Source: Agaribacillus aureus (GTDB lineage: Bacteria; Bacteroidota; Bacteroidia; Cytophagales; Cyclobacteriaceae). From it: a stretch of 64,000 nt of DNA. The first letter of the stretch is position 1. Every line of letters starts with the position of its first letter. The DNA lies in assembly GCA_030442055.1 (NCBI GenBank), contig JAUJEB010000001.1:2108001-2172000 (forward strand). The letters are read 5' to 3'. The position numbers and the translations under genes are program-made. Below the pieces are notes generated by a model, which was not told where the DNA came from, ran no database searches, and worked only from the letters and a program-made list of their open reading frames with translations. Positions 1-64,000 of the stretch are shown here, one piece after another.

Positions 1-593
1 ACATCCCCGGTCTTTACAATAAAGGGTTTTTGTTCATCCCTTGTCACCATAAAAAAGGCCTCTCCTTTCAATGTTACTTCCCGGGTATTTTGAAATTCCC
101 TTGGGTAAATCAAAACACTCTCCGAATTCATTTGCACTGTTGTGCCATCCGATAGTGTTAATGTAATTTTCTGACCTCGTGCTGTTTCCTTTGTAAGCAA
201 AGCGGCACTTACGGAATCAGATTGATTATCCAGATCCATTAAAAACCAGGCTAAAACCCCGGTTACCAGCACAATTACCGCCGCTTTTAGATATCCAGAC
301 ATGGGAGGTCTTTTCTTTTTTTCTGCGATAAGCCTGTTTTCATGTTCAAATATCATGCTTAAGAGTTTCGATACATTCAATTGAGAATCGATACTCTCAT
401 CACTTTCCGTCGTTCCGGAAAGCTCTTCCAATTCGGCAGGGCTTTTTAGTTTCCCTTCTTTCTCCCATCGTTCAATCAAAGTTCCTGCATCAGGCCTCCG
501 CAGGAAGTCTATGACCGCGTCGTACTCTTCATCTGTATAGGAATTATCCCAATACTTCTGAATTAGCTGAATGATGTCATTTTGTTTATCCAT
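1..593 (-). CDS. FecR-family anti-sigma factor (C-terminus beyond window)
   Basis: Reading leftward from an ATG at 593, the first 197 residues are visible and no stop occurs before the window edge. Residues 1-95 are a charged cytoplasmic part with the FecR-type N-terminal helical pattern (IQKYWDNSYTDEEYDAVIDF). One membrane segment spans about 101-119. A periplasmic FecR domain then begins around residue 135, with the typical stretch TARGQKITLTLSDGTTVQMN followed by GEAFFMVTRDE. FecR proteins hold an ECF sigma factor inactive and transmit a signal from a TonB-dependent outer-membrane transporter. The sigma gene lies upstream on the same strand but about 650 bases away, more than is usual for such pairs. 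A SusC/SusD-type transporter pair would be expected further left, outside this window. Confidence 0.9.
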   Translation of the reverse strand, partial: MDKQNDIIQLIQKYWDNSYTDEEYDAVIDFLRRPDAGTLIERWEKEGKLKSPAELEELSGTTESDESIDSQLNVSKLLSMIFEHENRLIAEKKKRPPMSGYLKAAVIVLVTGVLAWFLMDLDNQSDSVSAALLTKETARGQKITLTLSDGTTVQMNSESVLIYPREFQNTREVTLKGEAFFMVTRDEQKPFIVKTGD

Positions 594-1243
594 TTTCCTT
601 TATCCATAGTGGACTGGTTAGTTAGTCAATTATTTTCCCTCTGTTATGCTTGTTACACCATATGATCGCGTTACTCCCGGGTCAGATTGAATTTTTTTTC
701 GAGGAAAATATGGCTTTGGAGAACAAGTAATTGGATAGCGACAAACCCTATCAGGCATAAAGGCATGTAAACCAATGATTTAGTAAAAAGGTATTTTTAT
801 ATTACTACCACCCGATTAAAATTGGGATGATAGGTGGTTTCTAAAAAAAATATAAGCGTGAGCTTAGGATAGTTCAACCGGATTTGTTTGCCCTAAAACA
901 GAAGAGGCATAATCCGGGAAAATCTCCTTAGTTTAAAGTGGTGCCACTTTTTTACATTATCCGAATTTACCCGGATGACCAAATTACCAAAAAATATTTA
1001 CAAACACACATCAAATCCTCTCCCGGGAGGGGCGGGGGTGGGTGAGTATCTTCGATAAAAATGTATTAAAATACCTATCGGAGCCGGACATCTCTGTACC
1101 CCTTCCGCCCAACATATTTCTGCAAAGCTGCTTATTCCCGCAAGGGCACCTTCCCCAGGGAAGGAGTTTAATGAAGGTGAATTTTTGTAAAATAACAAGG
1201 AAATGCAGATCAAGCTCTGGAAATTCCAGTATACCTAAGCCAT
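594..1243. other. 650-base spacer between sigma and FecR genes, with a GC-rich repeat-like block
   Basis: No convincing gene is seen here. Short overlapping ORFs occur on both strands between about 998 and 1322 with no recognisable domain. The stretch around 1017-1045 (CTCTCCCGGGAGGGGCGGGGG) and the one around 1149-1166 (CCTTCCCCAGGGAAGG) are inverted-repeat, GC-rich blocks in an otherwise AT-rich spacer. They resemble the REP-like intergenic elements common in Bacteroidota genomes. A CCGGATT/AATCCGG inverted pair lies at 878-884 and 911-917. The mobile-repeat reading is inference from composition. Confidence 0.4.
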
Positions 1244-1828
1244 TTAAAAAATAGTCAATAAAGCCAGTATGAGATATAAATGGCGTTCCACATGTTTTTT
1301 TATAATTAGCAAGGCTTCCCAAATGTGATTTTCCACCGTTTTGATAGTAATACCCAATTGCTTGGCTATCTCACCATTACTCTTTCCTTGCTGGCGGGAA
1401 AGCTGATAAATATTCCGTTTTCTTTCCGGCAAACGCTCGAGAATGCTGTCCATTAAATTATCGAGGTCCATGGAGATCACAAGATCATCGGCCTGGTCCC
1501 TGGCTCTCAAGGCGTCTTTCTTCAATACTTCCGCCAAGTCTTCATGTTGTACGGCATCTCTAATATAGTTTAGTGACCGATTTCGAACCATCCTATACAA
1601 ATAGGCCTTGATATTCCCATCCTTTCGAAGACTTTTACGGTGCAGCCAAAGCTTAAAAAAAACATCCTGTATGATTTCATCTGAGATAAACCTGGATTTG
1701 GTAAACTGAAAGGCATATTGGCCCAACTGCTTTTCATACATTTTGTAAATTCGCTCAAATGCGTCCAAATCATCCTCTTCAATGAACTTCCTAAAGAGCT
1801 GAATATTATCTGTCAATTTATCTATCAT
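1244..1828 (-). CDS. ECF-type RNA polymerase sigma factor (sigma-70 family)
   Basis: This 194-residue protein has the two-part layout of extracytoplasmic-function sigma factors. Region 2 lies at about residues 24-90 and includes a core-binding and -10 recognition stretch (ISDEIIQDVFFKLWLHRK). Region 4 lies at about 128-180 with a helix-turn-helix (NGEIAKQLGITIKTVENHI). The hydrophobic C-terminal tail (LYLILALLTIF) is common in Bacteroidota members of this family. It precedes the FecR gene on the same strand, so the two probably form a cell-surface signalling pair controlling an uptake system. The ATG at 1828 gives a full-length family member. The target genes are not in view. Confidence 0.92.
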   Translation of the reverse strand: MIDKLTDNIQLFRKFIEEDDLDAFERIYKMYEKQLGQYAFQFTKSRFISDEIIQDVFFKLWLHRKSLRKDGNIKAYLYRMVRNRSLNYIRDAVQHEDLAEVLKKDALRARDQADDLVISMDLDNLMDSILERLPERKRNIYQLSRQQGKSNGEIAKQLGITIKTVENHIWEALLIIKKHVERHLYLILALLTIF

Positions 1829-2061
1829 GAAACCATATAATAATTGAAAAAATTATATCGACGGTGACAATATTAGCGATAAGTTAAAGAAAAATGTAAG
1901 TAAGTTTGTTATGTTAAAATGAATTTTTTCGAAATATTTGGTTAACCAAGAATATCGACAGGAGTAATATATAATCGAAACCAGCTGTAATAGAATGTTT
2001 TAGCGGGCATATCTTTTAATCTAATGTGTTAAGGAATGTTCTAAAAGATATTGCAGGTGAT

Positions 2062-3414
2062 TTACAAATAATCATCATCCTTGAATTTTTTGTAGATATC
2101 TTTGTAACTCTTTTTTAATGAATCATTTATTAAAAGGGATTCCTGCAATCTCTCGGCGGTATAGGCCACCATTTTTCTTTCTTTCTTATAATTTTTTCGG
2201 AGGATTGACTGCTTCATAACAAACAGGATGGTTAATATTAAAAGCACTACCGTAGCTATACTTCCTATTCTATAAAGCGCTTGCTCCTTTTCCAGACTTG
2301 CTTGTTTTTTAAAATCATTCAACCTGGCAATACCCTGCACCTTCTGTTTGGCGAAAGATTCCTGTAATTGAATTTTCATTCTTCTTAAAGCCAGGTTTTG
2401 CTGATGATAAGCGGTCAGATAGTCGGTTAATTTGCTATTTGGTAACGAGGTTTTGGGCTGGTCAGCCACAAGTTCCGTCAGCAAAGCAAGCGTTTGCATG
2501 GCATCGTCATTTGCCTCATGAATATTTATAGATTTCAAGCCATTGTCAAGCAATGCCATCGCTTTTTCAACATGGCCTTCCCGTCTATATATTTTTGCCA
2601 GCAGGTGCAGTGTACTTAAGGTTAGTGTTGGTTTTTGCAAATCCTTTTTGATTTGTAGCGCCTTTTCGAGCCATTGCTTTGCTTCTGCTAATTTACCTTC
2701 TGACATATATGTTTCTCCAATATTATGGTAGGCTATGGCATACTTTCTTTCATTGGCATCTGCATATTCCAGTGATCTGCAATAGTGATTTCTGGCCTCT
2801 GAATAGTTTTTCTTTTCAAAATTGACCCAACCTAAAAGGTTATAAATGCTACTTGTAAGCAAGCTATACTCCGATGGATTAGTGATCAATGCCTTATTTA
2901 AAAAATGTAATGCAGTGTCTTGCTGCTGTTTTTTAAGAAAACTGCGCGCAATATGGTATAAGGCAATGCTTTGATTATTGGGTTTATTTGCCAATTCATA
3001 TAGTACACTTGCTTTTTTCAGGTATTGAACTGCCATATCATAATCATAGGCGTTGTAAAAGATCCTGCCGAGATCCAGGTAAGCCGAGGCTTGCTCTTCA
3101 AAATCATGTAGCTTCCCACTAATTTCCAGCAGGTCATAGAGCGTTGACACACTTTCCTCAATTTTGCCTTGTTTCCTGTATACTTTGGCGATAACCGATA
3201 TAGCCTTCAGCTGGTATTTTTCGGTGTAATGATCTTTTCCCTTTTCTCTTAACTTTTTAGCATAAACCAGCGCCGAATCATATGCCTCACTTTGATAGAG
3301 ATGCCAGACATACTGCCATAAGGAATCAGTCTGAACATTGGCCTTGCAGTTGCCGGAGAATAACAGAAAAAAAATCATCAAGTAATAAAAAACAGGTAAC
3401 GGTTTGATTTTCAT
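2062..3414 (-). CDS. TPR-repeat membrane protein without a recognisable output domain
   Basis: The 450-residue product starts with a signal peptide (hydrophobic residues about 8-24). Roughly 35-310 are helical TPR-type repeats (for example DLGRIFYNAYDYDMAVQYLKK and ALYHIARSFLKKQQQDTALHF, each quoted only in part as motifs). A predicted membrane helix at about 383-400 is followed by a short coiled-coil tail ending KKFKDDDYL. This is the sensor half of a common Bacteroidota architecture in which periplasmic TPRs are joined through one helix to a LuxR-type helix-turn-helix or a histidine kinase. Here the tail is only about 50 residues and no DNA-binding or kinase motif is seen. It may signal through a partner or be a shortened relic. 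Neighbours on the same strand are the ECF sigma factor gene (downstream) and a small lipoprotein (upstream). Confidence 0.75.
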   Translation of the reverse strand: MKIKPLPVFYYLMIFFLLFSGNCKANVQTDSLWQYVWHLYQSEAYDSALVYAKKLREKGKDHYTEKYQLKAISVIAKVYRKQGKIEESVSTLYDLLEISGKLHDFEEQASAYLDLGRIFYNAYDYDMAVQYLKKASVLYELANKPNNQSIALYHIARSFLKKQQQDTALHFLNKALITNPSEYSLLTSSIYNLLGWVNFEKKNYSEARNHYCRSLEYADANERKYAIAYHNIGETYMSEGKLAEAKQWLEKALQIKKDLQKPTLTLSTLHLLAKIYRREGHVEKAMALLDNGLKSINIHEANDDAMQTLALLTELVADQPKTSLPNSKLTDYLTAYHQQNLALRRMKIQLQESFAKQKVQGIARLNDFKKQASLEKEQALYRIGSIATVVLLILTILFVMKQSILRKNYKKERKMVAYTAERLQESLLINDSLKKSYKDIYKKFKDDDYL

Positions 3415-3490
3415 GTGTTATGCTTTGGGTTACTTGATGTAAGCGATTGCAATGGATTTTACAAACAATAAAATGAAAATGAAAGTAACA

Positions 3491-3520
3491 AAAAAAAGCG
3501 GGGAACTTCCGCTTTTTTTT
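3491..3520. terminator. Two-way intrinsic terminator
   Basis: A run of A is followed by a short stem (AGCGG...CCGCT with loop residues GGAACTT) and then nine T. Read on either strand it gives a hairpin plus U-tract. On the minus strand it directly follows the small lipoprotein gene. Confidence 0.6.
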
Positions 3521-3530
3521 TGTTATTTTT

Positions 3531-3689
3531 TTAACGTTCATTCTTATTTTCCTCTACATCTTCACTATCCGGCGCCGGCACTTCAGAAGCTTCAATTTGT
3601 AGTTCTACATCAGCGACAGGATCATTTTCACATGCCGCCAGTGCCAAAAATCCTATCAGGATCATTGACAGGTAAACTAAAGTTTTCAT
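3531..3689 (-). CDS. Small lipoprotein (52 residues)
   Basis: An ATG at 3689 opens a 52-codon frame ending in TAA at 3531. The product begins MKTLVYLSMILIGFLALAAC, a lipoprotein signal peptide with lipobox L-A-A-C, so the mature protein would be anchored at Cys20. The mature part is only 33 residues and strongly acidic (ENDPVADVELQIEASEVP and further Asp/Glu). A hairpin terminator follows the stop within about 40 bases, which supports a real short transcript. I do not recognise a family. It is upstream of the TPR membrane protein on the same strand, but the terminator suggests separate transcription. Confidence 0.7.
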   Translation of the reverse strand: MKTLVYLSMILIGFLALAACENDPVADVELQIEASEVPAPDSEDVEENKNER

Positions 3690-4323
3690 GGTCATAAATT
3701 TTACAGTTAATTAATAATTAAAAAAGCTTAAGAACATCCCATGGTTGGGTTTCTCAGCTAATTGTTTCCCTAAATGGTAGCACACAATATTTTGGATATA
3801 TTATGTACAACCCACAGTCGCTGACCATATGAAAGCATAAATACGGCGTAAGTATTTGATGAGTCAACAATAGATTGGAATAATCGATTGCAATTACACT
3901 ATCCGGTAGCTGGTTTACTTAGTTGAATTTACATCTTTCCTTGTGAAATTCACAAGCTTAATTTCATTTCACTTATATGGCTAGTCAACGCAGGAGAAAT
4001 GTAATTATTTTTTCTCTAATAACCTAGTCACTAATGTTAAGGTATGATTTAATCTTTCGATTGGGCTCACAGGCTAGATAAAGATTGTTGAAGTATCTTT
4101 AGTTGACAATTGTATAATGGATAGAAGTTAGTTTCCACAAACCATACTTTATCGCCAAAGGAAATCATTGGAGAAAATTAAAAAAACTGATCTCATTTAC
4201 AAATTCTTTCGTTATTTTTATAATATTCATATCGAGGGCACAAAGCCAGCTATTTTATAGTGCGTATTACCTTATACGATTTTTTGGCGTTCAACTAGTT
4301 TCTCACCCATAGAAAAAAAATCA
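3690..4323. other. 634-base AT-rich intergenic region upstream of LanKC
   Basis: I read both strands for small genes, especially a lanthipeptide precursor. The plus-strand ATG frames I followed are at most about 16 codons and none has a leader/core pattern. The notable structure is a 17-base palindrome at 3940-3956, listed separately. The two flanking genes diverge, so promoters for both should lie here, but I cannot place a clean TAnnTTTG box. Confidence 0.5.
3940..3956. promoter_or_regulatory. Perfect 17-base palindrome, candidate operator
   Basis: CTTGTGAA-A-TTCACAAG is fully self-complementary around one central base. It sits 368 bases upstream of the LanKC start and 250 bases upstream of the divergent lipoprotein gene. 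The size and symmetry fit a binding site for a dimeric regulator. No T-tract follows, so it is not a terminator. Which protein would bind is unknown. Confidence 0.35.
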
Positions 4324-6957
4324 ATGCACTCGAAATTAACGCAACCAATTGCGATTAAAAAAGCCATTTCAGCGAATTATGCTAAAATTCTTAAGAAACA
4401 CCATCTTAAATATCAAGCGGTTGATCACTATTACCAGGTAGGTCACCCTGAAAAAGTACAAGGCTGGATCTTGCACCTTTCTCCTGTATGGACTGAAATC
4501 CCTGACTTATTAACAATCGTTTTACCTTTATTTACCACTCATAATGTTCCTTTTAAAATTGTGCAGGACAAAGGCGTGGCCAGCACACTTAATCAGGGTG
4601 GCCTTGGCTATCATCAGCTCGGGAAAGTTTTTTGTATATATCCCCCAAGCGACGAAATCGCCATGATGCTGGCGAGGGAACTGCTGGTACGCACGAAAGA
4701 CTTTAAAGGGTGTACTATTCCTACCGACTTTCATCTGGGTGGGATCCTTTACGCCAGGTATGGAAGTTTTAATCCAAAAATATACCAGGATAAAACAGGA
4801 CGCCCCGAAAGATACATTTATGACGCAAATGGCCAGTTGATCAAAGATGAATACAATATCCCATTCAAATTTCCAAAAGGTGTCCATTGGCCCTTTAAAG
4901 AATTAGCTGCTCCTGAAGAAGAAGTATTATCCACTTTTCTCAACAACCGCTACAAGGTGTTTTCAACACTTAAGACCGATGCTAAAGGGCGGGTGATGAA
5001 AGCTCTGCGACTCGATGGATTCCATATTCAATGGATCATTATTAAAGAGGCCAAACAGGGCATATGTATAGATGAGGAAGGACGTGATATTCAAGACCGG
5101 CTAAACTGGCAGCATATTCTGCAAAACGATTTACAACACAAAATGGCCATACCCCAAGTCTATGATTTTTTTAAAGAGAATGGCAACTCTTATCTTGCCA
5201 TGGAATACATCAAAGGAAAACACCTGGGCGGGGTGATTGACGATATTTTTGCATTGTCCTGTTGGAACGACCTGGACACCGATAAAAAGTCAACGCTATT
5301 GGATCACCTTATGCAACTGGTTGATACGATCAACGTACTACATCAGGAGGGATATATGCACCGGGATCTAAACTGGATGAACTTTATTCTCGATAAGCAG
5401 CACCAACTGGTTGCCATAGACCTTGAATTGGCCTACTCCATCAAACGCAACTTTCCTCACCCACCATTCAGGTTAGGCACCCCGGGATTGATGTCCCCCG
5501 AACAAGTTGCCACAAAAGAACCGCAGATAAACCAGGATATATACAGCTTGGGAGCTTTAATGATCAAATTCTTCACCAACCTGGCTCCTATGAAATTTGA
5601 GCGGGGCCATCCCGGGTTAGTGGAAAATCTAAATTTCTTTACAGGCACCAAAAGATTATCAGATCTGATAGCAGCCTGTGTAAGTTCGAAACCCGCGGAC
5701 CGGCCTGATATTAATAACATAAAATCCACACTGGAAAATTTTAGAGCAACATTAGCTACCTCTGAGCAGTCGCGACCAGCAAACAACAAGTCTATTGATC
5801 AAACTATGCAGTTTCTTATCCATGCTTTAGGAAACATCGTCATGATTCGCCCCAATCATGTCTGGCATTCCAACACCGCACGGGACCAGGATCTGTTGGA
5901 CAACCATCAGGCCGGACTCTCCTATGATTTTGGGTTGTACACCGGGGTAAGTGGTGTTATGTACACATTAGCAAATGTTAAATGCGCAGGGCATGATATT
6001 GGAGATGCCGAGGAAGCCTATTCAAGAGCCTGGCAATACCTCAGTACCGAATTCCTTAATAACTTGCCCAATTCTATACCGGGTTTGTATTATGGTGCAG
6101 CTGGTGTAGCGATGGGCATCGCTAAAGGTATAGAGGCCAAATTAATAGATCCGGAACACCAATCAAACCTAAAGAAATGCCTGGAAATTCAAGCAACCGA
6201 ATTAGATGTAGCATATGGGGTCGCCGGTCAGGGGTTAGCTGTTTTGCATTGTCTAAACCTATTGGGCACAGAAACTGCTAAACACCTTTTGGACCATTAC
6301 GTAAACACATTACTCGAAAATCAGCAAAAGGACGGATCCTGGTTAGCCCTGGAGCCGGATAGCAGTCGAACCCTAAAGTACACTGGTTTTTCTCAGGGTG
6401 TAACCGGGATCTGTTTTTTTCTGCTGAAATATTATGAGCATTATAAAGATGAGCAGGTGCAAGCAGCCGCCACAAAAGCTCTTCGATGGTTACAAAAAAA
6501 GTCCAGAAAAAGTAAAGAGGGGACATTTTGGCTGATCCACAATCGCAAAAGAGTTTTTGATCGCTGGTTGAATGACGGCACTGCGGGTATTGCATTATGT
6601 TTTATAACCGCTTATAAAGTTTTGGGTGATCCAAACTACAAAAAAATTGCAGAAAACACGCTGGCCATCAATCCCCGTCACCTTGTCTATCACAACTTTT
6701 CCCTGGCCAGTGGCATGGCCGGTCTGGCAGAAGTTTATCTCACCGCGGCACGGGTTTTTGAAGATGATGAATGGCAGGCCAGGGCAGATTTTATTTTAGA
6801 TGTATTGATGCACGCTTACCGCACCAATGAAGATAATTCTTATTACTGGATCGTCGACGATAACAAAATACCTACCGCTGACCTGATGGTTGGTAACAGT
6901 GGCATACTTCATTTTTTCTTGAGATATCTTTCGCCAGAAACATCTTCATTTTTATGA
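4324..6957 (+). CDS. Class III-like lanthionine synthetase (LanKC)
   Basis: The 877-residue protein has the three LanKC regions. Residues 1-200 match the N-terminal lyase-type region (QGWILHLSP at 46-54, QLGKVFCIYPPSDE at 98-111, YARYGSF at 143-149). A Ser/Thr-kinase-like domain spans about 210-490, with catalytic loop HRDLNWMNF (346-354), DFG-equivalent IDLELA (365-370) and GTPGLMSPEQ (385-394). A LanC-like helical domain spans about 515-877. Known LanKC enzymes phosphorylate Ser/Thr in a precursor peptide, eliminate phosphate and cyclise with Cys. In the LanC part the usual zinc-ligand sites read WLNDGTAGI (near 746) and LASGMAGL (near 795). The Cys and Cys-His ligands are therefore absent, as in class III rather than class IV enzymes. 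No precursor, transporter or protease gene is adjacent. Its natural substrate is unknown. Confidence 0.85.
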   Translation: MHSKLTQPIAIKKAISANYAKILKKHHLKYQAVDHYYQVGHPEKVQGWILHLSPVWTEIPDLLTIVLPLFTTHNVPFKIVQDKGVASTLNQGGLGYHQLGKVFCIYPPSDEIAMMLARELLVRTKDFKGCTIPTDFHLGGILYARYGSFNPKIYQDKTGRPERYIYDANGQLIKDEYNIPFKFPKGVHWPFKELAAPEEEVLSTFLNNRYKVFSTLKTDAKGRVMKALRLDGFHIQWIIIKEAKQGICIDEEGRDIQDRLNWQHILQNDLQHKMAIPQVYDFFKENGNSYLAMEYIKGKHLGGVIDDIFALSCWNDLDTDKKSTLLDHLMQLVDTINVLHQEGYMHRDLNWMNFILDKQHQLVAIDLELAYSIKRNFPHPPFRLGTPGLMSPEQVATKEPQINQDIYSLGALMIKFFTNLAPMKFERGHPGLVENLNFFTGTKRLSDLIAACVSSKPADRPDINNIKSTLENFRATLATSEQSRPANNKSIDQTMQFLIHALGNIVMIRPNHVWHSNTARDQDLLDNHQAGLSYDFGLYTGVSGVMYTLANVKCAGHDIGDAEEAYSRAWQYLSTEFLNNLPNSIPGLYYGAAGVAMGIAKGIEAKLIDPEHQSNLKKCLEIQATELDVAYGVAGQGLAVLHCLNLLGTETAKHLLDHYVNTLLENQQKDGSWLALEPDSSRTLKYTGFSQGVTGICFFLLKYYEHYKDEQVQAAATKALRWLQKKSRKSKEGTFWLIHNRKRVFDRWLNDGTAGIALCFITAYKVLGDPNYKKIAENTLAINPRHLVYHNFSLASGMAGLAEVYLTAARVFEDDEWQARADFILDVLMHAYRTNEDNSYYWIVDDNKIPTADLMVGNSGILHFFLRYLSPETSSFL

Positions 6958-7006
6958 TTTCGGATTATGAAATAAAATGATCTCTATGCTACACTAGCAA
7001 CAAAAA

Positions 7007-7037
7007 AACCTCTAAATCTTAAGTTTAGAGGTTTTTG
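7007..7037. terminator. Two-way intrinsic terminator between LanKC and tRNA-Cys
   Basis: A perfect 10-bp stem (AACCTCTAAA / TTTAGAGGTT) has a 7-base loop and is flanked by an A-run on the left and a T-run on the right. It therefore works as hairpin plus U-tract for both converging transcripts: LanKC on the plus strand and tRNA-Cys on the minus strand. Confidence 0.85.
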
Positions 7038-7046
7038 CTTATTCTG

Positions 7047-7117
7047 AGGTCGCGAGCGGATTCGAACCGCTGTACGAGCTTTTGCAGAGCTCTGCCTAGC
7101 CACTCGGCCACACGACC
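7047..7117 (-). tRNA. tRNA-Cys (anticodon GCA)
   Basis: The minus strand reads GGTCGTG at the 5' end and CGCGACC-T at the 3' end, giving a 7-bp acceptor stem with U73, the discriminator base expected for tRNA-Cys. The anticodon stem GAGCT/AGCTC encloses the loop CTGCAAA, so the anticodon is GCA. The T arm is GCGGTTCGAATCCGC with the invariant TTCGA. The length is 71 bases and the CCA end is not encoded. Confidence 0.97.
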
Positions 7118-7286
7118 TTGTATTTTTCTTTAGGCTGTCAAATCTAAAAAGTTTTTATTCTTTGTTCAAAGTTTCTGAGACATTTTTAGAAATGAATATG
7201 TCGCCAACTGTTGACAGGAGATATGGTATTAAAAAAAATTAGATACCCAACAAAATTTATCTCCAGTAACCCCCTCCTGACCACCG

Positions 7287-7294
7287 CAAAGGTA
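7287..7294 (-). promoter_or_regulatory. Candidate -7 promoter box (TACCTTTG)
   Basis: The minus strand carries TACCTTTG, an exact match to the Bacteroidota -7 consensus TAnnTTTG, 170 bases upstream of the tRNA-Cys 5' end and downstream of the S1 gene. I see no clear -33 TTTG. It could drive tRNA-Cys or a short separate RNA. Confidence 0.4.
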
Positions 7295-7327
7295 AATCAA
7301 AAGGGGATATTTATAAAATAAAGATTT

Positions 7328-9466
7328 TTACTCTTCAGTCTTTTCTTCGGCTGCCTCGTCTACTTCCTCTTTCTTCGCACTGGCAGCCTTCTTCTTCGTA
7401 GCTTTTGGCTCCTCTACTTCTTCTTTCGCTTCCTCAGCTACCTCCTCAACTTTTTCTTCAACAACTTTTTCTTCAACAACTTCCTCCGCCTCAGCTTTCA
7501 CTTCTTCCGCAGCCTCTTCCGGTTTTTCTTCTGCTTTAGGCGCTTCCGCCACTTCTTCCGCGGGAGCTGCTGCTGCAGGTTCCTCAGCCTTTGGAGCTTC
7601 CTCTGCCACCTCTTCGGCTTTTGCCTCTACCTTAGCTTCTTTCTTCGCTGTCTCCGCTGCTTTAGGTTTTTCTACCTTCTTCTCAGCAGGTGCCGGCGCC
7701 GATTTGCCTTCCATTTGGCTTTTTAATGCTGACAACGCTTCCAGATCTCCTAAAGTTGACTTCTCAGAGTCTTTGTTAATTTTATCAATGGTGCTCTTAG
7801 GCGACTTTTTGCGCTTTGGCCTGGACGTCTCCGCCGCCGCAGAGTGTACATTGGTGTGAGACATCACAATTCTCTTGTCGTCCTTAGAGAACTCAATCAC
7901 TTTAAAGGTTAAAGTCTCGCCCGCTTCCGCAGGAGTACCATCTTCTTTTACCAGGTGTCTGACGGTGGCAAATCCTTCAATACCATAAGGCAACTCCAGC
8001 ACCGCCCCTTTGTCGGTTTTGCTGAGGATGGAACATTTGTGCTCCGAACCTATGGTAAACACTGTTTCGAAGGTATCCCAAGGATTTTCTTCCAACTGCT
8101 TGTGCCCCAAGGCCAGCCTTCTGTTTTCTACATCCAGCTCCAGTACCTGTACTTCCAGCTTATCTCCAACCTTCACAAATTCGGAAGGATGTTTGATTTT
8201 TTTCGTCCACGACAAATCAGAAACGTGTACTAACCCATCAATACCTTCTTCCAGTTCGATAAATAAACCGAAGTTGGTCAGGTTTCTAACGATACCCTTA
8301 TGTTTTGTACCTACTGCATATTTGGTCAATACATTTTCTTTAGTCCACGGATCTTCGGTCAATTGCTTGATACCCAGAGACATCTTTCTTTCTTCCCTGT
8401 CAAGTGTCAATACAACAGCCTCGAGTTTATCACCTATATTAATGAAATCCTGCGGATTTCTCAGGTGCTGCGACCATGACATTTCCGAAACGTGGATCAG
8501 TCCCTCTACACCAGGCTGGATTTCCAGGAACGCCCCGTAATCCGCTACGTTGACGATAGAGCCACTGATATGAGAACCAATCTGAATATCTTCTGATAAA
8601 GAATCCCAGGGATGTGCCGTCAATTGCTTCATTCCCAGTGAAATTCTCTTCTTGTTATCATCAAAATCCAGCACCACCACGTTAACCTTCTGGTCCAACT
8701 GAAGTACTTCCTCGGGGTGGTTAATTCTACCCCAGGAAATATCGGTGATGTGTAGTAATCCGTCAACACCACCAAGATCAATAAAGACACCGAAGTTGGT
8801 CATATTTTTGATAACGCCTTCGAGTACCTGTCCTTTCTCCAGGTTGTTGAGAATCTCTATTTTCTGTTTTTCAAGATCTTTTTCTATAAGTACTTTGTGT
8901 GAAACAACCACGTTGTCGTTAGAGTAGTTGATCTTCACAACTTTTACTTCCATTTTATTGCCTACAAAAACATCGAAATCCCTGATAGGCTTGACATCTA
9001 TTTGAGAACCTGGCAGGAATGCTTCTACACCAAAGATATCCACAATAAGCCCTCCTTTGGTTCTTCTTTTGACCATCCCTTCAATCACCTCATCCTTATC
9101 CAGGGCCTGCTGGATTTGCTCCCAGGCTTTTACAATTTTGGCTTTTCTTCTGGAAAGCACCAATTGTCCATTGGCATTTTCCTGCTCTTCAATATATACC
9201 TGTACTTCATCCCCGATTTTTAAATCTTCCAAATCGCGGAATTCTGATGCAGAAACCAAACCGTCGGATTTGAATCCGATGTTTAAAATAACGTCGCGGT
9301 CTGATATGCCTACCACAGTACCCGTCACTACCTCCTTTTCCTGGATTTCGTTGAGGGTACCCTCGTACATTTTGATTAATTCTTCTTTTTCTTTGTCGGA
9401 ATAATTTTCGCCAAATCCTTTTGGTTCTACATTATCCCAATCAAACTCTTCCGGTGTTTCGCTCAT
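7328..9466 (-). CDS. rpsA: 30S ribosomal protein S1
   Basis: Starting at ATG 9466 (MSETPEEFDWDNVEP), the protein has 712 residues. An in-frame start 39 bases upstream only adds a non-family extension. Six S1 RNA-binding repeats run in order across about residues 40-535. Recognisable cores include TGTVVGISDRDVILNIGF, GVIKNMTNFGVFIDLGGVDG, GIVRNLTNFGLFIELEEGIDG, and a diverged last one (SILSKTDKGAVLELPYGIEG). S1 binds mRNA leader regions at the 30S subunit and helps initiation, which matters in Bacteroidota with weak Shine-Dalgarno use. The last ~160 residues are a low-complexity Ala/Glu/Lys tail. Large antisense open frames in this gene are composition effects. Confidence 0.97.
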   Translation of the reverse strand: MSETPEEFDWDNVEPKGFGENYSDKEKEELIKMYEGTLNEIQEKEVVTGTVVGISDRDVILNIGFKSDGLVSASEFRDLEDLKIGDEVQVYIEEQENANGQLVLSRRKAKIVKAWEQIQQALDKDEVIEGMVKRRTKGGLIVDIFGVEAFLPGSQIDVKPIRDFDVFVGNKMEVKVVKINYSNDNVVVSHKVLIEKDLEKQKIEILNNLEKGQVLEGVIKNMTNFGVFIDLGGVDGLLHITDISWGRINHPEEVLQLDQKVNVVVLDFDDNKKRISLGMKQLTAHPWDSLSEDIQIGSHISGSIVNVADYGAFLEIQPGVEGLIHVSEMSWSQHLRNPQDFINIGDKLEAVVLTLDREERKMSLGIKQLTEDPWTKENVLTKYAVGTKHKGIVRNLTNFGLFIELEEGIDGLVHVSDLSWTKKIKHPSEFVKVGDKLEVQVLELDVENRRLALGHKQLEENPWDTFETVFTIGSEHKCSILSKTDKGAVLELPYGIEGFATVRHLVKEDGTPAEAGETLTFKVIEFSKDDKRIVMSHTNVHSAAAETSRPKRKKSPKSTIDKINKDSEKSTLGDLEALSALKSQMEGKSAPAPAEKKVEKPKAAETAKKEAKVEAKAEEVAEEAPKAEEPAAAAPAEEVAEAPKAEEKPEEAAEEVKAEAEEVVEEKVVEEKVEEVAEEAKEEVEEPKATKKKAASAKKEEVDEAAEEKTEE

Positions 9467-9543
9467 GGTGAATTTGTAAGCTGTAATTTTACAATAGTTC
9501 TTCACTTGTCACGGTAAAAAACTAAGGTTTTCGTTTAACAATT

Positions 9544-9576
9544 CCCTGTCAAACAGGGCCATCCATTTTGAATGGA
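9544..9576 (-). promoter_or_regulatory. Tandem hairpins in the rpsA leader
   Basis: Two small stem-loops lie between the candidate promoter and the gene. They are TCCATT/AATGGA with a 3-base loop (9562-9576) and CCCTGT/ACAGGG with a 3-base loop (9544-9558). Neither is followed by a U-tract, so they are not terminators. In E. coli, S1 represses its own translation through leader stem-loops. Whether these do the same here is inference. Confidence 0.45.
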
Positions 9577-9579
9577 GTG

Positions 9580-9587
9580 CAAAGGTA
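9580..9587 (-). promoter_or_regulatory. Candidate rpsA promoter -7 box (TACCTTTG)
   Basis: The minus strand reads TACCTTTGCA, an exact TAnnTTTG box of the type found at strongly expressed Bacteroidota genes, 114 bases upstream of the rpsA start codon. A -33 TTTG at the right distance is not evident. Confidence 0.55.
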
Positions 9588-9675
9588 GTAAAAATTTATA
9601 TTCCTACTATGATTGGCTATAAATATTTTGTCCTTCAAAGGAATAAATGGCAAGAAGCTATGCGGAAGTGCGAAA

Positions 9676-10452
9676 TTAGTCTGCCGGTGTTACAGTCACA
9701 TTTTCCAAATTTATATGGGAAAGTTTTGTCAATTGATTATCCTCGTATAACTGGTCGTAGTGACTCAACGGTGTATCTTCAGAAGTGTATTTGTAGTTGA
9801 CATGATCTGTAAATAAGATATCTCCCACCCTTCTTCGGTTGTATATTTCCCTAAAGCGGGTGCCTCCCCCGTCAACCTCGTACGCATAAGCGAAATAATC
9901 CATGGTGTAGGTATCTTTGTTTATCCAGTAAACAAAAACATCATTATAGTCTTCTCCACCACCGACTTTCTCAAAGGAAATTTCAATTTTATGATATTTT
10001 TGATCTTTTAGCGAGCACATACCCACGTATCTTTTTTTAACAGCTTCGTCATTTAAAACGAAAGGTGTCATGGCAAAATAAGCAACCGAGTTAACGGATC
10101 GGGCATATTTTGCTGCCATGGTATCGGGAATGTTGAATTTCTCTCCATTCAACAAGCGGTAAAAGCCGTCGTTATTCAGTACATCTTTAAATTTACCTAA
10201 AGAATCCTCAAAAGAGCGGGTATACTCAAACCAGGTGTCTTTTTTCAAAATGGTATAATGCCGGCCACGGAAGTCAAAAGCTATTAAAACATTATCGTAA
10301 TGCTCCCCTCCATGCTTTTTGATGGCTTTGTCTATAATAACTTGCGGATCAGGCTTTTCAGAGCAGGACAAGATCCCTACTCCCATCATGCAGACACAAA
10401 TAATCGTTCTCAATTGTGATAGTTGCTGACGGTTAATGCTTAATTCATCCAT
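9676..10452 (-). CDS. DUF6503-like lipoprotein
   Basis: The 258-residue product has a lipoprotein signal with lipobox G-I-L-S-C (Cys30). The real start may be one of the later Met residues (MMGVG), which would give a shorter signal peptide. The mature part begins with a conserved-looking KAIKKHGGEHYDNVLIAFDFRGRHY segment typical of Bacteroidota outer-membrane lipoproteins of this kind (quoted in part: KHGGEHYDN, FRGRHY). It continues with many beta-strand-like segments, consistent with a LolA-like fold. The function is unknown; the family assignment is from memory of pattern and not certain. It is downstream of no obvious operon partner and is divergent from the 10723 gene. Confidence 0.6.
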   Translation of the reverse strand: MDELSINRQQLSQLRTIICVCMMGVGILSCSEKPDPQVIIDKAIKKHGGEHYDNVLIAFDFRGRHYTILKKDTWFEYTRSFEDSLGKFKDVLNNDGFYRLLNGEKFNIPDTMAAKYARSVNSVAYFAMTPFVLNDEAVKKRYVGMCSLKDQKYHKIEISFEKVGGGEDYNDVFVYWINKDTYTMDYFAYAYEVDGGGTRFREIYNRRRVGDILFTDHVNYKYTSEDTPLSHYDQLYEDNQLTKLSHINLENVTVTPAD

Positions 10453-10722
10453 AAAAATTCAACAATCAGTAACCTTATTACGGATAAGACTGCGAAAAAG
10501 TTAGCAAAGCAGGAAAATTATCCGTTTTCGGAGGATTTGTTGGGTCACCTGACACATGAAACTATACTTCTCAATTGTCCACTGGAAATATTTACTTTAT
10601 TTGCTAAATTCGCTTAATAGATTTTTTAGAAGCTACGCTATTTTTAACTGAAAATTTACCTGAGGAGCTGTTAGCGGTATTGTTGTAAGCTTTGTGAGTC
10701 CCGACAAAACAATTTTATTCCA

Positions 10723-11097
10723 ATGAAGTCCATCTTAGGCGGTTTGTTGATTTTTCTTCAACTGGCATTAATCACTAATGCCAGGTTTGGCGTGCTACGT
10801 TATTATTGCTGGGCGCCCCACGATGAGCAAAGTGTCTTTAATTTGTCAGTAATTATTGATGAAAAACAGCTGACAAGAGCAGAAACCAACAAACGGTATC
10901 GGTTTACCGACTGGCGCTACTGGCAAAATGGCACGTATCGCAATGTACGCCTGGAATCAAGATCCATTGAAAACATTAAAAGCATTGTCAGCCAATTTGA
11001 AAGCACCTACGGTCGAGATGATCACGCCTCGGTAATCATGACCTATGAAATAAACGGAGGGCCCACCCAAACCTGGCAGTGGCCGGCCGACCAGTAA
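10723..11097 (+). CDS. Small secreted or membrane-anchored protein of unknown function
   Basis: The 124-residue product starts with a hydrophobic segment (residues 4-20) that is either a signal peptide or one membrane anchor. A conserved-looking block RYYCWAPHDEQSVFNL follows, with an acidic/aromatic C-terminus ending TWQWPADQ. The stop is one base before the ATG of the HTTM-family gene, so the two genes are almost certainly translated from one mRNA. I do not recognise a named domain. The tight pairing suggests it works with the membrane protein downstream, for example as a subunit or substrate. Confidence 0.65.
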   Translation: MKSILGGLLIFLQLALITNARFGVLRYYCWAPHDEQSVFNLSVIIDEKQLTRAETNKRYRFTDWRYWQNGTYRNVRLESRSIENIKSIVSQFESTYGRDDHASVIMTYEINGGPTQTWQWPADQ

Positions 11098-11098
11098 A

Positions 11099-12187
11099 AT
11101 GAATCTTACCAATTATAATCCCCTCAAGTTTTCCGGCACAGATCTGCCACCATATTTATTGTTTATGGCTAAACTGCTCACTGTGGCATTGATCGGCAAG
11201 GGTTATTTTTTTGATTTGCCAAAACCGTTTCTACCTTTTTTCCCGCTGTTTGATCATATTCCAGGACTTTTATTTCAGTCTATCCTGAATACCGGCGCTG
11301 TCGTTTTTGTTATTTTATTATTTACCAATAAAAAGGTTCGTTTAAGCTGCTTTGTATTGGGCGCGATATTCCTGACAGGTACCCTTTCATCCAAAATCTA
11401 CTACTCCAACGCCAAAGTTTATTGCGGCCTGATTTATTTGATGACGGCTCTCAATGAAAACAGACGTCGGCCCTGGCTCATTCAACTTCAGATAATTGTT
11501 GTTTATTTTGGCGCAGGCATTAACAAACTATTTGAATTAGACTGGCGTACCGGGCAATACTTTGACCATTGGATGGTGAATGTTATACAGGCCAGGTTCT
11601 ACACCTTCTTAGCAGATGCAACATCGCACGAGATACTTGCAAAAATATTTAGCTGGAAAACCATTGTAGTGGAAATTGTTGTGTTACCATTAACGCTCTT
11701 ATTCAAAAGGTGGCACCGGGTGGGTATCTGGATCGGCATGGTGTTTCATACTTTTGCCTTTTGGTTGGCCGGATTTAGTTTTGAGGTCTTTTATTCAGCC
11801 ATTTTGATCTCTTATATATCTTTTGCCCAATTCCCATCGAAAATTTACGTCAATGGTTTAGGGTGGAATTTTTCGAGCCGGTTGTTAAAAGATACATTGC
11901 AATGGTTTGATTCCGATAATCTATTCAAATTCGTTGACAAAGATAATATGGCCCAATCTGACGGATTTATCATTGATTTTGGAGAAAAACAAGACTGGAT
12001 CAGTAGATTGGCAAGGCTGAGATTTCTACTTATTTATCATCCGTTAACCTACATCATATTTACATTTTTTCTCACACTTCCTTTTCTTCCCAATATCACA
12101 CAACACTTTACCGGATTGAGTTGCATGATTTTGTTTTTCCCTTTTTATAAACCGCTGAAACAACCCGTGGAAGCATATTTCAGCTAG
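11099..12187 (+). CDS. HTTM-family integral membrane protein (gamma-carboxylase-like)
   Basis: The 362-residue protein has many hydrophobic helices through most of its length. It shows the block YFGAGINKLFELDWRTG with TGQYFDHW and, later, GMVFHTFAFWLAGFSFEVF. This is the pattern of HTTM (horizontally transferred transmembrane) proteins related to vitamin K-dependent gamma-glutamyl carboxylase. Bacterial members are mostly uncharacterised. It lacks the C-terminal lumenal domain of the animal enzyme. Its 3' end overlaps that of the convergent tesA gene by 8 bases. The small protein just upstream is a likely partner. The actual reaction, if any, is unknown. Confidence 0.7.
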   Translation: MNLTNYNPLKFSGTDLPPYLLFMAKLLTVALIGKGYFFDLPKPFLPFFPLFDHIPGLLFQSILNTGAVVFVILLFTNKKVRLSCFVLGAIFLTGTLSSKIYYSNAKVYCGLIYLMTALNENRRRPWLIQLQIIVVYFGAGINKLFELDWRTGQYFDHWMVNVIQARFYTFLADATSHEILAKIFSWKTIVVEIVVLPLTLLFKRWHRVGIWIGMVFHTFAFWLAGFSFEVFYSAILISYISFAQFPSKIYVNGLGWNFSSRLLKDTLQWFDSDNLFKFVDKDNMAQSDGFIIDFGEKQDWISRLARLRFLLIYHPLTYIIFTFFLTLPFLPNITQHFTGLSCMILFFPFYKPLKQPVEAYFS

Positions 12188-12881
12188 CTTCCGGTTTTAA
12201 AATTTCCTGCAGGATCTTCCAGACATTTTCAGCTACAATTTTATGCCCCTCCTCATTGGGGTGAATGCCATCAGGCTGGTTCAATTCCGGCTCACCGCCT
12301 ACATTAGCCAGCAAAAATGGAATGAGCATTATTTCATTTTTCTCAGCAAGTTCCGGAAATACGGCCCTGAAAGCTGCCGTATAATCCTGCCCCATATTTG
12401 GCGGTATCTGCATGCCGGCCAAAACGATTTGACAGTCCTGGTATTTGGCCTGAATTTTATCAATCATTTGTTGGAGGTTTTTCCGGGTCTCCTCTATGCT
12501 GATACCCCGCAGGCCATCATTGCCGCCAAGTTCCAATATAAATATGTCAACTTTCTGATTCAGCACCCAGTCTATCCTGGTATTTCCGCTAGCGGTAGTC
12601 TCACCGCTTAGCCCTGCATTGACCACCTTATAATTTAATCCCAAGGTATCTACCTTCGCTTGTATAAGCGCCGGAAAAGCCTTATCCATTTCCAATCCGT
12701 AACCGGCTGTAAGACTATTTCCAAAAAACAAAATTATTTTTTCCGTCGAGGAAGTCTGTGTAGCGTTGTTTTCAAGGGGCTTGGCTATCTCCTTTTTCTC
12801 TTCATGACCACCGGTACCACTGCAGGCAATCTGCGAGATAACAAATAAAAATATAAAAGCTTTATTGACTACTTTTTTCAT
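12180..12881 (-). CDS. tesA: TesA-type GDSL/SGNH hydrolase (arylesterase/lysophospholipase), lipoprotein
   Basis: This 233-residue protein carries the SGNH blocks in order: nucleophile Ser in FGNSLTAGYGLE, the Gly block NAGLSGETT, the Asn block GGNDGLRG, and the catalytic Asp/His in DGIHPNEEGH. TesA enzymes hydrolyse acyl-CoA, arylesters and lysophospholipids in the periplasm. The signal peptide ends in a lipobox (Q-I-A-C), so this version is a lipoprotein. It is divergent from the ybbA/ybbP ABC pair, the same neighbourhood as in E. coli, which supports both assignments. Confidence 0.93.
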   Translation of the reverse strand: MKKVVNKAFIFLFVISQIACSGTGGHEEKKEIAKPLENNATQTSSTEKIILFFGNSLTAGYGLEMDKAFPALIQAKVDTLGLNYKVVNAGLSGETTASGNTRIDWVLNQKVDIFILELGGNDGLRGISIEETRKNLQQMIDKIQAKYQDCQIVLAGMQIPPNMGQDYTAAFRAVFPELAEKNEIMLIPFLLANVGGEPELNQPDGIHPNEEGHKIVAENVWKILQEILKPEAS

Positions 12882-13091
12882 AGGTCACTATTTAGACAAT
12901 TCCGGAGACTTAGCCTAACCATTGATGAGGTTAGTTAACCTTTTATGGGATAAATATATACTTCGTAAAATATTTACAAACAACTAAGTTATCAATTCGT
13001 TTTAATATTCATGGCTGTTAAATAAATGTAATTACTGTTTTATTAATTAACCACTTATCTATATTTAAAGTTTTAAATCATAAATCGAAAA

Positions 13092-13781
13092 ATGTTAGCC
13101 GTAAAGAATTTAACAAAAACATATAAAAGTGGCAACCGGGCGTTAACAGTATTGGATGATATCAGCTTTGAAATCAATCGCGGCGATACTTTTGCCATTG
13201 TAGGACCTTCGGGAAGTGGCAAAACCACATTGCTAGGATTATGTGCGGGACTTGACCGGGCTACCAGCGGCTCTGTTGTACTGAATAATATCTTGCTTGA
13301 CAGGCTTAATGAGGATGAGCGGGCATTTGTTAGAAATCAGCACGTGGGATTCATATTTCAGAATTTTCAGCTAATCCCCACGCTTACTGCCCTGGAAAAC
13401 GTCATGGTGCCGCTGGAATTGAGAGGAGAACGAAACATTAAGGAAAGATCCTTAAAATTGTTGGAGCGCGTAGGGCTGGGGGACCGGAAACACCATTATC
13501 CCGCCCAGCTCTCAGGAGGGGAGCAGCAACGGGTTTCGCTGGCAAGAGCCTTTTCAAATGAACCAAAAATCCTTTTCGCCGACGAACCAACGGGTAACCT
13601 GGACGAAGAGACCAGTGAGAAGGTGGTAAAATTAATCTTTGATCTGAACAGGGAAGCCGGTACTACGCTGGTGATGGTCACTCACGATATGGATTTAGCC
13701 GGTAAAACCCAGCGAATCATAAGAATTAAGGGTGGAAAACTGATATCAGACAATATATTAGCCCCGACAGGTGGAAATTAA
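13092..13781 (+). CDS. ybbA: ABC transporter ATP-binding protein, YbbA/LolD type
   Basis: The 229 residues contain Walker A GPSGSGKTTLLG (about 36-47), Q-loop FQNFQLIP, signature LSGGEQQRVSLA, Walker B ILFADEPTGNLD and the switch histidine VTHD. This is the MacB/LolD/YbbA subfamily of ATPases that power FtsX-like permeases without a full transport path. The permease gene follows 45 bases downstream, and tesA is divergent upstream. The pair may move a lipid or a lipoprotein-linked substrate; the substrate is unknown. Confidence 0.94.
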   Translation: MLAVKNLTKTYKSGNRALTVLDDISFEINRGDTFAIVGPSGSGKTTLLGLCAGLDRATSGSVVLNNILLDRLNEDERAFVRNQHVGFIFQNFQLIPTLTALENVMVPLELRGERNIKERSLKLLERVGLGDRKHHYPAQLSGGEQQRVSLARAFSNEPKILFADEPTGNLDEETSEKVVKLIFDLNREAGTTLVMVTHDMDLAGKTQRIIRIKGGKLISDNILAPTGGN

Positions 13782-13826
13782 TGTTGGATAGACTTTGGTG
13801 AAAGTAAAAATACGCAACTTCATTTG

Positions 13827-16373
13827 ATGAAATCACTTCTTCTCTTTTTTAATCGATGGTTATGGCAAATGGCCTGGAGAGACAGCCGGAAAAACCGCGC
13901 CAGGTTATTGCTGTTTATCTCCTCCATTATTTTAGGTGTGGCGGCGCTGGTTGCTATCAATTCTTTTAGAGAAAATCTTAAAAAAGACATTGATCGCCAG
14001 GCAAAAACCGTCATAGGCGCTGATTTGGTATTAAGCAACAATCAACCCATCAGCGACTCCATCGAGTGGCTGCTGGACTCCATAGGTGGACAAAGAGCGC
14101 ATGAGCGATCGTTTGCCTCTATGATTTATTTCCCCCGGACCCATGACACCAGGCTTGTGCAAATCCGGGCGCTTGATGGCGCCTTTCCTTTCTACGGAGA
14201 TATTGAAACTGAACCCCAATCGGCCAGCAGTCAGTTCAGGGTTGGCCAAAAAGCACTTGTAGATCATACCCTGCTATTGCAGTTTAATGCCAATCCCGGC
14301 GATTCGGTAAAAATCGGGAACCTGTCTTTTTACATTGAAGGCAGAATAAAAAAACTACCAGGGCAGAACGGCATTGCGGCAACCGTTGCTCCGCCGGTTT
14401 ACATTCCGCTTAAGTACCTCAATCAAACCGGCTTGCAACAAAAAGGAAGCCGCATTCGATACCGTTATTATATAAAGCTTCCCGCTCAAACCGAAGTCGA
14501 AAAACTTGTAAAAAACATCAGGCCAAGACTTAAAAGTGAAGGAATAGGTATCCGCACCGTGGCATCGACCAAAAATAATCTGGGCGATGCTTTCGATAAT
14601 TTGTCAGAATTTTTAAACCTGGTGGCTTTTGTCGCCCTGCTATTGGGTTGTGTGGGTGTGGCCAGTGCGGTCCATATTTATGTAAAAGAAAAACTGGCGA
14701 CAGTCGCAGTTTTGAGATGCCTGGGACTTCAGGGCATCCAGGCATTGATGATCTACTTAATCCAGATCATTGTGATGGGATTTATTGGGGCATTAATAGG
14801 CGCAGTGGCAGGAAGCCTGATTCAAACAACCCTGCCCTTTGTCTTAAAGGATTTTTTACCTATTGAGATAGACCTGGCCATTTCCTGGCCCAGTATTTTC
14901 CAGGGTATCGGAATCGGCATCTTTATTTCACTCTTATTTGCGCTGATACCATTACTTAAAATCCTTAAAGTTTCCCCCCTGCTTACGCTCAGAGCCTCTT
15001 TTGAAAGCACCGCTGACAAAGGTGATCGCATCAATTGGGTTGTTTATATGTTAATCACTGCATTCATATACCTGTTTGCGTTTCTGCAGATGGGTAGTTG
15101 GCTGGATGCTTTATTCTTTTGCCTGGGTCTGGGAGTATCTTTCCTCCTGCTTACAGGTGTTGCCAGACTGATTATGTGGGTGGTGAGGAAATACTTTCCG
15201 GTGTCGTGGAGTTTTATATGGCGCCAGGGGCTGGCAAATTTATACCGGCCCAACAATCAAACCTTAATTCTTATCATTTCCGTAGGATTGGGTACTGCGC
15301 TAATCACAACACTGTATTTCACACAAAACCTGCTGCTGGATAAAGTGTCATTATCAAGTATCGGCAATCAGCCTAACATGGTAATGTTTGACATCCAAAG
15401 CAATCAAAAGGCCGCGTTAAACAAATTGACTGCGGAATACAAATTACCAATTATACAGGAAGCCCCTATTGTTACTATGAGGCTTACTAACGTTAACGGA
15501 CAAACCAAGAGCCAAATAGAAAAGGACTCATTAAATGATATTCCACGATGGGCTTTTAACAGAGAATACCGGGTAACCTACCGGGACTATCTGATCGATT
15601 CCGAAAAAACTGCTGAGGGTGAATGGAAGGGCAAAGTTGCAAGGGCAGGCGATCCGATTTATATTTCGGTGGATAAGGGCTATGCCGAAAGGATGAAGGT
15701 AGGCATTGGCGATACCTTAACCTTCAATGTCCAGGGAGCTTTGCTGGATACCTATATCAGTCATCTACGGGAAATTGAATGGAACAGGGTACAAACCAAC
15801 TTCCTGGTATTATTTCCGAAAGGCGTGCTGGAAGATGCACCACAGTTTCATGTCATTATGACCCGTACCGAGCAGCAAAATGTTTCTGCCAGCTTTCAAC
15901 AGGCGGTGGTAAGGAATTTCCCAAATGTCTCCGTGATAGATTTAGGGTTGATATTATCCACCATCGATGAGATATTGAATAAGGTCTCATTTGTGATCCA
16001 GTTTATGGCCATGTTCAGCATTCTGACTGGTTTTTTTGTGCTGATCAGTTCGGTCATACTGAGTAAATACCAAAGAATTCAGGAAAGCGTTCTTTTGCGA
16101 ACTATTGGCGCCAATCGCAATCAGATTATGAAGATCACCGCACTGGAATATTTTCTCCTGGGAAGCCTCGCTTCCGTGACCGGCATTGTCATTGCGCTGG
16201 TAAGCAGCTGGCTATTGGCTTACTTCAGCTTTGATACCAGCTTTACTCCTAATTTATTGCCTATTTTAGGTATCTATGTAATAATAACCACCCTAACTAT
16301 TATTATTGGCATACTCAACAGTACGGGAATATTAAGCAAGCCACCTTTGGAAGTACTCAGAAGGGAAGTATGA
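13827..16373 (+). CDS. ybbP: FtsX-like ABC permease, YbbP type
   Basis: From the ATG at 13827 the protein has 848 residues; a TTG one codon earlier is also open. A first membrane helix at about 25-45 is followed by a large periplasmic part. A three-helix FtsX block then spans about 255-385, two central helices follow, and a second FtsX block (about 710-840) closes the protein with PPLEVLRREV. This doubled FtsX layout of roughly 800 residues is that of YbbP. It pairs with the ATPase gene upstream in one operon. The exported substrate is not known in any well-established way. Confidence 0.92.
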   Translation: MKSLLLFFNRWLWQMAWRDSRKNRARLLLFISSIILGVAALVAINSFRENLKKDIDRQAKTVIGADLVLSNNQPISDSIEWLLDSIGGQRAHERSFASMIYFPRTHDTRLVQIRALDGAFPFYGDIETEPQSASSQFRVGQKALVDHTLLLQFNANPGDSVKIGNLSFYIEGRIKKLPGQNGIAATVAPPVYIPLKYLNQTGLQQKGSRIRYRYYIKLPAQTEVEKLVKNIRPRLKSEGIGIRTVASTKNNLGDAFDNLSEFLNLVAFVALLLGCVGVASAVHIYVKEKLATVAVLRCLGLQGIQALMIYLIQIIVMGFIGALIGAVAGSLIQTTLPFVLKDFLPIEIDLAISWPSIFQGIGIGIFISLLFALIPLLKILKVSPLLTLRASFESTADKGDRINWVVYMLITAFIYLFAFLQMGSWLDALFFCLGLGVSFLLLTGVARLIMWVVRKYFPVSWSFIWRQGLANLYRPNNQTLILIISVGLGTALITTLYFTQNLLLDKVSLSSIGNQPNMVMFDIQSNQKAALNKLTAEYKLPIIQEAPIVTMRLTNVNGQTKSQIEKDSLNDIPRWAFNREYRVTYRDYLIDSEKTAEGEWKGKVARAGDPIYISVDKGYAERMKVGIGDTLTFNVQGALLDTYISHLREIEWNRVQTNFLVLFPKGVLEDAPQFHVIMTRTEQQNVSASFQQAVVRNFPNVSVIDLGLILSTIDEILNKVSFVIQFMAMFSILTGFFVLISSVILSKYQRIQESVLLRTIGANRNQIMKITALEYFLLGSLASVTGIVIALVSSWLLAYFSFDTSFTPNLLPILGIYVIITTLTIIIGILNSTGILSKPPLEVLRREV

Positions 16374-16452
16374 TCAAAAAAACGGCGGTTGACAACGCGC
16401 TAGGGGATAATCTGTTGTAAAAGCCAATCCGCCGGGCATTTTATCTGGCACG

Positions 16453-17679
16453 TTACATTCTCGCTGCCATTAGCAGGTTCAAATCCATGTGTTTCAGGTT
16501 AAACTTGTTGGCTATATGAGCATTGGTGAGATTTCCATTATAGGCATAAACGCCATGCATAAACCATTTATAGGTAAAAATCATTTCCTCAACACCGCCT
16601 ACTTCCGCTATTTGCAACAAAATGGGCGTAAAAATATTACTGAGCGCGTTGGAAGCGGTATTGGCTACCCGGGAGGTTAAATTAGGTACACAATAATGTA
16701 TGACGCCATGTTTGATGTAGGTGGGATTCTCATGAGTGGTAATGCGAGAGGTTTCGAAACAGCCGCCCTGATCAATGCTGACATCGATAATAATTGAGTT
16801 GGGTCTCATGAAGGCTACCATTTCTTCACTCACAAAACACCTGACCTTGCCCTTTTCAGCCCTGACCGCACCAATGACCACATCGGCTTCTTTCAAAGCT
16901 TCCGAAAGCGTCAGGTTATCCAGTATAGCAGTGTGGATCTGGTGTCCCAACGCATGTTTTACCCGGCGTAATTTGTAAATATGATTGTCAAAAATTTTGA
17001 TCTCAGCCCCGAGGCCCAGCGCAGTCCTGGCGGCATATTCTGCCACAGTTCCGGCTCCCAGAATGACCACTTTCGAAGGTGAAACTCCGGTAATTCCTCC
17101 CAGAAGTATTCCCTTTCCATCGTGCACATTGCTGAGATACTCCGCGGCAATCAACATCACAAGACTACCCGCAATCTCACTCATAGCTCTGATTACCGGA
17201 AATCCCTCCGCTTTGTCCTCCAACATCTCATAGCCAATACAGACCAAACGTTTTTTATTAATAGCTTCGATGTAACCCACATTTTGTTGCCCCATTTGAA
17301 AGGCAGAAATAACCGTGGATCCGGGTTTAATATATTCGATCTCCTCTAACGACGGTGGTTCAATTTTCAGGATTATATTGGCTTCAAAAACTTCCTTCGC
17401 TGAGTATTTAATTTTGGCGCCGGCGTCGCTGTAATTCTTATCGGTAAATTTTGCTTTTTCACCGGCGCCAGCCTCTAACCACACCTCCTGTCCGTTGTTG
17501 ACCAACAAAGCCACTGCCTCCGGCGTAAGCGGCACTCTTATTTCTTTATAACCAGTTTCCCTTGGAATACCAAATACCAGTGAATGACGAGATTTCTTTT
17601 CTTTAAGTAATGCTTCCTGCGGATATAGGCTGCCTTCCTTCGCTAATTTTTCAATCTCAGGCTTGAATTGTCTTTTCAT
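16453..17679 (-). CDS. ald: Alanine dehydrogenase
   Basis: The 408-residue enzyme matches NAD-dependent alanine dehydrogenase: N-terminal GIPRETGYKEIRVPLTPEAV with substrate-binding Arg/Lys, catalytic region with GYEMLED, and the dinucleotide fold motif GAGTVAEYAARTALGLGAE. The C-terminal block HGVIHYCVPNLTS is the family signature. It interconverts L-alanine and pyruvate plus ammonia. It is about 30 residues longer at the N-terminus than typical Ald, as is common in Bacteroidota. Its start overlaps the tsaE stop by 4 bases, so it is translationally coupled at the end of the porX-tsaE-ald unit. Confidence 0.93.
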   Translation of the reverse strand: MKRQFKPEIEKLAKEGSLYPQEALLKEKKSRHSLVFGIPRETGYKEIRVPLTPEAVALLVNNGQEVWLEAGAGEKAKFTDKNYSDAGAKIKYSAKEVFEANIILKIEPPSLEEIEYIKPGSTVISAFQMGQQNVGYIEAINKKRLVCIGYEMLEDKAEGFPVIRAMSEIAGSLVMLIAAEYLSNVHDGKGILLGGITGVSPSKVVILGAGTVAEYAARTALGLGAEIKIFDNHIYKLRRVKHALGHQIHTAILDNLTLSEALKEADVVIGAVRAEKGKVRCFVSEEMVAFMRPNSIIIDVSIDQGGCFETSRITTHENPTYIKHGVIHYCVPNLTSRVANTASNALSNIFTPILLQIAEVGGVEEMIFTYKWFMHGVYAYNGNLTNAHIANKFNLKHMDLNLLMAARM

Positions 17680-18119
17680 ACGATTTCTAATACAATTTTT
17701 CTTGTATTATCTGAATTGATGGTTATAAATATACGAAGAAATTCATCAGGAATTAAAGACGGAATTTTTCCGGGCCACTCCACAAAACACAAATGCCCGG
17801 AATAAAAATATTCATCGACACCAATATCCATGGCCTCCTCTTCATGCTCAATACGATAAAAGTCAAAATGATAGAACGTAGCCTGCTCCCGGTTGACGTA
17901 TTCGTTGACCAGGGCAAACGTCGGACTACTTACCTCATCGACCACCCCTAATGCCTCACATAGCGCTTTAATAAGCGTTGTCTTGCCTGCACCCATTTCC
18001 CCTTCAAACAGCCAGATTTTATAGTCTTGGGCAAATGCGATTATGTTTTTAGAAGCATTGGGCAGGTCGTCGATATTCAAGTTGTCAATCTGCTGTATGG
18101 GTTTGCCCTTAGCCCGCAT
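17676..18119 (-). CDS. tsaE: tRNA threonylcarbamoyladenosine biosynthesis ATPase TsaE
   Basis: The 147-residue protein has the TsaE P-loop GEMGAGKTTLIKALCEALG (about 39-57), the family block VSSPTFALVNEYV, and HFDFYRIEHEEEAMDIGVDEYF plus the C-terminal FVEWPGKIP, all quoted as short motifs. TsaE works with TsaB and TsaD to put t6A on ANN-decoding tRNAs. It overlaps porX upstream by 11 bases and ald downstream by 4. Another gene of the same pathway, the TsaC/Sua5 enzyme, lies at 56908-57864. Confidence 0.95.
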   Translation of the reverse strand: MRAKGKPIQQIDNLNIDDLPNASKNIIAFAQDYKIWLFEGEMGAGKTTLIKALCEALGVVDEVSSPTFALVNEYVNREQATFYHFDFYRIEHEEEAMDIGVDEYFYSGHLCFVEWPGKIPSLIPDEFLRIFITINSDNTRKIVLEIV

Positions 18120-19671
18120 TTTTGGAAGTTAAAGAAATAACAGGAATGATTACTTCCTCCAGGGAAATTCCACCGTGCTGAAAGGTATCCTTATAATAGT
18201 TGACGTAGTAGTTGTAGTTATTGGGATATGCAAAGAAGTAGTCATCAGTAGCAAAAACGTAGGCCGTCGACACGTTAATCTTAGGCAGGTGAAAATATTC
18301 TGGTTTCCTTGCTACCAATACTTTATCTTCTTCGAAAGCCAGGTTCTTGCCTTGTTTATATCTTAAGTTGGTATTGGTATTCCGGTCTCCAATGATTCTG
18401 AAAGGTTTTTTAACTCTCACCGTACCATGATCTGTGGTAATAATTAACTTGCCGCCTTTTTCTGAAATGATTTTGATGACCTCGAACAAAGGGGAATGAG
18501 CGAACCACGACTTGGTGATAGAGCGATAAGCCGACTCATCTGGCGCCAGCTCCCTGATCATCTCCATTTCTGTTCTGGCATGTGACAGCATGTCCACAAA
18601 ATTGTAGACAATCACATTAAGGTCATTGGACATCAAATTATTAATACTGTCAATCAGCTGGCGACCCTGGGTCAGGTTTTTAATTTTGTGATAACTGTGC
18701 TTGATATTCAGCCTGCTTTTTTGAATGTTTTTTTCCAGGAACTGATCCTCATTATTATTCTTTCCTCCCTCTTCATCTTCGCCAACCCATAAATTAGGAT
18801 AGAACTTTGCCATTTCAGTCGGCAGCATTCCCGAAAATATAGCATTGCGTGAATAGGCTGTAGTGGTAGGCAGGATAGAATAGTAAGCTTCTTCGCTGTC
18901 AATATTGAAGTAATTGCTAATGGTAGGTTCCAGCACTTTCCACTGATCATAGCGCAAATTATCCACGACAATAAAAAAAGTACTGGTCCCTTCCTTCAAT
19001 TCCGGGAAAACCTTTTTCTTCATGAGCTGATGCGACAATAAAGGTTTATCTACGTTGGGATCGTTGAGCCAGTCTTCATAATTTTCCGATATGAACTTGA
19101 TAAAATTGGCATTGGCTTCGCTTTTCTGCATATCCAAAACTTCCGACATGCTCTTATTGTCAGTTTGTTCAATTTCCAGCTCCCAGAAAATTAGCTTCTT
19201 GTAGATTTCAACCCACTCCGAATGATCCATGTGATCATTATATGCCATGCTGATATTTCTAAAATCCTGCTGATAACTAATCGTCGTGCGCTCATCGATC
19301 AATCGCCGGTTGTCCAGGATCTTTTTAACCGACAATAGAATTTGGTTAGGATTAAGCGGTTTAATCAGGTAATCGGCAATCTTTGATCCGATGGCCTCCT
19401 CCATAATGTATTCCTCTTCACTTTTGGTAATCATTACCACCGGCAAATTAGGCCAGGAAGATTTAATCTGGTTCAACGTTTCCAACCCAGTCATCCCAGG
19501 CATATTTTCATCGAGAAAAACAATGTCATACCGGGTATTTTCGCAGGCATCCAAAGCATCGGCGCCACTGTTAACGCCATTTACATCATATCCCTTCTGA
19601 TTTAAAAATAAAATATGTGGCTTTAATAAATCAATTTCATCATCTGCCCACAAAATACTATATCTTTGCAT
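18109..19671 (-). CDS. porX: PorX, response regulator with PglZ phosphatase-like domain
   Basis: The 520 residues comprise a receiver domain (1-120) with acidic pocket WADDEID, phospho-acceptor Asp54 in VFLDENMPG and the Lys-Pro switch LIKPLNP. A linker helix region follows, then a PglZ/alkaline-phosphatase-superfamily domain (about 200-515) with VVDNLRYDQW, TTTAYSRNAIFSG and IITTDHGT metal-site motifs. This combination is diagnostic of PorX, the regulator of the type IX secretion system in Bacteroidota, usually paired with the kinase PorY and sigma factor SigP. Neither PorY nor SigP is identifiable next to it. It heads the porX-tsaE-ald unit. Confidence 0.95.
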   Translation of the reverse strand: MQRYSILWADDEIDLLKPHILFLNQKGYDVNGVNSGADALDACENTRYDIVFLDENMPGMTGLETLNQIKSSWPNLPVVMITKSEEEYIMEEAIGSKIADYLIKPLNPNQILLSVKKILDNRRLIDERTTISYQQDFRNISMAYNDHMDHSEWVEIYKKLIFWELEIEQTDNKSMSEVLDMQKSEANANFIKFISENYEDWLNDPNVDKPLLSHQLMKKKVFPELKEGTSTFFIVVDNLRYDQWKVLEPTISNYFNIDSEEAYYSILPTTTAYSRNAIFSGMLPTEMAKFYPNLWVGEDEEGGKNNNEDQFLEKNIQKSRLNIKHSYHKIKNLTQGRQLIDSINNLMSNDLNVIVYNFVDMLSHARTEMEMIRELAPDESAYRSITKSWFAHSPLFEVIKIISEKGGKLIITTDHGTVRVKKPFRIIGDRNTNTNLRYKQGKNLAFEEDKVLVARKPEYFHLPKINVSTAYVFATDDYFFAYPNNYNYYVNYYKDTFQHGGISLEEVIIPVISLTSKNAG

Positions 19672-19703
19672 GGTTTAATTTTTTACTTTATTTTGACAAC
19701 AAT

Positions 19704-19711
19704 CAAATTTA
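19704..19711 (-). promoter_or_regulatory. Candidate porX promoter -7 box (TAAATTTG)
   Basis: On the minus strand TAAATTTG matches TAnnTTTG and lies 32 bases upstream of the porX ATG in the short gap to the divergent HD gene. No clear -33 element is seen. Confidence 0.4.
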
Positions 19712-19729
19712 AATAAATAGCTTTAAAGA

Positions 19730-20959
19730 TTGAATAAGAAAAAAATCTTTAATGATCCGGTTTACGGATTTATTACTATCCAGAGCGACCTGATCTTTGA
19801 TATCCTGGAGCATCCCTATTTCCAAAAACTGCGCCGGATAAAGCAAGTTGGATTAACGGACTTCGTTTATCCAGGTGCCTTACATACCAGATTCCACCAC
19901 GCCCTTGGCGCCATGCATTTAATGGCTATTACCTTAGACAACCTGCGAAGTAAAGGTCACCATATCAGCGAGCAGGAAAATGAAGCCGCTTTAATTGCCA
20001 TTTTGCTCCACGACGTCGGCCATGGTCCCTTTTCTCATACCCTGGAAAAAAGCATTCTCCGGGAAACCCATCACGAGGAGCTTTCACTGCTCATCATGAA
20101 ACACTTGAACGCTACATTTGATGGAAAATTGGACCTGGCGTTAAAAATCTATACGGGACAATACCACCGACAGTTTTTTCATCAGCTGGTTTCCAGCCAA
20201 CTGGACATAGACCGGTTGGATTATTTAAATCGCGACAGCTTTTTTACAGGTGTTTCCGAAGGGACAATCGGGGCAGACCGGATCATCAAAATGATGGATA
20301 TATACGATGATCAAATAGTGATCGAAGAAAAAGGGATTTACAGTGTCGAAAATTTTCTTGGTGCCAGAAGGCTGATGTACTGGCAGGTATATCTGCACAA
20401 AACTTCCATCAGCGCTGAAAAAATGTTATCAAAAATCATTGCCAGGGCCAAGCGAATAGTACATAAAAAAGAGGATATCTTTTTTACACCGGCGCTGGGT
20501 ATCTTTTTAAAGCGTGAAATCAGCATAAAAGACATGACGAATGACCACGCTTTTCTCGACGCTTTCTGCAAGCTTGATGATTTTGATATTTGGGCATGTA
20601 TTAAAATCTGGGTGGATCATCCGGACCCCATTTTATCGACGTTGAGTCAATTATTTCTAAACAGGCAATTATTCAGTGTTAAGTTATCAAATAAAGAATT
20701 TGATAAAGATACAATTCTGCACCTGAAAGAGGATATTTGCCAAAAATACAAGGTATCTACCGATCAAAGTAAATACTTTATGGATACTGGATTTTTAACC
20801 AATGCTGCTTATATTTCGGAGGGACAGACAATCAACATTCTTACTAAAAAAGGTGAGTTAATTGATGTAGCACAGGCATCAGATTTACCTAACATAAAGG
20901 CTATGAGTAAAATTGTTAAAAAATATTACCTATGCTGGCCCAAAAATGTAAATTTGTAA
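19730..20959 (+). CDS. HD-domain phosphohydrolase (dGTPase-like)
   Basis: The 409-residue protein has an N-terminal HD domain. Metal ligands are visible in RFHHALGAMHLM and LHDVGHGPFSHTLE, followed by QLDIDRLDYLNRDSFFTG, the pattern of the dGTPase/SAMHD1-like group found in Bacteroidota. It probably hydrolyses a nucleotide or a phosphate ester; the substrate is not defined. The best start is a TTG at 19730 because MNKKKIFNDPVYGFI fits the family and no ATG lies nearby. The lpxD gene follows 21 bases downstream. The porX gene is divergent upstream. Confidence 0.85.
   Translation: MNKKKIFNDPVYGFITIQSDLIFDILEHPYFQKLRRIKQVGLTDFVYPGALHTRFHHALGAMHLMAITLDNLRSKGHHISEQENEAALIAILLHDVGHGPFSHTLEKSILRETHHEELSLLIMKHLNATFDGKLDLALKIYTGQYHRQFFHQLVSSQLDIDRLDYLNRDSFFTGVSEGTIGADRIIKMMDIYDDQIVIEEKGIYSVENFLGARRLMYWQVYLHKTSISAEKMLSKIIARAKRIVHKKEDIFFTPALGIFLKREISIKDMTNDHAFLDAFCKLDDFDIWACIKIWVDHPDPILSTLSQLFLNRQLFSVKLSNKEFDKDTILHLKEDICQKYKVSTDQSKYFMDTGFLTNAAYISEGQTINILTKKGELIDVAQASDLPNIKAMSKIVKKYYLCWPKNVNL
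20949..20956 (+). promoter_or_regulatory. Candidate lpx operon promoter -7 box (TAAATTTG)
   Basis: TAAATTTG matches TAnnTTTG and overlaps the last codons of the HD gene, 24 bases before the lpxD ATG. No clear -33 element is visible, so the lpx genes may instead be read through from the HD gene. Confidence 0.3.
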
Positions 20960-20980
20960 CAAACAATAACTAATAGGTAA

Positions 20981-22021
20981 ATGGAATTTACAGTTAATGA
21001 TATTGCCAATATTTTAAATGGAGAGGTGGTTGGAAATCGCGAAATGAAGATTAAAACATTGGGTACGATTCAGGATGCAGAAGATGGCGCCATATCTTTC
21101 CTCTCAAATCCAAAGTATGAAAATTTCGTTTACACTACGCGAGCCAGCGCAATCATTGCAAAAAAAGGATTCAGTCCCAAAAAAAACATAGATGCTACTT
21201 TAATACTGGTCGACGATCCGTATCTGAGTTTTACTATTTTATTAGAAGAATATCATAAAATAATAAGTTTTCAAAAATCAGGTGTCGAGGACCCCAGCTT
21301 TATCGGAAAAGACAGCAGCACAGGTGACGACATTTTTCGTGGAGCTTTCAGTTACATTGGCAACAATGTAACCATCGGAAATAATGTAAAAATATACCCC
21401 CATGCTCACATTGGCGATAATTCAGTTATCGGCAATAACACGGTTATCCACTCTGGGGTTAAGGTCTATGCAAATACCAAAATTGGCAATTACTGTGTTA
21501 TCCATGCAGGATGTGTGATCGGTAGTGACGGTTTTGGCTTTGCACCCCAGGATGATGGATCCTACAAAACCATTCCGCAGCTGGGCAACGTGATCATTGA
21601 AGATCATGTGGATATCGGCGCCAACACTGTCATCGATTGCTCCACCTTGAACTCCACCATCATAGGCCGGGGAGCCAAATTAGATAACCTCATTCAAATC
21701 GCGCACAACGTAGAGGTAGGAAAAAATACCGTGATCGCTGCCCAGACCGGCGTATCAGGTTCCTCCAAAATCGGGAGCAACTGTGTGATTGCAGGACAGG
21801 TGGGCATCGTCGGTCATTTGGAGATAGGAAACAACGTCAAAATCGGCGCACAATCGGGAATTGCCAAATCGTTAAAGGATAATAAAATTGTGTCCGGAGC
21901 CCCCGCCATGGATCATAAAGATAACCTCAAAGCCATTGCCGTCTACAAAAATCTTCCTGAATTAAATCAGCGAATTAAGGAACTTGAAGAAAAAATACTA
22001 AATTTGCCGACTGTTAAATAG
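20981..22021 (+). CDS. lpxD: UDP-3-O-acylglucosamine N-acyltransferase LpxD
   Basis: The 346-residue protein has a short N-terminal uridine-binding domain (about 1-100, with GAISFLSNPKYENFVYTTRA-type motif, here AISFLSNPKYE). A left-handed beta-helix of hexapeptide repeats follows (IGNNVTIGNNVKIYPHAHIG), with catalytic histidine in IQIAHNVEVG. A short C-terminal helix (NQRIKELEEKIL) completes it. It adds the second acyl chain, at N2, to the lipid A precursor using acyl-ACP. It is the first of three consecutive lipid A genes, with lpxC-fabZ starting 4 bases after its stop. Confidence 0.96.
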   Translation: MEFTVNDIANILNGEVVGNREMKIKTLGTIQDAEDGAISFLSNPKYENFVYTTRASAIIAKKGFSPKKNIDATLILVDDPYLSFTILLEEYHKIISFQKSGVEDPSFIGKDSSTGDDIFRGAFSYIGNNVTIGNNVKIYPHAHIGDNSVIGNNTVIHSGVKVYANTKIGNYCVIHAGCVIGSDGFGFAPQDDGSYKTIPQLGNVIIEDHVDIGANTVIDCSTLNSTIIGRGAKLDNLIQIAHNVEVGKNTVIAAQTGVSGSSKIGSNCVIAGQVGIVGHLEIGNNVKIGAQSGIAKSLKDNKIVSGAPAMDHKDNLKAIAVYKNLPELNQRIKELEEKILNLPTVK

Positions 22022-22025
22022 CGCA

Positions 22026-23417
22026 ATGAATATAAAGCAACATACTATAAAGGAACCTGTGACGGTTTCAGGCGTTGGTCTTCACACAGGTGTGGAAACC
22101 AATATGACGTTTTTGCCGGCAAAACCCAATCACGGAATTAAGTTCCAACGAGTTGATCTTCAGGGTGAACCCATAGTTGAGGCTGACGTTGATAACGTGG
22201 TTGATTTATCAAGAGGAACTACTATTGAACAACATGGGGCAAGAATAAATACGGTCGAACATACATTGGCAGCACTGGTAGGCATGCAAATTGATAACGT
22301 GTTGGTGCAGTTGGATGGCCCGGAGCCACCGATTATGGACGGCAGTTCAAAAATGTTTATTGACTCCATCGAAAAAGTTGGCACAGAAGAACAAAACGCT
22401 CTCAGAAACTTTTTTGAGATACCTGAAGGAATTTTTTACCGAGATAAATCAAGAGATGTAGAAATTGCTGCTCTGCCATTAGATGACTACCGTTTAACGG
22501 TGATGGTGGACTACAATTCCCCGGTTTTAGGTAGCCAGCATGCCTTATTGAACGATATCAATCAATTTTCCAAAGAGATAGCCTCCTGCCGAACTTTCTG
22601 TTTTTTGCATGAGCTGGAAATGCTTCACAAAAACAACCTGATTAAAGGCGGGGATCTTAATAATGCCATTGTGGTTGTAGACAGGATTGTCGAAGATCAT
22701 GAATTGGATAATCTGGCGAAATTGTTCAACAAACAAAAAGTTGAGGTTAAGAAAGAAGGCATATTAAATAACGTCGAACTCCGGTATAAAAATGAGCCAG
22801 CCAGGCACAAGTTGCTGGATATGGTAGGAGATCTGGCACTGGTTGGAAGACCCCTGAAAGCCCAGATCCTGGCAGCCAGACCAGGACACGCCGCCAATGT
22901 GGCCTTTGCAAAAAAACTAAAAAGAATTATGCTGGAACAAAAAAGTAACGTTCCCCAATACAATCCAAAACTTCCCCCGGTTCTGGATATAAATGAAATC
23001 AGCAACATTCTTCCGCATCGATTTCCCTTCCTGCTTATCGATAAAATTTTCCACCTTGACGATGAAACGGTAGCAGGGGTTAAGAATGTAACCATGAATG
23101 AGCCGTTTTTTCAGGGTCATTTTCCCGGAAATCCGGTTATGCCAGGGGTTTTGCAGGTGGAAGCCATGGCACAAATTGGTGGCATACTGGTTTTAAACAC
23201 CGTGCCGGATCCTGAAAACTACTGGACCTATTTTCTTGGAATAGAAAGCTTCCGCTTCAGAAAAATGGTATTACCCGGCGATACCCTCGTTATTAAATGT
23301 GATCTCCTTGCCCCAATCAAACGCGGCATTGCAAAAATGAAAGGACAGGCCTTTGTAGGTGGTACAGTAGTTTGCGAGGGTGTTATGACAGCAAGTATTG
23401 TACGAAAAGACACATGA
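22026..23417 (+). CDS. lpxC/fabZ: Bifunctional LpxC deacetylase / FabZ dehydratase fusion
   Basis: The 463 residues are two enzymes in one chain. LpxC occupies about 1-310 (SGVGLHTGVETNM, zinc ligand His in NTVEHTLAALVG, further zinc/active-site residues in KLLDMVGDLALVG and RPGHAANVAFAK). FabZ follows at about 320-463 (LPHRFPFLLID, then GHFPGNPVMPGVLQVEAMAQ with the catalytic His and Glu). LpxC performs the committed deacetylation in lipid A synthesis, and FabZ dehydrates 3-hydroxyacyl-ACP. The two compete for the same acyl pool. The fusion is characteristic of Bacteroidota and is a good taxonomic marker. The stop overlaps the lpxA start (ATGA). Confidence 0.97.
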   Translation: MNIKQHTIKEPVTVSGVGLHTGVETNMTFLPAKPNHGIKFQRVDLQGEPIVEADVDNVVDLSRGTTIEQHGARINTVEHTLAALVGMQIDNVLVQLDGPEPPIMDGSSKMFIDSIEKVGTEEQNALRNFFEIPEGIFYRDKSRDVEIAALPLDDYRLTVMVDYNSPVLGSQHALLNDINQFSKEIASCRTFCFLHELEMLHKNNLIKGGDLNNAIVVVDRIVEDHELDNLAKLFNKQKVEVKKEGILNNVELRYKNEPARHKLLDMVGDLALVGRPLKAQILAARPGHAANVAFAKKLKRIMLEQKSNVPQYNPKLPPVLDINEISNILPHRFPFLLIDKIFHLDDETVAGVKNVTMNEPFFQGHFPGNPVMPGVLQVEAMAQIGGILVLNTVPDPENYWTYFLGIESFRFRKMVLPGDTLVIKCDLLAPIKRGIAKMKGQAFVGGTVVCEGVMTASIVRKDT

Positions 23418-24193
23418 ATCAACCATTAGCATATATACATCCTCAGGCAAAGATTGCCCGAAATGTGGTAATAGAACCGTTTAGCACCATCCACAAAAAC
23501 GTGGAAATTGATGAAGGTACCTGGATCGGTTCAAATGTTACTATCATGGAAGGTGCAAGGATCGGAAAAAATGTAAAAATTTACCCTGGCGCTGTCATAT
23601 CTTCTACACCGCAAGATTTAAAATTCGGCGGAGAAGAAACCACTGCCGAAATCGGTGATAATACAGTAATCAGAGAATATGTGACGCTCAGCAGAGGCAC
23701 TATCGACAAGCATAAAACCACTATTGGGAAAGACTGTCTCTTAATGGCATATGTGCACATTGCCCATGATTGCGAAGTTGGAGATAATTGCATCATAGCC
23801 AATACCACCCAGCTTGCAGGCCATGTACAGGTGGAAAACTGGGCCATTATCGGTGGCTCCAGTGCGGTGCATCAGTTTGTGAAGATCGGGGCCCACGTCA
23901 TGGTTTCGGGGGGCTCGCTTGTCAGAAAAGACGTACCACCGTTTACCAAAGCAGCCAGAGAGCCGCTAAGTTACAGTGGAATTAATTCCGTAGGTTTAAG
24001 GAGAAGGAACTTTTCCAATGAGAAAATCCAGGAAATCCAGGAAATTTATCGCAATATTTATTTGAGAGGATTGAATAACTCCAAGGCCCTGGACATTATC
24101 GAACTGGAAATGAAACCTTCAAATGAAAGGGATGAAATTCTTAACTTTATAAGAACATCGGACCGGGGAATTATGAAGGGATTCAGAAATTAA
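23414..24193 (+). CDS. lpxA: UDP-N-acetylglucosamine acyltransferase LpxA
   Basis: The ATG at 23414 overlaps the lpxC-fabZ stop in an ATGA and gives 259 residues. An upstream in-frame start only adds unrelated residues. Hexapeptide repeats run through about 10-190 (IEPFSTIHKNVEIDEGTWIG), with the catalytic His in LMAYVHIAHDCEVGDN and the family block GLRRRNFSNEKI at the C-terminal helical domain. It catalyses the first acylation of lipid A synthesis. Third gene of the lpx operon. Confidence 0.96.
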   Translation: MNQPLAYIHPQAKIARNVVIEPFSTIHKNVEIDEGTWIGSNVTIMEGARIGKNVKIYPGAVISSTPQDLKFGGEETTAEIGDNTVIREYVTLSRGTIDKHKTTIGKDCLLMAYVHIAHDCEVGDNCIIANTTQLAGHVQVENWAIIGGSSAVHQFVKIGAHVMVSGGSLVRKDVPPFTKAAREPLSYSGINSVGLRRRNFSNEKIQEIQEIYRNIYLRGLNNSKALDIIELEMKPSNERDEILNFIRTSDRGIMKGFRN

Positions 24194-24198
24194 TCCGC

Positions 24199-24825
24199 AT
24201 GGATATCCTCGTCCGTGATCTTGGTAAAAAATTCCGGAAACATTGGGTATTCAAAGGATTTAACTATCACTTCAAATTTGGTAATGCATACGCCATCACT
24301 GGACCCAACGGCAGCGGTAAGTCAACACTACTTCAAATAATCTCAGGATTTATACCCGCCACCACAGGCACGCTTCAATATAAAAATGCACCTGACAACG
24401 CTATTGATAATGAAGACTTTTATAAATACCACACTTTAGCCAGCCCATACCTGGAGCTGATAGAAGAGTTTACTTTGTTGGAGATCCTCCAATTTCATTT
24501 TAATTTCAAAAAAATCTCCAACGGACTAAGTATCCGGTCTGTCATAGATCGACTGTATCTTGAGGATTCAACAGACAAACCCATAAAATACTTTTCTTCC
24601 GGCATGAAGCAAAGACTGAAACTGGGATTGGCATTTTACGCCGAGGTCCCGGTGCTTTTATTGGACGAGCCCACCACCAATCTCGACGAAAAAGGCATTG
24701 AATGGTACCATGAAGAGGTTACCAAACAACAAAAAAATAAATTAATGGTTGTAAGTTCCAATGTCAAAAATGAATATAAACATTGCCCCCATATTATTAA
24801 TCTCCTCGATTGGAAGAAAATTTAA
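24199..24825 (+). CDS. Short ABC transporter ATP-binding protein
   Basis: The 208 residues show Walker A GPNGSGKSTLLQI (about 35-47), a signature SSGMKQRLKLGLAF and Walker B VLLLDEPTTNLDEKG. It starts 5 bases after lpxA, so it belongs to the same operon. The signature is a relaxed version of LSGGQ. It resembles the single-domain ATPases of export systems (CcmA/gliding-type), but no permease gene is next to it. Its partner must be encoded elsewhere. A role in envelope export is suggested only by position. Confidence 0.85.
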   Translation: MDILVRDLGKKFRKHWVFKGFNYHFKFGNAYAITGPNGSGKSTLLQIISGFIPATTGTLQYKNAPDNAIDNEDFYKYHTLASPYLELIEEFTLLEILQFHFNFKKISNGLSIRSVIDRLYLEDSTDKPIKYFSSGMKQRLKLGLAFYAEVPVLLLDEPTTNLDEKGIEWYHEEVTKQQKNKLMVVSSNVKNEYKHCPHIINLLDWKKI

Positions 24826-24990
24826 TGATTTTAAGGTAGGGAAAAGACGCAGATAACTGTAATTATTATGTTTAAAGTATGTAATAAAAATTTGCATTAT
24901 TTCCCTTAAAAACTTCACTAATCTTTTGAAATAACCGATATTTCGACAATATTTGTCAATCAAGACTAGAATCTATAAAAACATTATTAC

Positions 24991-25461
24991 ATGAAAAGGA
25001 TAAATTTTTTACTTACTGCGGGATTTATATTGAGTTTACTGGTCTATACAGGTTGTGGCTCCTCAAGCGCCGACCCCGAAACAGCAGCAGAAATTCAGCT
25101 AAAAAAGTTGCAAGGTACCTGGGCAGCTACTGCTAATTCCGTTAAAAGAGATAATAAGGCGGAACCGACATATGACAACTTTACAGTGACCTTCGCAGGA
25201 ACACTGAACGCAGATAAGTCCAACGTTGAGACTACCAGTACATATAATACTAATGATCAAACCAATGCATTTCCTACTGGCACCTGGAGTTTTGATGGAA
25301 CATCTGTTACCACCATCCTAAGAGGTACCGGTATCAGAATGACTATCACCACACTAACGGATACCAACCTGCTGTTGACCTTTTCCTTAAACCAGGCAGG
25401 AACCGCTAATAGAACTGCAGGTTTGGAAGGCAGCTGGACATTCGATCTTACCAAGCAGTAG
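24991..25461 (+). CDS. Lipocalin-like lipoprotein of unknown function
   Basis: The 156-residue product has a lipoprotein signal peptide ending VYTGCGSSS (Cys22). The mature part begins with IQLKKLQGTWAATANSV; an LQGTW start followed by alternating beta strands (TFAGTLNADKS, GTWSFDGTSVTTI) is typical of lipocalin-like domains in Bacteroidota lipoproteins. The C-terminus repeats the theme with LEGSWTFDLTKQ. It is preceded by a 165-base gap with a small perfect palindrome (GACAA-TAT-TTGTC at 24945-24957) and followed by a strong terminator, so it is probably a single-gene transcript. Function unknown. Confidence 0.7.
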   Translation: MKRINFLLTAGFILSLLVYTGCGSSSADPETAAEIQLKKLQGTWAATANSVKRDNKAEPTYDNFTVTFAGTLNADKSNVETTSTYNTNDQTNAFPTGTWSFDGTSVTTILRGTGIRMTITTLTDTNLLLTFSLNQAGTANRTAGLEGSWTFDLTKQ

Positions 25462-25490
25462 GAGTACAAGTAAAAAATTAAAAATATAAG

Positions 25491-25520
25491 GAGCGCTTAA
25501 CTTGTTAGGCGCTTTTTTTT
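25491..25520 (+). terminator. Intrinsic terminator after the lipocalin-like gene
   Basis: AGCGCTTAAC pairs with GTTAGGCGCT over 8-10 bp and is followed directly by eight T. It closes the plus-strand transcript 30 bases after the stop codon, before the convergent mutS2 gene. Confidence 0.85.
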
Positions 25521-25574
25521 ATTTCCTCACCAAACGCTCGTCACAAACAAAAGCCTGAGCTACATTACTACTAT

Positions 25575-27968
25575 TTAACCTAATTCAAAAATAGTAATAC
25601 CGGCTCCACCCCTGTCGGCATGTTCATCATGGATATTTCTGACCTGACTGTAGGTACGCAGGTGATTTCTTATCATTTCCTTTAGTATCCCATCCCCCTT
25701 ACCGTGGAGCACACGCAATTCCCTTATGCCCAGTATCAAAGCATCATCGATCAGATTATCTACCGCTTCAAGCGCCTCATTGGTCCTTTTGCCCCTCAGG
25801 TCAATTTGGCTCTTAAACTCAATATTCTTTTTAGAAACATCAAATCCCACCGATGGAAGTGGACTTTCCGGTAATTTATCCATTTCCTTAAACGTCTTTT
25901 TTGAGACTCTTTCCAGCCTGTTGCGCTTAACCTTTGATGTCAAAGCGCCAATTCTTATTTCTACATCCTTGCCTTTGATAGCCAGCACCTCTCCAAGCGT
26001 CTTTTGCCCAATTATCCTGACGTAGGCACCCACTTCAATTTCTCCGTCGATAACCTCAACTTCCTGTTTAACCTTTTTAACTTTTTGCGGCTTCAGGGAT
26101 TTCTTGAGTGTGTCCAGTGACTGCCTGGCTACTTTGGTTGTCGCCTTTTCGGCTTTGCTTTCCTTAATTGATTTTATGGTCGCCTCAATTTTTCTGTTAG
26201 TTCCCTCAAGCAGCTGTCTGGCCTCTTCCTTGGCTTGATTGAGAATGCTTTTTTTCTGCTTGTCAAGCTCCTGGCTGAGTTGTTGATACTTCTGTAATAA
26301 CTTATCCAGCTCCTTGTTTTTTCGCTTCAATTCCCCTTTTTTATTGTCGAAATTTTGTTTGTCCCTTTCAAGCTTGGCCAGCAATTTATCGAAATTCACT
26401 TTTTCATTTCCCAGGCTGTTTTTGACACGGTCAATTAACTGGTGAGGCAAGCCAATTTTATAGGCAATCTCGAGGGCAAATGAACTGCCAGGTTTTCCTA
26501 TTTCCAGCTTATATAGTGGTTCGAGATTTTGCACATCAAATCGCATGGCACCATTGACAATTCCCTCCGTACTATCTGCATATTGTTTAAGATTTCCATA
26601 ATGTGTGTTTACAACGCCATATGCCTCATTCTCATGCAACCGGCCCAGTATCTCCTCGGCAATGGCACCCCCAAAATTAGGGTCGGTACCGGTCCCAAAT
26701 TCATCGATAAGAAACAATGTATCCTTATCGCTATGTTTTAGAAAATGCTTCATGTTGGTCAAGTGAGAGCTATAAGTACTAAGGTCATTCTCAATAGATT
26801 GCTCATCTCCGATGTCGATAAACAAATTCTTAAATACGCATACTTTAGCCCCCTCCTCTACCGGGATAAGCAAGCCGCATTGGAACATATATTGCAGCAG
26901 CCCTACCGTTTTCAGGCAAACGGACTTTCCTCCAGCATTAGGTCCGGAGATGACCAAAATTCTTTGATCCCGATCTAAGCGGATTGAGAGCGGCACTACC
27001 TCTTTTCCCAGCTTTTTGTGAGCCAGCAGTAAAAGTGGGTGCCTGGCCTGCTGCCATTCAATTTGCTTTTCAGCACTAATTGCGGGCATCACCGCCTGGA
27101 TCTCCAGGGCGAATCGAGCCTTGGCCCTTACAAAATCCACCATGCCTAAAAACCTGTAAGCCTTCATCAACTCATCTAAATGCGGCCTAAGCATATCTGT
27201 GAGACCTGTTAAGATCCTGATGATTTCACGCCTCTCCTGGTATTCCAACTCACGAACGGCATTATTAACTTCAAGTACTGTGGTTGGCTCCATGTAGACC
27301 AACTGACCGGATGAAGATGTGTCATGGATAAAACCTTTGATTTTCCTTTTGTGCTCAGCCAACACCGGAATTACCATTCTTCCACCACGGATTGTAATGT
27401 TGGTGTCATCGGGGACATAGCCCTGTTTGATGGCATGTTGCAATTCCTGATTCAGCTGCCTGCGAATTTTGACCTGCTCACTTTGTATAGATTGCCTGAT
27501 TTTCGCCAATTCCGGTGTGGCATTATTGCGTAATAAGCCTTTTTCATCAATTTTGCGATCAATCTCCTCACAGATCATTTTCTCCACGTGTATGCCATCA
27601 GCTAGCCCAAACAATTCCGGGTATTCCTCCTTTGATTTGGAAAAAAAGCCGAGACATTTGAGAATAGTGTCCAGTGAAATACTGATATCGTGTAATTCAT
27701 TTTCCTGCAGAAAAACCCCCTCTACCTTTACCTTGTTCAAGCCATCGACAACATCGATATAGTTGGAATTAGGAAAGCTCTCTCCACTTTCTATAATTTT
27801 TTTAAACTCTGCCGTTTGCGAAATAAGCCTGGTGATGCTCCCACGGTTCGCTGAAAATCTTATTCGGTCAACAAAGTCGATTCCCAGGGTACTGCTACAA
27901 TGTTTAGCTACCAACGTTTTAATTTTCTCAAACCCAAGCTTAAATTCAATATCTTCCGGGTAGCGCAT
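25575..27968 (-). CDS. mutS2: MutS2 family protein (ribosome rescue / recombination ATPase)
   Basis: The 797 residues have the MutS core helices (about 1-310). The ABC-type ATPase has Walker A SGPNAGGKSVCLKTVG (about 335-350) and Walker B FLIDEFGTGTDPNFGG. A long charged coiled coil spans about 515-620. The C-terminal Smr domain starts with IDLRGKRTNEALEAVDNLID and carries LHGKGDGILKEMIRNHL. It lacks the mismatch-recognition domain of MutS1. Family members have been linked to suppression of recombination and, more recently, to splitting stalled ribosomes. The DUF4296 lipoprotein gene precedes it by 27 bases. Confidence 0.95.
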   Translation of the reverse strand: MRYPEDIEFKLGFEKIKTLVAKHCSSTLGIDFVDRIRFSANRGSITRLISQTAEFKKIIESGESFPNSNYIDVVDGLNKVKVEGVFLQENELHDISISLDTILKCLGFFSKSKEEYPELFGLADGIHVEKMICEEIDRKIDEKGLLRNNATPELAKIRQSIQSEQVKIRRQLNQELQHAIKQGYVPDDTNITIRGGRMVIPVLAEHKRKIKGFIHDTSSSGQLVYMEPTTVLEVNNAVRELEYQERREIIRILTGLTDMLRPHLDELMKAYRFLGMVDFVRAKARFALEIQAVMPAISAEKQIEWQQARHPLLLLAHKKLGKEVVPLSIRLDRDQRILVISGPNAGGKSVCLKTVGLLQYMFQCGLLIPVEEGAKVCVFKNLFIDIGDEQSIENDLSTYSSHLTNMKHFLKHSDKDTLFLIDEFGTGTDPNFGGAIAEEILGRLHENEAYGVVNTHYGNLKQYADSTEGIVNGAMRFDVQNLEPLYKLEIGKPGSSFALEIAYKIGLPHQLIDRVKNSLGNEKVNFDKLLAKLERDKQNFDNKKGELKRKNKELDKLLQKYQQLSQELDKQKKSILNQAKEEARQLLEGTNRKIEATIKSIKESKAEKATTKVARQSLDTLKKSLKPQKVKKVKQEVEVIDGEIEVGAYVRIIGQKTLGEVLAIKGKDVEIRIGALTSKVKRNRLERVSKKTFKEMDKLPESPLPSVGFDVSKKNIEFKSQIDLRGKRTNEALEAVDNLIDDALILGIRELRVLHGKGDGILKEMIRNHLRTYSQVRNIHDEHADRGGAGITIFELG

Positions 27969-27995
27969 CTTTGCTATGATGGTTGATTGTTTTTG

Positions 27996-28355
27996 TTATT
28001 TTTTGGTCTTACTTTGTTTTAGCAGTTGCTCGCGTACATTCAGACTGTCCACTACGGCAACATAGATCTCTTTCATTTCTTTGATGTCTTCCAGGTAATA
28101 GTTGTAGCTTTTAAAATAGATAGAATCACTGATCTCATGTTTATCGAATAGCCGCTGCTCCATGGCTTTAAAAAGTTTTTCGGTGGAATCCTTCTTAATA
28201 CCCAATTTTACCAATTTGGCCTCTGCCAGATGCAGGTCAATTAAAAATCCTATCATTTGATCCCTTTCCAACAGCCAGGGAGGCTTTTCTCTTGTTTCCT
28301 TCTTTATGCAAGAGAAAAGGATGATACCGGCAAAGAGTATAATTTTTTTATTCAC
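27996..28355 (-). CDS. DUF4296-type lipoprotein
   Basis: The 119-residue product has a lipobox (LFSC, Cys15). A conserved core follows: PPWLLERDQMIGFLIDLHLAEA, here recognised as the LL..MI.LL.D.H..EA pattern of the Bacteroidota DUF4296 family (cited in part: DQMIGFLIDLHLAEA). A helical C-terminal half has YYLEDIKEMKEIYVAVVDSL. Members are small surface or periplasmic lipoproteins of unknown role. It is transcribed just ahead of mutS2 and divergent from the Bat-like cluster. Confidence 0.75.
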   Translation of the reverse strand: MNKKIILFAGIILFSCIKKETREKPPWLLERDQMIGFLIDLHLAEAKLVKLGIKKDSTEKLFKAMEQRLFDKHEISDSIYFKSYNYYLEDIKEMKEIYVAVVDSLNVREQLLKQSKTKK

Positions 28356-28533
28356 AACCGAAAATTACTTAAATATGTCTAATTTTAAAACCGCGTCGGC
28401 TCCTTAGATTTTAACGGATAGCGTAATTGTTAAATAATGTTAAAGAGTCAGCCTTGTTTTCAATAATAATGTGAAAATACCGTGATTTAAAGTTAATTTG
28501 TTGCTTTCAAAAATTACACCAATTAATTACCCA

Positions 28534-28551
28534 TTAAAGGAGATCCTTTAA
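28534..28551 (+). promoter_or_regulatory. Leader hairpin upstream of the DUF58 gene
   Basis: TTAAAGG-AGAT-CCTTTAA is a perfect 7-bp inverted repeat with a 4-base loop, 15 bases before the ATG at 28567. It contains an AGGAG sequence that the fold would hide; a second purine-rich site (AAAAGGAA) lies between it and the start codon. Control of translation is a possibility only. Confidence 0.35.
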
Positions 28552-28566
28552 ATAAAAGGAAATTTT

Positions 28567-29481
28567 ATGGCTTCGTCGTCAAAGAAAATATCACCGCAGA
28601 CTATGCACGCAATATTAAAAAAATTGCGGAGGTATGAGATACAAATCAGAAAAGCCATCACCTCTAAAATGCAGGGGGATTTTCACTCCATTTTCAAAGG
28701 TTCGGGACTGGAGTTTGATGATGTCAGAGCCTACCAATATGGCGATGATGTGAGAACGATCGACTGGAATGTTTCGGCCAAAGGCCACGGCACCTACGTA
28801 AAAACCTACAAGGAAGAAAAAGAACAAACGGTTTATTTTGTTTTGGATGTAAGTGCCTCTCAAAACCTGGGAACGGAAGGAAATCAAAAAATTGATATTG
28901 GCAAGGAAATATGCGGGGTATTGACGCTATCGGCCATTAAGGAACAAAGCCAGGTGGGTTTAATTTGTTATTCTGATCAGAAAGAACGATATGTTAAATC
29001 CGGCAAGGGGCCAAAACATGGTTATAACATCATCCATCAAATCTATAACCTGGCGCCAAAATCGGTAAGAACCAATATAAGAAAGGCTATAGGCTTTTCT
29101 TTGAGTATGATAAAAAGAAGAAGTGTGATTGTCTTGGTCTCAGATTTTATCGATGAAAGCTATGACCACAACCTGAAGGCGCTCGCAAAAAAACATGACG
29201 TGGTCATGATCCATATTTTTGATCCCAGGGAATCACTGCTTCCAAATCTGGGCATTGTTCCACTTTACGATAAAGAAAGCCAAAAAACTATTTGGGTTAA
29301 CACCAGTGCCGGCGGATTTAAAAACAACCTGGGCAAAAACCTTCATTCCCGGCAAGAGGAGCTGGAAAGTTTCTGCAGGGTACATCAAATAAACTATCTT
29401 CCTGTCAGTACCGACGAAAATTACGTTCCCAAACTAATCAAATTGTTTAAGGTAAGAAATAAATCAAAGAAAAGTGCCTAA
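28567..29481 (+). CDS. DUF58 domain protein of a Bat-type cluster
   Basis: The 304-residue protein matches the DUF58 family: RKAITSKMQGDFHSIFKGSGLEFDDVRAYQYGDDVRTIDW (key residues: GDDVRxIDWN and KTYKEEKE), then a VWA-like fold with VLDVSASQNLG. Such proteins accompany MoxR AAA ATPases and BatA/BatB VWA proteins in the aerotolerance (Bat) clusters of Bacteroidota. Here it overlaps the next gene by 8 bases and forms a three-gene unit. A moxR gene, which usually comes first, is absent from this locus. Confidence 0.9.
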   Translation: MASSSKKISPQTMHAILKKLRRYEIQIRKAITSKMQGDFHSIFKGSGLEFDDVRAYQYGDDVRTIDWNVSAKGHGTYVKTYKEEKEQTVYFVLDVSASQNLGTEGNQKIDIGKEICGVLTLSAIKEQSQVGLICYSDQKERYVKSGKGPKHGYNIIHQIYNLAPKSVRTNIRKAIGFSLSMIKRRSVIVLVSDFIDESYDHNLKALAKKHDVVMIHIFDPRESLLPNLGIVPLYDKESQKTIWVNTSAGGFKNNLGKNLHSRQEELESFCRVHQINYLPVSTDENYVPKLIKLFKVRNKSKKSA

Positions 29482-30367
29482 GAGAATTTCCATTCACATT
29501 TTCACTTTATTTTTACTTTATCCTGGCTGGCTTTGTGCACAACAACTCAGGCCCAACGGACTATTTTTATCCGACAGCGTGAAAATCGGTGAGGAGGTCG
29601 CTTACTCACTTTCTATTGAATATGAAAGAGATAAAAATCTGATATTTCCCGACTCACTGTATGATTTCGCACCATTTGAGTATATAAAAAAAGTTGAATT
29701 TCCTACTAAATCCGATAGCGCGAAAAGCTTTGACAGTGTCATCTATTATTTGAATACCTTTGAAGTAGATCCGGTTCAAAAACTCGCCCTGCCTATTTTT
29801 CTGACTGCCGCCGGAGATAGTATCAGCTACTTCGCGCAGGAAGACTCTATTCTCCTGCAGCAATTGATTAAGCAAATGCCGGACTCCATTGTTTTAAAGG
29901 AAAACAGCGCTTATTCAGATGTAAAACTGGATTTCAATTATCCCTACCTGATTTTTGCATTATGCCTGTTGATATTGGTAGCAATTGCTGTAATTCTATT
30001 ATTCGGCAAACAAATCAAAAGGAAAATCAGCCTTTACCGGCTCAGAAAACAGCATGAAAAATTTCTACTTACTTTCAACCGTATGCTCTCCAATACCCAA
30101 AACCGGAAGGAAGACGCCGAGTCACTGTTGTTGGTCTGGAAAAAGTATATGGAAAAGCTGGAACGAGCGCCGTTTACCAAATTGACCACCAAGGAAATCG
30201 TACAGATTCGACCTGACGATACATTGAAATCAAACCTTAAAACCATTGACAAAGGTATATACGGTCATGAAAACTTAAAAAATCTTACCATCAGTTTTTC
30301 TGAGTTAAAAGATTACGCCTTTGAGCGATTAAACATAAAAATGAATCTAATCAAAAATGCTAAATAG
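29474..30367 (+). CDS. Membrane protein of the Bat-type cluster (DUF4381-like position)
   Basis: Starting with GTG at 29474 inside the DUF58 gene end, the 297-residue protein has a signal peptide ending near CAQQ and a periplasmic beta-rich part (about 25-150). One membrane helix at about 158-178 (PYLIFALCLLILVAIAVILL) and a cytoplasmic helical tail with LLVWKKYMEKLE follow. In Bat clusters this position is filled by a DUF4381 or BatD-like membrane partner. Sequence similarity is not obvious enough for a firm family name. It overlaps the BatA gene by 11 bases. Confidence 0.7.
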   Translation: MPKRISIHIFTLFLLYPGWLCAQQLRPNGLFLSDSVKIGEEVAYSLSIEYERDKNLIFPDSLYDFAPFEYIKKVEFPTKSDSAKSFDSVIYYLNTFEVDPVQKLALPIFLTAAGDSISYFAQEDSILLQQLIKQMPDSIVLKENSAYSDVKLDFNYPYLIFALCLLILVAIAVILLFGKQIKRKISLYRLRKQHEKFLLTFNRMLSNTQNRKEDAESLLLVWKKYMEKLERAPFTKLTTKEIVQIRPDDTLKSNLKTIDKGIYGHENLKNLTISFSELKDYAFERLNIKMNLIKNAK

Positions 30368-31409
30368 AGTAGAGGGAACCTGGGACTGGTTATCGGCAGA
30401 ATGGTTTTTTCGGAGTACCTTAAATCGTTTTGACTGGGAAAACCCCATATTTTTATATGGCGTTTTTATAATCCCTGTCTTATTTCTTTTGCGGTGGTTA
30501 CTCAACTTCAAGTTTGTCCAGAAACTGGATGTCGCTTTTCACAAAAAAGAAATTAAATGGCACCCCATCAGCCTTTTACGATTTATTCCGGATATCTTTC
30601 TAACACTTAGTCTGTTGCTTATGCTCGTTGCCCTGGCCAGACCGCAGGAGACCAATGAAAAGGTAGAGCAATGGACAGAGGGAATTGATATCATGTTGGT
30701 GATAGATATTTCAGAATCAATGCAAATTGAGGATTTTAAACCCAACAGGTTGATGGCAGCCAAAAAAGTAGCCAGGGATTTTATACAGGGGCGGTTTCAG
30801 GACAGAATTGGTATTGTTATCTTCTCAGGGGATGCTTATTCACTTTCTCCACTTACTACTGATTATGATTTATTATATGCCTACATTGACGATATCACTG
30901 GTGATATGATTGAAAGTCGGGGTACCGCCATAGGCAGTGCACTGGCCGTAGCTACCAATAGAATGAGAGAATCCGAATCAAACTCCAAGGTATTGATTCT
31001 GTTAAGTGACGGCGACAATACAGCCGGGAACATCGACCCCATCACCGCGGCGCAACTTGGTGCTGCGTATAATATAAAAATGTATACTATTGGAATTGGA
31101 AAGGAAGGCCGCGTACCTTTTGGTAAAGACTTTTTCGGACGCACCACCTACGTTGAAAATACGCTGGATGAAACTACCCTTCGGGAAATCGCCAATATCG
31201 GAGAGGGCAAATTTTATCGTGTATCCAACAACAAGGCCCTGGAGGAAGTATTTGCGTTAATCGACGATTACGAAAAGGCTGAAATCAAGGAAACCAGGTT
31301 TAGAGACACGACAGACTTCTACCACGTTTATCTGAATTGGGCGATTCTCAGTTTTTTGATTTGGATGTTGCTCAAATCAAGCTTTATGAGCAACGTATTG
31401 CAGGATTAA
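30357..31409 (+). CDS. batA: BatA-type VWA-domain membrane protein
   Basis: The 350-residue protein has two N-terminal hydrophobic segments (about 30-46 and 76-92). A von Willebrand A domain spans about 110-300 with MIDAS residues in VIDISESMQ (DxSxS), the Thr in PLTTDYD and the Asp in LLSDGDNTAG. A C-terminal membrane helix covers about 323-341. The block LALARPQETNEK, here VALARPQE, before the VWA domain is characteristic of BatA. Bat proteins are linked to stress tolerance in Bacteroides. The cluster ends here: batB, batC and batD do not follow, and pyruvate kinase comes in from the other strand. Confidence 0.9.
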   Translation: MLNRVEGTWDWLSAEWFFRSTLNRFDWENPIFLYGVFIIPVLFLLRWLLNFKFVQKLDVAFHKKEIKWHPISLLRFIPDIFLTLSLLLMLVALARPQETNEKVEQWTEGIDIMLVIDISESMQIEDFKPNRLMAAKKVARDFIQGRFQDRIGIVIFSGDAYSLSPLTTDYDLLYAYIDDITGDMIESRGTAIGSALAVATNRMRESESNSKVLILLSDGDNTAGNIDPITAAQLGAAYNIKMYTIGIGKEGRVPFGKDFFGRTTYVENTLDETTLREIANIGEGKFYRVSNNKALEEVFALIDDYEKAEIKETRFRDTTDFYHVYLNWAILSFLIWMLLKSSFMSNVLQD

Positions 31410-31436
31410 TTTATGTACACGTTCCCATTTTATTAG

Positions 31437-31463
31437 ACCCAGCCTGGCCTTTCCCGGCTAGGT
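31437..31463. terminator. Imperfect hairpin between convergent batA and pyk
   Basis: ACCCAGCCTGG and CCCGGCTAGGT can pair over 9 of 11 positions around CCTTT. It overlaps the pyk stop codon. No clear T-tract follows, so a terminator role is tentative. Confidence 0.35.
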
Positions 31464-32897
31464 GACAATATTAATCTTCAGCATGTTTGTCCTCTTTTTG
31501 GCTTCCAAAGGCATACTGGCCGTGGTAATAAACAGGTCTCCAATGTTTAGATGCCCGTGTTCTCTCAGGATTCTTTCTACATCCTCTATCGTTGCATCCG
31601 TAGAAACCATTTTATCATAATAAAACCCTCTCACCCCCCATATAAGATTAATGGTATTTAGCAGCGCTTTGTTATGTGTAAAAATAAAGATATCCGCCTT
31701 AGGGCGATAGGTAGCTAATCTGAAAGCTGTGTAACCCGATTGCGTCATACCAACAATGGCTTTTGCCTTGGTTCTTTTTGCCAGCCGTGCTGCACTTAGC
31801 ACCAGCGAATCACTAACGAAAGTCGGAGAATCATCGTGGACATAGCCGGTATGGTGGAAATAGTTACTCTCTGAGCCAGCTTCTACTATGGACACTGTTT
31901 TAGCCATACTTTTGACCGACTCAACAGGGTATTTCCCGGCTGCTGTTTCTGCAGACAACATCAAAGTATCCGCGCCATCCATTACTGCATTGGCGACGTC
32001 ATTGGTTTCTGCCCTTGTCGGCCTTGGATTGGTAATCATACTCTCCATCATTTGGGTAGCAATAATTACCGGCTTACCCGCCAAATTGCATTTTTCCACC
32101 AACATTTTTTGTAACATCGGTACTTCCTCCATCACCACTTCCACACCCAGGTCTCCCCTGGCTACCATTAGGGCGTCAGTTTCTTCAATAATCTTATCAA
32201 TATTCTCAATGGCCTGCGGTTTTTCGATCTTGGCGATAACTTTAATCCTTTTTCCGCTCGCCTTGATTTTATCTTTTAGATACTTCACATCTTCAGCCTT
32301 TCTCACAAAAGACAGCGCTACCCAGTTGACATCATTTTCCAGGCCAAATACCAGATCTTTCTCATCTTTCTCGGTCAACGACGGCGCGGAAACTTCTGAA
32401 TTGGGGAGGTTAATGCCCTTACGCGATTTTAGAAGCCCTCCGAAAATCACTTCCGTAGTCACCTCATTCCCGTTCACTTTTAAAACCTTCAACTCAATTT
32501 TCCCATCGTCCACCAGGATGCTATCCCCGTAGGTAACATCGTCGGGAAGATATTTGTAAGAAGTGCTCACCTTTTCAGCCGTGCCAACCAGCTGCTCTGT
32601 CGTAATAATAAGCTCATTGCCAGGATATATTTCCACCTCGCCATTCTCGATTTGATTTACCCTGATTTTAGGACCCTGCAGATCCTGCAGCAAACAGATA
32701 TGTGTATTTAATTCCTCATTGATCTCTCTAACATATGTAATGACTTTCAGATGATCCTCATGCGTACCGTGTGAAAAATTAAGTCTGAATACATTTGCAC
32801 CCGCTTTGACCAGCTGAATTAGTTTTTCCTTGGTATTGCATGCCGGACCAACCGTAGCAATAATTTTGGCTTTGTTAAAAATTATTTCTCTTTTCAT
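31458..32897 (-). CDS. pyk: Pyruvate kinase
   Basis: The 479-residue enzyme starts TKIIATVGPAC-like (here KAKIIATVGPACNTKEK). It has the nucleotide/substrate Arg in NVFRLNFSHGTHEDH, the active-site Lys in VIAKIEKPQAIENID, the metal-binding ARGDLGVEV and the KPVIIATQMMESM block. It converts PEP and ADP to pyruvate and ATP. The usual layout of an (alpha/beta)8 barrel with an inserted B domain (about 70-170) and a C-terminal regulatory domain (about 350-479) is complete. The IPExxxVDY gene ends one base upstream, so they are cotranscribed. Confidence 0.97.
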   Translation of the reverse strand: MKREIIFNKAKIIATVGPACNTKEKLIQLVKAGANVFRLNFSHGTHEDHLKVITYVREINEELNTHICLLQDLQGPKIRVNQIENGEVEIYPGNELIITTEQLVGTAEKVSTSYKYLPDDVTYGDSILVDDGKIELKVLKVNGNEVTTEVIFGGLLKSRKGINLPNSEVSAPSLTEKDEKDLVFGLENDVNWVALSFVRKAEDVKYLKDKIKASGKRIKVIAKIEKPQAIENIDKIIEETDALMVARGDLGVEVVMEEVPMLQKMLVEKCNLAGKPVIIATQMMESMITNPRPTRAETNDVANAVMDGADTLMLSAETAAGKYPVESVKSMAKTVSIVEAGSESNYFHHTGYVHDDSPTFVSDSLVLSAARLAKRTKAKAIVGMTQSGYTAFRLATYRPKADIFIFTHNKALLNTINLIWGVRGFYYDKMVSTDATIEDVERILREHGHLNIGDLFITTASMPLEAKKRTNMLKINIVT

Positions 32898-32898
32898 G

Positions 32899-33327
32899 CT
32901 AAAAGACTAAATTCTCTTTTGATTTCAATTTCAAGACCTCAAGATTAATGACATTTTGGACTACACTTATCTGCGTTAATCTTGCAATAACATTTTCGGG
33001 TTTAAATGTTTGTTCAAATCCACAAATGATTAACAAGTAATCAAATTGTCTTAATTCCGGTATCAAAAATAAATGATTGGCAGTAGGTACGCCAACCGAT
33101 TTATTTTTAAGAAGGCGCAAAATACTTTCTTCTTTTTCAAAAAGAAAGTTTGAGATGATTAAATTTTTATTGTTTAAAAAATTAATCTTGATATCAGTAT
33201 TTTTAATAAGTTTGATACTTAACTTTTCATTCATCTCCCACGCCAGCTTGTGTTCTGAGGCCGGAGAAATGATGCCAAACAACTTAAAATTATAATCAAA
33301 ATCTACTACTAATTTTTGTTTTTTCAT
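32899..33327 (-). CDS. IPExxxVDY family protein
   Basis: Starting at the ATG at 33327 (MKKQKLVVDFDYNF), the protein has 142 residues; an upstream in-frame start adds only 8. It ends with the family-naming motif as IPELRQFDYLLIICG around residues 92-106. The family is small, limited to Bacteroidota, and of unknown function. It is recurrently found with pyruvate kinase and acpP-fabF-rnc in this phylum, as here. The two-gene unit with pyk is divergent from the acpP operon. Confidence 0.85.
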   Translation of the reverse strand: MKKQKLVVDFDYNFKLFGIISPASEHKLAWEMNEKLSIKLIKNTDIKINFLNNKNLIISNFLFEKEESILRLLKNKSVGVPTANHLFLIPELRQFDYLLIICGFEQTFKPENVIARLTQISVVQNVINLEVLKLKSKENLVF

Positions 33328-33408
33328 ATGGCCCGAATCTTTGAAAATCACTCAAAAATAGCCAAAAAATGGGGGTATTTCACCAAAGATTTAAATTGGT
33401 GAAAATTG

Positions 33409-33440
33409 TTTGACATTATAGTATTTAATGTATTTCTTTG
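33409..33440 (+). promoter_or_regulatory. Candidate acpP operon promoter
   Basis: TTTG at 33409-33412 and TTTCTTTG at 33433-33440 are separated by 20 bases. This fits the Bacteroidota -33/-7 pattern (TTTG, about 19 bases, TAnnTTTG) except for one mismatch in the -7 box. It lies 28 bases before the acpP ATG. Confidence 0.5.
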
Positions 33441-33468
33441 CAAAGTGTTTTACTAAACTAATTTAAAA

Positions 33469-33705
33469 ATGTCTGAAATAGCACAAAAAGTAAAAGGAAT
33501 TATTATTGACAAACTGGGTGTGGAAGAATCTGAAGTTACTCCGGAGGCAAGCTTCACCAACGATCTCGGTGCAGACTCATTAGACACCGTGGAATTAATT
33601 ATGGAATTTGAAAAAGAATTTAACATTTCTATACCAGACGACCAGGCCGAAAATATTGCCACAGTAGGCCAGGCAATCTCCTATCTTGAGGAAAACGTCA
33701 AATAA
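33469..33705 (+). CDS. acpP: Acyl carrier protein
   Basis: The 78-residue acidic protein carries the phosphopantetheine attachment Ser in [12 protein letters not shown] (about residue 39), preceded by FTNDLGADS. It carries acyl chains for fatty acid and lipid A synthesis; LpxA, LpxD and FabZ in this window use its acylated form. It is the first gene of acpP-fabF-rnc-nadE-lgt, with fabF 30 bases downstream. Confidence 0.98.
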
Positions 33706-33735
33706 TCTACTTTTAGCTTCTATTAAAAATTCTTT

Positions 33736-34989
33736 ATGAATTTAAGGAGAGTTGTAGTTACGGGATTAGGCGCACTTACACCTTTGGGAAATACAGTTCC
33801 CGAATATGAAAGAAATTTATTAATTGGGGTAAGTGGCGCTGCTCCTATCACTAAGTTCGACGCAGAAAAATTTAAAACAAGATTTGCATGTGAGGTCAAA
33901 GACTATGATCCCATCAATTACTTTGACCGAAAAGAGGCCAGAAAAATGGACCCCGGCACGCAATATGGATTGGTAGCGTGCGATGAAGCCATTGCCGATT
34001 CTCAAATGGATCTTGAAAAATTAAACCTGGACCGAATAGGTGTTATCTGGGGATCGGGTATCGGTGGTTTAAAAACCTTCCAGGATGAGGTGGTGAATTT
34101 TTCCGAAGGTGACGGAACACCCAGATTCAATCCATTTTTTATTCCCAAAATGATTGCAGATATTACTGCAGGTCACATATCTATTAAATACGGTTTCAGA
34201 GGGCCTAATTTTGTGACGGTATCTGCTTGCGCGTCGGCTACAAATGCACTGATTGATGCATTTACTTATATTCGCACCGGAAGATCAGACGTTATGATCT
34301 CCGGTGGTAGTGAGGCAGCTGTGACAGAGGCTGGAATTGGAGGATTCAACGCCATGAAGGCGTTGTCAGAAAGAAATGATGCTCCGGAAACCGCTTCCAG
34401 GCCATTTGACAAAGACAGAAACGGCTTTGTACTTGGCGAAGGCGCCGGCGCTATTGTCCTGGAAGAATACGAACACGCCAAGGCCAGGGGTGCTAAAATA
34501 TATGCGGAATTTCTAGGCGGTGGCATGTCCGCCGATGCTCATCATATTACCGCCCCCCACCCCGATGGCACCGGTGCTTCTTTGGTTATGAAAAGTGCTT
34601 TGCAGGATGCAAACCTGCAACCCGAGGCGATCGATTATATCAATGTGCATGGCACCTCCACACCTCTTGGCGATATAAGTGAAACACTTGCTATTCAAAA
34701 AGTTTTTGGGGACCATGCCTATCAATTAAACATAAGCTCCACCAAGTCAATGACTGGTCACCTATTAGGTGCCGCCGGTGCGATTGAAGCTATTGCTTCC
34801 GTAGTTGCGCTTAAGAACCAAACTGTACCGCCAACAATCAATCACTTTACAGACGACGAACGATTTGATCCGAATCTAAACTTCACTTTCAATAAGGCGC
34901 AGGAAAGGAAAATTGATGTAGCCCTAAGTAATACCTTTGGCTTTGGAGGTCATAATGCTTCTATCATATTTGGAAAACCCAAAGAATAG
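33736..34989 (+). CDS. fabF: 3-oxoacyl-ACP synthase II
   Basis: The 417-residue condensing enzyme has the catalytic Cys in VSACASATNALIDAF (about 165) and the two His in NVHGTSTPLGD (about 304) and KSMTGHLLGAAGAIEA (about 341). It ends with the family pattern SNTFGFGGHNASIIFG. It extends acyl-ACP chains by two carbons. The stop codon shares one base with the GTG start of rnc, indicating coupled translation. Confidence 0.98.
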   Translation: MNLRRVVVTGLGALTPLGNTVPEYERNLLIGVSGAAPITKFDAEKFKTRFACEVKDYDPINYFDRKEARKMDPGTQYGLVACDEAIADSQMDLEKLNLDRIGVIWGSGIGGLKTFQDEVVNFSEGDGTPRFNPFFIPKMIADITAGHISIKYGFRGPNFVTVSACASATNALIDAFTYIRTGRSDVMISGGSEAAVTEAGIGGFNAMKALSERNDAPETASRPFDKDRNGFVLGEGAGAIVLEEYEHAKARGAKIYAEFLGGGMSADAHHITAPHPDGTGASLVMKSALQDANLQPEAIDYINVHGTSTPLGDISETLAIQKVFGDHAYQLNISSTKSMTGHLLGAAGAIEAIASVVALKNQTVPPTINHFTDDERFDPNLNFTFNKAQERKIDVALSNTFGFGGHNASIIFGKPKE

Positions 34990-35729
34990 TGTATTCCTTT
35001 TTCAAATGGATCTCACGAATTAGCAGTAATCAATCCCAAAAAAATAAAAGACTTCTTTCTGCGGTAAAAACCATTGTTGGAAAAAAGCCAATTAATCTTG
35101 AGATTTATGAATTGGCTACCAAACACGCCTCAGTAGCCAGAACTTCGAAATCCGGATTTAGGGAGTCCAATGAACGGCTGGAATATCTCGGAGATGCTGT
35201 CCTTGGGGCCGTAATTGCAGAATATCTCTTTAAAAAATATCCATTTAAGGATGAGGGATTTCTCACCGAAATACGATCGAGAATAGTCAACCGGGAGTCT
35301 TTAAACGATCTGGGTAGAAAGATTGGCCTGGACGTTTTAATTGAATACGACGCCAACAGGAAAAACTCCCTCTCTCACAGGTCTATTCACGGTGATACGC
35401 TGGAAGCTTTGGTAGGAGCGGTATATCTGGACAGAGGATTCAAATTCTGTAAAAAATTTATCATCAAAAAATTAATAATTCCTTACTACGACCTGGATCA
35501 AATCATCAAAAATAACCCCAACAACAAAAGTTTGATCATTGAATGGGCCCAGAAAGAAAACAAAGAGGTAAGGTTTGAGGTTGTAGAAATTAAAAACAAA
35601 AGGCACTTCAAGGAATTTACCGTGCAGGTCTTTGTAGACGATGAGCCTGTAGGAATAGGATATGGGACCAGCAAAAAGAAAGCTGAACAGGATGCGGCTC
35701 AAAAGTCCTGCGAATTTCTGGATCTCTAG
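34989..35729 (+). CDS. rnc: Ribonuclease III
   Basis: From the GTG at 34989, 246 residues contain the RNase III signature ERLEYLGDAVLGAV (about 64-77), the second catalytic region GDTLEALVGAVYLDRGF, and a C-terminal double-stranded RNA-binding domain ending GTSKKKAEQDAAQKSCEFL. It processes rRNA precursors and other structured RNAs. The GTG start overlaps the fabF stop by one base. The acpP-fabF-rnc order is widely conserved in bacteria. Confidence 0.95.
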   Translation: MYSFFKWISRISSNQSQKNKRLLSAVKTIVGKKPINLEIYELATKHASVARTSKSGFRESNERLEYLGDAVLGAVIAEYLFKKYPFKDEGFLTEIRSRIVNRESLNDLGRKIGLDVLIEYDANRKNSLSHRSIHGDTLEALVGAVYLDRGFKFCKKFIIKKLIIPYYDLDQIIKNNPNNKSLIIEWAQKENKEVRFEVVEIKNKRHFKEFTVQVFVDDEPVGIGYGTSKKKAEQDAAQKSCEFLDL

Positions 35730-35795
35730 AATTGACAAGAGGTCTGAACTTTTAAAATGTATTGTTTATAATTGCCAAACAATAGAGATCTGCTT

Positions 35796-37676
35796 ATGTC
35801 CAAATATGTAGTCGCCGGTGGAACGCTAAACCAAACACCACTAGATTGGGAAGGAAATGTCAATCGAATTGTTGAGTGCATCACCATGGCGAGGCAAAGT
35901 AATGTGGATATATTATGCTTACCCGAGTTGGCAATCACCGGTTACGGATGTGAGGATTTATTTTTAAGTGAGTGGCTACCAAAAAAAGCGCTTACTTTCC
36001 TGCCGAGAATATCCCAGGCCTGCGAAAATTTGATTGTCGCTGTCGGCTTGCCAATTAGGTTTGAAGGAAATTTATATAATTGCGCCTGCCTTATAAGGAA
36101 CCAAAAAATTCTGGGCTTCTATGCCAAACAATTTTTAGCCAACGATGGAGTACATTACGAGCCGCGCTGGTTTACCTCCTGGCAAAGCGAATTGGTAAAA
36201 CATATTGACATCGATAATCAGCGTTTTGAAATTGGTGATATTATTCGTGAAATCGATGACCTGAAAATAGGTTTTGAAATCTGTGAAGATGCGTGGCGCG
36301 GCGACCAACGGCCGGCCTGCAGATTATTTGATAAAAAGGTCAATCTAATTTTAAACCCCAGCGCCAGTCATTTTGCTTTGGGTAAAGGCCTGTTCCGGGA
36401 AAACCTTGTCGTTAATAGCTCCAGGAATTTTAATTGTTCTTACATTTATGCCAACCTGCTGGGGAACGAGGCCGGAAGGATGGTGTATGACGGCGATGTA
36501 CTCATCGCGCAAAAGGGCCGTCTGATACAAAGAAATAACAGATTGTCTTTTAAAGATGTAAACCTGGTGACGGCAACATTAGATTTTGAGCACCCGGATA
36601 ATTCCTCTGCGGCGTTTAACCACGACGATCACGACCGGCACGATGAATTTGTAAAAGCAGATACCCTGGCATTATTTGATTATTTAAGAAAAAGTAAAAG
36701 CAAAGGATTTGTGCTTTCTTTAAGTGGTGGCGCAGACTCTTCTACCTGTGCGATCCTGGTAGCTGAAATGGTCAGAAGGGGTATCAGAGAATTAGGACTT
36801 TACGATTTCCTTAAGAAACTAAATTTTGCGGACTCCGATTTTGAATCGGCTGGAAAAATTGCGGAGGAAAAGGAGTTACTTAGGTTTGTGACAGGTAAAA
36901 TACTTACCTGTGCCTATCAAGCCACCGAAAATTCTTCCGGTGAGACTTTCGAGTCGGCCAGGGCCCTGGCTAACGAAATAGGTGCTGTCTTCCATCACTG
37001 GAACATAGATGCTGAAGTCGATGCCTATACCAAAAAAATTGAAACAGCCATAGGCTTCCAGTTGCAATGGGACAAGCATGACATTGTTTTACAAAACATC
37101 CAGGCCCGTACCAGGGCTCCCGGCATCTGGATGCTGGCCAATCTTAAAAATTCCTTGCTGATTACCACCTCCAACAGGAGCGAAGGAGATGTAGGTTATG
37201 CTACCATGGACGGTGACACATGTGGAAGCATTGCACCAATTGCCGCGATAGATAAACATTTTATTAATCAATGGCTGTTGTGGGCGGAAAAAGATCTTGG
37301 TTACGGCAGTCTGAGCCATGTGAATAGCCTAAACCCAACGGCCGAGCTAAGACCAAAGGATCAGCATCAGACAGATGAAGAAGACCTGATGCCTTATCCT
37401 ATTTTGGTGGAAATTGAAAAATTAGCTATCAGAGATCATTGCTCTCCCATGGAAGTGTTTGAGCAGCTCTCGCGGGCAGGATTAGCGTCACCTCCAACAC
37501 TAAAAAATTATATCGTGAAATTTTATCAATTGTGGGCAAGAAATCAGTGGAAAAGAGAGCGTATAGCCCCGGCTTTTCATTTGGATGATTTTAACGTAGA
37601 CCCGAGAACCTGGTGCAGGTTTCCGATTTTATCCGGAGGTTTTCAGGAAGAACTGGCACTGCTGCAGGAATTATAA
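35796..37676 (+). CDS. nadE: Glutamine-dependent NAD+ synthetase
   Basis: From ATG 35796 (MSKYVVAGG) the enzyme has 626 residues; a TTG 24 bases earlier is less likely. An N-terminal nitrilase-fold glutaminase domain shows the E/K/C triad in LPELAITGYGC, YAKQFLAND and FEICEDAWRG. The C-terminal synthetase domain has the pyrophosphate-binding loop LSLSGGADSSTCAIL, and NRSEGDVGYATMDGDTCG further on. It makes NAD+ from nicotinate adenine dinucleotide using glutamine nitrogen. It lies 66 bases after rnc in the same run of genes. Confidence 0.96.
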   Translation: MSKYVVAGGTLNQTPLDWEGNVNRIVECITMARQSNVDILCLPELAITGYGCEDLFLSEWLPKKALTFLPRISQACENLIVAVGLPIRFEGNLYNCACLIRNQKILGFYAKQFLANDGVHYEPRWFTSWQSELVKHIDIDNQRFEIGDIIREIDDLKIGFEICEDAWRGDQRPACRLFDKKVNLILNPSASHFALGKGLFRENLVVNSSRNFNCSYIYANLLGNEAGRMVYDGDVLIAQKGRLIQRNNRLSFKDVNLVTATLDFEHPDNSSAAFNHDDHDRHDEFVKADTLALFDYLRKSKSKGFVLSLSGGADSSTCAILVAEMVRRGIRELGLYDFLKKLNFADSDFESAGKIAEEKELLRFVTGKILTCAYQATENSSGETFESARALANEIGAVFHHWNIDAEVDAYTKKIETAIGFQLQWDKHDIVLQNIQARTRAPGIWMLANLKNSLLITTSNRSEGDVGYATMDGDTCGSIAPIAAIDKHFINQWLLWAEKDLGYGSLSHVNSLNPTAELRPKDQHQTDEEDLMPYPILVEIEKLAIRDHCSPMEVFEQLSRAGLASPPTLKNYIVKFYQLWARNQWKRERIAPAFHLDDFNVDPRTWCRFPILSGGFQEELALLQEL

Positions 37677-37758
37677 TTTATCAATAATTTAATATTACCG
37701 TTGTTCAGTAGAAAATAAACTATCGATATTTACCATATATTTGCTCAAATTTTTAACT

Positions 37759-38865
37759 ATGCTTTCATTCTTAAGTTTTATTGTCTGGGATCCGGTAGCT
37801 GAGGTAGTACCGGGCTGGAGCATACCAAGGTGGTATGGATTACTTTTTGCACTGGGTTTTTTGGTAAGCCAGCAGCTGCTGATCTATATTTTCAAAAAGG
37901 AGGGCAAATCGGAAAAAGATGTCGAAATGCTGACGATTTATATTGTGGTAGCCACCATTGTCGGTGCAAGGTTGGGGCATGTTATATTTTACGGTGCCGG
38001 TCACTATTTCTCCAACCCCATAGAAATTTTCAAAATCTGGGAAGGTGGTTTGGCCAGTCACGGTGGTGCCATCGGAATTCTTTTTGCACTCTATCTTTAT
38101 GTCAAAAAGAAAAAGGACCAAACCTACCTGTGGGCCGTGGATAGACTGGTGATTGCAGTAGCTATCACCGGATGCTTAATCCGACTTGGTAATTTTATGA
38201 ACTCTGAGATCCTGGGACTTGCTACACAAAGTAATTTTGGTGTAGTTTTTGCTCGTGGATTGGAAGAAGGTTTGGAAAATAGTTATGCGGAAATTGAAAA
38301 TGTTGAAGCATCTAAAGGTTCTGACAGTGAAGTACCCGAAGGTTTGGTGCCCATAGTCTATGAGATTACGTTTGCGAAGGGAAAACTTCAGGAAAAACAA
38401 TTACGGCAACTATTGGAATCGAATGTAAAAAACACCATGGTCCGCTACTCTTCTCGTGAACAACCTAATATATCTGAACCTGCCAATGAGCCTTTAAGAT
38501 ATGAGCTAACACAAAAAAATGGCAATTACATCGCAAAAATACAAACCAACGGCATCGCGAGGCATCCGGCCCAATTGTATGAATCAATTTATTGCTTTTT
38601 GTTGTTTATATTGTTATTCGCAATTTGGCACAGAATGAAGGAAAAAACGCCGGAAGGACTGATATTTGGGTTATTCCTGGTTATACTCTGGACCCTGAGG
38701 TTTATAGACGAGTATTTTAAAGAGAATCAGGAGGCTTTCGAAGATAGCTTACCGTTAAATATGGGGCAAATACTTAGTATACCATTGGTTTTATTAGGTA
38801 TATTTATATTAATAAGAACCTGGCATACTCAAAATAAGAAGAAAGCAGCTGCGGACAACGTATAA
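37759..38865 (+). CDS. lgt: Prolipoprotein diacylglyceryl transferase
   Basis: The ATG at 37759 gives 368 residues. A TTG 18 bases upstream is also in frame but falls inside a TATATTTG sequence. Lgt features are several membrane helices, PRWYGLLFALGFLVSQ near the start, GARLGHVIFYG and GGLASHGGAIG with the catalytic-region Arg/His, and NGIARHPAQLYESIYC followed by the C-terminal FIDEYFKENQE. About 100 hydrophilic residues (around 170-270) are inserted relative to the E. coli enzyme, common in Bacteroidota. It attaches diacylglycerol to lipobox Cys residues, so it serves the many lipoproteins here. Confidence 0.94.
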   Translation: MLSFLSFIVWDPVAEVVPGWSIPRWYGLLFALGFLVSQQLLIYIFKKEGKSEKDVEMLTIYIVVATIVGARLGHVIFYGAGHYFSNPIEIFKIWEGGLASHGGAIGILFALYLYVKKKKDQTYLWAVDRLVIAVAITGCLIRLGNFMNSEILGLATQSNFGVVFARGLEEGLENSYAEIENVEASKGSDSEVPEGLVPIVYEITFAKGKLQEKQLRQLLESNVKNTMVRYSSREQPNISEPANEPLRYELTQKNGNYIAKIQTNGIARHPAQLYESIYCFLLFILLFAIWHRMKEKTPEGLIFGLFLVILWTLRFIDEYFKENQEAFEDSLPLNMGQILSIPLVLLGIFILIRTWHTQNKKKAAADNV

Positions 38866-38886
38866 AATGGTTAGGTATTGACCGAT

Positions 38887-38923
38887 AATATTGAATTTAA
38901 TTCCTCAAATATTGTTCAATATT
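38887..38923. repeat. Inverted repeat after lgt
   Basis: AATATTGAA and TTCAATATT are perfect 9-base arms separated by 19 bases in the 228-base gap between lgt and the BamA-like gene. There is no T-tract. It could be an operator or an RNA stem; no further evidence. Confidence 0.35.
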
Positions 38924-39093
38924 AGGGGCTTTGGCTTTAATTGATGCAAATGCATTATAATTATTAAACAATACATGAGTAGCAAAGTCTTTTGCTGATA
39001 TTTAAATCTATCAATTAAAAGCCTTAAATTTAGTTAACTCTTTAAGGGTTACAAGTCAATACCAGATCATTAAAGACATAAAAAAGTATTAAT

Positions 39094-40602
39094 TTGCTGT
39101 ACGATTTACTTTTGCGATTTGTCATATCTATCACCTTTGGCAGGTGTCTGGTTTTCGTATTGCTTGTATCATTCACTTTTCACACTCATTCCCAAACCTC
39201 ACAAAACCTGCCCGACAGTAATCCCGGAAGCGCCGACACAGGCGGAACAAGCACCACCTCAAGTGAAAATGATGTATATGTGACCATACAGAACATATTT
39301 ATCACCGGTAATAAGAAAACGAAGGAAGAAATTATACTGCGCGAGCTAGATGCGGAAGTCGGGGATGTGGTACTTAGAAGTGACCTGGAAAAGATCATTG
39401 AAAACGACAAAAACAAAATCGTTAATACGCAATTATTTTTATCCGTGGACCTGCAAATCGTTGACATTGCTTTTGACCAGGTAGAGATTCTTGTGAAAGT
39501 ATCCGAGCGATGGTACCTTTTTCCGGTACCCGTTTTTAAGCTGGAAGCAAGGAATTTTAATGACTGGTGGGTGAATTGGAATCGAGACTTCGATAGGGTG
39601 AGCTATGGCATAAAATTGTACCAATACAATTTGAGAGGTAGAAATGAGCGACTTAAATTACAAGCACAATTTGGATTTACGAAGAGGTTTGAACTGGATT
39701 ACAGGATACCCTACATCGACAGATCACAACAAAATGGACTAATTTTAAGAGTTGGATATGATGAAAATAATAACGTGAATTATCTTACGGAAGATCATGT
39801 TCAACAATTTACGGATTTTGGGAAGCGAACCAGGGAAAATGTTTACGGATCTATTACTTTCAGCCACCGGCCTTCGTTTTATAGTTTTCATTATTTCAGC
39901 TTGTTTTATCGAGACTCCAAGGTCAGAGACTCTATAGCTATTCTCAATCCAAATTATTTTTTAGACGGCCGGACACGGCAGCAATATTTTCGGTTCCGCT
40001 ATCGCTATCGCAAAGAAGCCAGGGATATGATCGCTTATCCCTTAAAAGGCTATATGTTCAATTTTGAGATTGATAAATTGGGATTGGGAATATACGATGA
40101 TATCAACCAATTGGAAATTAGCGCTGACTACAATAAGTTTTTTGATTTGGGGAAAAACTATTTTTTATCCAATCGTATCGGTGGCAATGTCAGCTTTCCC
40201 AGAAGACAGCCTTACGTAAATTCAAGAGCCCTTGGTTTCAGACCAAATTTCATCAGAGGCTATGAGTTGAATGTTATTGAAGGGCAAAGCTTTTTCCTCC
40301 ATAAGTTTTCTTTAAAAAAGCGAATCATAAACACAAAAACCCGACTTCATAAAATTATTAAGAAAGAGCAATTTAACACTATTCCCATCGCCGTTTACCT
40401 GAAAACCTATTTTGATGGCGGGATCGTAAATAGCACCATCAGCGAAACTGAAAATAGCCGGCTAACTAATAGATATATTTTCGGCACTGGTGTGGGGCTC
40501 GATGTTGTCACTTATTATGACTTTGTCATGCGCCTGGAATATTCTGTCAATAATGAGGGTGAAAGAGGCTTTTTCCTAAATTTCCGATCTGTATTCAATT
40601 AG
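39094..40602 (+). CDS. BamA/TamA-family outer membrane protein
   Basis: The 502-residue product begins with a signal peptide ending around HTHSQ. A POTRA-like domain follows (about 60-140: IQNIFITGNKKTKEEIILRELDA, cited as IFITGNKKTKEEIILREL). The rest is a predicted beta-barrel with many alternating strands and a C-terminal aromatic end (GFFLNFRSVFN). There is no ATG in the early part, so a TTG at 39094 or 39112 is the probable start. Omp85-family proteins insert or secrete other membrane proteins; a single POTRA and short length make this closer to TamA-like accessory proteins than to BamA itself. The convergent neighbour is the DUF6089 gene. Confidence 0.8.
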   Translation: MLYDLLLRFVISITFGRCLVFVLLVSFTFHTHSQTSQNLPDSNPGSADTGGTSTTSSENDVYVTIQNIFITGNKKTKEEIILRELDAEVGDVVLRSDLEKIIENDKNKIVNTQLFLSVDLQIVDIAFDQVEILVKVSERWYLFPVPVFKLEARNFNDWWVNWNRDFDRVSYGIKLYQYNLRGRNERLKLQAQFGFTKRFELDYRIPYIDRSQQNGLILRVGYDENNNVNYLTEDHVQQFTDFGKRTRENVYGSITFSHRPSFYSFHYFSLFYRDSKVRDSIAILNPNYFLDGRTRQQYFRFRYRYRKEARDMIAYPLKGYMFNFEIDKLGLGIYDDINQLEISADYNKFFDLGKNYFLSNRIGGNVSFPRRQPYVNSRALGFRPNFIRGYELNVIEGQSFFLHKFSLKKRIINTKTRLHKIIKKEQFNTIPIAVYLKTYFDGGIVNSTISETENSRLTNRYIFGTGVGLDVVTYYDFVMRLEYSVNNEGERGFFLNFRSVFN

Positions 40603-40612
40603 TCTTCTTTGC

Positions 40613-41674
40613 CTACCTGAATTTTGGTTTACCAATAGGACTTCCCAGCACATAGGTCAATTGCAGACTGGTAACTACATAAAGATCATTGTCGTTATTA
40701 TCACCACGCTGACCACCAGGATGATTATCTGAGACCAGAAAATACGAGTTGTTGTCGGCTCCCACGTAGCTGGTTCTACTTTGATCAAGTATCTGCAGAA
40801 TATCGCTGTTTCGAGGGTCTCCCGAAACGACAGCGATAGGTTCAAATGCCCTTCCCGATAATGTCCTGGCCAGGTCGTTCTCTAACAATCCATAGTCCGG
40901 ATATTCATTGCTGACGTCATCGATATAGTCAAAAAATAAGATTCGATAACCCATTTCAAAGGCCAGATCAAAGTTTTTGTTCAACCGCAGACGGACGCCA
41001 AACCCTGCTGGGACTGAGAACTGTACCTTGTGATAAGGGTCGACACCACTGGCATCATTGTTTTGACCTTCGGTTCCCAGCGGATGCAGCTTAACCCAGT
41101 CGCCGGCCTCTGCTAACGGATCACCTTTGTAATCAAATTCTGGCACCTTTGCTTCAGGATTATGATGGAAAAGTGCAAATCCCGTAAAAATATACGGCGT
41201 GAACCTGGCTCTTTTTACATAAAAACCATGGTTGCGAATCAGGTCAAATATTACGGTACCTGACAACTCAAAAATGGTATTCCTAAATTGAAGATTCCTA
41301 ACGTATCTATCCCTGGATTCCGGATCATTCAAATCGGCCGACTCAAAATCATCCCCTTTCATAGTAGCCCAATTCAATGAACCTCGAAGAAATACCCTGG
41401 AACCCACCCTATGATTGGCCAGTAACCCAAAGCCTGAACGGGTGAAAGAAATATCTGTACTGAGATTGCCCGGTCTCGGCGCCAAATCACCAAAATAATT
41501 GATGGCATTAATGCTGATTCCAACGGTCGTATAACGTAATTCCTTGTTAAACCTGAAAATGCGATTGTTTTTCTTGGCTTGTTTGAAGACATCGCTGTTG
41601 GCCTGGCCTAAAGTATCGTTGTAGCTAAGAAATATTATAATGCTTGCTAAAATTAAATGAATTCTTTTCATCAT
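40613..41674 (-). CDS. DUF6089-like outer membrane beta-barrel protein
   Basis: The 353-residue protein has a signal peptide (residues 1-23). It is dominated by beta-strand-like segments: GISINAINYFGDLAPRPG near the mature start, ARFTPYIFTGFALFHHNP in the middle and TSLQLTYVLGSPIGKPKFR at the end. The NYxGDL block and overall shape resemble the DUF6089 family, which includes the type IX secretion protein PorG. Whether this copy is PorG itself cannot be told from sequence alone. It is convergent with the BamA/TamA-like gene (10-base gap). Confidence 0.65.
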   Translation of the reverse strand: MMKRIHLILASIIIFLSYNDTLGQANSDVFKQAKKNNRIFRFNKELRYTTVGISINAINYFGDLAPRPGNLSTDISFTRSGFGLLANHRVGSRVFLRGSLNWATMKGDDFESADLNDPESRDRYVRNLQFRNTIFELSGTVIFDLIRNHGFYVKRARFTPYIFTGFALFHHNPEAKVPEFDYKGDPLAEAGDWVKLHPLGTEGQNNDASGVDPYHKVQFSVPAGFGVRLRLNKNFDLAFEMGYRILFFDYIDDVSNEYPDYGLLENDLARTLSGRAFEPIAVVSGDPRNSDILQILDQSRTSYVGADNNSYFLVSDNHPGGQRGDNNDNDLYVVTSLQLTYVLGSPIGKPKFR

Positions 41675-42013
41675 TCCGTTTTAAAATATCGAAAAACCAA
41701 GCTTTCCCTGTTAAGCAAAAATTGAATGCATTCTTTCAATCCTCATCTCAGTGCTCCCCTTGCAATATTAAATGTAATTTTAAAAAAAACCGATAAAAAA
41801 CTACCAATGAGATAGTTAGTAATTAACAATGATAGCTATCTTATCAAAAATTCGGCTAAAAATAGTTCAATTTTATCTTAATTAATAAGAATAATTTCAT
41901 TATTCGTTAGCAATTAATAAATATTCGGCTACCTCACAATGTTACCGGTCAGTAGAATTTATTCCCCGGATTAATTGCATCAAACCCGCCTATTTTTTTA
42001 TATTGTTTTTTTT
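41675..42013. other. AT-rich divergent intergenic region
   Basis: This 339-base spacer separates two divergent outer-membrane protein genes. It contains a 10-base palindrome GATAGCTATC at 41831-41840 and two copies of ATTCGGCTA (about 41849 and 41924). I see no gene or clear promoter in it. Confidence 0.4.
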
Positions 42014-42835
42014 ATGATAATGCGAACATTTTTTTCAGGATGTTTATTAATGACAGTCCTGTGTTCCAAAAGCCAGCCCTTTAATCATAACATCAGTGCC
42101 AAATCCTCCGGCATGGGCGATGCCACGGTAGCTTTTAATGATCACTGGTCTGTTTTTAATAATGTTGGTGGAATTAGCAGGACTGGTTCCATCGTGGCCT
42201 TGTTTTCGGTTTATAACAGATTTAATATGCAAGAGTTAAGCACTGTGAACGCCGGATTGGTATATCCCATGAAAGGCTTCACATGGGGTTTAACCATCAA
42301 CAGGTTTGGGGCCCAAATCCATCAACAGAACCAGGTCGGTATTGCTATTGGAAATACGATTCAGAATACAAGTCTGGGGGTAAAGATAAATTACCTCATG
42401 TCATCTACGGAGGGCTATGGTAGCCAGGGCTATTTGATCACGGAAGTTGGCAGCATCACCGAGCTATCGCCTTCCATCCGGATAGGTTTGTACGTCTATA
42501 ACCTGAACCTGGCCAAATTCGCTGAATCGGGAGGAAGGAGACTACCCATCTCCTTCAAATCGGGGCTCTCCTACCAACCTTCGGCTACCTTCGTCCTAAA
42601 CATAGAAATTGAAAAGACACTTAACCATCAACCCGATACAAAAATTGGTCTGCTCTATCACGTTAAAAAACATATTTATCTGACCACAGGCATTCAAACC
42701 AATCCCCTGAACTACAATTTCGGAACAGGCGTTAATCAGAAAAGGCTTGAAATTGGTTATGCTTTAAGTGGCCATACACAATTAGGACTATCCCACCTGC
42801 TAAGTATCAGTTATAAGTTAAAACCAGAAAAATGA
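42014..42835 (+). CDS. PorV/PorQ-like outer membrane beta-barrel protein
   Basis: From ATG 42014 the product has 273 residues with a signal peptide ending near LCSKSQ; upstream TTG starts are possible. The mature start FNHNISAKSSGMGDATVAFNDHWSVFNNVGG follows the pattern of PorV/PorQ and FadL-like proteins (A-x-GMG-x-A-x-x-A...N-GG; cited as SGMGDATVAF). Strands alternate to the end (LSHLLSISYKLKPEK). PorV shuttles type IX cargo; PorQ is in the same barrel family. A more distant relative with another role is possible. It overlaps the next gene by 4 bases (ATGA), so the two are coupled. Confidence 0.55.
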   Translation: MIMRTFFSGCLLMTVLCSKSQPFNHNISAKSSGMGDATVAFNDHWSVFNNVGGISRTGSIVALFSVYNRFNMQELSTVNAGLVYPMKGFTWGLTINRFGAQIHQQNQVGIAIGNTIQNTSLGVKINYLMSSTEGYGSQGYLITEVGSITELSPSIRIGLYVYNLNLAKFAESGGRRLPISFKSGLSYQPSATFVLNIEIEKTLNHQPDTKIGLLYHVKKHIYLTTGIQTNPLNYNFGTGVNQKRLEIGYALSGHTQLGLSHLLSISYKLKPEK

Positions 42836-44898
42836 GGGATTTCAGAATTGTAAAATTGACGCTATTATATTTAATCAGTTTAAACGCCCATGGACAAACA
42901 TCACCGATCAAATCTGAAAACAAGTATGTAAATCAGGAGTCACATGCTTTTGGCCTCGATGAAGAGCAATATTCCGAAGAAAGTGCGCAGGCGCTAATCA
43001 ATCTTAGTGAAAATCCGCTTGATTTGAATCAGGTCACCAGGGAAGAGCTACTGTCTCTATCGCTTTTAACCATATCTCAGATCAATAATTTTTTTAACTA
43101 CATAACGATACATGGTAAATTAATATCAATTTACGAGTTACAGGCAATTCCGGAATTTGATCTGAATACAATCCGTGCGATTCGACCGGTAGTCACCATA
43201 CATCCTTCAGACATGGATCGTATCTATCAACCCCTCGGAAAACGCATCCTAAAAGCCGATAACCATTACCTGGTTTTACGCCTGAATAAAACATTAGAGA
43301 AAAAGTCAGGGTTTGATAAAAACAGCCAATCAGCATTTGCCGGTTCACCTTACCACTGGCTGGTAAAGTACAGATCCAGCAAATCAAAGGACTTCAGCCT
43401 CGGATTAACCATGGAAAAGGATGCTGGGGAAAAATTTTCCTGGCAGCCTAAAAATCATCAATACGGCCCCGATTTTTGGTCATTTCACTTTACTATAAGA
43501 AATCAGGGCAGGTTGAAAAATTTAACAATGGGTGATTACAAACTGCAATTCGGGCAGGGAGCATTGTTTGCAGCCGGTTTTTATCCCGGCAAAGGATTTG
43601 AGACTATTACCTCCATCAGGCGCAGCGATCTTGGGATCATGCCATATACCTCTACCTCCGAACACGGTTTTCTACGAGGAATAGCCGCTACTTATCAAAT
43701 CGGTCGCTTTTCCGCCACTCCCTTTTTCTCCGGCAAAAGGATTGACGCCAATCTAACATTTGACTCTTTACGTATGACTCATTTAATCAGTAGCATTCCC
43801 GAAAGCGGATTACACCGAACAGCCACCGAGATAAACCGGCTAAAGTCGGTGAAGGAGCACTTAGCCGGCATCAATATCGGTTATCTGAGTAAAAATAAAA
43901 ATTTAAGGATCGGACAGATGGCGAGCCTGAATCAATATAACCTGGCCCTGGTCGAATCGAATCAACTTTACAAAAAATTTTTACCAAAAAACAATCGGAA
44001 CATGTACTTAGGTCATAGCTTCAGCTATAACTGGCAAAACTTTTATTTTTTTGGTGAGAGTGTTTTTGCAACCAACGGGGGTTATGCACTCGTGTTGGGC
44101 GCCCTGGCACATTTTACACCGCAAACCCTGTTTTCCCTATTATTCAGGAAATACCATACCAGGTTTCATGCGCCTTACGGAGACGCCTTCTCGGAAAATA
44201 CTGCCAACAACAATGAATCGGGGGTTTATTGGGGGTTAAAGCTGCTGCCGCTAAGAAATCTAAACATAACCGCCTTTATGGATATATTCCGATTCCCCTG
44301 GTTAAAATTTGGGGTAGATCGTCCTTCTGCCGGCTACGAATATCTAATAGCTTTTGCCCATGGTATTACCAGACATACCAAAATTTCAGGGCTTGTAAGA
44401 CAAGAAAAAAAAGACACTAATTTTCGGGAAGGATCAGACAACCTGAACCGAATTGTAGTGAAGCAAAGAGCCAATTATCAACTACGCTTTGACCATGACA
44501 TCTCCCAACAGGTGGGTATAAAAACCAATCTGCAATGGAGCAGTTTTGAAAAGGCCGGAAAAAGGAGCAATGGTTTTTCAATTAGCCAGGACCTGAACTT
44601 CAATTGGCGCGGTTTTAGAATAAGTAATAGAATCATGTTGTTTGAGACAGAAGACTTTGATAACCGCCATTACAGATATGAGAGAGACCTGTTGTACGCC
44701 TTGTCCATTCCAGCTTTTTCAGGTAGTGGGTATCGTTACTATACCATGTTTCAGGCCAAAATCATTTCCAATTTGTCTTTCTGGATCAGGTTGGCAAAGA
44801 CTATTTATTTCGACAGGTCCGAAATCGGATCAGGGCCGGACCGGATTAGTACAGATCATAAAACGGAAATAAAGTGCCAGGTGAAATATGCCTTTTAG
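42832..44898 (+). CDS. Helix-hairpin-helix plus beta-barrel protein
   Basis: The 688-residue protein has a signal peptide ending near AHGQ. Residues about 50-130 form two helix-hairpin-helix units of the ComEA type (NPLDLNQVTREELLSLSLL, YELQAIPEFDLNTIRAI). The remaining ~550 residues are rich in beta strands (RLKNLTMGDYKLQFGQGALF, ending DHKTEIKCQVKYAF), suggesting an outer-membrane barrel. ComEA-like domains bind DNA in uptake systems, and such helices are also general spacers. A signal peptide plus barrel would place the domain in the periplasm. It is coupled to the PorV-like gene by a 4-base overlap. Confidence 0.65.
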   Translation: MRDFRIVKLTLLYLISLNAHGQTSPIKSENKYVNQESHAFGLDEEQYSEESAQALINLSENPLDLNQVTREELLSLSLLTISQINNFFNYITIHGKLISIYELQAIPEFDLNTIRAIRPVVTIHPSDMDRIYQPLGKRILKADNHYLVLRLNKTLEKKSGFDKNSQSAFAGSPYHWLVKYRSSKSKDFSLGLTMEKDAGEKFSWQPKNHQYGPDFWSFHFTIRNQGRLKNLTMGDYKLQFGQGALFAAGFYPGKGFETITSIRRSDLGIMPYTSTSEHGFLRGIAATYQIGRFSATPFFSGKRIDANLTFDSLRMTHLISSIPESGLHRTATEINRLKSVKEHLAGINIGYLSKNKNLRIGQMASLNQYNLALVESNQLYKKFLPKNNRNMYLGHSFSYNWQNFYFFGESVFATNGGYALVLGALAHFTPQTLFSLLFRKYHTRFHAPYGDAFSENTANNNESGVYWGLKLLPLRNLNITAFMDIFRFPWLKFGVDRPSAGYEYLIAFAHGITRHTKISGLVRQEKKDTNFREGSDNLNRIVVKQRANYQLRFDHDISQQVGIKTNLQWSSFEKAGKRSNGFSISQDLNFNWRGFRISNRIMLFETEDFDNRHYRYERDLLYALSIPAFSGSGYRYYTMFQAKIISNLSFWIRLAKTIYFDRSEIGSGPDRISTDHKTEIKCQVKYAF

Positions 44899-44947
44899 TA
44901 AGTCCTTGCCTCAATGGTTTGTCATTTGGTCAAGCCGTGGATTGAGA

Positions 44948-46201
44948 TCAGGCTTTTACCAATTCAAATATGGTGATCTCAGGCTCAATACCGATCCTAC
45001 CCGGAAAACCTAAAAATCCAAATCCGCGGTTTACATACAGATACTGGTTCTCTTTTTGGTAGAGATCAGCCCATTGTTTATACAGGTATTGTGAAGGGCT
45101 CCATCTGAAATTAGTGGTTTCGATGCCAAATTGAAAGCCATGTGTATGACCGGCAAACATCACATCGATATCCTGGAAGTTGGGTCTGACCTGTGCGTCC
45201 CAATGGCTTGGATCATGCGACAACAACAATTTAACCGCGGCTTCCTCCGTTCCTGCATTGGCCGAAGCCAGATCTCCATATTTAGGAAACCTGCCGGTTC
45301 CCCAGTTCTCAACGCCGACAATGGCCAGCTTTTCCCCATTCAGCTCCAGCATATGGTTTTTATTGTTCAATAAATTCCATCCCAGGAGTTTATGCGCGTT
45401 ATGCATATCTTTCAGATTTTGCGCCTTTGCCTTTTCACTGGGCCATGATCTGTAATTGCCATAATCATGGTTACCCAACGTTGAAAAAACGCCCATGGGT
45501 GCCTTTACCTTTTTGAAGATATCGACATAGGCATTTACCTCCTTTGTCTCATTATTTACCAAGTCTCCAGTGAAAAAAACCAAATCCGTTTTTTGTTTTG
45601 CCAGCAGCTCTACCCCTCCAATCACCGATTTTCGATCAAAAAAACTGCCGGAATGTATATCGGAAATCTGCCCAATGCGGATACCATGAAAGGAATCCGG
45701 CAGATTGGGCAGATTTATTTTTTTAAAAACTATGCGGTAATTATGAACCCCATTGATTATACCAAAGCTCAGCGTCGTAAAAGGTAGGGCAGCAGTTGCC
45801 ACCGCAGCCTTTTTAATAAACTCCCCTCTGGTCATCCCCGACTGTGTGCCTTGATCTTCAGGAATGCTTATCCGTCTACTATTGAAAAAGAAGTTTTGTA
45901 TCCACTCAATAATATCTCCAAGGAAGGTAATGATCATGATAATCCCCTTGGAAAAATAACTCACAAACAAGAAGGCCATTAACAATGAGCGTTGGTGAAA
46001 GCTCAGTAAAGACGTACCTGTAAAATGAAATACAAAAAGACCTACAATAGAAAACAAGGTGATTAGCCAAAAAACGACCGCAAAGATTCTTAAAAATCGC
46101 GCGGAGCGATTTTTAAAGAAAATCTTTATGGCGCTATGAGCATAGAGATCGATTACTATTAAAATAATCGCCAATATTGGAATCACCAGTAGCTTGTTCA
46201 T
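44948..46201 (-). CDS. Membrane-anchored metallophosphoesterase
   Basis: The 417-residue protein has N-terminal membrane helices (about 5-20, 37-60, 73-95). A calcineurin-like phosphoesterase domain lies at about 165-415 with all metal-ligand motifs: GQISDIHSGSF (D-x-H), FTGDLVNN, LGNHDYGN, LLSHDPSH and AGHTHGFQFG. A segment before it (TRGEFIKKAAVATAALPF) resembles a Tat-type or hydrophobic linker. YkuE/YpbG-type relatives act on phospholipid headgroups or cyclic nucleotides; the substrate here is unknown. It starts 47 bases after the stop of the RND gene on the same strand and may be the last gene of the efflux operon. Confidence 0.88.
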   Translation of the reverse strand: MNKLLVIPILAIILIVIDLYAHSAIKIFFKNRSARFLRIFAVVFWLITLFSIVGLFVFHFTGTSLLSFHQRSLLMAFLFVSYFSKGIIMIITFLGDIIEWIQNFFFNSRRISIPEDQGTQSGMTRGEFIKKAAVATAALPFTTLSFGIINGVHNYRIVFKKINLPNLPDSFHGIRIGQISDIHSGSFFDRKSVIGGVELLAKQKTDLVFFTGDLVNNETKEVNAYVDIFKKVKAPMGVFSTLGNHDYGNYRSWPSEKAKAQNLKDMHNAHKLLGWNLLNNKNHMLELNGEKLAIVGVENWGTGRFPKYGDLASANAGTEEAAVKLLLSHDPSHWDAQVRPNFQDIDVMFAGHTHGFQFGIETTNFRWSPSQYLYKQWADLYQKENQYLYVNRGFGFLGFPGRIGIEPEITIFELVKA

Positions 46202-46247
46202 AATCTAATGCAACTATGTCATGTAATGACAAATTTACCGATTTTGA

Positions 46248-49200
46248 CTAACTCACGCCCAGTTTACGGTTTATTTTGGCAAAGAATTGGTACATCACCG
46301 GCACAATAATCAATGTTAAAAAGGTTGCAAAAGTCAATCCAAAAATGATGGTCCATGACATAGGTCCCCAAAAAACAACGTTATCACCGCCCAAATAGAA
46401 ATCTGCGTCATAGGTAGTAAAGAATTTAACGAAATCAATATTAATACCTACTGCCAGTGGAATAAGTCCCAATATGGTGGTGATGGCTGTTAGCAATACC
46501 GGTCTCAGCCTTGTCTTACCCGCTTCAGCTATCGCTTCATTGATATACTTAAATTCCAGCCTTTCCACACCTTGCTGGACCTTCTTCCTCTTCCTGATCA
46601 ATTCAATAAAGTCTATCAACACGATCGCATTGTTTACCACCACCCCTGCCAGCGAAATGATACCGATCATGGTCATGATAACAACAAACTCCATATTGAA
46701 GATAAACAATCCCAAAAACACCCCCACAGTACTCAATCCTACCGAAGACATAATGATAACCGGTGTGGTACCTTTGTTAAACTGCGCAACGATTATCAGG
46801 AAAATTATAAAAACAGCCAGGATCAGGGCTTGCGATAGGAAAGCCATTTCCTCCTTTTGCTTTTCCTGCTCTCCACCAAATTTATATTCATATCCAAAAG
46901 GCATGGAATAATCTGCCAGAAGGGTCTGAATATCCTCATTGATCTGTGTAGGGTTGTAACCACCGACTACATTTGAATAAATAGTAATTACCCGATCAAG
47001 GTCCTTCCTTTTAACCGAACCGTAGGTTGAGCTTAGTTCTATGTCAGCCACCGAAGAGATCGGCACCTGCATCATGCGGCCATTTACCTGGTTCCTGAAG
47101 GTAATGTTTTTATTCCTCAAAGCTTCCAGATCATACCGGTAAGCGTCGTCGAGTCGTAATTGTATTTCATAGTCATCTTCCCCCTGCTTAAACTTAGATA
47201 TCTCCTTGCCAAATAAGGAAGTCCTCACCTCACCTGCTATGGATGCCGTTGACAACCCAAACCTTCTGGCCTTCTCTCTGTCAATATTGATGAGCAGTTC
47301 CGGCTTTCCGGTTTGCAAATCACTTTGTAGTTTTTCGATACCCTGGATACCCGATTGGTTGATCACATTTTTCATATCTTCCACAATATCAATCAGTGTA
47401 GCCAGGTTTTCGCCGGAGACTTCAATGTTAACCGGCTTACCTGCCGGAGGACCCGCGGCATCTTTGTCCACCGTGATGCTTACACCGGGGTAGCCGGCAA
47501 TAGCAGCCCGTATCTCTTCCATGACATCCCTGGTATTGATACCGTCACGGTCTTTAAATTCTACAAAATTGACGGTAATCCTGGCTTTGTTTGGCGTATC
47601 GGACTGTCCAAAAGCAGATGGGTCATTGGGGTCGGCAGTATCCTGCCCTACTTTTGAAATGACCGACTCTACTATTTTGTTGTAAGGCTCGACCACATCC
47701 AATACCTTCCGCTCAACATCCCGTGCAAAAGAATTTGTTTTCTCGATATCCGTACCAATGGGGAATTCGATAAAGACGTTGACATACTTGGGCATATTTT
47801 CCGGAAAAAAGAGAACTTTTGGTGGTTTCACCACATTGAGGGCAATAGACAAGATCATGAGCAATATCGTCCCCCAGAAAAACAGCCATGGGCGGTATCC
47901 TGCCAGTGCAAACTGCAATACACGTGAGTATTTATTTTCAAGCCAGGGTAAAAACCCTCTTTGAAAACGACGGCTGGCCGGGATCAGAACATATACATTA
48001 AGTATGACCAACAGTCCAAATATGATGGCCAGATTACCCAAAGCAGTAGCCCCTATTACAAGAAATAATACGCCAATGACAACACTGATAAGTATCATTC
48101 TCCATATCTTGGTGTGGTTGGCCTTTTCTCCTTTGTCAATGCGCATAAAGGTAGATATCAAAACAGGGTTGATTACCAGCGCCACAAATAAAGAGGACGC
48201 CAGCGTAATGATAACACCGATGGGTAAGTATTTCATAAATTCTCCCATCAATCCAGGCCATAGCGCTAATGGAATAAAAGCAGCCAGTGTAGTGGCCGTC
48301 GATGTAATGATTGGCCATGCTACCTCTCCCACTCCTTCCTTGGTAGCTTCCCACGGACTCATTCCTGACTCCATCAACCGGTAGACGTTCTCCACGATTA
48401 CAATACCATTATCCACCAGCATACCCAAAGCCAGGATCAAGGCAAATAAAATCATCATATTTACCGTAATACCTAAAGCTCCCAGGATCAGGAAACAAAT
48501 AAACATGGACACGGGGATAGCAATCCCAACGAACAGCGCGTTCCTGGTACCAAGGAAAAACAGCAGCACCAGCACTACCAAAATAACGCCGGAGATGATG
48601 TTGTTTTCCAAACTGTTTACCAGGTTTCTGGTCATTTCACTTTGATCGTTAGTGATGGATATCTCTAACCCTTCGGGAAACTGCTGCTTCATCTCGTTCA
48701 ACACCGCATTGATCTTATCGGTAGCAATTAACAAATTCTCTCCACTGCCTTTAATCACATCCACTGACACCACAGGTTTTAGGGCCAGCCGGGCATAACT
48801 TTCCTTCTCCCGGTAATCAAATTCCACCTGCGCCACATCTCTGAGGTATACAATGTTATTGTCTTCATTTTTAACAACAATATCCAGCATTTCGGCGGGA
48901 TCATCAAACTCGCCTACAACACGAATACCTCTTCTGATATTCCCCTCTTTAATATTTCCAGCTGAAGAGGTCACATTCTCTGCGCGGATCGCATTTTCAA
49001 TATCTTCAAAATTCACCAATCGCGCATCCATCAGATAGGGGTCTGCCATGATCTTCACCTCCTTTTCGTCCACTCCCCTGATCTCCACCGATGAAATCTC
49101 CGATATCTTTTCCAGCTCGTCTTGCAAATCCTCGGCATAATCCTCCAGGCGGTCCAGGCTGTAGTTACCTGAAAGGTTAATATTCATAATGGGAAACTCC

Positions 49201-49652
49201 GAGAAATTCATTTCAAAAACATCCGGATCCTGATCAAGGTCAGTAGGTAATTCCGGCTTCGCCCTGTCAACGGCATCCTTCACTTTTTGAAGCGCGTCTT
49301 CGATATCTATATCCGGATCGAATTCGGCAATTATTGTTGAGTAATCCTGAACCGAGGTAGATTTGATGTTATCAATCTCGGAAATCTCATTGATCTCCTT
49401 TTCCAGCTCTCTTGTGACAAGATTTTCTATATCAACCGGTGAGTTACCCGGATAAGGAGTACCGACATATACCATCGGTTGCTCGACCTCGGGATAACTG
49501 TCCTTAGGTAAAGTAACATAAGAGTTGATACCCATGAATACAATAATAACCAGCAAGATAAACACGGTATTTTTGTTATTCAGGGCCAGCGAGGTCAACC
49601 CGAACTCCTTTTCTACTTTTTTAGATTCAATTTTTTTATGATCTTCTGACAT
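46248..49652 (-). CDS. RND efflux transporter, inner membrane permease
   Basis: The 1134-residue protein has the duplicated layout of AcrB-type pumps: one helix near 30-50, a large periplasmic loop, and a six-helix block with LALGMLVDNGIVIVENVYR. A second large periplasmic loop then precedes a final block with NNAIVLIDFIELIRKR and RLRPVLLTAITTILGLIPLA. It exports compounds across both membranes with the membrane-fusion and TolC genes upstream in the operon. It is longer than typical AcrB (about 1050) because of extra residues around the mid-membrane region. The TetR gene lies three genes upstream. Confidence 0.95.
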   Translation of the reverse strand: MSEDHKKIESKKVEKEFGLTSLALNNKNTVFILLVIIVFMGINSYVTLPKDSYPEVEQPMVYVGTPYPGNSPVDIENLVTRELEKEINEISEIDNIKSTSVQDYSTIIAEFDPDIDIEDALQKVKDAVDRAKPELPTDLDQDPDVFEMNFSEFPIMNINLSGNYSLDRLEDYAEDLQDELEKISEISSVEIRGVDEKEVKIMADPYLMDARLVNFEDIENAIRAENVTSSAGNIKEGNIRRGIRVVGEFDDPAEMLDIVVKNEDNNIVYLRDVAQVEFDYREKESYARLALKPVVSVDVIKGSGENLLIATDKINAVLNEMKQQFPEGLEISITNDQSEMTRNLVNSLENNIISGVILVVLVLLFFLGTRNALFVGIAIPVSMFICFLILGALGITVNMMILFALILALGMLVDNGIVIVENVYRLMESGMSPWEATKEGVGEVAWPIITSTATTLAAFIPLALWPGLMGEFMKYLPIGVIITLASSLFVALVINPVLISTFMRIDKGEKANHTKIWRMILISVVIGVLFLVIGATALGNLAIIFGLLVILNVYVLIPASRRFQRGFLPWLENKYSRVLQFALAGYRPWLFFWGTILLMILSIALNVVKPPKVLFFPENMPKYVNVFIEFPIGTDIEKTNSFARDVERKVLDVVEPYNKIVESVISKVGQDTADPNDPSAFGQSDTPNKARITVNFVEFKDRDGINTRDVMEEIRAAIAGYPGVSITVDKDAAGPPAGKPVNIEVSGENLATLIDIVEDMKNVINQSGIQGIEKLQSDLQTGKPELLINIDREKARRFGLSTASIAGEVRTSLFGKEISKFKQGEDDYEIQLRLDDAYRYDLEALRNKNITFRNQVNGRMMQVPISSVADIELSSTYGSVKRKDLDRVITIYSNVVGGYNPTQINEDIQTLLADYSMPFGYEYKFGGEQEKQKEEMAFLSQALILAVFIIFLIIVAQFNKGTTPVIIMSSVGLSTVGVFLGLFIFNMEFVVIMTMIGIISLAGVVVNNAIVLIDFIELIRKRKKVQQGVERLEFKYINEAIAEAGKTRLRPVLLTAITTILGLIPLAVGINIDFVKFFTTYDADFYLGGDNVVFWGPMSWTIIFGLTFATFLTLIIVPVMYQFFAKINRKLGVS

Positions 49653-49672
49653 AACTTAAATCTATTAAAATC

Positions 49673-50830
49673 TTATAAATTAGCGGTTTGGGTTGATCTG
49701 TCGGCAAATTTCACCGGGATACCATCATTCAAATCGCGGTATCCATCCAATACGATCACATCATTTTCAGCCAACCCTTTGATAACTTCCGTTTGACCAT
49801 TCTGGGTTTTGCCAGCTTCAATACTCCTTCTTTTGGCCACAGTATTGCCATCTTCCTCATCCACTACAAACAAAAATTTTCCTGCAGCGTCTGTAAGAAT
49901 AATTTCACTGGGCACCAGTATCGCATCGGCTACCTGATAGTCAGTTAACTTTAGGACAACTACCTGATTGGGCTTAACAGTAAAATCCGTTTTGCTCAAG
50001 GCAGCTTCGATCTTGAAGGTCCTGTTTTCAGGATTGATCACTTCGCCTACTGCGGTAATTTTGCTGGTATAGGTTTTGTCCTGAATCGGGAAATGTAAAG
50101 TGACAGAATCCCCGGCTTCGAAGGCACCAAGAAATCGCTCTGATATGTCTGCTTCCACATACATTGACTTCGGGCTAACCATTCTTACCAATGGCAACCC
50201 AGGCTGGGCCATTTCTCCAAGTTTGGCAGGCAAATCGTCAACCCGGCCATCAAAGGGCGCTTTTACAATTGACTGGCTTAACTGTGAGTTGGTAGTGGCT
50301 AACCTTCTTTCTAATGACTCCTTGTTATTTTTAGCTTCCAGATACTGAATTTCAGTACCGATATTATTCTTCCAGAGTCTTTCCTGCTTTTCAAAAACCG
50401 TGGTTGCCAGTTCCAGGGAAGTTTTTAATTCGGCAATGTTATTTCGTACAATGTCAGCGTCCAATGTAAGCAAAACCTGGCCTTTGGAAACCCTTTGTCC
50501 CTCGCGCACCCTGATGCTTTCAATTCTACCCATGGTCTCAGCACTTATCATCACATTCTTGCGTGATGCAGCCGATCCTCTGACGCTTATCTTGTGCACA
50601 AATGGAACCAATTCGATTTTTCCGGAGGAGATTAATACTGAATTTTGTACCACGGTAGTGGTATCCAAGGTGGCAATTTCCTTTTCCAGGTTATCGATTT
50701 TTTCCTGCAACTCGGATAAGGCCGCTTTAGCCTCGGCAAGTTCAGCTTTTTTTGCTTTCAAATCGGTGCCGGATTGACAGCCAAACAAAGTAGAAATAAC
50801 AACGGCAATGATTAAAATATTGTTTTTCAT
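49673..50830 (-). CDS. RND efflux periplasmic adaptor (membrane fusion protein)
   Basis: The 385-residue product is a lipoprotein (lipobox LFGC, Cys18). A short coiled coil follows (AKKAELAEAKAALSELQEKI in the first 50 residues). Then come the lipoyl/barrel-sandwich part (VRGSAASRKNVMISAETMG, VREGQRVSKGQVLLTLDADI) and a hairpin of about 50 residues. The C-terminal beta-barrel and membrane-proximal domains follow (VVLKLTDYQVADAILVPSEI). It bridges the RND pump and the outer-membrane channel. Gene spacing of 20 and 31 bases to its neighbours fits one operon. Confidence 0.94.
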   Translation of the reverse strand: MKNNILIIAVVISTLFGCQSGTDLKAKKAELAEAKAALSELQEKIDNLEKEIATLDTTTVVQNSVLISSGKIELVPFVHKISVRGSAASRKNVMISAETMGRIESIRVREGQRVSKGQVLLTLDADIVRNNIAELKTSLELATTVFEKQERLWKNNIGTEIQYLEAKNNKESLERRLATTNSQLSQSIVKAPFDGRVDDLPAKLGEMAQPGLPLVRMVSPKSMYVEADISERFLGAFEAGDSVTLHFPIQDKTYTSKITAVGEVINPENRTFKIEAALSKTDFTVKPNQVVVLKLTDYQVADAILVPSEIILTDAAGKFLFVVDEEDGNTVAKRRSIEAGKTQNGQTEVIKGLAENDVIVLDGYRDLNDGIPVKFADRSTQTANL

Positions 50831-50861
50831 TGTTTCTTCAATTTTAGTAATTGTGATTTTC

Positions 50862-52223
50862 CTATTTATTTAAAAGTTTTCCCAATACCCGATCAAATTC
50901 AACCTTACCAATTAAGGCATCGTAAAGTGCCTCATAGTAATTGTTCTGCGCTTCCCGATAGTCCGTAGTAGCGTCCAATACCTCTGTGTTGGCTCCTACA
51001 CCTTCCGTATATTTAATTTTAGCAACATCATACACTTCTCTTGACAATTGCATATTTTCCTGTTGTGCTTCCAGGTTTTCGATACTCACCTTCAATGCAT
51101 TTTGAGCCTGTGTAATTTCCAGGTCAATATTGTTTTTAAGCATGGTAATCTGGTTGTCTATCTGTTCAATTTGTAACCTATCCTGTTGGATTAAGTACTT
51201 TTTTCGCAGACCGTCAAAAACCGGAATATGAATAGCCAGGCCTACATTGCCACTACTCAACCACCGGTCACCAAATTTAAGAAATTGGTCTGAAAAATTA
51301 GTACCTGTATTATAACCCACGTTGGCAAACAGATCAATATTGGGTAAGTATTGCACCTGGTTATTTTTTCTTTGCAATTCAATGAGTTGACGGTTTGTCA
51401 GCAATTGAGAATACTCTATACGATCTGAATAGTCAAAATTGCCTACTTCCTGAAGTTGGTATTCGAAAGCAATATCAGTGATTTTGTCGGCGAGCATAAT
51501 TTGATCACGTACGGGATAACCCATTTGAAACTTTAACAAATCATAACTCACACGCAATACTTCTTCCGCATTCTTGACAGCCACCTTTGTGTTATTGAAA
51601 AGCACCTTTACCCGGTTTACCTCTATTTTTTCGGCAAATCCATTTTCATGTAAAATCGATGTTTCATTTAAAAGGGTGTCGTAACGCTTGAGATTAACCT
51701 GCAGCAACTCATATCTGTCCTGGCTTACAAGCGCCACATAATAGGCCTTGGTTACAGCGTCAACGACGTCGACCTTTGATTTGATATGATCTTTTTCGCT
51801 GAGCTCCTTAAAAGTTCTCGCCGCCCGTAATCCTACAAAATAGGATCCATCAAAGACCATTTGTCTCACGCTGAGACCGGCATTCCCAACGTACTGCAAT
51901 CCAAAGGCGAATTCAACTTCGGTTCCTACCGGCACGGTCGGATCAAAATTGTTGGCGTCGATGACAGATTTTTGAACGTTGTAGTTGTTGGTAAAATCAG
52001 CATCCAGGTTTATTTGAGGCAACCCATCGGCCGTAATTTCCCCCACCCGCGCTTTGGCAATATTCCGGTCCAAATCGGTATTTAGAACATCAGCATTGTT
52101 CTTAAGCGCATAATCAATGCAATCCTGCAATGAATATTTTGAGGTTTCATTGTTATTCTGAGCCAACACACCTATCGGGAGCATCAGCGCAAAAAGTAAA
52201 CTATTTATTTTGAGTAGTTTCAT
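50862..52223 (-). CDS. TolC-family outer membrane channel
   Basis: The 453-residue protein has a signal peptide ending LAQN. It has the doubled outer-membrane efflux repeat: YSLQDCIDYALKNNADVLN near the start, long amphipathic helices (for example LEAQQENMQLSREVYDVAKI) and the C-terminal TDYREAQNNYYEALYDALIG. It forms the outer-membrane duct for the adaptor and RND pump. It comes directly after the TetR gene (15-base gap). Confidence 0.94.
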   Translation of the reverse strand: MKLLKINSLLFALMLPIGVLAQNNNETSKYSLQDCIDYALKNNADVLNTDLDRNIAKARVGEITADGLPQINLDADFTNNYNVQKSVIDANNFDPTVPVGTEVEFAFGLQYVGNAGLSVRQMVFDGSYFVGLRAARTFKELSEKDHIKSKVDVVDAVTKAYYVALVSQDRYELLQVNLKRYDTLLNETSILHENGFAEKIEVNRVKVLFNNTKVAVKNAEEVLRVSYDLLKFQMGYPVRDQIMLADKITDIAFEYQLQEVGNFDYSDRIEYSQLLTNRQLIELQRKNNQVQYLPNIDLFANVGYNTGTNFSDQFLKFGDRWLSSGNVGLAIHIPVFDGLRKKYLIQQDRLQIEQIDNQITMLKNNIDLEITQAQNALKVSIENLEAQQENMQLSREVYDVAKIKYTEGVGANTEVLDATTDYREAQNNYYEALYDALIGKVEFDRVLGKLLNK

Positions 52224-52238
52224 GCTTCAAAAGCTTAT

Positions 52239-52856
52239 TTAATTGATTTTATGTAATTTATCTTGATATTCTTTATAGAGATCCCTACCCTCGTCGGTCA
52301 ATATCCCATAGACAAAATGATCAAACAACTGCATCTGTAATTCAGATAATTCAAACTTGTCACTGGGATAAAGCCCGTCATCAAACGTCATTTGCACCTG
52401 CTCCACCCTAAAAATAGCCAGGGCCTCTACATCTATTTCTTTTCTATAAAACCCTTTTCTAATACCCTTGTTCAAATTCTCAACAATGTTGTTTTTGATG
52501 AATTCGTTTTTGAATGTTAACCATTGATCCCAGGCCTTTTTGTGGTATTTCTTTAAATCAAATAACAGCGAAGGATTAATATCTTTGAGATTTTTTCTCA
52601 TACAGATACTAATTTTGGCCAGCTCGTCAATGGCGTCCACCGATGACTTCTCAATGTCTTCCATTTCCCTTCTCTCCATATCCATACTTATTTTGGTAAC
52701 TGTATACACCAAGTCGTCTTTATCCTTAAAGTATTGGTAAATGGTTTTTTTTGAAATGGTTAATTCCCTGGCAATATCATCCATAGAGACGCTTCTGATT
52801 CCGTACTTATGAAATAAAGTATGCGCGGCTTCAAGGATACTTTCTCTTATTTCCAA
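52239..52856 (-). CDS. TetR-family transcriptional regulator of the efflux operon
   Basis: The 205 residues begin with a TetR helix-turn-helix: RESILEAAHTLFHKYGIRSV, then SMDDIARELTISKKTIYQYF and KDKDDL. The C-terminal ligand-binding part is helical with a hydrophobic core and no named subtype. As first gene of the tetR-tolC-mfp-RND unit it probably represses its own operon and responds to a pump substrate. Two palindromic sites upstream (52880-52921 and 52941-52965) share its likely half-site and fit autoregulation. Confidence 0.92.
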   Translation of the reverse strand: MEIRESILEAAHTLFHKYGIRSVSMDDIARELTISKKTIYQYFKDKDDLVYTVTKISMDMERREMEDIEKSSVDAIDELAKISICMRKNLKDINPSLLFDLKKYHKKAWDQWLTFKNEFIKNNIVENLNKGIRKGFYRKEIDVEALAIFRVEQVQMTFDDGLYPSDKFELSELQMQLFDHFVYGILTDEGRDLYKEYQDKLHKIN

Positions 52857-52879
52857 CTTCTTAATTTTTATTTAAAACA

Positions 52880-52921
52880 AAACTATGGAAACTTTAAACA
52901 TTCCCAAAGTTTTCATAGTTT
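52880..52921. promoter_or_regulatory. Candidate TetR operator, 16-bp-arm inverted repeat
   Basis: AAACTATGGAAACTTT (52880-52895) and AAAGTTTTCATAGTTT (52906-52921) are inverted copies with one mismatch, separated by 10 bases. The site lies 24 bases upstream of the tetR start, where it could block transcription. There is no T-tract, so a terminator is unlikely. Confidence 0.7.
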
Positions 52922-52940
52922 CGTAACGTTGACTTAAAAA

Positions 52941-52965
52941 AAAAGTTTACAAGTGTGGAACTTTT
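52941..52965. promoter_or_regulatory. Second, weaker operator-like inverted repeat
   Basis: AAAAGTT and AACTTTT, 7-base arms 11 bases apart, repeat the inner half (AAAGTTT/AAACTTT) of the larger palindrome 20 bases away. It may be a secondary site for the same regulator. Confidence 0.4.
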
Positions 52966-53142
52966 TTGAATAAAATGTTTCTAAAGGTTAAAAACGATGA
53001 AAACCGGTGTAAAATGCTACGCTGATTTTAAACAACTCCACCAGGTATTGTATATTAAAATCAAAAAAATAAAATCTCTTGGAGGTTTATCCCGTAAAAT
53101 AAAACCTACTACACTATCATTAATCCGATTGTCTTTAAAACC

Positions 53143-55092
53143 ATGACGCTCACATCCAAGACTATCAGAAAATTGGCGGCCATCATGTTTTCAGACATGG
53201 TTGGATACACCGCCATGATGCAGACTGACGAGCAGCGGGCTATTACAAGCAGGAGGAGACATCGAAAAATAATGCGGGAAAAGGTTAGTGCCCACAACGG
53301 CGAAATCCTTCAATATTATGGGGATGGCACACTTACTATTTTCGATAGCGCTATCGAAGCGGTGGATTGTGCGATCGAAATTCAACAACTGCTGCAACAA
53401 GAGCCAAAAGTAGCTTTAAGAATAGGTCTGCATACCGGGGATATTGTATACAACGACGAAGGAATTTATGGCAACGGTGTAAATATAGCTTCACGGATCG
53501 AAGCTTTGGCGATAGAGGGAAGTGTCATGGTCTCTGACAAGGTATACGATGAAATCAAAAACCACAACGAGTTCCAGACAATTTCGATGGGTAAATTTGA
53601 ATTGAAAAACGTCCATCAGCCCGTGGAGGTTTTTGCCCTCTCTAACCAGGGTCTCCGGGTACCGCGGCCCATGGATTTGAATAGCAAGACCAGCGCCTCC
53701 TACCAAAGTATTGCTGTGCTGCCTTTTGTAAATATGAGCTCCGATACTGAAAATGAATATTTCAGCGACGGCATTACCGAAGAAATTATCAATGCCCTCA
53801 CCAAGGTTGAAGGGTTACAGGTAACATCCAGGACTTCTTGTTTCTCCTTCAAAGGCAAAAATGAGGACATCAGGAACATTGGTACTCAATTGGGGGTAAA
53901 TACCATATTGGAAGGCAGTGTGAGGAAAGCCGGCAATAAAGTAAGAATTACCGCACAGCTTATCAATGTGAACAACGGTTATCACCTATGGTCAGAATCC
54001 TATGATCGCCAGCTGGCGGATATTCTAGAAATTCAAGACGAAATATCTAACAAAATTGCTTTTAATTTAAAGGAAAAACTGTCAAAATCAGCTGTTAAAG
54101 AATCGCTCGTCAACGTTACTACCAGGAATATTGATGCCTATAACTCTTACCTGAAGGGACTTTTTCATCTTAATAAATGGAATCCCGAAAACGCGAAAAA
54201 GGCCATTGCCTTTTTCGAAGAGGCTGTCCAAAAAGAGCCTTCAATGGTAGAGGCTTACGTGAAGCTGGCCCATTGTTATTCTTTCATGGGGGCATCAGGT
54301 CAAATAAAACCGAAGGGCGCCGCTTTTAAAGCCAGAGACCTGGCAAAAAAAGCATTAAGTCTGGATCCCAATCACTATGGCGCTTATGTTTCAATAGGTC
54401 TCGTTAATCTGCTAACTGATTATAACCTGACTTCCGCTAAAAATAATTTCGAAAAGGCGGTAAGGCTTAATCCTGGCATTCCTTATGTTCATGAATCCTA
54501 TGCGCTGTATTTAAATTGTGTCGACAATCACGATAAGGCCGTGGAAGAATCGCGGATAGCAGTAAAACTTGATCCATTGTCAATAAACGCCAATATGGGA
54601 TTAGGCAGGGCCTTACAACTGGCAGGGAAAACCGACGAAGCCATCGAGCAATTTAATAAGGTACTGGCATTGGATAGTAATTACCGGGCGGCGATTGAAG
54701 CCATTGGCTGGGTTTACCTCTCTATGGAGGAGTACCCAAGGGCCATTGAATATTTCCTTACCTATCAGCAAAAGGTAGACCACCCGCTAAAAGGCCATAC
54801 CGGTTTAGGTTTTGCCTATGGTGTTTCAGGGCAGACCAAAAAGGCTACGGAATGCCTTAATAAGGTGTTGAAAAGGTCAAATGAGGACAAGGAAATAGAT
54901 CTCAGCGTCGACCTGGCCATCATTTATGTTGGTTTAAAAGAATTTGATAAAGCTATTGAACAACTTAAAAAAGCTATAAATGAAAAAGTAGGCGGGGTTA
55001 TATTTATAAAAAATTATCCTATTTTTAAAGCCCTGCATGATCGTCCCGAATTTAAAGAATTAGTCAATTCAGTAGGATTGACTGAAAATTAA
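53143..55092 (+). CDS. Class III adenylate/guanylate cyclase with TolB/FlgO-like and TPR domains
   Basis: The 649-residue protein starts with a class III cyclase domain (about 8-170). Metal-binding Asp residues are in MFSDMVGYTAMM and YYGDGTLTIFD, and the transition-state Asn/Arg are in YGNGVNIASRIEAL. Residues about 185-315 are a TolB/FlgO-like domain (IAVLPFVNMSSDTENEYFSDG, cited in part: AVLPFVNMSSD; GVNTILEGSVRKAG). Then come TPR repeats to the end (ALSLDPNHYGAYVSIGLVNL and similar). No membrane helix is evident, so it should be cytoplasmic. Such proteins are frequent in Bacteroidota and other phyla, but their signals are unknown. It is divergent from the tetR operon. Confidence 0.9.
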   Translation: MTLTSKTIRKLAAIMFSDMVGYTAMMQTDEQRAITSRRRHRKIMREKVSAHNGEILQYYGDGTLTIFDSAIEAVDCAIEIQQLLQQEPKVALRIGLHTGDIVYNDEGIYGNGVNIASRIEALAIEGSVMVSDKVYDEIKNHNEFQTISMGKFELKNVHQPVEVFALSNQGLRVPRPMDLNSKTSASYQSIAVLPFVNMSSDTENEYFSDGITEEIINALTKVEGLQVTSRTSCFSFKGKNEDIRNIGTQLGVNTILEGSVRKAGNKVRITAQLINVNNGYHLWSESYDRQLADILEIQDEISNKIAFNLKEKLSKSAVKESLVNVTTRNIDAYNSYLKGLFHLNKWNPENAKKAIAFFEEAVQKEPSMVEAYVKLAHCYSFMGASGQIKPKGAAFKARDLAKKALSLDPNHYGAYVSIGLVNLLTDYNLTSAKNNFEKAVRLNPGIPYVHESYALYLNCVDNHDKAVEESRIAVKLDPLSINANMGLGRALQLAGKTDEAIEQFNKVLALDSNYRAAIEAIGWVYLSMEEYPRAIEYFLTYQQKVDHPLKGHTGLGFAYGVSGQTKKATECLNKVLKRSNEDKEIDLSVDLAIIYVGLKEFDKAIEQLKKAINEKVGGVIFIKNYPIFKALHDRPEFKELVNSVGLTEN

Positions 55093-55235
55093 TTGTAAGC
55101 CAGAAATATTTCACATTAATGACTGAAAATTAGGAACTTATTGATATTTTTATCAACTTTTACTCGAAACATGTAACCAAACAGTTTGACGTATTGTTTA
55201 GTTCATTCCAGTTCGAGCTCTAGCGCCTGGGTGTC

Positions 55236-56090
55236 ATGTTGCAACGCATTAACCGATATTACATAATCCTGCATCTCACGATGATTTTGCTCGTGTGTGC
55301 TATTGTATTGATAACCAGGTATCATACGTCATATCCAAACCTGCTTTCCATCGTAAGCGCAGAGGGAGGGCTATTTGAATGGGGAAGCTTTTTTATAGCC
55401 TTCACCATTTCCGGGTTTGCTTTACTGGTCTATTTCCACAGCCGGGGAAACAGGATTTTCAGGCCTGCCAGGAGGCGTTTTATAATGGTCATTGCCATTG
55501 TAGCCTATTTGGTGGCCATGGAAGAAATCAGCTGGGGTCAAAGGATTTTAGGATTTGAAAGTAACGCTTTTTTTTCCGCCAACAACAATCAGCAGGAAAC
55601 TAATTTTCACAACCTTATTTCCGGAGAATATCTGAATTTAGGAATTTATACACTCATCTATGTATTTTTTATATTCCTTCCCCTGGTCGTTTACTTCAAA
55701 CCGGACCTCGGACGGAATTCGCCTTCTATTCGGGGAAAAGTAGCTATCTATCTTCCCTCCATCCACAATATGCTCATGTTTTGTTTCGCGTCAAGTTTAC
55801 AGGCCTATTTTCTGCCAAGAACCCTGGCCGACACGATAAGTCTTTGGTCAGCACTATTGATAATATTAATTCTTCTGGTGAGCAGAAAGAAATATCGAAA
55901 TGGCTTTCTATTATGGCACTTTTCATTGGTTTTGATAGCTTGTGCGGTATTTGCCATCAGCTATCAGATATTTGAATACAATAATATGCAATATGAAATC
56001 AGGGAGTTTGTCGTTTTATATGCATTTTTTTATTGGTTCTTTAACTGGACCACAAATCTTAAAAATAAGGTTGCCTTGCAACTAAAATGA
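55236..56090 (+). CDS. Integral membrane protein of an unnamed family (EEISWGQR motif)
   Basis: The 284-residue protein has about seven or eight hydrophobic segments. After the second helix pair it carries AMEEISWGQRILGFESNAFF and NNQQETNFHNL. I have a general impression of this E-E-I-S-W-G-Q-R / N-x-Q-x-E-x-N-x-H-N pattern from uncharacterised bacterial membrane proteins. The clustered acidic and His residues at a membrane edge suggest a polar or metal site, perhaps catalytic. No domain name is certain. It stands alone between the cyclase gene and a TPR lipoprotein. Confidence 0.6.
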   Translation: MLQRINRYYIILHLTMILLVCAIVLITRYHTSYPNLLSIVSAEGGLFEWGSFFIAFTISGFALLVYFHSRGNRIFRPARRRFIMVIAIVAYLVAMEEISWGQRILGFESNAFFSANNNQQETNFHNLISGEYLNLGIYTLIYVFFIFLPLVVYFKPDLGRNSPSIRGKVAIYLPSIHNMLMFCFASSLQAYFLPRTLADTISLWSALLIILILLVSRKKYRNGFLLWHFSLVLIACAVFAISYQIFEYNNMQYEIREFVVLYAFFYWFFNWTTNLKNKVALQLK

Positions 56091-56182
56091 TGCTGTGCCT
56101 CAGTTCATTTTATTATGTCAACCAGCCCATTAAAATTTTGTGAGTAAGTACGTATATTTGCCAACTGCAAATTGGCTGAGAT

Positions 56183-56887
56183 ATGATAAAGTATATATTA
56201 GGAGGATTGATTTGGGTGGGATTGGTGAGTTGTTCCCCAAGTGAACAAGAGTTGCTGAATGCGGGCATTTCAAAATTCGAAACAGAAAATTACGAAGACG
56301 CTGTTGCCTATTTTGACAAGGCATTGGCGCTCAACCCTAAAAATATCAAAACTTACAATGCCAAAAGTTTTGCTTTATTTGCCCTGAAGAAATATGAAAA
56401 GGTGGTAGAAAATAACCTGGAAGCCATAAAATTTGATAGTTCGGATTACAAGCCATACTATAATATGGCCAATGCCCGGCTGGAGCTGAATCAGGTGGAG
56501 GCCGCTATTAAAGATTATGCCAAAGCCCTCCAAATCAAACCCAACGAAGCTGACATTTACCTGAATAGAGGCACAGGCTATTACCGCCTGGGCGCTTATT
56601 TTGAAGCCATTCAGGATTTCAATTTTGCTCAAAAATTGGATGAGAACCTGCCATTCGTTTTTTACAACAGGGCCAAAACCTATCTGAAAGTTGACAGCAT
56701 AGATTTAGCTATTGAGGATCTGACCAAAATGGTAACAATGATGCCAAATCACGGCGAAGCTCACTATTGGTTGGGACTAAGTAGAATTTTGCAAGGTAAC
56801 AGCGAAGAGGGATGTCTGAGTCTAAAAAAATCCAGGGCAATGGGATTTAAGAATGCGACTGAGGCAATCAATAAAAATTGCCAATAA
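56183..56887 (+). CDS. TPR lipoprotein
   Basis: The 234-residue product has a lipobox (GLVSC, Cys14). Five to six TPR repeats follow across residues 25-225 (FDKALALNPKNIKTYNAKSF, AIKDYAKALQIKPNEADIYL, AIQDFNFAQKLDENLPFVFY). TPR lipoproteins act as scaffolds on the periplasmic face of the membranes. The stop is 21 bases before the likely ATG of the TsaC/Sua5 gene, so the two are probably cotranscribed, without an obvious functional link. Confidence 0.85.
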   Translation: MIKYILGGLIWVGLVSCSPSEQELLNAGISKFETENYEDAVAYFDKALALNPKNIKTYNAKSFALFALKKYEKVVENNLEAIKFDSSDYKPYYNMANARLELNQVEAAIKDYAKALQIKPNEADIYLNRGTGYYRLGAYFEAIQDFNFAQKLDENLPFVFYNRAKTYLKVDSIDLAIEDLTKMVTMMPNHGEAHYWLGLSRILQGNSEEGCLSLKKSRAMGFKNATEAINKNCQ

Positions 56888-56907
56888 CTGAAATCGGAAA
56901 AGATGCA

Positions 56908-57864
56908 ATGGCCCTCATAGGTACTGATATCGAACATGCTGCCAAACTGATCGAGACGGGGGAGGTAATTGGAATACCAACGGAGACTGTTTATGGGTTG
57001 GCAGGCAATGCCTTCAACACAGATGCCGTTACCCGGATATTTAAAATCAAAAAGCGGCCATCTTTCGATCCCTTAATCGTTCATACCGACAGTTTGTCCA
57101 AAATCCGTGGGTTTGTAAAAGCCATTCCGGAAAGCGCTTTAAAACTGGCCGAATGCTCCTGGCCTGGGCCGTTAACGCTACTGCTTCCCAAAAAAAATAT
57201 TATCCCGGATCTGGTAACCTCGGGATTGCCGGATGTTGCTGTGAGGATACCGGATCACGCCACCACGCTGGCACTGTTACAAAGACTTGCATTTCCCCTG
57301 GCAGCGCCCAGCGCCAATCCCTTTAGCTACGTCAGCCCCACTTCCGCACAGCACGTTAACGATCAGCTAGGCGATAAAATTCCTTATATACTCAACGGTG
57401 GTGGCAGCACCGTTGGCATAGAATCTACCATCATAGGTTTTGAAAACAATCAGCCGATTGTATACAGACTTGGAGGACTGGCTATAAAGAAAATTGAAGA
57501 GGTAGTTGGCAAGGTAAAAGTCATGGCGCATTCAAGTTCCGATCCCACCACGCCCGGGAGTTTAAAAAGCCATTATGCTCCGGATAAAAAGGTAATCATA
57601 GGTGACATTAAGCAATTGATTAACACCTATAAAGATCGCCGGTTTGCCTTATTATCATTTCAGAAATACTATGAGGGTATTCCGGCTGAAAATCAGTTGG
57701 TACTATCTGCGACGGGAGACCTTGATGAGGCGGCAAAAAACCTGTTTTCCGGTTTGCGTCAGCTTGATAAGTTGCCGGTGGAGTATATTTTTTCCGAACT
57801 GGTGCCCCCCGAGGATCTTGGACTAGCCATTAACGACAGACTGAAAAGAGCGGCTGCAAAATAA
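56908..57864 (+). CDS. tsaC: Threonylcarbamoyl-AMP synthase (TsaC/Sua5)
   Basis: The ATG at 56908 gives 318 residues; an upstream TTG inside the previous gene is less likely. A YrdC domain spans about 1-200 (PTETVYGLAGNAF, FKIKKRPSFDPLIVH, WPGPLTLLLPK, PLAAPSANPFSYVSPTSAQH). A linker and a C-terminal Sua5 domain (about 230-318) follow; the extra domain makes it Sua5-like. It makes threonylcarbamoyl-AMP from Thr, bicarbonate and ATP for the t6A tRNA modification, the same pathway as TsaE at 17676-18119. Confidence 0.95.
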   Translation: MALIGTDIEHAAKLIETGEVIGIPTETVYGLAGNAFNTDAVTRIFKIKKRPSFDPLIVHTDSLSKIRGFVKAIPESALKLAECSWPGPLTLLLPKKNIIPDLVTSGLPDVAVRIPDHATTLALLQRLAFPLAAPSANPFSYVSPTSAQHVNDQLGDKIPYILNGGGSTVGIESTIIGFENNQPIVYRLGGLAIKKIEEVVGKVKVMAHSSSDPTTPGSLKSHYAPDKKVIIGDIKQLINTYKDRRFALLSFQKYYEGIPAENQLVLSATGDLDEAAKNLFSGLRQLDKLPVEYIFSELVPPEDLGLAINDRLKRAAAK

Positions 57865-57987
57865 AATCTGCAATTAAATTCCTGAAGGGTTTGCATTTTG
57901 TGAATTCTTTATGAATTTAGCGTTCCAATTACCAAATGACACAAAAATATTTTTAAAAATTATAAATCTGGAAAAGTATTGCAGGCC

Positions 57988-59175
57988 ATGAAAAGTATTG
58001 ATGATGTAAATTTTGAGGGTAAAAAAGCGCTCATCAGGGTTGATTTTAATGTCCCCTTAAATGGTGATTATCAAATTACCGATGACACCCGAATCAAAGC
58101 AGCCATTCCTACCATTCATAAAATCCTAAATGACGGTGGTGCCGTTATATTAATGTCACATTTGGGCAGGCCTAAAACCGGACCGGAGGAAAAGTTCTCC
58201 CTAAAACACCTGGTTAATCATTTATCAACAGCTTTCCACAAGCCTGTAAAGTTTGCGGAAGATTGTATCGGAGAAGATGCCGTAACCCTGGCTGAGTCGC
58301 TGTCGAACGGGGAGATATTATTATTGGAAAACCTAAGATTTTACAAGGAAGAAACCGCAGGAGATCAAGCATTTGCGAAAAAATTGTCCGCGTTAGGAGA
58401 TATCTATGTCAACGATGCCTTTGGAACAGCCCACCGCGCCCACGCATCTACTGCCGTAATAGCCGATTTCTTTGAAGAAAAGGTTTGTGGCTATGTCATG
58501 AAAGCGGAGTTGGATAATGCAAAAAGGGTATTGGAACAAGCGGAAAAACCATTCACAGCAATTATGGGCGGCGCTAAAATCTCCGATAAAATCCTGATCA
58601 TTGAAAAGCTGCTGGACCGGGTCGATAACCTGATTATTGGCGGTGGGATGTCTTACACCTTTTTTAAAGCCATGGGAGGCAATATCGGTAATTCGCTGGT
58701 GGAAGAAGAAAAGCTGGAACTGGCAAAATCCCTGATCCAAAACGCGAAAGAAAAAAATGTTAACCTGCAGTTGCCAATAGATTCTATTATTGCCGACGCT
58801 TTTGATAATAATGCCAATACCGCTACGGCACAAAACCATAATATTGCCGAAGGCTGGATGGGCCTGGATATCGGTCCCCAGGCAGGCGAGGTATTTTCCA
58901 AAATCATCGAAGACTCAAAGACCGTCTTGTGGAATGGGCCCATGGGCGTGTTTGAGATGGAGAATTTTTCTAACGGAACCATCAAAGTTGCCAATGCCGT
59001 GGTCAAGGCCACGGAGAATGGTGCTTTCTCACTTATCGGAGGGGGCGACTCCGCTGCTGCTGTTAATACGCTTGGTTTTGGAGATAAGGTTTCTTATGTA
59101 TCTACCGGAGGGGGAGCCTTGCTGGAATACATGGAAGGTAAAATTTTACCGGGTGTGCGTGCGCTGGAGAACTAG
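57988..59175 (+). CDS. pgk: Phosphoglycerate kinase
   Basis: The ATG at 57988 ([25 protein letters not shown], start cited) gives 395 residues. Signature motifs are [49 protein letters not shown], the hinge and nucleotide region [11 protein letters not shown], and the C-terminal [13 protein letters not shown]. It converts 1,3-bisphosphoglycerate and ADP to 3-phosphoglycerate and ATP. It is a single gene after tsaC with a 123-base gap. Confidence 0.98.
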
Positions 59176-59238
59176 CTTAAGATGACATAGCGGCAAAACT
59201 ATTTGACATTAAAATAGGGTGAGGTTATTATCTTTCAT

Positions 59239-59544
59239 TTAATCTCCGCAGTATTTTACGGATTGCATATTGAACCATTTATCATACACCTCACTCCATC
59301 CATTTTTTAACGTTACGGTAATAAATTTTTCCGCTTTTATCTCTTTTATATTGAGAAAGACTTCACTACTAATCAAATTTAATGCTGTATCATAGACCTC
59401 AATCCAACCGCCATTTTTACAAACCACTACAAAATCCTCTCCTATTTCCATAGCACAAGCATCCGTAAACCGATGAAAATTAATCGATTGCTTATCCTCA
59501 TCAAAGACTTCAACCCATCCGTTTTTAGTTGATCTTAGTTCCAT
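59239..59544 (-). CDS. Small GWxEVYD-repeat protein of unknown function
   Basis: The 101-residue protein consists of three copies of a ~37-residue unit centred on NGWVEVFDE (8-16), GGWIEVYDT (45-53) and NGWSEVYDK (81-89). Each is followed by a beta-strand-like stretch (for example FVVVCKNGG, FITVTLKNG). There is no signal peptide. The pattern recalls WG-type or small beta-propeller-like repeats, but three units would be too few for a full propeller. It is convergent with pgk and I do not recognise a named family. Confidence 0.6.
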   Translation of the reverse strand: MELRSTKNGWVEVFDEDKQSINFHRFTDACAMEIGEDFVVVCKNGGWIEVYDTALNLISSEVFLNIKEIKAEKFITVTLKNGWSEVYDKWFNMQSVKYCGD

Positions 59545-60190
59545 AATAACTTTAGTTAAATTAGCTACTTTGCAATCTCAGGCAGGCCACTTATTTGGGA
59601 TTGTAATAAAGAAATAAGTTTCTTGGCATACCACATAATTGCGATATCAAACCTACATCTGCCATTTACTATTGATTATTGTAATCCTTAAACATCAGAC
59701 GGAACAGCAATATGGTCATACCTACAGCTGCGAGGAATAAGGTTAAAACAACTACTACACTACTAACTATACTCATATTTTTTTTTAAGAAAGAGTTAAA
59801 CAAAATATATGCCAGTGATTTAAATTGGCCTAAAATCGTTTTTGGATTAATTTGAAGGCCACTGCCTATCTCATTTTGGGAATTAATGTATCAAAATGAC
59901 ATCGCTCGAAACCCCTGTAAAATCAGCCGATAAGGGACAGAAAGCGATAACTACCGGCGAAACCTATACTCAGGCATTTATACTATTTTATGTGCTTTAT
60001 GGCATTGTGTAACCCATTCGACAGAAAATTCTTCATAAAGGTGTTAATTATTCACATCTCTATGTGGTGTAATGCTGTACGAAGTGTTGAATTTATCCAC
60101 ACGACAAAATGAAAATTCATAAATATCTGATTGCCATATTTTTTATAATTATGGTAATATTGGCATTGTTTCAAACTTGTAGTCAATTCA
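59545..60190. other. 646-base intergenic region with one possible very small gene
   Basis: Apart from the 35-codon candidate at 59669-59776 the region is AT-rich. A second small frame starting at ATG 60109 (a hydrophobic start, MKIHKYLIAIFF) runs into the YdcF gene in another frame and is judged unlikely. I see no RNA gene or repeat. Confidence 0.4.
59669..59776 (-). CDS. Possible 35-residue single-pass membrane protein
   Basis: ATG at 59776 to TAG at 59669 encodes a peptide with a hydrophobic helix (MSIVSSVVVVLTLFLAAVGM, then TILLFRLMFKD) and a short charged end. Length and shape match the tiny membrane proteins found beside many Bacteroidota envelope genes. The evidence is only the frame and composition, with a weak ribosome-binding region upstream. 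Confidence 0.3.
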   Translation of the reverse strand: MSIVSSVVVVLTLFLAAVGMTILLFRLMFKDYNNQ

Positions 60191-60958
60191 ATGTTTTTCA
60201 TTTTATCCAAAACCATCTACATACTGGCAATGCCCTTAACGCTGGTGCTTATTTGTTTTTTGACAGGTTGTCTCCTTAAACGGAGGAAATACAAAAAAAG
60301 AACATATATACTGGGAGTTTTATTATTGCTGCTTTTTTCAAATCCATTTATCATTAATGAAATAATGCTGAAATGGGAAATTCCACCCAAACCGATTGCA
60401 GACATCCAGGGATCTTATCAGGTTGGAATTGTCTTGACCGGTATAACCAATATGGAAAAAAGTCCTTTTGACAGGGTTTATTTCAACAAAGGAGCAGACA
60501 GAATTATGCATGCTCTTCAGCTTTACAAGGAAAAAAAGATTGATAAAATATTAATCAGCGGAGGCTCGGGTTCCTTATTCAACAACGACAGGTTGGAGGC
60601 CGATAACTTAAAGCTTGTTCTATTGCAAGCCAACGTCCCTGAGGCCGATATCTTCATCGAGAACAGGTCGAGAAATACTTTTGAAAATGCACAGTATTCT
60701 GCAGAAATACTCAATAAGTACTTCCCGGCCGGGGACTATCTGTTAATTACCTCGGCCTTTCACATGAGAAGAGCCAATGCCTGCTTTGTAAGCGCGGGTA
60801 TTAATACCTTACCTTATAGCACCGACTTTTATACACACGACAGGAATTTTCATTTCGACACACTGCTTTTTCCAAGCGTTTTGGCCATCGCCAAATGGAC
60901 CATATTATTTAAAGAGTTGTTGGGCCTGACCCTTTATAAATTGTCAGGGTATATATAG
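60191..60958 (+). CDS. YdcF/ElyC-like (DUF218) membrane protein
   Basis: The 255-residue protein has two N-terminal membrane helices (about 10-28 and 37-55). A DUF218 domain follows with GIVLTGITNMEKS, LISGGSGSLFNND, IENRSRNTFENAQYSAEIL and LLITSAFHMRRANACF. This pattern matches the ElyC/SanA/YdcF family, linked to envelope integrity and cell wall or undecaprenyl-phosphate metabolism in E. coli. The exact reaction is unsettled. It stands alone between long intergenic stretches. Confidence 0.88.
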   Translation: MFFILSKTIYILAMPLTLVLICFLTGCLLKRRKYKKRTYILGVLLLLLFSNPFIINEIMLKWEIPPKPIADIQGSYQVGIVLTGITNMEKSPFDRVYFNKGADRIMHALQLYKEKKIDKILISGGSGSLFNNDRLEADNLKLVLLQANVPEADIFIENRSRNTFENAQYSAEILNKYFPAGDYLLITSAFHMRRANACFVSAGINTLPYSTDFYTHDRNFHFDTLLFPSVLAIAKWTILFKELLGLTLYKLSGYI

Positions 60959-61173
60959 ATAATATTCAATTCAGCATTTTACGGATTAAAATATTCTTTT
61001 TTCCAGTTCAGCACTATTTACTTTAACAAAATCCGCGGAATAACTAATTTGGGTTTAGATCAGAAAATGTAAATGTGCAATTATACCCAATTGTAAGATA
61101 GTTTATTTTCAAGGAAACCATTGGGAGGAAATAATGGTTTATTAAATAGTTTGCTAAAACCGATTTCTGCTCA

Positions 61174-61965
61174 ATGATACCGACGATTAACACTAGTTTG
61201 GGCGTGAAAAAAAAATTAGGAATTATTAGATCGTTCTTTATTTATTATTTGAAACCCTTCAATGGATTAAGGTTGATAAAGTTTTACAGCCATTTTATAA
61301 AAAAAGGAGATTTATGCTTTGATATTGGCGCTCATTTGGGAAACCGGACTAACGCATGGTTAAAGATGGGAGCGACAGTAGTTGCCGTAGAACCACAGCC
61401 ATCATGTGTTGACTTTTTGGAACGGAAGTTCGGTCAACATCATAATTTTCAGCTTGTACCCAAAGCAGTTGATAAAAAAACAGGTAGTGCAAACTTTAGA
61501 ATTTCCAGTTTATACCCCACGATCAGTACCATATCAAAGGATTGGCAATTTAGCAAATCAAAAAAGCCAGATACACTTCAATACTGGGATGACCAAATTG
61601 ATGTTAAAACTATCACCTTAGATACGCTAATTGAAGAGTTTGGAGTACCCAACTTTTGTAAAATTGATGTTGAAGATTTTGAACTTGAAGCGCTTAAAGG
61701 CCTGAGCTTTCCAATAGCGGCATTATCTTTTGAGTTTTTCCCAGCTAAAATAGATAAAGCTATTCTTTGCCTTGAAGCGTTGACTACGCTGGGGAATTAT
61801 GAATTTAATCTCTCATATAAAGAATATCTGAAACTGGAATTTCACGAATGGGTTAATATAGAAGGAATGATTCAGATCCTTAACCAACACGACAAAGAAA
61901 TCTCCGGAGACATATATGCCCGTTTAATTGGAGACAAAAAGCACCAATACCCTCGAGCCACTTAA
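61174..61965 (+). CDS. FkbM-family methyltransferase
   Basis: The 263-residue protein has the SAM-binding core GDLCFDIGAHLGNRTNAWLK, then VVAVEPQPSCVDFLE. The FkbM hallmark CKIDVEDFELEALKGL comes further on, with IAALSFEFFP. These enzymes usually O-methylate sugars or natural products, but the substrate cannot be inferred because no glycosyltransferase or biosynthetic cluster surrounds it. The upstream sequence is AT-rich and a separate promoter is likely. Confidence 0.88.
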   Translation: MIPTINTSLGVKKKLGIIRSFFIYYLKPFNGLRLIKFYSHFIKKGDLCFDIGAHLGNRTNAWLKMGATVVAVEPQPSCVDFLERKFGQHHNFQLVPKAVDKKTGSANFRISSLYPTISTISKDWQFSKSKKPDTLQYWDDQIDVKTITLDTLIEEFGVPNFCKIDVEDFELEALKGLSFPIAALSFEFFPAKIDKAILCLEALTTLGNYEFNLSYKEYLKLEFHEWVNIEGMIQILNQHDKEISGDIYARLIGDKKHQYPRAT

Positions 61966-62026
61966 AAATAATTGTAAAAATAAAGACACGCTAAATTAAC
62001 ACGATTAAAAGACAATACCTGTGCAG

Positions 62027-62617
62027 ATGAAGAGTTTAGTTAAATCTAAATTACCGACAAAAAGAGGACCTTTTGAAATGTATGCTTACAAAAGTGAGTT
62101 TTACCATTTCCCACATATTGCCCTGGTTAATGGCCCTGTAAACAGGGACACAATTCAGACTGTAAGGATACATTCTGAATGTATGACCGGTGATGTATTT
62201 GGTTCGATGCGCTGTGAATGTGGTGAGCAGCTGGATTTTGCGATGAATTGGTTTGGTGAAAAAGGTGGAATTCTGATTTACTTAAGGCAGGAAGGTAGAG
62301 GTATCGGTTTGGTCAATAAAATGCATTCATATAACCTGCAGGACCAGGGCTATAATACCAGAGAAGCTAATGAAATGCTTGGCTTTCACCAAGATGCCCG
62401 GGATTACAAAGAAGCTATCAAAATACTAAAAGACTTAGGCGTCTACAAAATCAGGTTGATGACGAATAATCCAAAAAAAATTATGGGATTTCAAGACAGC
62501 GGCATTCAGGTAGTTGAAAGAATTCCGATCGAAATGGAGCCACGCGTCGAAAACATCAATTACCTGAAGACGAAAAAATGGGAAATGGGGCATATTTTCG
62601 ATTCCCTGGACCTATAA
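62027..62617 (+). CDS. ribA: GTP cyclohydrolase II
   Basis: From ATG 62027 (a GTG two codons upstream is also open) the enzyme has about 196 residues. Zinc Cys residues are in HSECMTGDVFGSMRCECGEQ, the GTP-binding and catalytic block is RQEGRGIGLVNKMHSYNLQD, and LMTNNPKKIMGF is near the end. It makes the first riboflavin intermediate from GTP. It is the stand-alone RibA form without the DHBP synthase (RibB) domain. The RibD-type reductase follows by 13 bases, so it is a riboflavin gene pair. No FMN riboswitch fold is visible in the short upstream gap. Confidence 0.95.
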   Translation: MKSLVKSKLPTKRGPFEMYAYKSEFYHFPHIALVNGPVNRDTIQTVRIHSECMTGDVFGSMRCECGEQLDFAMNWFGEKGGILIYLRQEGRGIGLVNKMHSYNLQDQGYNTREANEMLGFHQDARDYKEAIKILKDLGVYKIRLMTNNPKKIMGFQDSGIQVVERIPIEMEPRVENINYLKTKKWEMGHIFDSLDL

Positions 62618-62629
62618 ATAACCTTAGCT

Positions 62630-63595
62630 ATGTCTCTAAGTTTAAATCATATTTGGACCGGCATTGAGGAACTGCAAAAGCTTTTAAAATCGCTTGAGCA
62701 GCCTTTTGAATTTGCCGTATTAAGCTTTCAGGGTAATGAGGTGGTTATCAATATCAACGAGATTACTGACACTGCCAAGTGTTTCCCAAGCATCGTGATT
62801 TCTCCAAATCCGATGGAAAACTTAAATGGTCTTCACTCACGATTTGAACCGGATAGCCTTACCGAAGTGCATATGCGTAAATGCAGTAATGTCACCGAAG
62901 AGCAGATTAGTTTTCTAAAGCAATATATACCCTACGCCCTTTTGCCACTATATGCCAACAAGGAAAAGCGTACCATCACTATTTCACACTTTGCCCAATC
63001 GCTTGATGGAAAAATCGCTACAGCTGGCGGAGATTCGAAATGGATTGGCAATCGTGAAAACCTGGTTCATGCGCATAGAATGCGGGCGCTTTGCGATGCT
63101 ATTTTGATCGGATCCAATACCCTAATCCATGATAATCCGGCCTTAACGGTTAGAAATGTGACTGGGAATGACCCTATAAAGGTGGTAATTGGCAAATCAA
63201 ACGAGTTGAACTTTGACAAGCTGCTGGAAAATAATGCCCGGGTTATTTATTTCACTGACAACAAAAATAATTGCCTGACCAGCAATGTAGAAACCATCGA
63301 TGCCTCCACCTCCAATGGGGTAATTGATTCCCGGAAAATACTTAAAACACTCTATACCAAGGGAATTCATTCTTTATATATAGAAGGCGGAAGCAAGACT
63401 GCCTCCAATTTTCTTGTCAACAATGCCATCGATGTGATCCAGCTACATATCGCCCCTATGATCATGGGTTCAGGTATCGTCAATTTCAGTTTACCGGAAA
63501 TAAGTGCCATAAATGAGTCTATATCATTTAAAAAGTTTAATTTCACCCCTATGGGAGAACATGTGATGTTTACAGGAGAAGTTAAGCGGAGATAG
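62630..63595 (+). CDS. RibD-type reductase (riboflavin pathway) with N-terminal extension
   Basis: The 321-residue protein has a RibD C-terminal reductase domain at about 115-320: ISHFAQSLDGKIATAGGDSKW, then AHRMRALCDAILIGSNTL, DNPALTVRNV and YIEGGSKTASNFLVNNAID. It would reduce the ribosylamino-pyrimidine intermediate with NADPH. The deaminase domain of full RibD is absent. Instead about 110 N-terminal residues of unknown fold precede it. The gene is 13 bases after ribA, so a riboflavin role is likely; use of this fold for another pyrimidine or pteridine reduction cannot be excluded. Confidence 0.8.
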   Translation: MSLSLNHIWTGIEELQKLLKSLEQPFEFAVLSFQGNEVVININEITDTAKCFPSIVISPNPMENLNGLHSRFEPDSLTEVHMRKCSNVTEEQISFLKQYIPYALLPLYANKEKRTITISHFAQSLDGKIATAGGDSKWIGNRENLVHAHRMRALCDAILIGSNTLIHDNPALTVRNVTGNDPIKVVIGKSNELNFDKLLENNARVIYFTDNKNNCLTSNVETIDASTSNGVIDSRKILKTLYTKGIHSLYIEGGSKTASNFLVNNAIDVIQLHIAPMIMGSGIVNFSLPEISAINESISFKKFNFTPMGEHVMFTGEVKRR

Positions 63596-63600
63596 TACTA

Positions 63601-64000
63601 ATGGAAACAACAGCGCTTTGGCACCTTTCAGCGTCTTCCACGATTCTGAAGACTACGAATATCAGGAATGACCATTCCGTTTCCTGTTTAATCAAAAGCC
63701 TGTATTCCCTTATCAGTACCGGTACGGAAAGACTAGTGGCCCAGGGAAAGGTGCCTGACAATTTGCAGGAAGCCATGAAAGTTCCATATATGGAAGGGAG
63801 TTTTGGGTTCCCATTGACGTACGGTTATTCGCTGGTTGGTGAAGTCATTGAAGGGCCTGAACATTTGATTGGCAAAAATGTGCACATTATGCATCCCCAC
63901 CAATCGATGTTATATGCAAACCAGGCGCACATTGCCCCCATCCCTGAGGACATCCCATCCAAACGGGCGGTTTTAGTTAGCAATTTGGAAACAGCCGTTA
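63601..64000 (+). CDS. Zinc-type dehydrogenase-like (MDR) oxidoreductase, N-terminal part
   Basis: An ATG at 63601, 6 bases after the RibD-type gene, opens a frame that runs off the right edge; 133 residues are visible. The sequence LYSLISTGTERLVAQGKVP and FGFPLTYGYSLVGEVIEG matches the N-terminal GroES-like domain of medium-chain dehydrogenases, including the loop before the substrate site, as in BchC-type and related proteins. NVHIMHPHQSMLYANQ follows as the family beta-strand block. The nucleotide-binding domain is outside the window, so cofactor and substrate are unknown. Confidence 0.75.
   Translation, partial: METTALWHLSASSTILKTTNIRNDHSVSCLIKSLYSLISTGTERLVAQGKVPDNLQEAMKVPYMEGSFGFPLTYGYSLVGEVIEGPEHLIGKNVHIMHPHQSMLYANQAHIAPIPEDIPSKRAVLVSNLETAV

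What the first reader, a model, noticed from the sequence alone, without database searches (positions are those of the whole stretch)
4324..6957. Orphan class III-like LanKC in a Bacteroidota genome with the zinc site lost
All three LanKC regions are recognisable, with intact kinase motifs (HRDLN, IDLELA, GTPG). The cyclase region has N and A-S where Cys and Cys-His zinc ligands are expected. Class III LanKC enzymes from Actinobacteria lack the zinc site and make lanthionine or labionin rings. Here no precursor, transporter or protease is seen within several kb, so the substrate may be encoded elsewhere, be very short, or not be a classical lanthipeptide. This is the strongest candidate for an undescribed system in the window.
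Basis: partly seen in the sequence, partly recalled or inferred. Interest (0 to 1): 0.7.

Follow-up and report, generated by a model that had tools for sequence, protein, structure and literature searches.

The report
Lanthipeptide enzyme repurposed as peptide kinase
A Bacteroidota bacterium carries a three-part enzyme descended from makers of ring-shaped peptides, in which the kinase looks intact while the other two catalytic sites have lost key residues; many of its relatives sit beside genes for small exported proteins, so it may have become a kinase for such proteins.

Summary
ORF 4324-6957(+) is a RamC_N + kinase + LANC_like protein, its model superposes on CuvL and ThurKC, and the zinc triad is absent.

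Two things change the reading. (1) The lyase-like domain is altered too: ThurKC's Lys65 is Ile49 and no Arg stands at the Arg191 position. K65 is lost in 16 of 16 Bacteroidota rows with the domain (query included) and kept in 5 of 5 controls; kinase residues are kept in 18 of 18 rows. Relatives lacking the cyclase, the lyase, or both exist. (2) It is not a plain orphan. In 16 of 23 Bacteroidota kinase genes examined MauE is the neighbour, often with small exported DUF6520-like proteins and SusCD. Here such a cassette lies 14.7-17.5 kb upstream, in an island whose synteny with a sister genome stops at this gene. Ordinary-looking class III genes in the same family differ.

Best reading: a LanKC-derived kinase for small exported proteins. 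Substrate and activity are inferred; all three domains are about equally conserved against the sister copy, so an altered synthetase is not excluded.

The parts
4324..6957 (+). LanKC/LanL-derived trimodular protein, 877 aa
4432..4908 (+). RamC_N lyase-like domain (residues 37-195); K65 equivalent is I49, R191 equivalent is Y177, K108 position is G92; H51, K78, K101, D135, R145 kept
   Evidence: residue roles from passages of PMC10604976
4936..5757 (+). protein kinase domain (about residues 205-478), catalytic residues intact
5923..6951 (+). LANC_like cyclase-like domain (residues 534-876) without zinc triad (N750, A795, S796)
3531..3695 (-). 54-aa lipoprotein-like ORF with an APDSEDVEEN tail shared with the sister genome (dN 0.33, dS 1.59); second-choice substrate candidate
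2062..3414 (-). TPR protein of the conserved island (54% identical in sister genome, collinear)
1244..1828 (-). ECF-type sigma factor of the conserved island (81% identical in sister genome)
1..71 (-). FecR-type anti-sigma factor of the island (rest lies outside the window)
7046..7117 (-). tRNA-Cys directly beyond the end of the island; no att-like repeat found

Best explanation
The gene encodes a LanKC/LanL descendant that has become mainly a kinase. Shown by sequence: intact kinase catalytic residues; loss of lyase residues that ThurKC needs; loss of the cyclase zinc triad; relatives without cyclase, without lyase, or without both; kinase genes next to MauE and small exported proteins. Inferred: the protein binds the conserved N-terminal (signal-peptide) region of small DUF6520-like proteins in the cytosol, using the lyase-like and cyclase-like domains as docking surfaces, and phosphorylates Ser/Thr of the mature part before Sec export; MauE then helps form their disulfides in the periplasm, and they act with the SusCD/FecR/ECF-sigma outer-membrane system. 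In this genome the substrates would be the two DUF6520-like proteins of the same island (contig C1:2094859-2095119 and 2097402-2097659), possibly also those of paralogous cassettes, or the 54-aa lipoprotein at 3531-3695.
For: Kinase residues kept in 18 of 18 rows; K65 lost in 16 of 16 and no Arg at the R191 position in 16 of 16 rows with the domain; in ThurKC K65A gives no turnover and R191A phosphorylated intermediates (PMC10604976). Zinc triad 0 of 12. MauE-adjacent forms without cyclase (L086-L091), without lyase (L082a) and kinase-only (L023, L098, and the split L093 gene). MauE is the neighbour in 16 of 23 Bacteroidota kinase genes examined, against about one MauE hit per Mb (9 in 9.39 Mb). 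The synteny island ends at this gene. DUF6520 hits in 4 of 5 genomes with a kinase of this clade against 38 of 196 overall, P = 0.005, post hoc. N-termini of 23 small proteins resemble each other far more than those of 16 control proteins trimmed the same way (mean Z 3.35 against 0.50; mature parts 1.35). One of the two small ORFs beside the Puia LanKC-like gene has no Cys past residue 22, the other one, so thioether rings cannot form in the first.
Against: No activity or substrate is shown. Most DUF6520-positive genomes of the family lack the kinase (34 of 38), so phosphorylation is not essential to such cassettes. The leader-like N-terminus is conserved in kinase-less cassettes too, so something else may recognise it. 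Seven of the 23 kinase genes, the query among them, do not adjoin MauE. Lyase-like, kinase and cyclase-like regions are 63, 62 and 66% identical to the sister's, and the query keeps H67, K94, K117, D152 and R163 equivalents, so these domains are not simply dead. CuvL also lacks an Arg at the R191 position and a Lys at the K108 position, so those two losses alone prove little. The sister copy has an in-frame TAG near its start.
Confidence: 0.43

Rival explanations
1. Altered but working class III/IV synthetase: the lyase works without K65 and R191, and the enzyme installs dehydroamino acids or thioether rings in small exported Cys-containing proteins.
For: Five of the eight compared lyase residues are kept in the query; all three domains are about equally conserved against the sister; small ORFs found near the kinase genes are on average 21% Ser/Thr past residue 22, and 28 of 32 have 2 or more Cys there (a crude list); zinc-free cyclases are normal in class III (PMC10604976).
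Against: K65 lost in 16 of 16 rows, with 5 of 5 controls keeping it; by motif alignment the ThurKC Phe/Asp pair is Ala/Ser here; cyclase or lyase is absent from MauE-adjacent relatives; MauE adjacency suggests disulfides (inferred), which would compete for the same Cys.
Confidence: 0.27
2. A signalling Ser/Thr kinase that controls the island (sigma factor, FecR, TPR protein or LuxR-type regulator) rather than modifying an exported product.
For: Intact kinase; the island holds a sigma factor, FecR, TPR and LuxR-type HTH genes (HTH by eye); kinase-only versions exist.
Against: In L023, L086-L091, L093 and L098 what recurs beside the kinase is MauE and, in most, a small exported protein, while the upstream regulators differ.
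Confidence: 0.2
3. A decaying relic of a class III or IV cluster.
For: The sister copy has a TAG at about residue 30; lyase and cyclase have lost catalytic residues.
Against: Intact 877-aa ORF; changes against the sister concentrate at third codon positions (241/146/460 at positions 1/2/3 over 806 codons); the family occurs in several genera with invariant kinase residues.
Confidence: 0.05

Closest known systems
Class IV-type lanthionine synthetase CuvL (PDB 8car/8cav; LanL model NF038150)
   Same: Same three-domain order and fold; best NCBIfam model is LanL and best Foldseek hit CuvL (TM 0.77, 22% identity). That CuvL is class IV is recalled
   Different: Query has N and A-S where CuvL's aligned sequence has Cys and Cys-Cys; no K65; below the NCBIfam cut-off; no Ser/Cys-motif ORF beside the gene
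Class III LanKC (ThurKC, PDB 8sam, 8sao, 8sap)
   Same: Same domains, no zinc triad
   Different: Lacks ThurKC K65 and R191 equivalents and, by motif alignment, Phe770/Asp771; no class III-type precursor; MauE/DUF6520 setting in relatives
Bufferin/MNIO clusters (PMC12452194, passages)
   Same: Works like: small Cys-containing precursors with Sec signal peptides and a modifying enzyme, with DoxX and sigma-factor genes found in such clusters
   Different: Modifier here is a LanKC-type kinase, not an MNIO; precursor families not compared
Chryseobasin-type DAG-RiPPs of Bacteroidota (PMC12636315, passages)
   Same: Exported or lipoprotein precursors, clusters often with SusC/SusD; a prolyl oligopeptidase in one cluster
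   Different: MNIO chemistry
Class V lanthipeptide systems (PMC9486802, search listing only; separate kinase and lyase is recalled)
   Same: Stand-alone kinase
   Different: No separate lyase was noticed beside the kinase-only genes, but none was searched for

Membership tests
Class III LanKC | Lyase-kinase-cyclase order and fold | tested here: met
Class III LanKC | Score above the NCBIfam equivalog cut-off (575) | tested here: not met
   292 bits
Class III LanKC | No zinc triad in the cyclase | tested here: met
   0 of 12 rows
Class III LanKC | Lyase residues important in ThurKC (K65, R163, R191 among them) | tested here: not met
   R163 equivalent kept; K65 and R191 equivalents lost
Class III LanKC | Precursor peptide with Ser/Cys motif beside the gene | tested here: not met
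   contrast L019 and L020
Class III LanKC | Makes Lan, MeLan or labionin | not testable with these tools
   needs chemistry
Class IV LanL | Score above the NCBIfam equivalog cut-off (650) | tested here: not met
   378 bits
Class IV LanL | Zinc triad in the cyclase | tested here: not met
   the L092a and L092b controls carry Cys and Cys-His there
MauE/DUF6520-associated kinase clade (defined here) | Groups with MauE-adjacent kinases apart from control synthetases | tested here: met
   20-row group 91/98, 12-row group with query 98/99; midpoint root, one row misplaced
MauE/DUF6520-associated kinase clade (defined here) | MauE as neighbour gene | tested here: not met
   MauE of the island is about 16 kb upstream

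The most novel reading that the evidence does not exclude
A Bacteroidota pathway in which a LanKC-derived enzyme, stripped of dehydration and ring chemistry, phosphorylates Sec-exported, disulfide-bonded small proteins whose signal peptide doubles as leader, producing exported phospho-peptides that are taken up or sensed through a SusCD/FecR/sigma system: a RiPP-like class whose final mark is phosphate.
Probability: 0.2. Interest if true: 0.85.

Novelty: new variant of a known kind. Interest (0 to 1): 0.58.

Why it matters
If true, it would show how a natural-product synthetase can be pared down to its kinase (trimodular, bimodular and kinase-only forms persist side by side), would give DUF6520/MauE islands, whose function is unknown, a first candidate modifying enzyme, and would warn against naming such genes lanthipeptide synthetases from domain content alone.

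Tried and rejected
The single-protein scan of genome contigs gave nothing; the alignment scan, which rests on two short peptide patterns and so is not exhaustive, gave 29 loci. Classical precursor search near the gene: nothing convincing. Defence kinase (PADLOC): the listed hits to the query start at residue 203 or later and end by 496, judged generic kinase hits. tRNA-linked mobile island: tRNA-Cys abuts the gene, but no repeat of its end at the far boundary; integrases were not searched for beyond reading ORFs. Metallophosphatase as conserved partner: in the query island, no match on the sister contig. Rows dropped or not examined: the ten loci outside Bacteroidota (L092, L094-L097, L099-L103) were left out of the kinase count; none has a MauE hit. 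Of two further relatives, L106 has no MauE within its 1.5-kb flanks and is counted as a miss; L107 ends at the contig edge and was left out. Of the 11 genomes with matches, five carry this clade; G010 and G141 served as controls; G013, G050, G072 and G119 were not studied beyond profile hits. L086 and L091 look near-identical, so the 16 are not fully independent. The tree has a misplaced long branch (L082_Niastella_KC, probably my crude cut-out) and a partial L093 row. The small-protein finder is crude: it includes doubtful hits (for instance L081 30 aa, an antisense ORF in L078) and misses L098. My first N-terminus control was not trimmed like the small proteins; repeated with trimming, the contrast stayed. 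Family matches of the 54-aa ORF are weak. Library searches: DUF6520 none, NVEALA none, LanKC with Bacteroidota none, LanKC with class III lanthipeptide and Bacteroidetes four (passages of PMC7268733 read), class III lanthipeptide with Chitinophaga two (listing only). Confidence of the main reading lowered from 0.45 to 0.43 after adding L106 and the CuvL comparison.

Full report
What is there. The ORF 4324-6957(+) encodes 877 aa with RamC_N, kinase and LANC_like domains. AlphaFold2 with a 12-row alignment gives mean pLDDT 82.9; Foldseek ranks CuvL, the curvocidin synthetase, first (8cav, TM 0.77, 22% identity), then ThurKC, SalKC and PneKC. NCBIfam prefers class IV LanL (378 bits) to class III (292), both under cut-off. 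A protein search found no other copy in the 9.39-Mb genome; one other LANC_like hit (28.9 bits, over Pfam's cut-off) lies on contig C23 and was not studied.

Catalytic sites. Residue roles come from passages of the ThurKC paper PMC10604976. Kinase Lys, HRD, Asn and Asp are kept in 18 of 18 aligned rows. In the lyase-like domain the query keeps H67, K94, K117, D152 and R163 equivalents but has Ile49 for K65, Tyr177 for R191 and Gly92 at the K108 position, mapped by the alignment. (The column printed as R191 is one residue off; the right one was read from the printed windows, and it is uncertain in the short forms.) K65 is absent from 16 of 16 rows that have the domain, and the sister reads Val there; 5 of 5 control synthetases (L019, L020, L092a, L092b, L094) keep it, as do CuvL, ThurKC and 9wj0. 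PneKC and SalKC alignments were not printed and not examined. No Arg stands at the R191 position in the 16 rows; 5 of 5 controls have one; CuvL has none there and no Lys at K108. The zinc triad is missing in 12 of 12 aligned rows with a cyclase, two of them gapped at the first site. By motif alignment ThurKC's Phe770-Asp771 correspond to A795-S796 here (inferred).

Family. The alignment scan of genome contigs returned 29 loci: 19 in Bacteroidota (Chitinophaga, Puia, Niastella, Mucilaginibacter, Pedobacter, Dawidia, Parachryseolinea, a Chitinophagales MAG, and a Cytophagales MAG that is the window's sister) and ten elsewhere. Architectures: trimodular; RamC_N plus kinase (L082b, L086-L091); kinase plus cyclase (L082a); kinase alone (L023, L098, and L093, split over two ORFs). 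In a tree of kinase domains 20 Bacteroidota rows group apart from the five controls (91/98), and the trimodular ones, with the kinase-only L023, group at 98/99. Rooting is by midpoint and long branches are flagged, so the order of domain loss is not proven.

Neighbourhood in relatives. I examined 23 Bacteroidota kinase genes: 20 (19 loci, two genes in L082), L023 of G162, L106, and the query. MauE is the neighbour in 16: L023, L076, L077, L078, L081, L082a (with a small HTH-like ORF between), L083, L084, L086-L091, L093, L098. It is not in L075, L079, L080, L082b, L085, L106 and the query. Small exported-looking proteins of about 70-145 aa accompany many of them: a home-made profile finds them in L076-L078, L083, L084, L090 and, 7 kb off, L080; reading the tables adds L023, L079, L085-L088, L091, L093 and L098. 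Pfam calls the clearer ones DUF6520, function unknown; several are below its cut-off or unmatched. Further members in some loci are a membrane-anchored beta-propeller (Foldseek includes a DUF4221 structure), TlpA-like thioredoxins, M16, S8 or S9 peptidases, and SusD/SusC (confirmed by Pfam in the query island; elsewhere by eye).

Neighbourhood of the query. In this genome the cassette DUF6520-MauE-propeller-DUF6520 lies at C1:2094859-2097659; the window starts at C1:2108001. Comparison with sister contig G009:C4 shows one collinear block of 12 genes: LuxR-type HTH, MauE, propeller, DUF6520, ABC permease, ABC ATPase, SusD, SusC, FecR, sigma factor, TPR, LanKC-like gene. One DUF6520 copy and a metallophosphatase are extra in the query genome. 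Outside the block only four weak or non-collinear matches turned up, in the stretch compared (C1:2084001 to window 30000 against the 61.8-kb sister contig). A tRNA-Cys follows the gene. Between the TPR gene and the LanKC-like gene lies a 54-aa lipoprotein-like ORF, 3531-3695(-), with the tail APDSEDVEEN shared with the sister (dN 0.33, dS 1.59); weaker relatives of it lie on contigs G000:C7, G009:C112 and G009:C205, which also carry MauE genes.

Contrast. Two class III-type enzymes in the same family, L019 (G010) and L020 (G141), keep K65 and R191, have no MauE hit in their stretches, and have 42-aa and 61-aa ORFs with SxxSxxC motifs directly upstream (the ORFs were picked by eye). So class III-like genes are recognisable in this family, and the query is of another sort.

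Mechanism. The simplest reading is a kinase that kept the LanKC scaffold for substrate docking. The 23 small proteins compared share a conserved N-terminus beyond what 16 control proteins from the same stretches show (mean Z 3.35 against 0.50; mature parts 1.35), as expected if it doubles as a leader, though common descent alone could add to it. MNIO-modified bufferins are a precedent for RiPP precursors with Sec signal peptides, with doxX genes in many clusters (PMC12452194, passages), and Bacteroidota MNIO peptides for SusCD linkage (PMC12636315, passages). Against it: DUF6520 proteins occur in 38 of 196 family genomes, only 4 of which carry this kinase, so the kinase is an optional extra. 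The lyase-like region (residues 71-204 only, since the sister ORF starts there) and the cyclase-like region are 63% and 66% identical to the sister's, the kinase 62%, with changes mostly at third positions, so these domains still do something.

Novelty. No paper in the held library mentions DUF6520, NVEALA or LanKC together with Bacteroidota; four hold LanKC, class III lanthipeptide and Bacteroidetes, of which PMC7268733 (passages) says that most LanKC and LanL are from Actinobacteria and Firmicutes. The library lacks most subscription journals, so this is not proof that nothing is in print. I file it as a new variant: LanKC/LanL-derived, but outside class III and class IV by features tested here.

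Noticed in passing
L019:8728-11629(-) and L020:3272-6412(-): Class III-type LanKC genes with short Ser/Cys-containing ORFs (42 and 61 aa) directly upstream, in the window's own taxonomic family.
   Followed up: partly
window 3531-3695 (-): 54-aa lipoprotein-like ORF with conserved acidic APDSEDVEEN tail; weak relatives on contigs that also carry MauE genes.
   Followed up: partly
L060, L061, L062 (G000:C7 about 100-129 kb; C1 about 1943-1945 kb): Three further DUF6520-like/propeller cassettes, two of them with MauE, in the window's genome, with no kinase noticed beside them.
   Followed up: partly
L002, G009:C4 about 19551: Sister copy of the LanKC-like gene has one in-frame TAG near its start; real break or assembly error not decided.
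   Followed up: no
window 7046-7117 (-): tRNA-Cys, the only tRNA found in the window, directly beyond the LanKC-like gene where synteny with the sister stops.
   Followed up: yes
L086:8944-9120 (-): 58-aa ORF with a GG-type leader-like start and glycine-rich tail, bacteriocin-like by eye, upstream of the Mucilaginibacter kinase.
   Followed up: no
L108:888-5447 (-): 1519-aa ORF beginning MKTILGLDLGTNSIGWAL, Cas9-like by eye, on the sister contig.
   Followed up: no
L017:13959-16817(-), L079:12740-14290(-), L080:2733-5309(+), L085:6374-9094(+): M16, S8 and S9 peptidases near kinase genes, families known from lanthipeptide leader removal (M16 from PMC10604976, the others partly recalled).
   Followed up: partly
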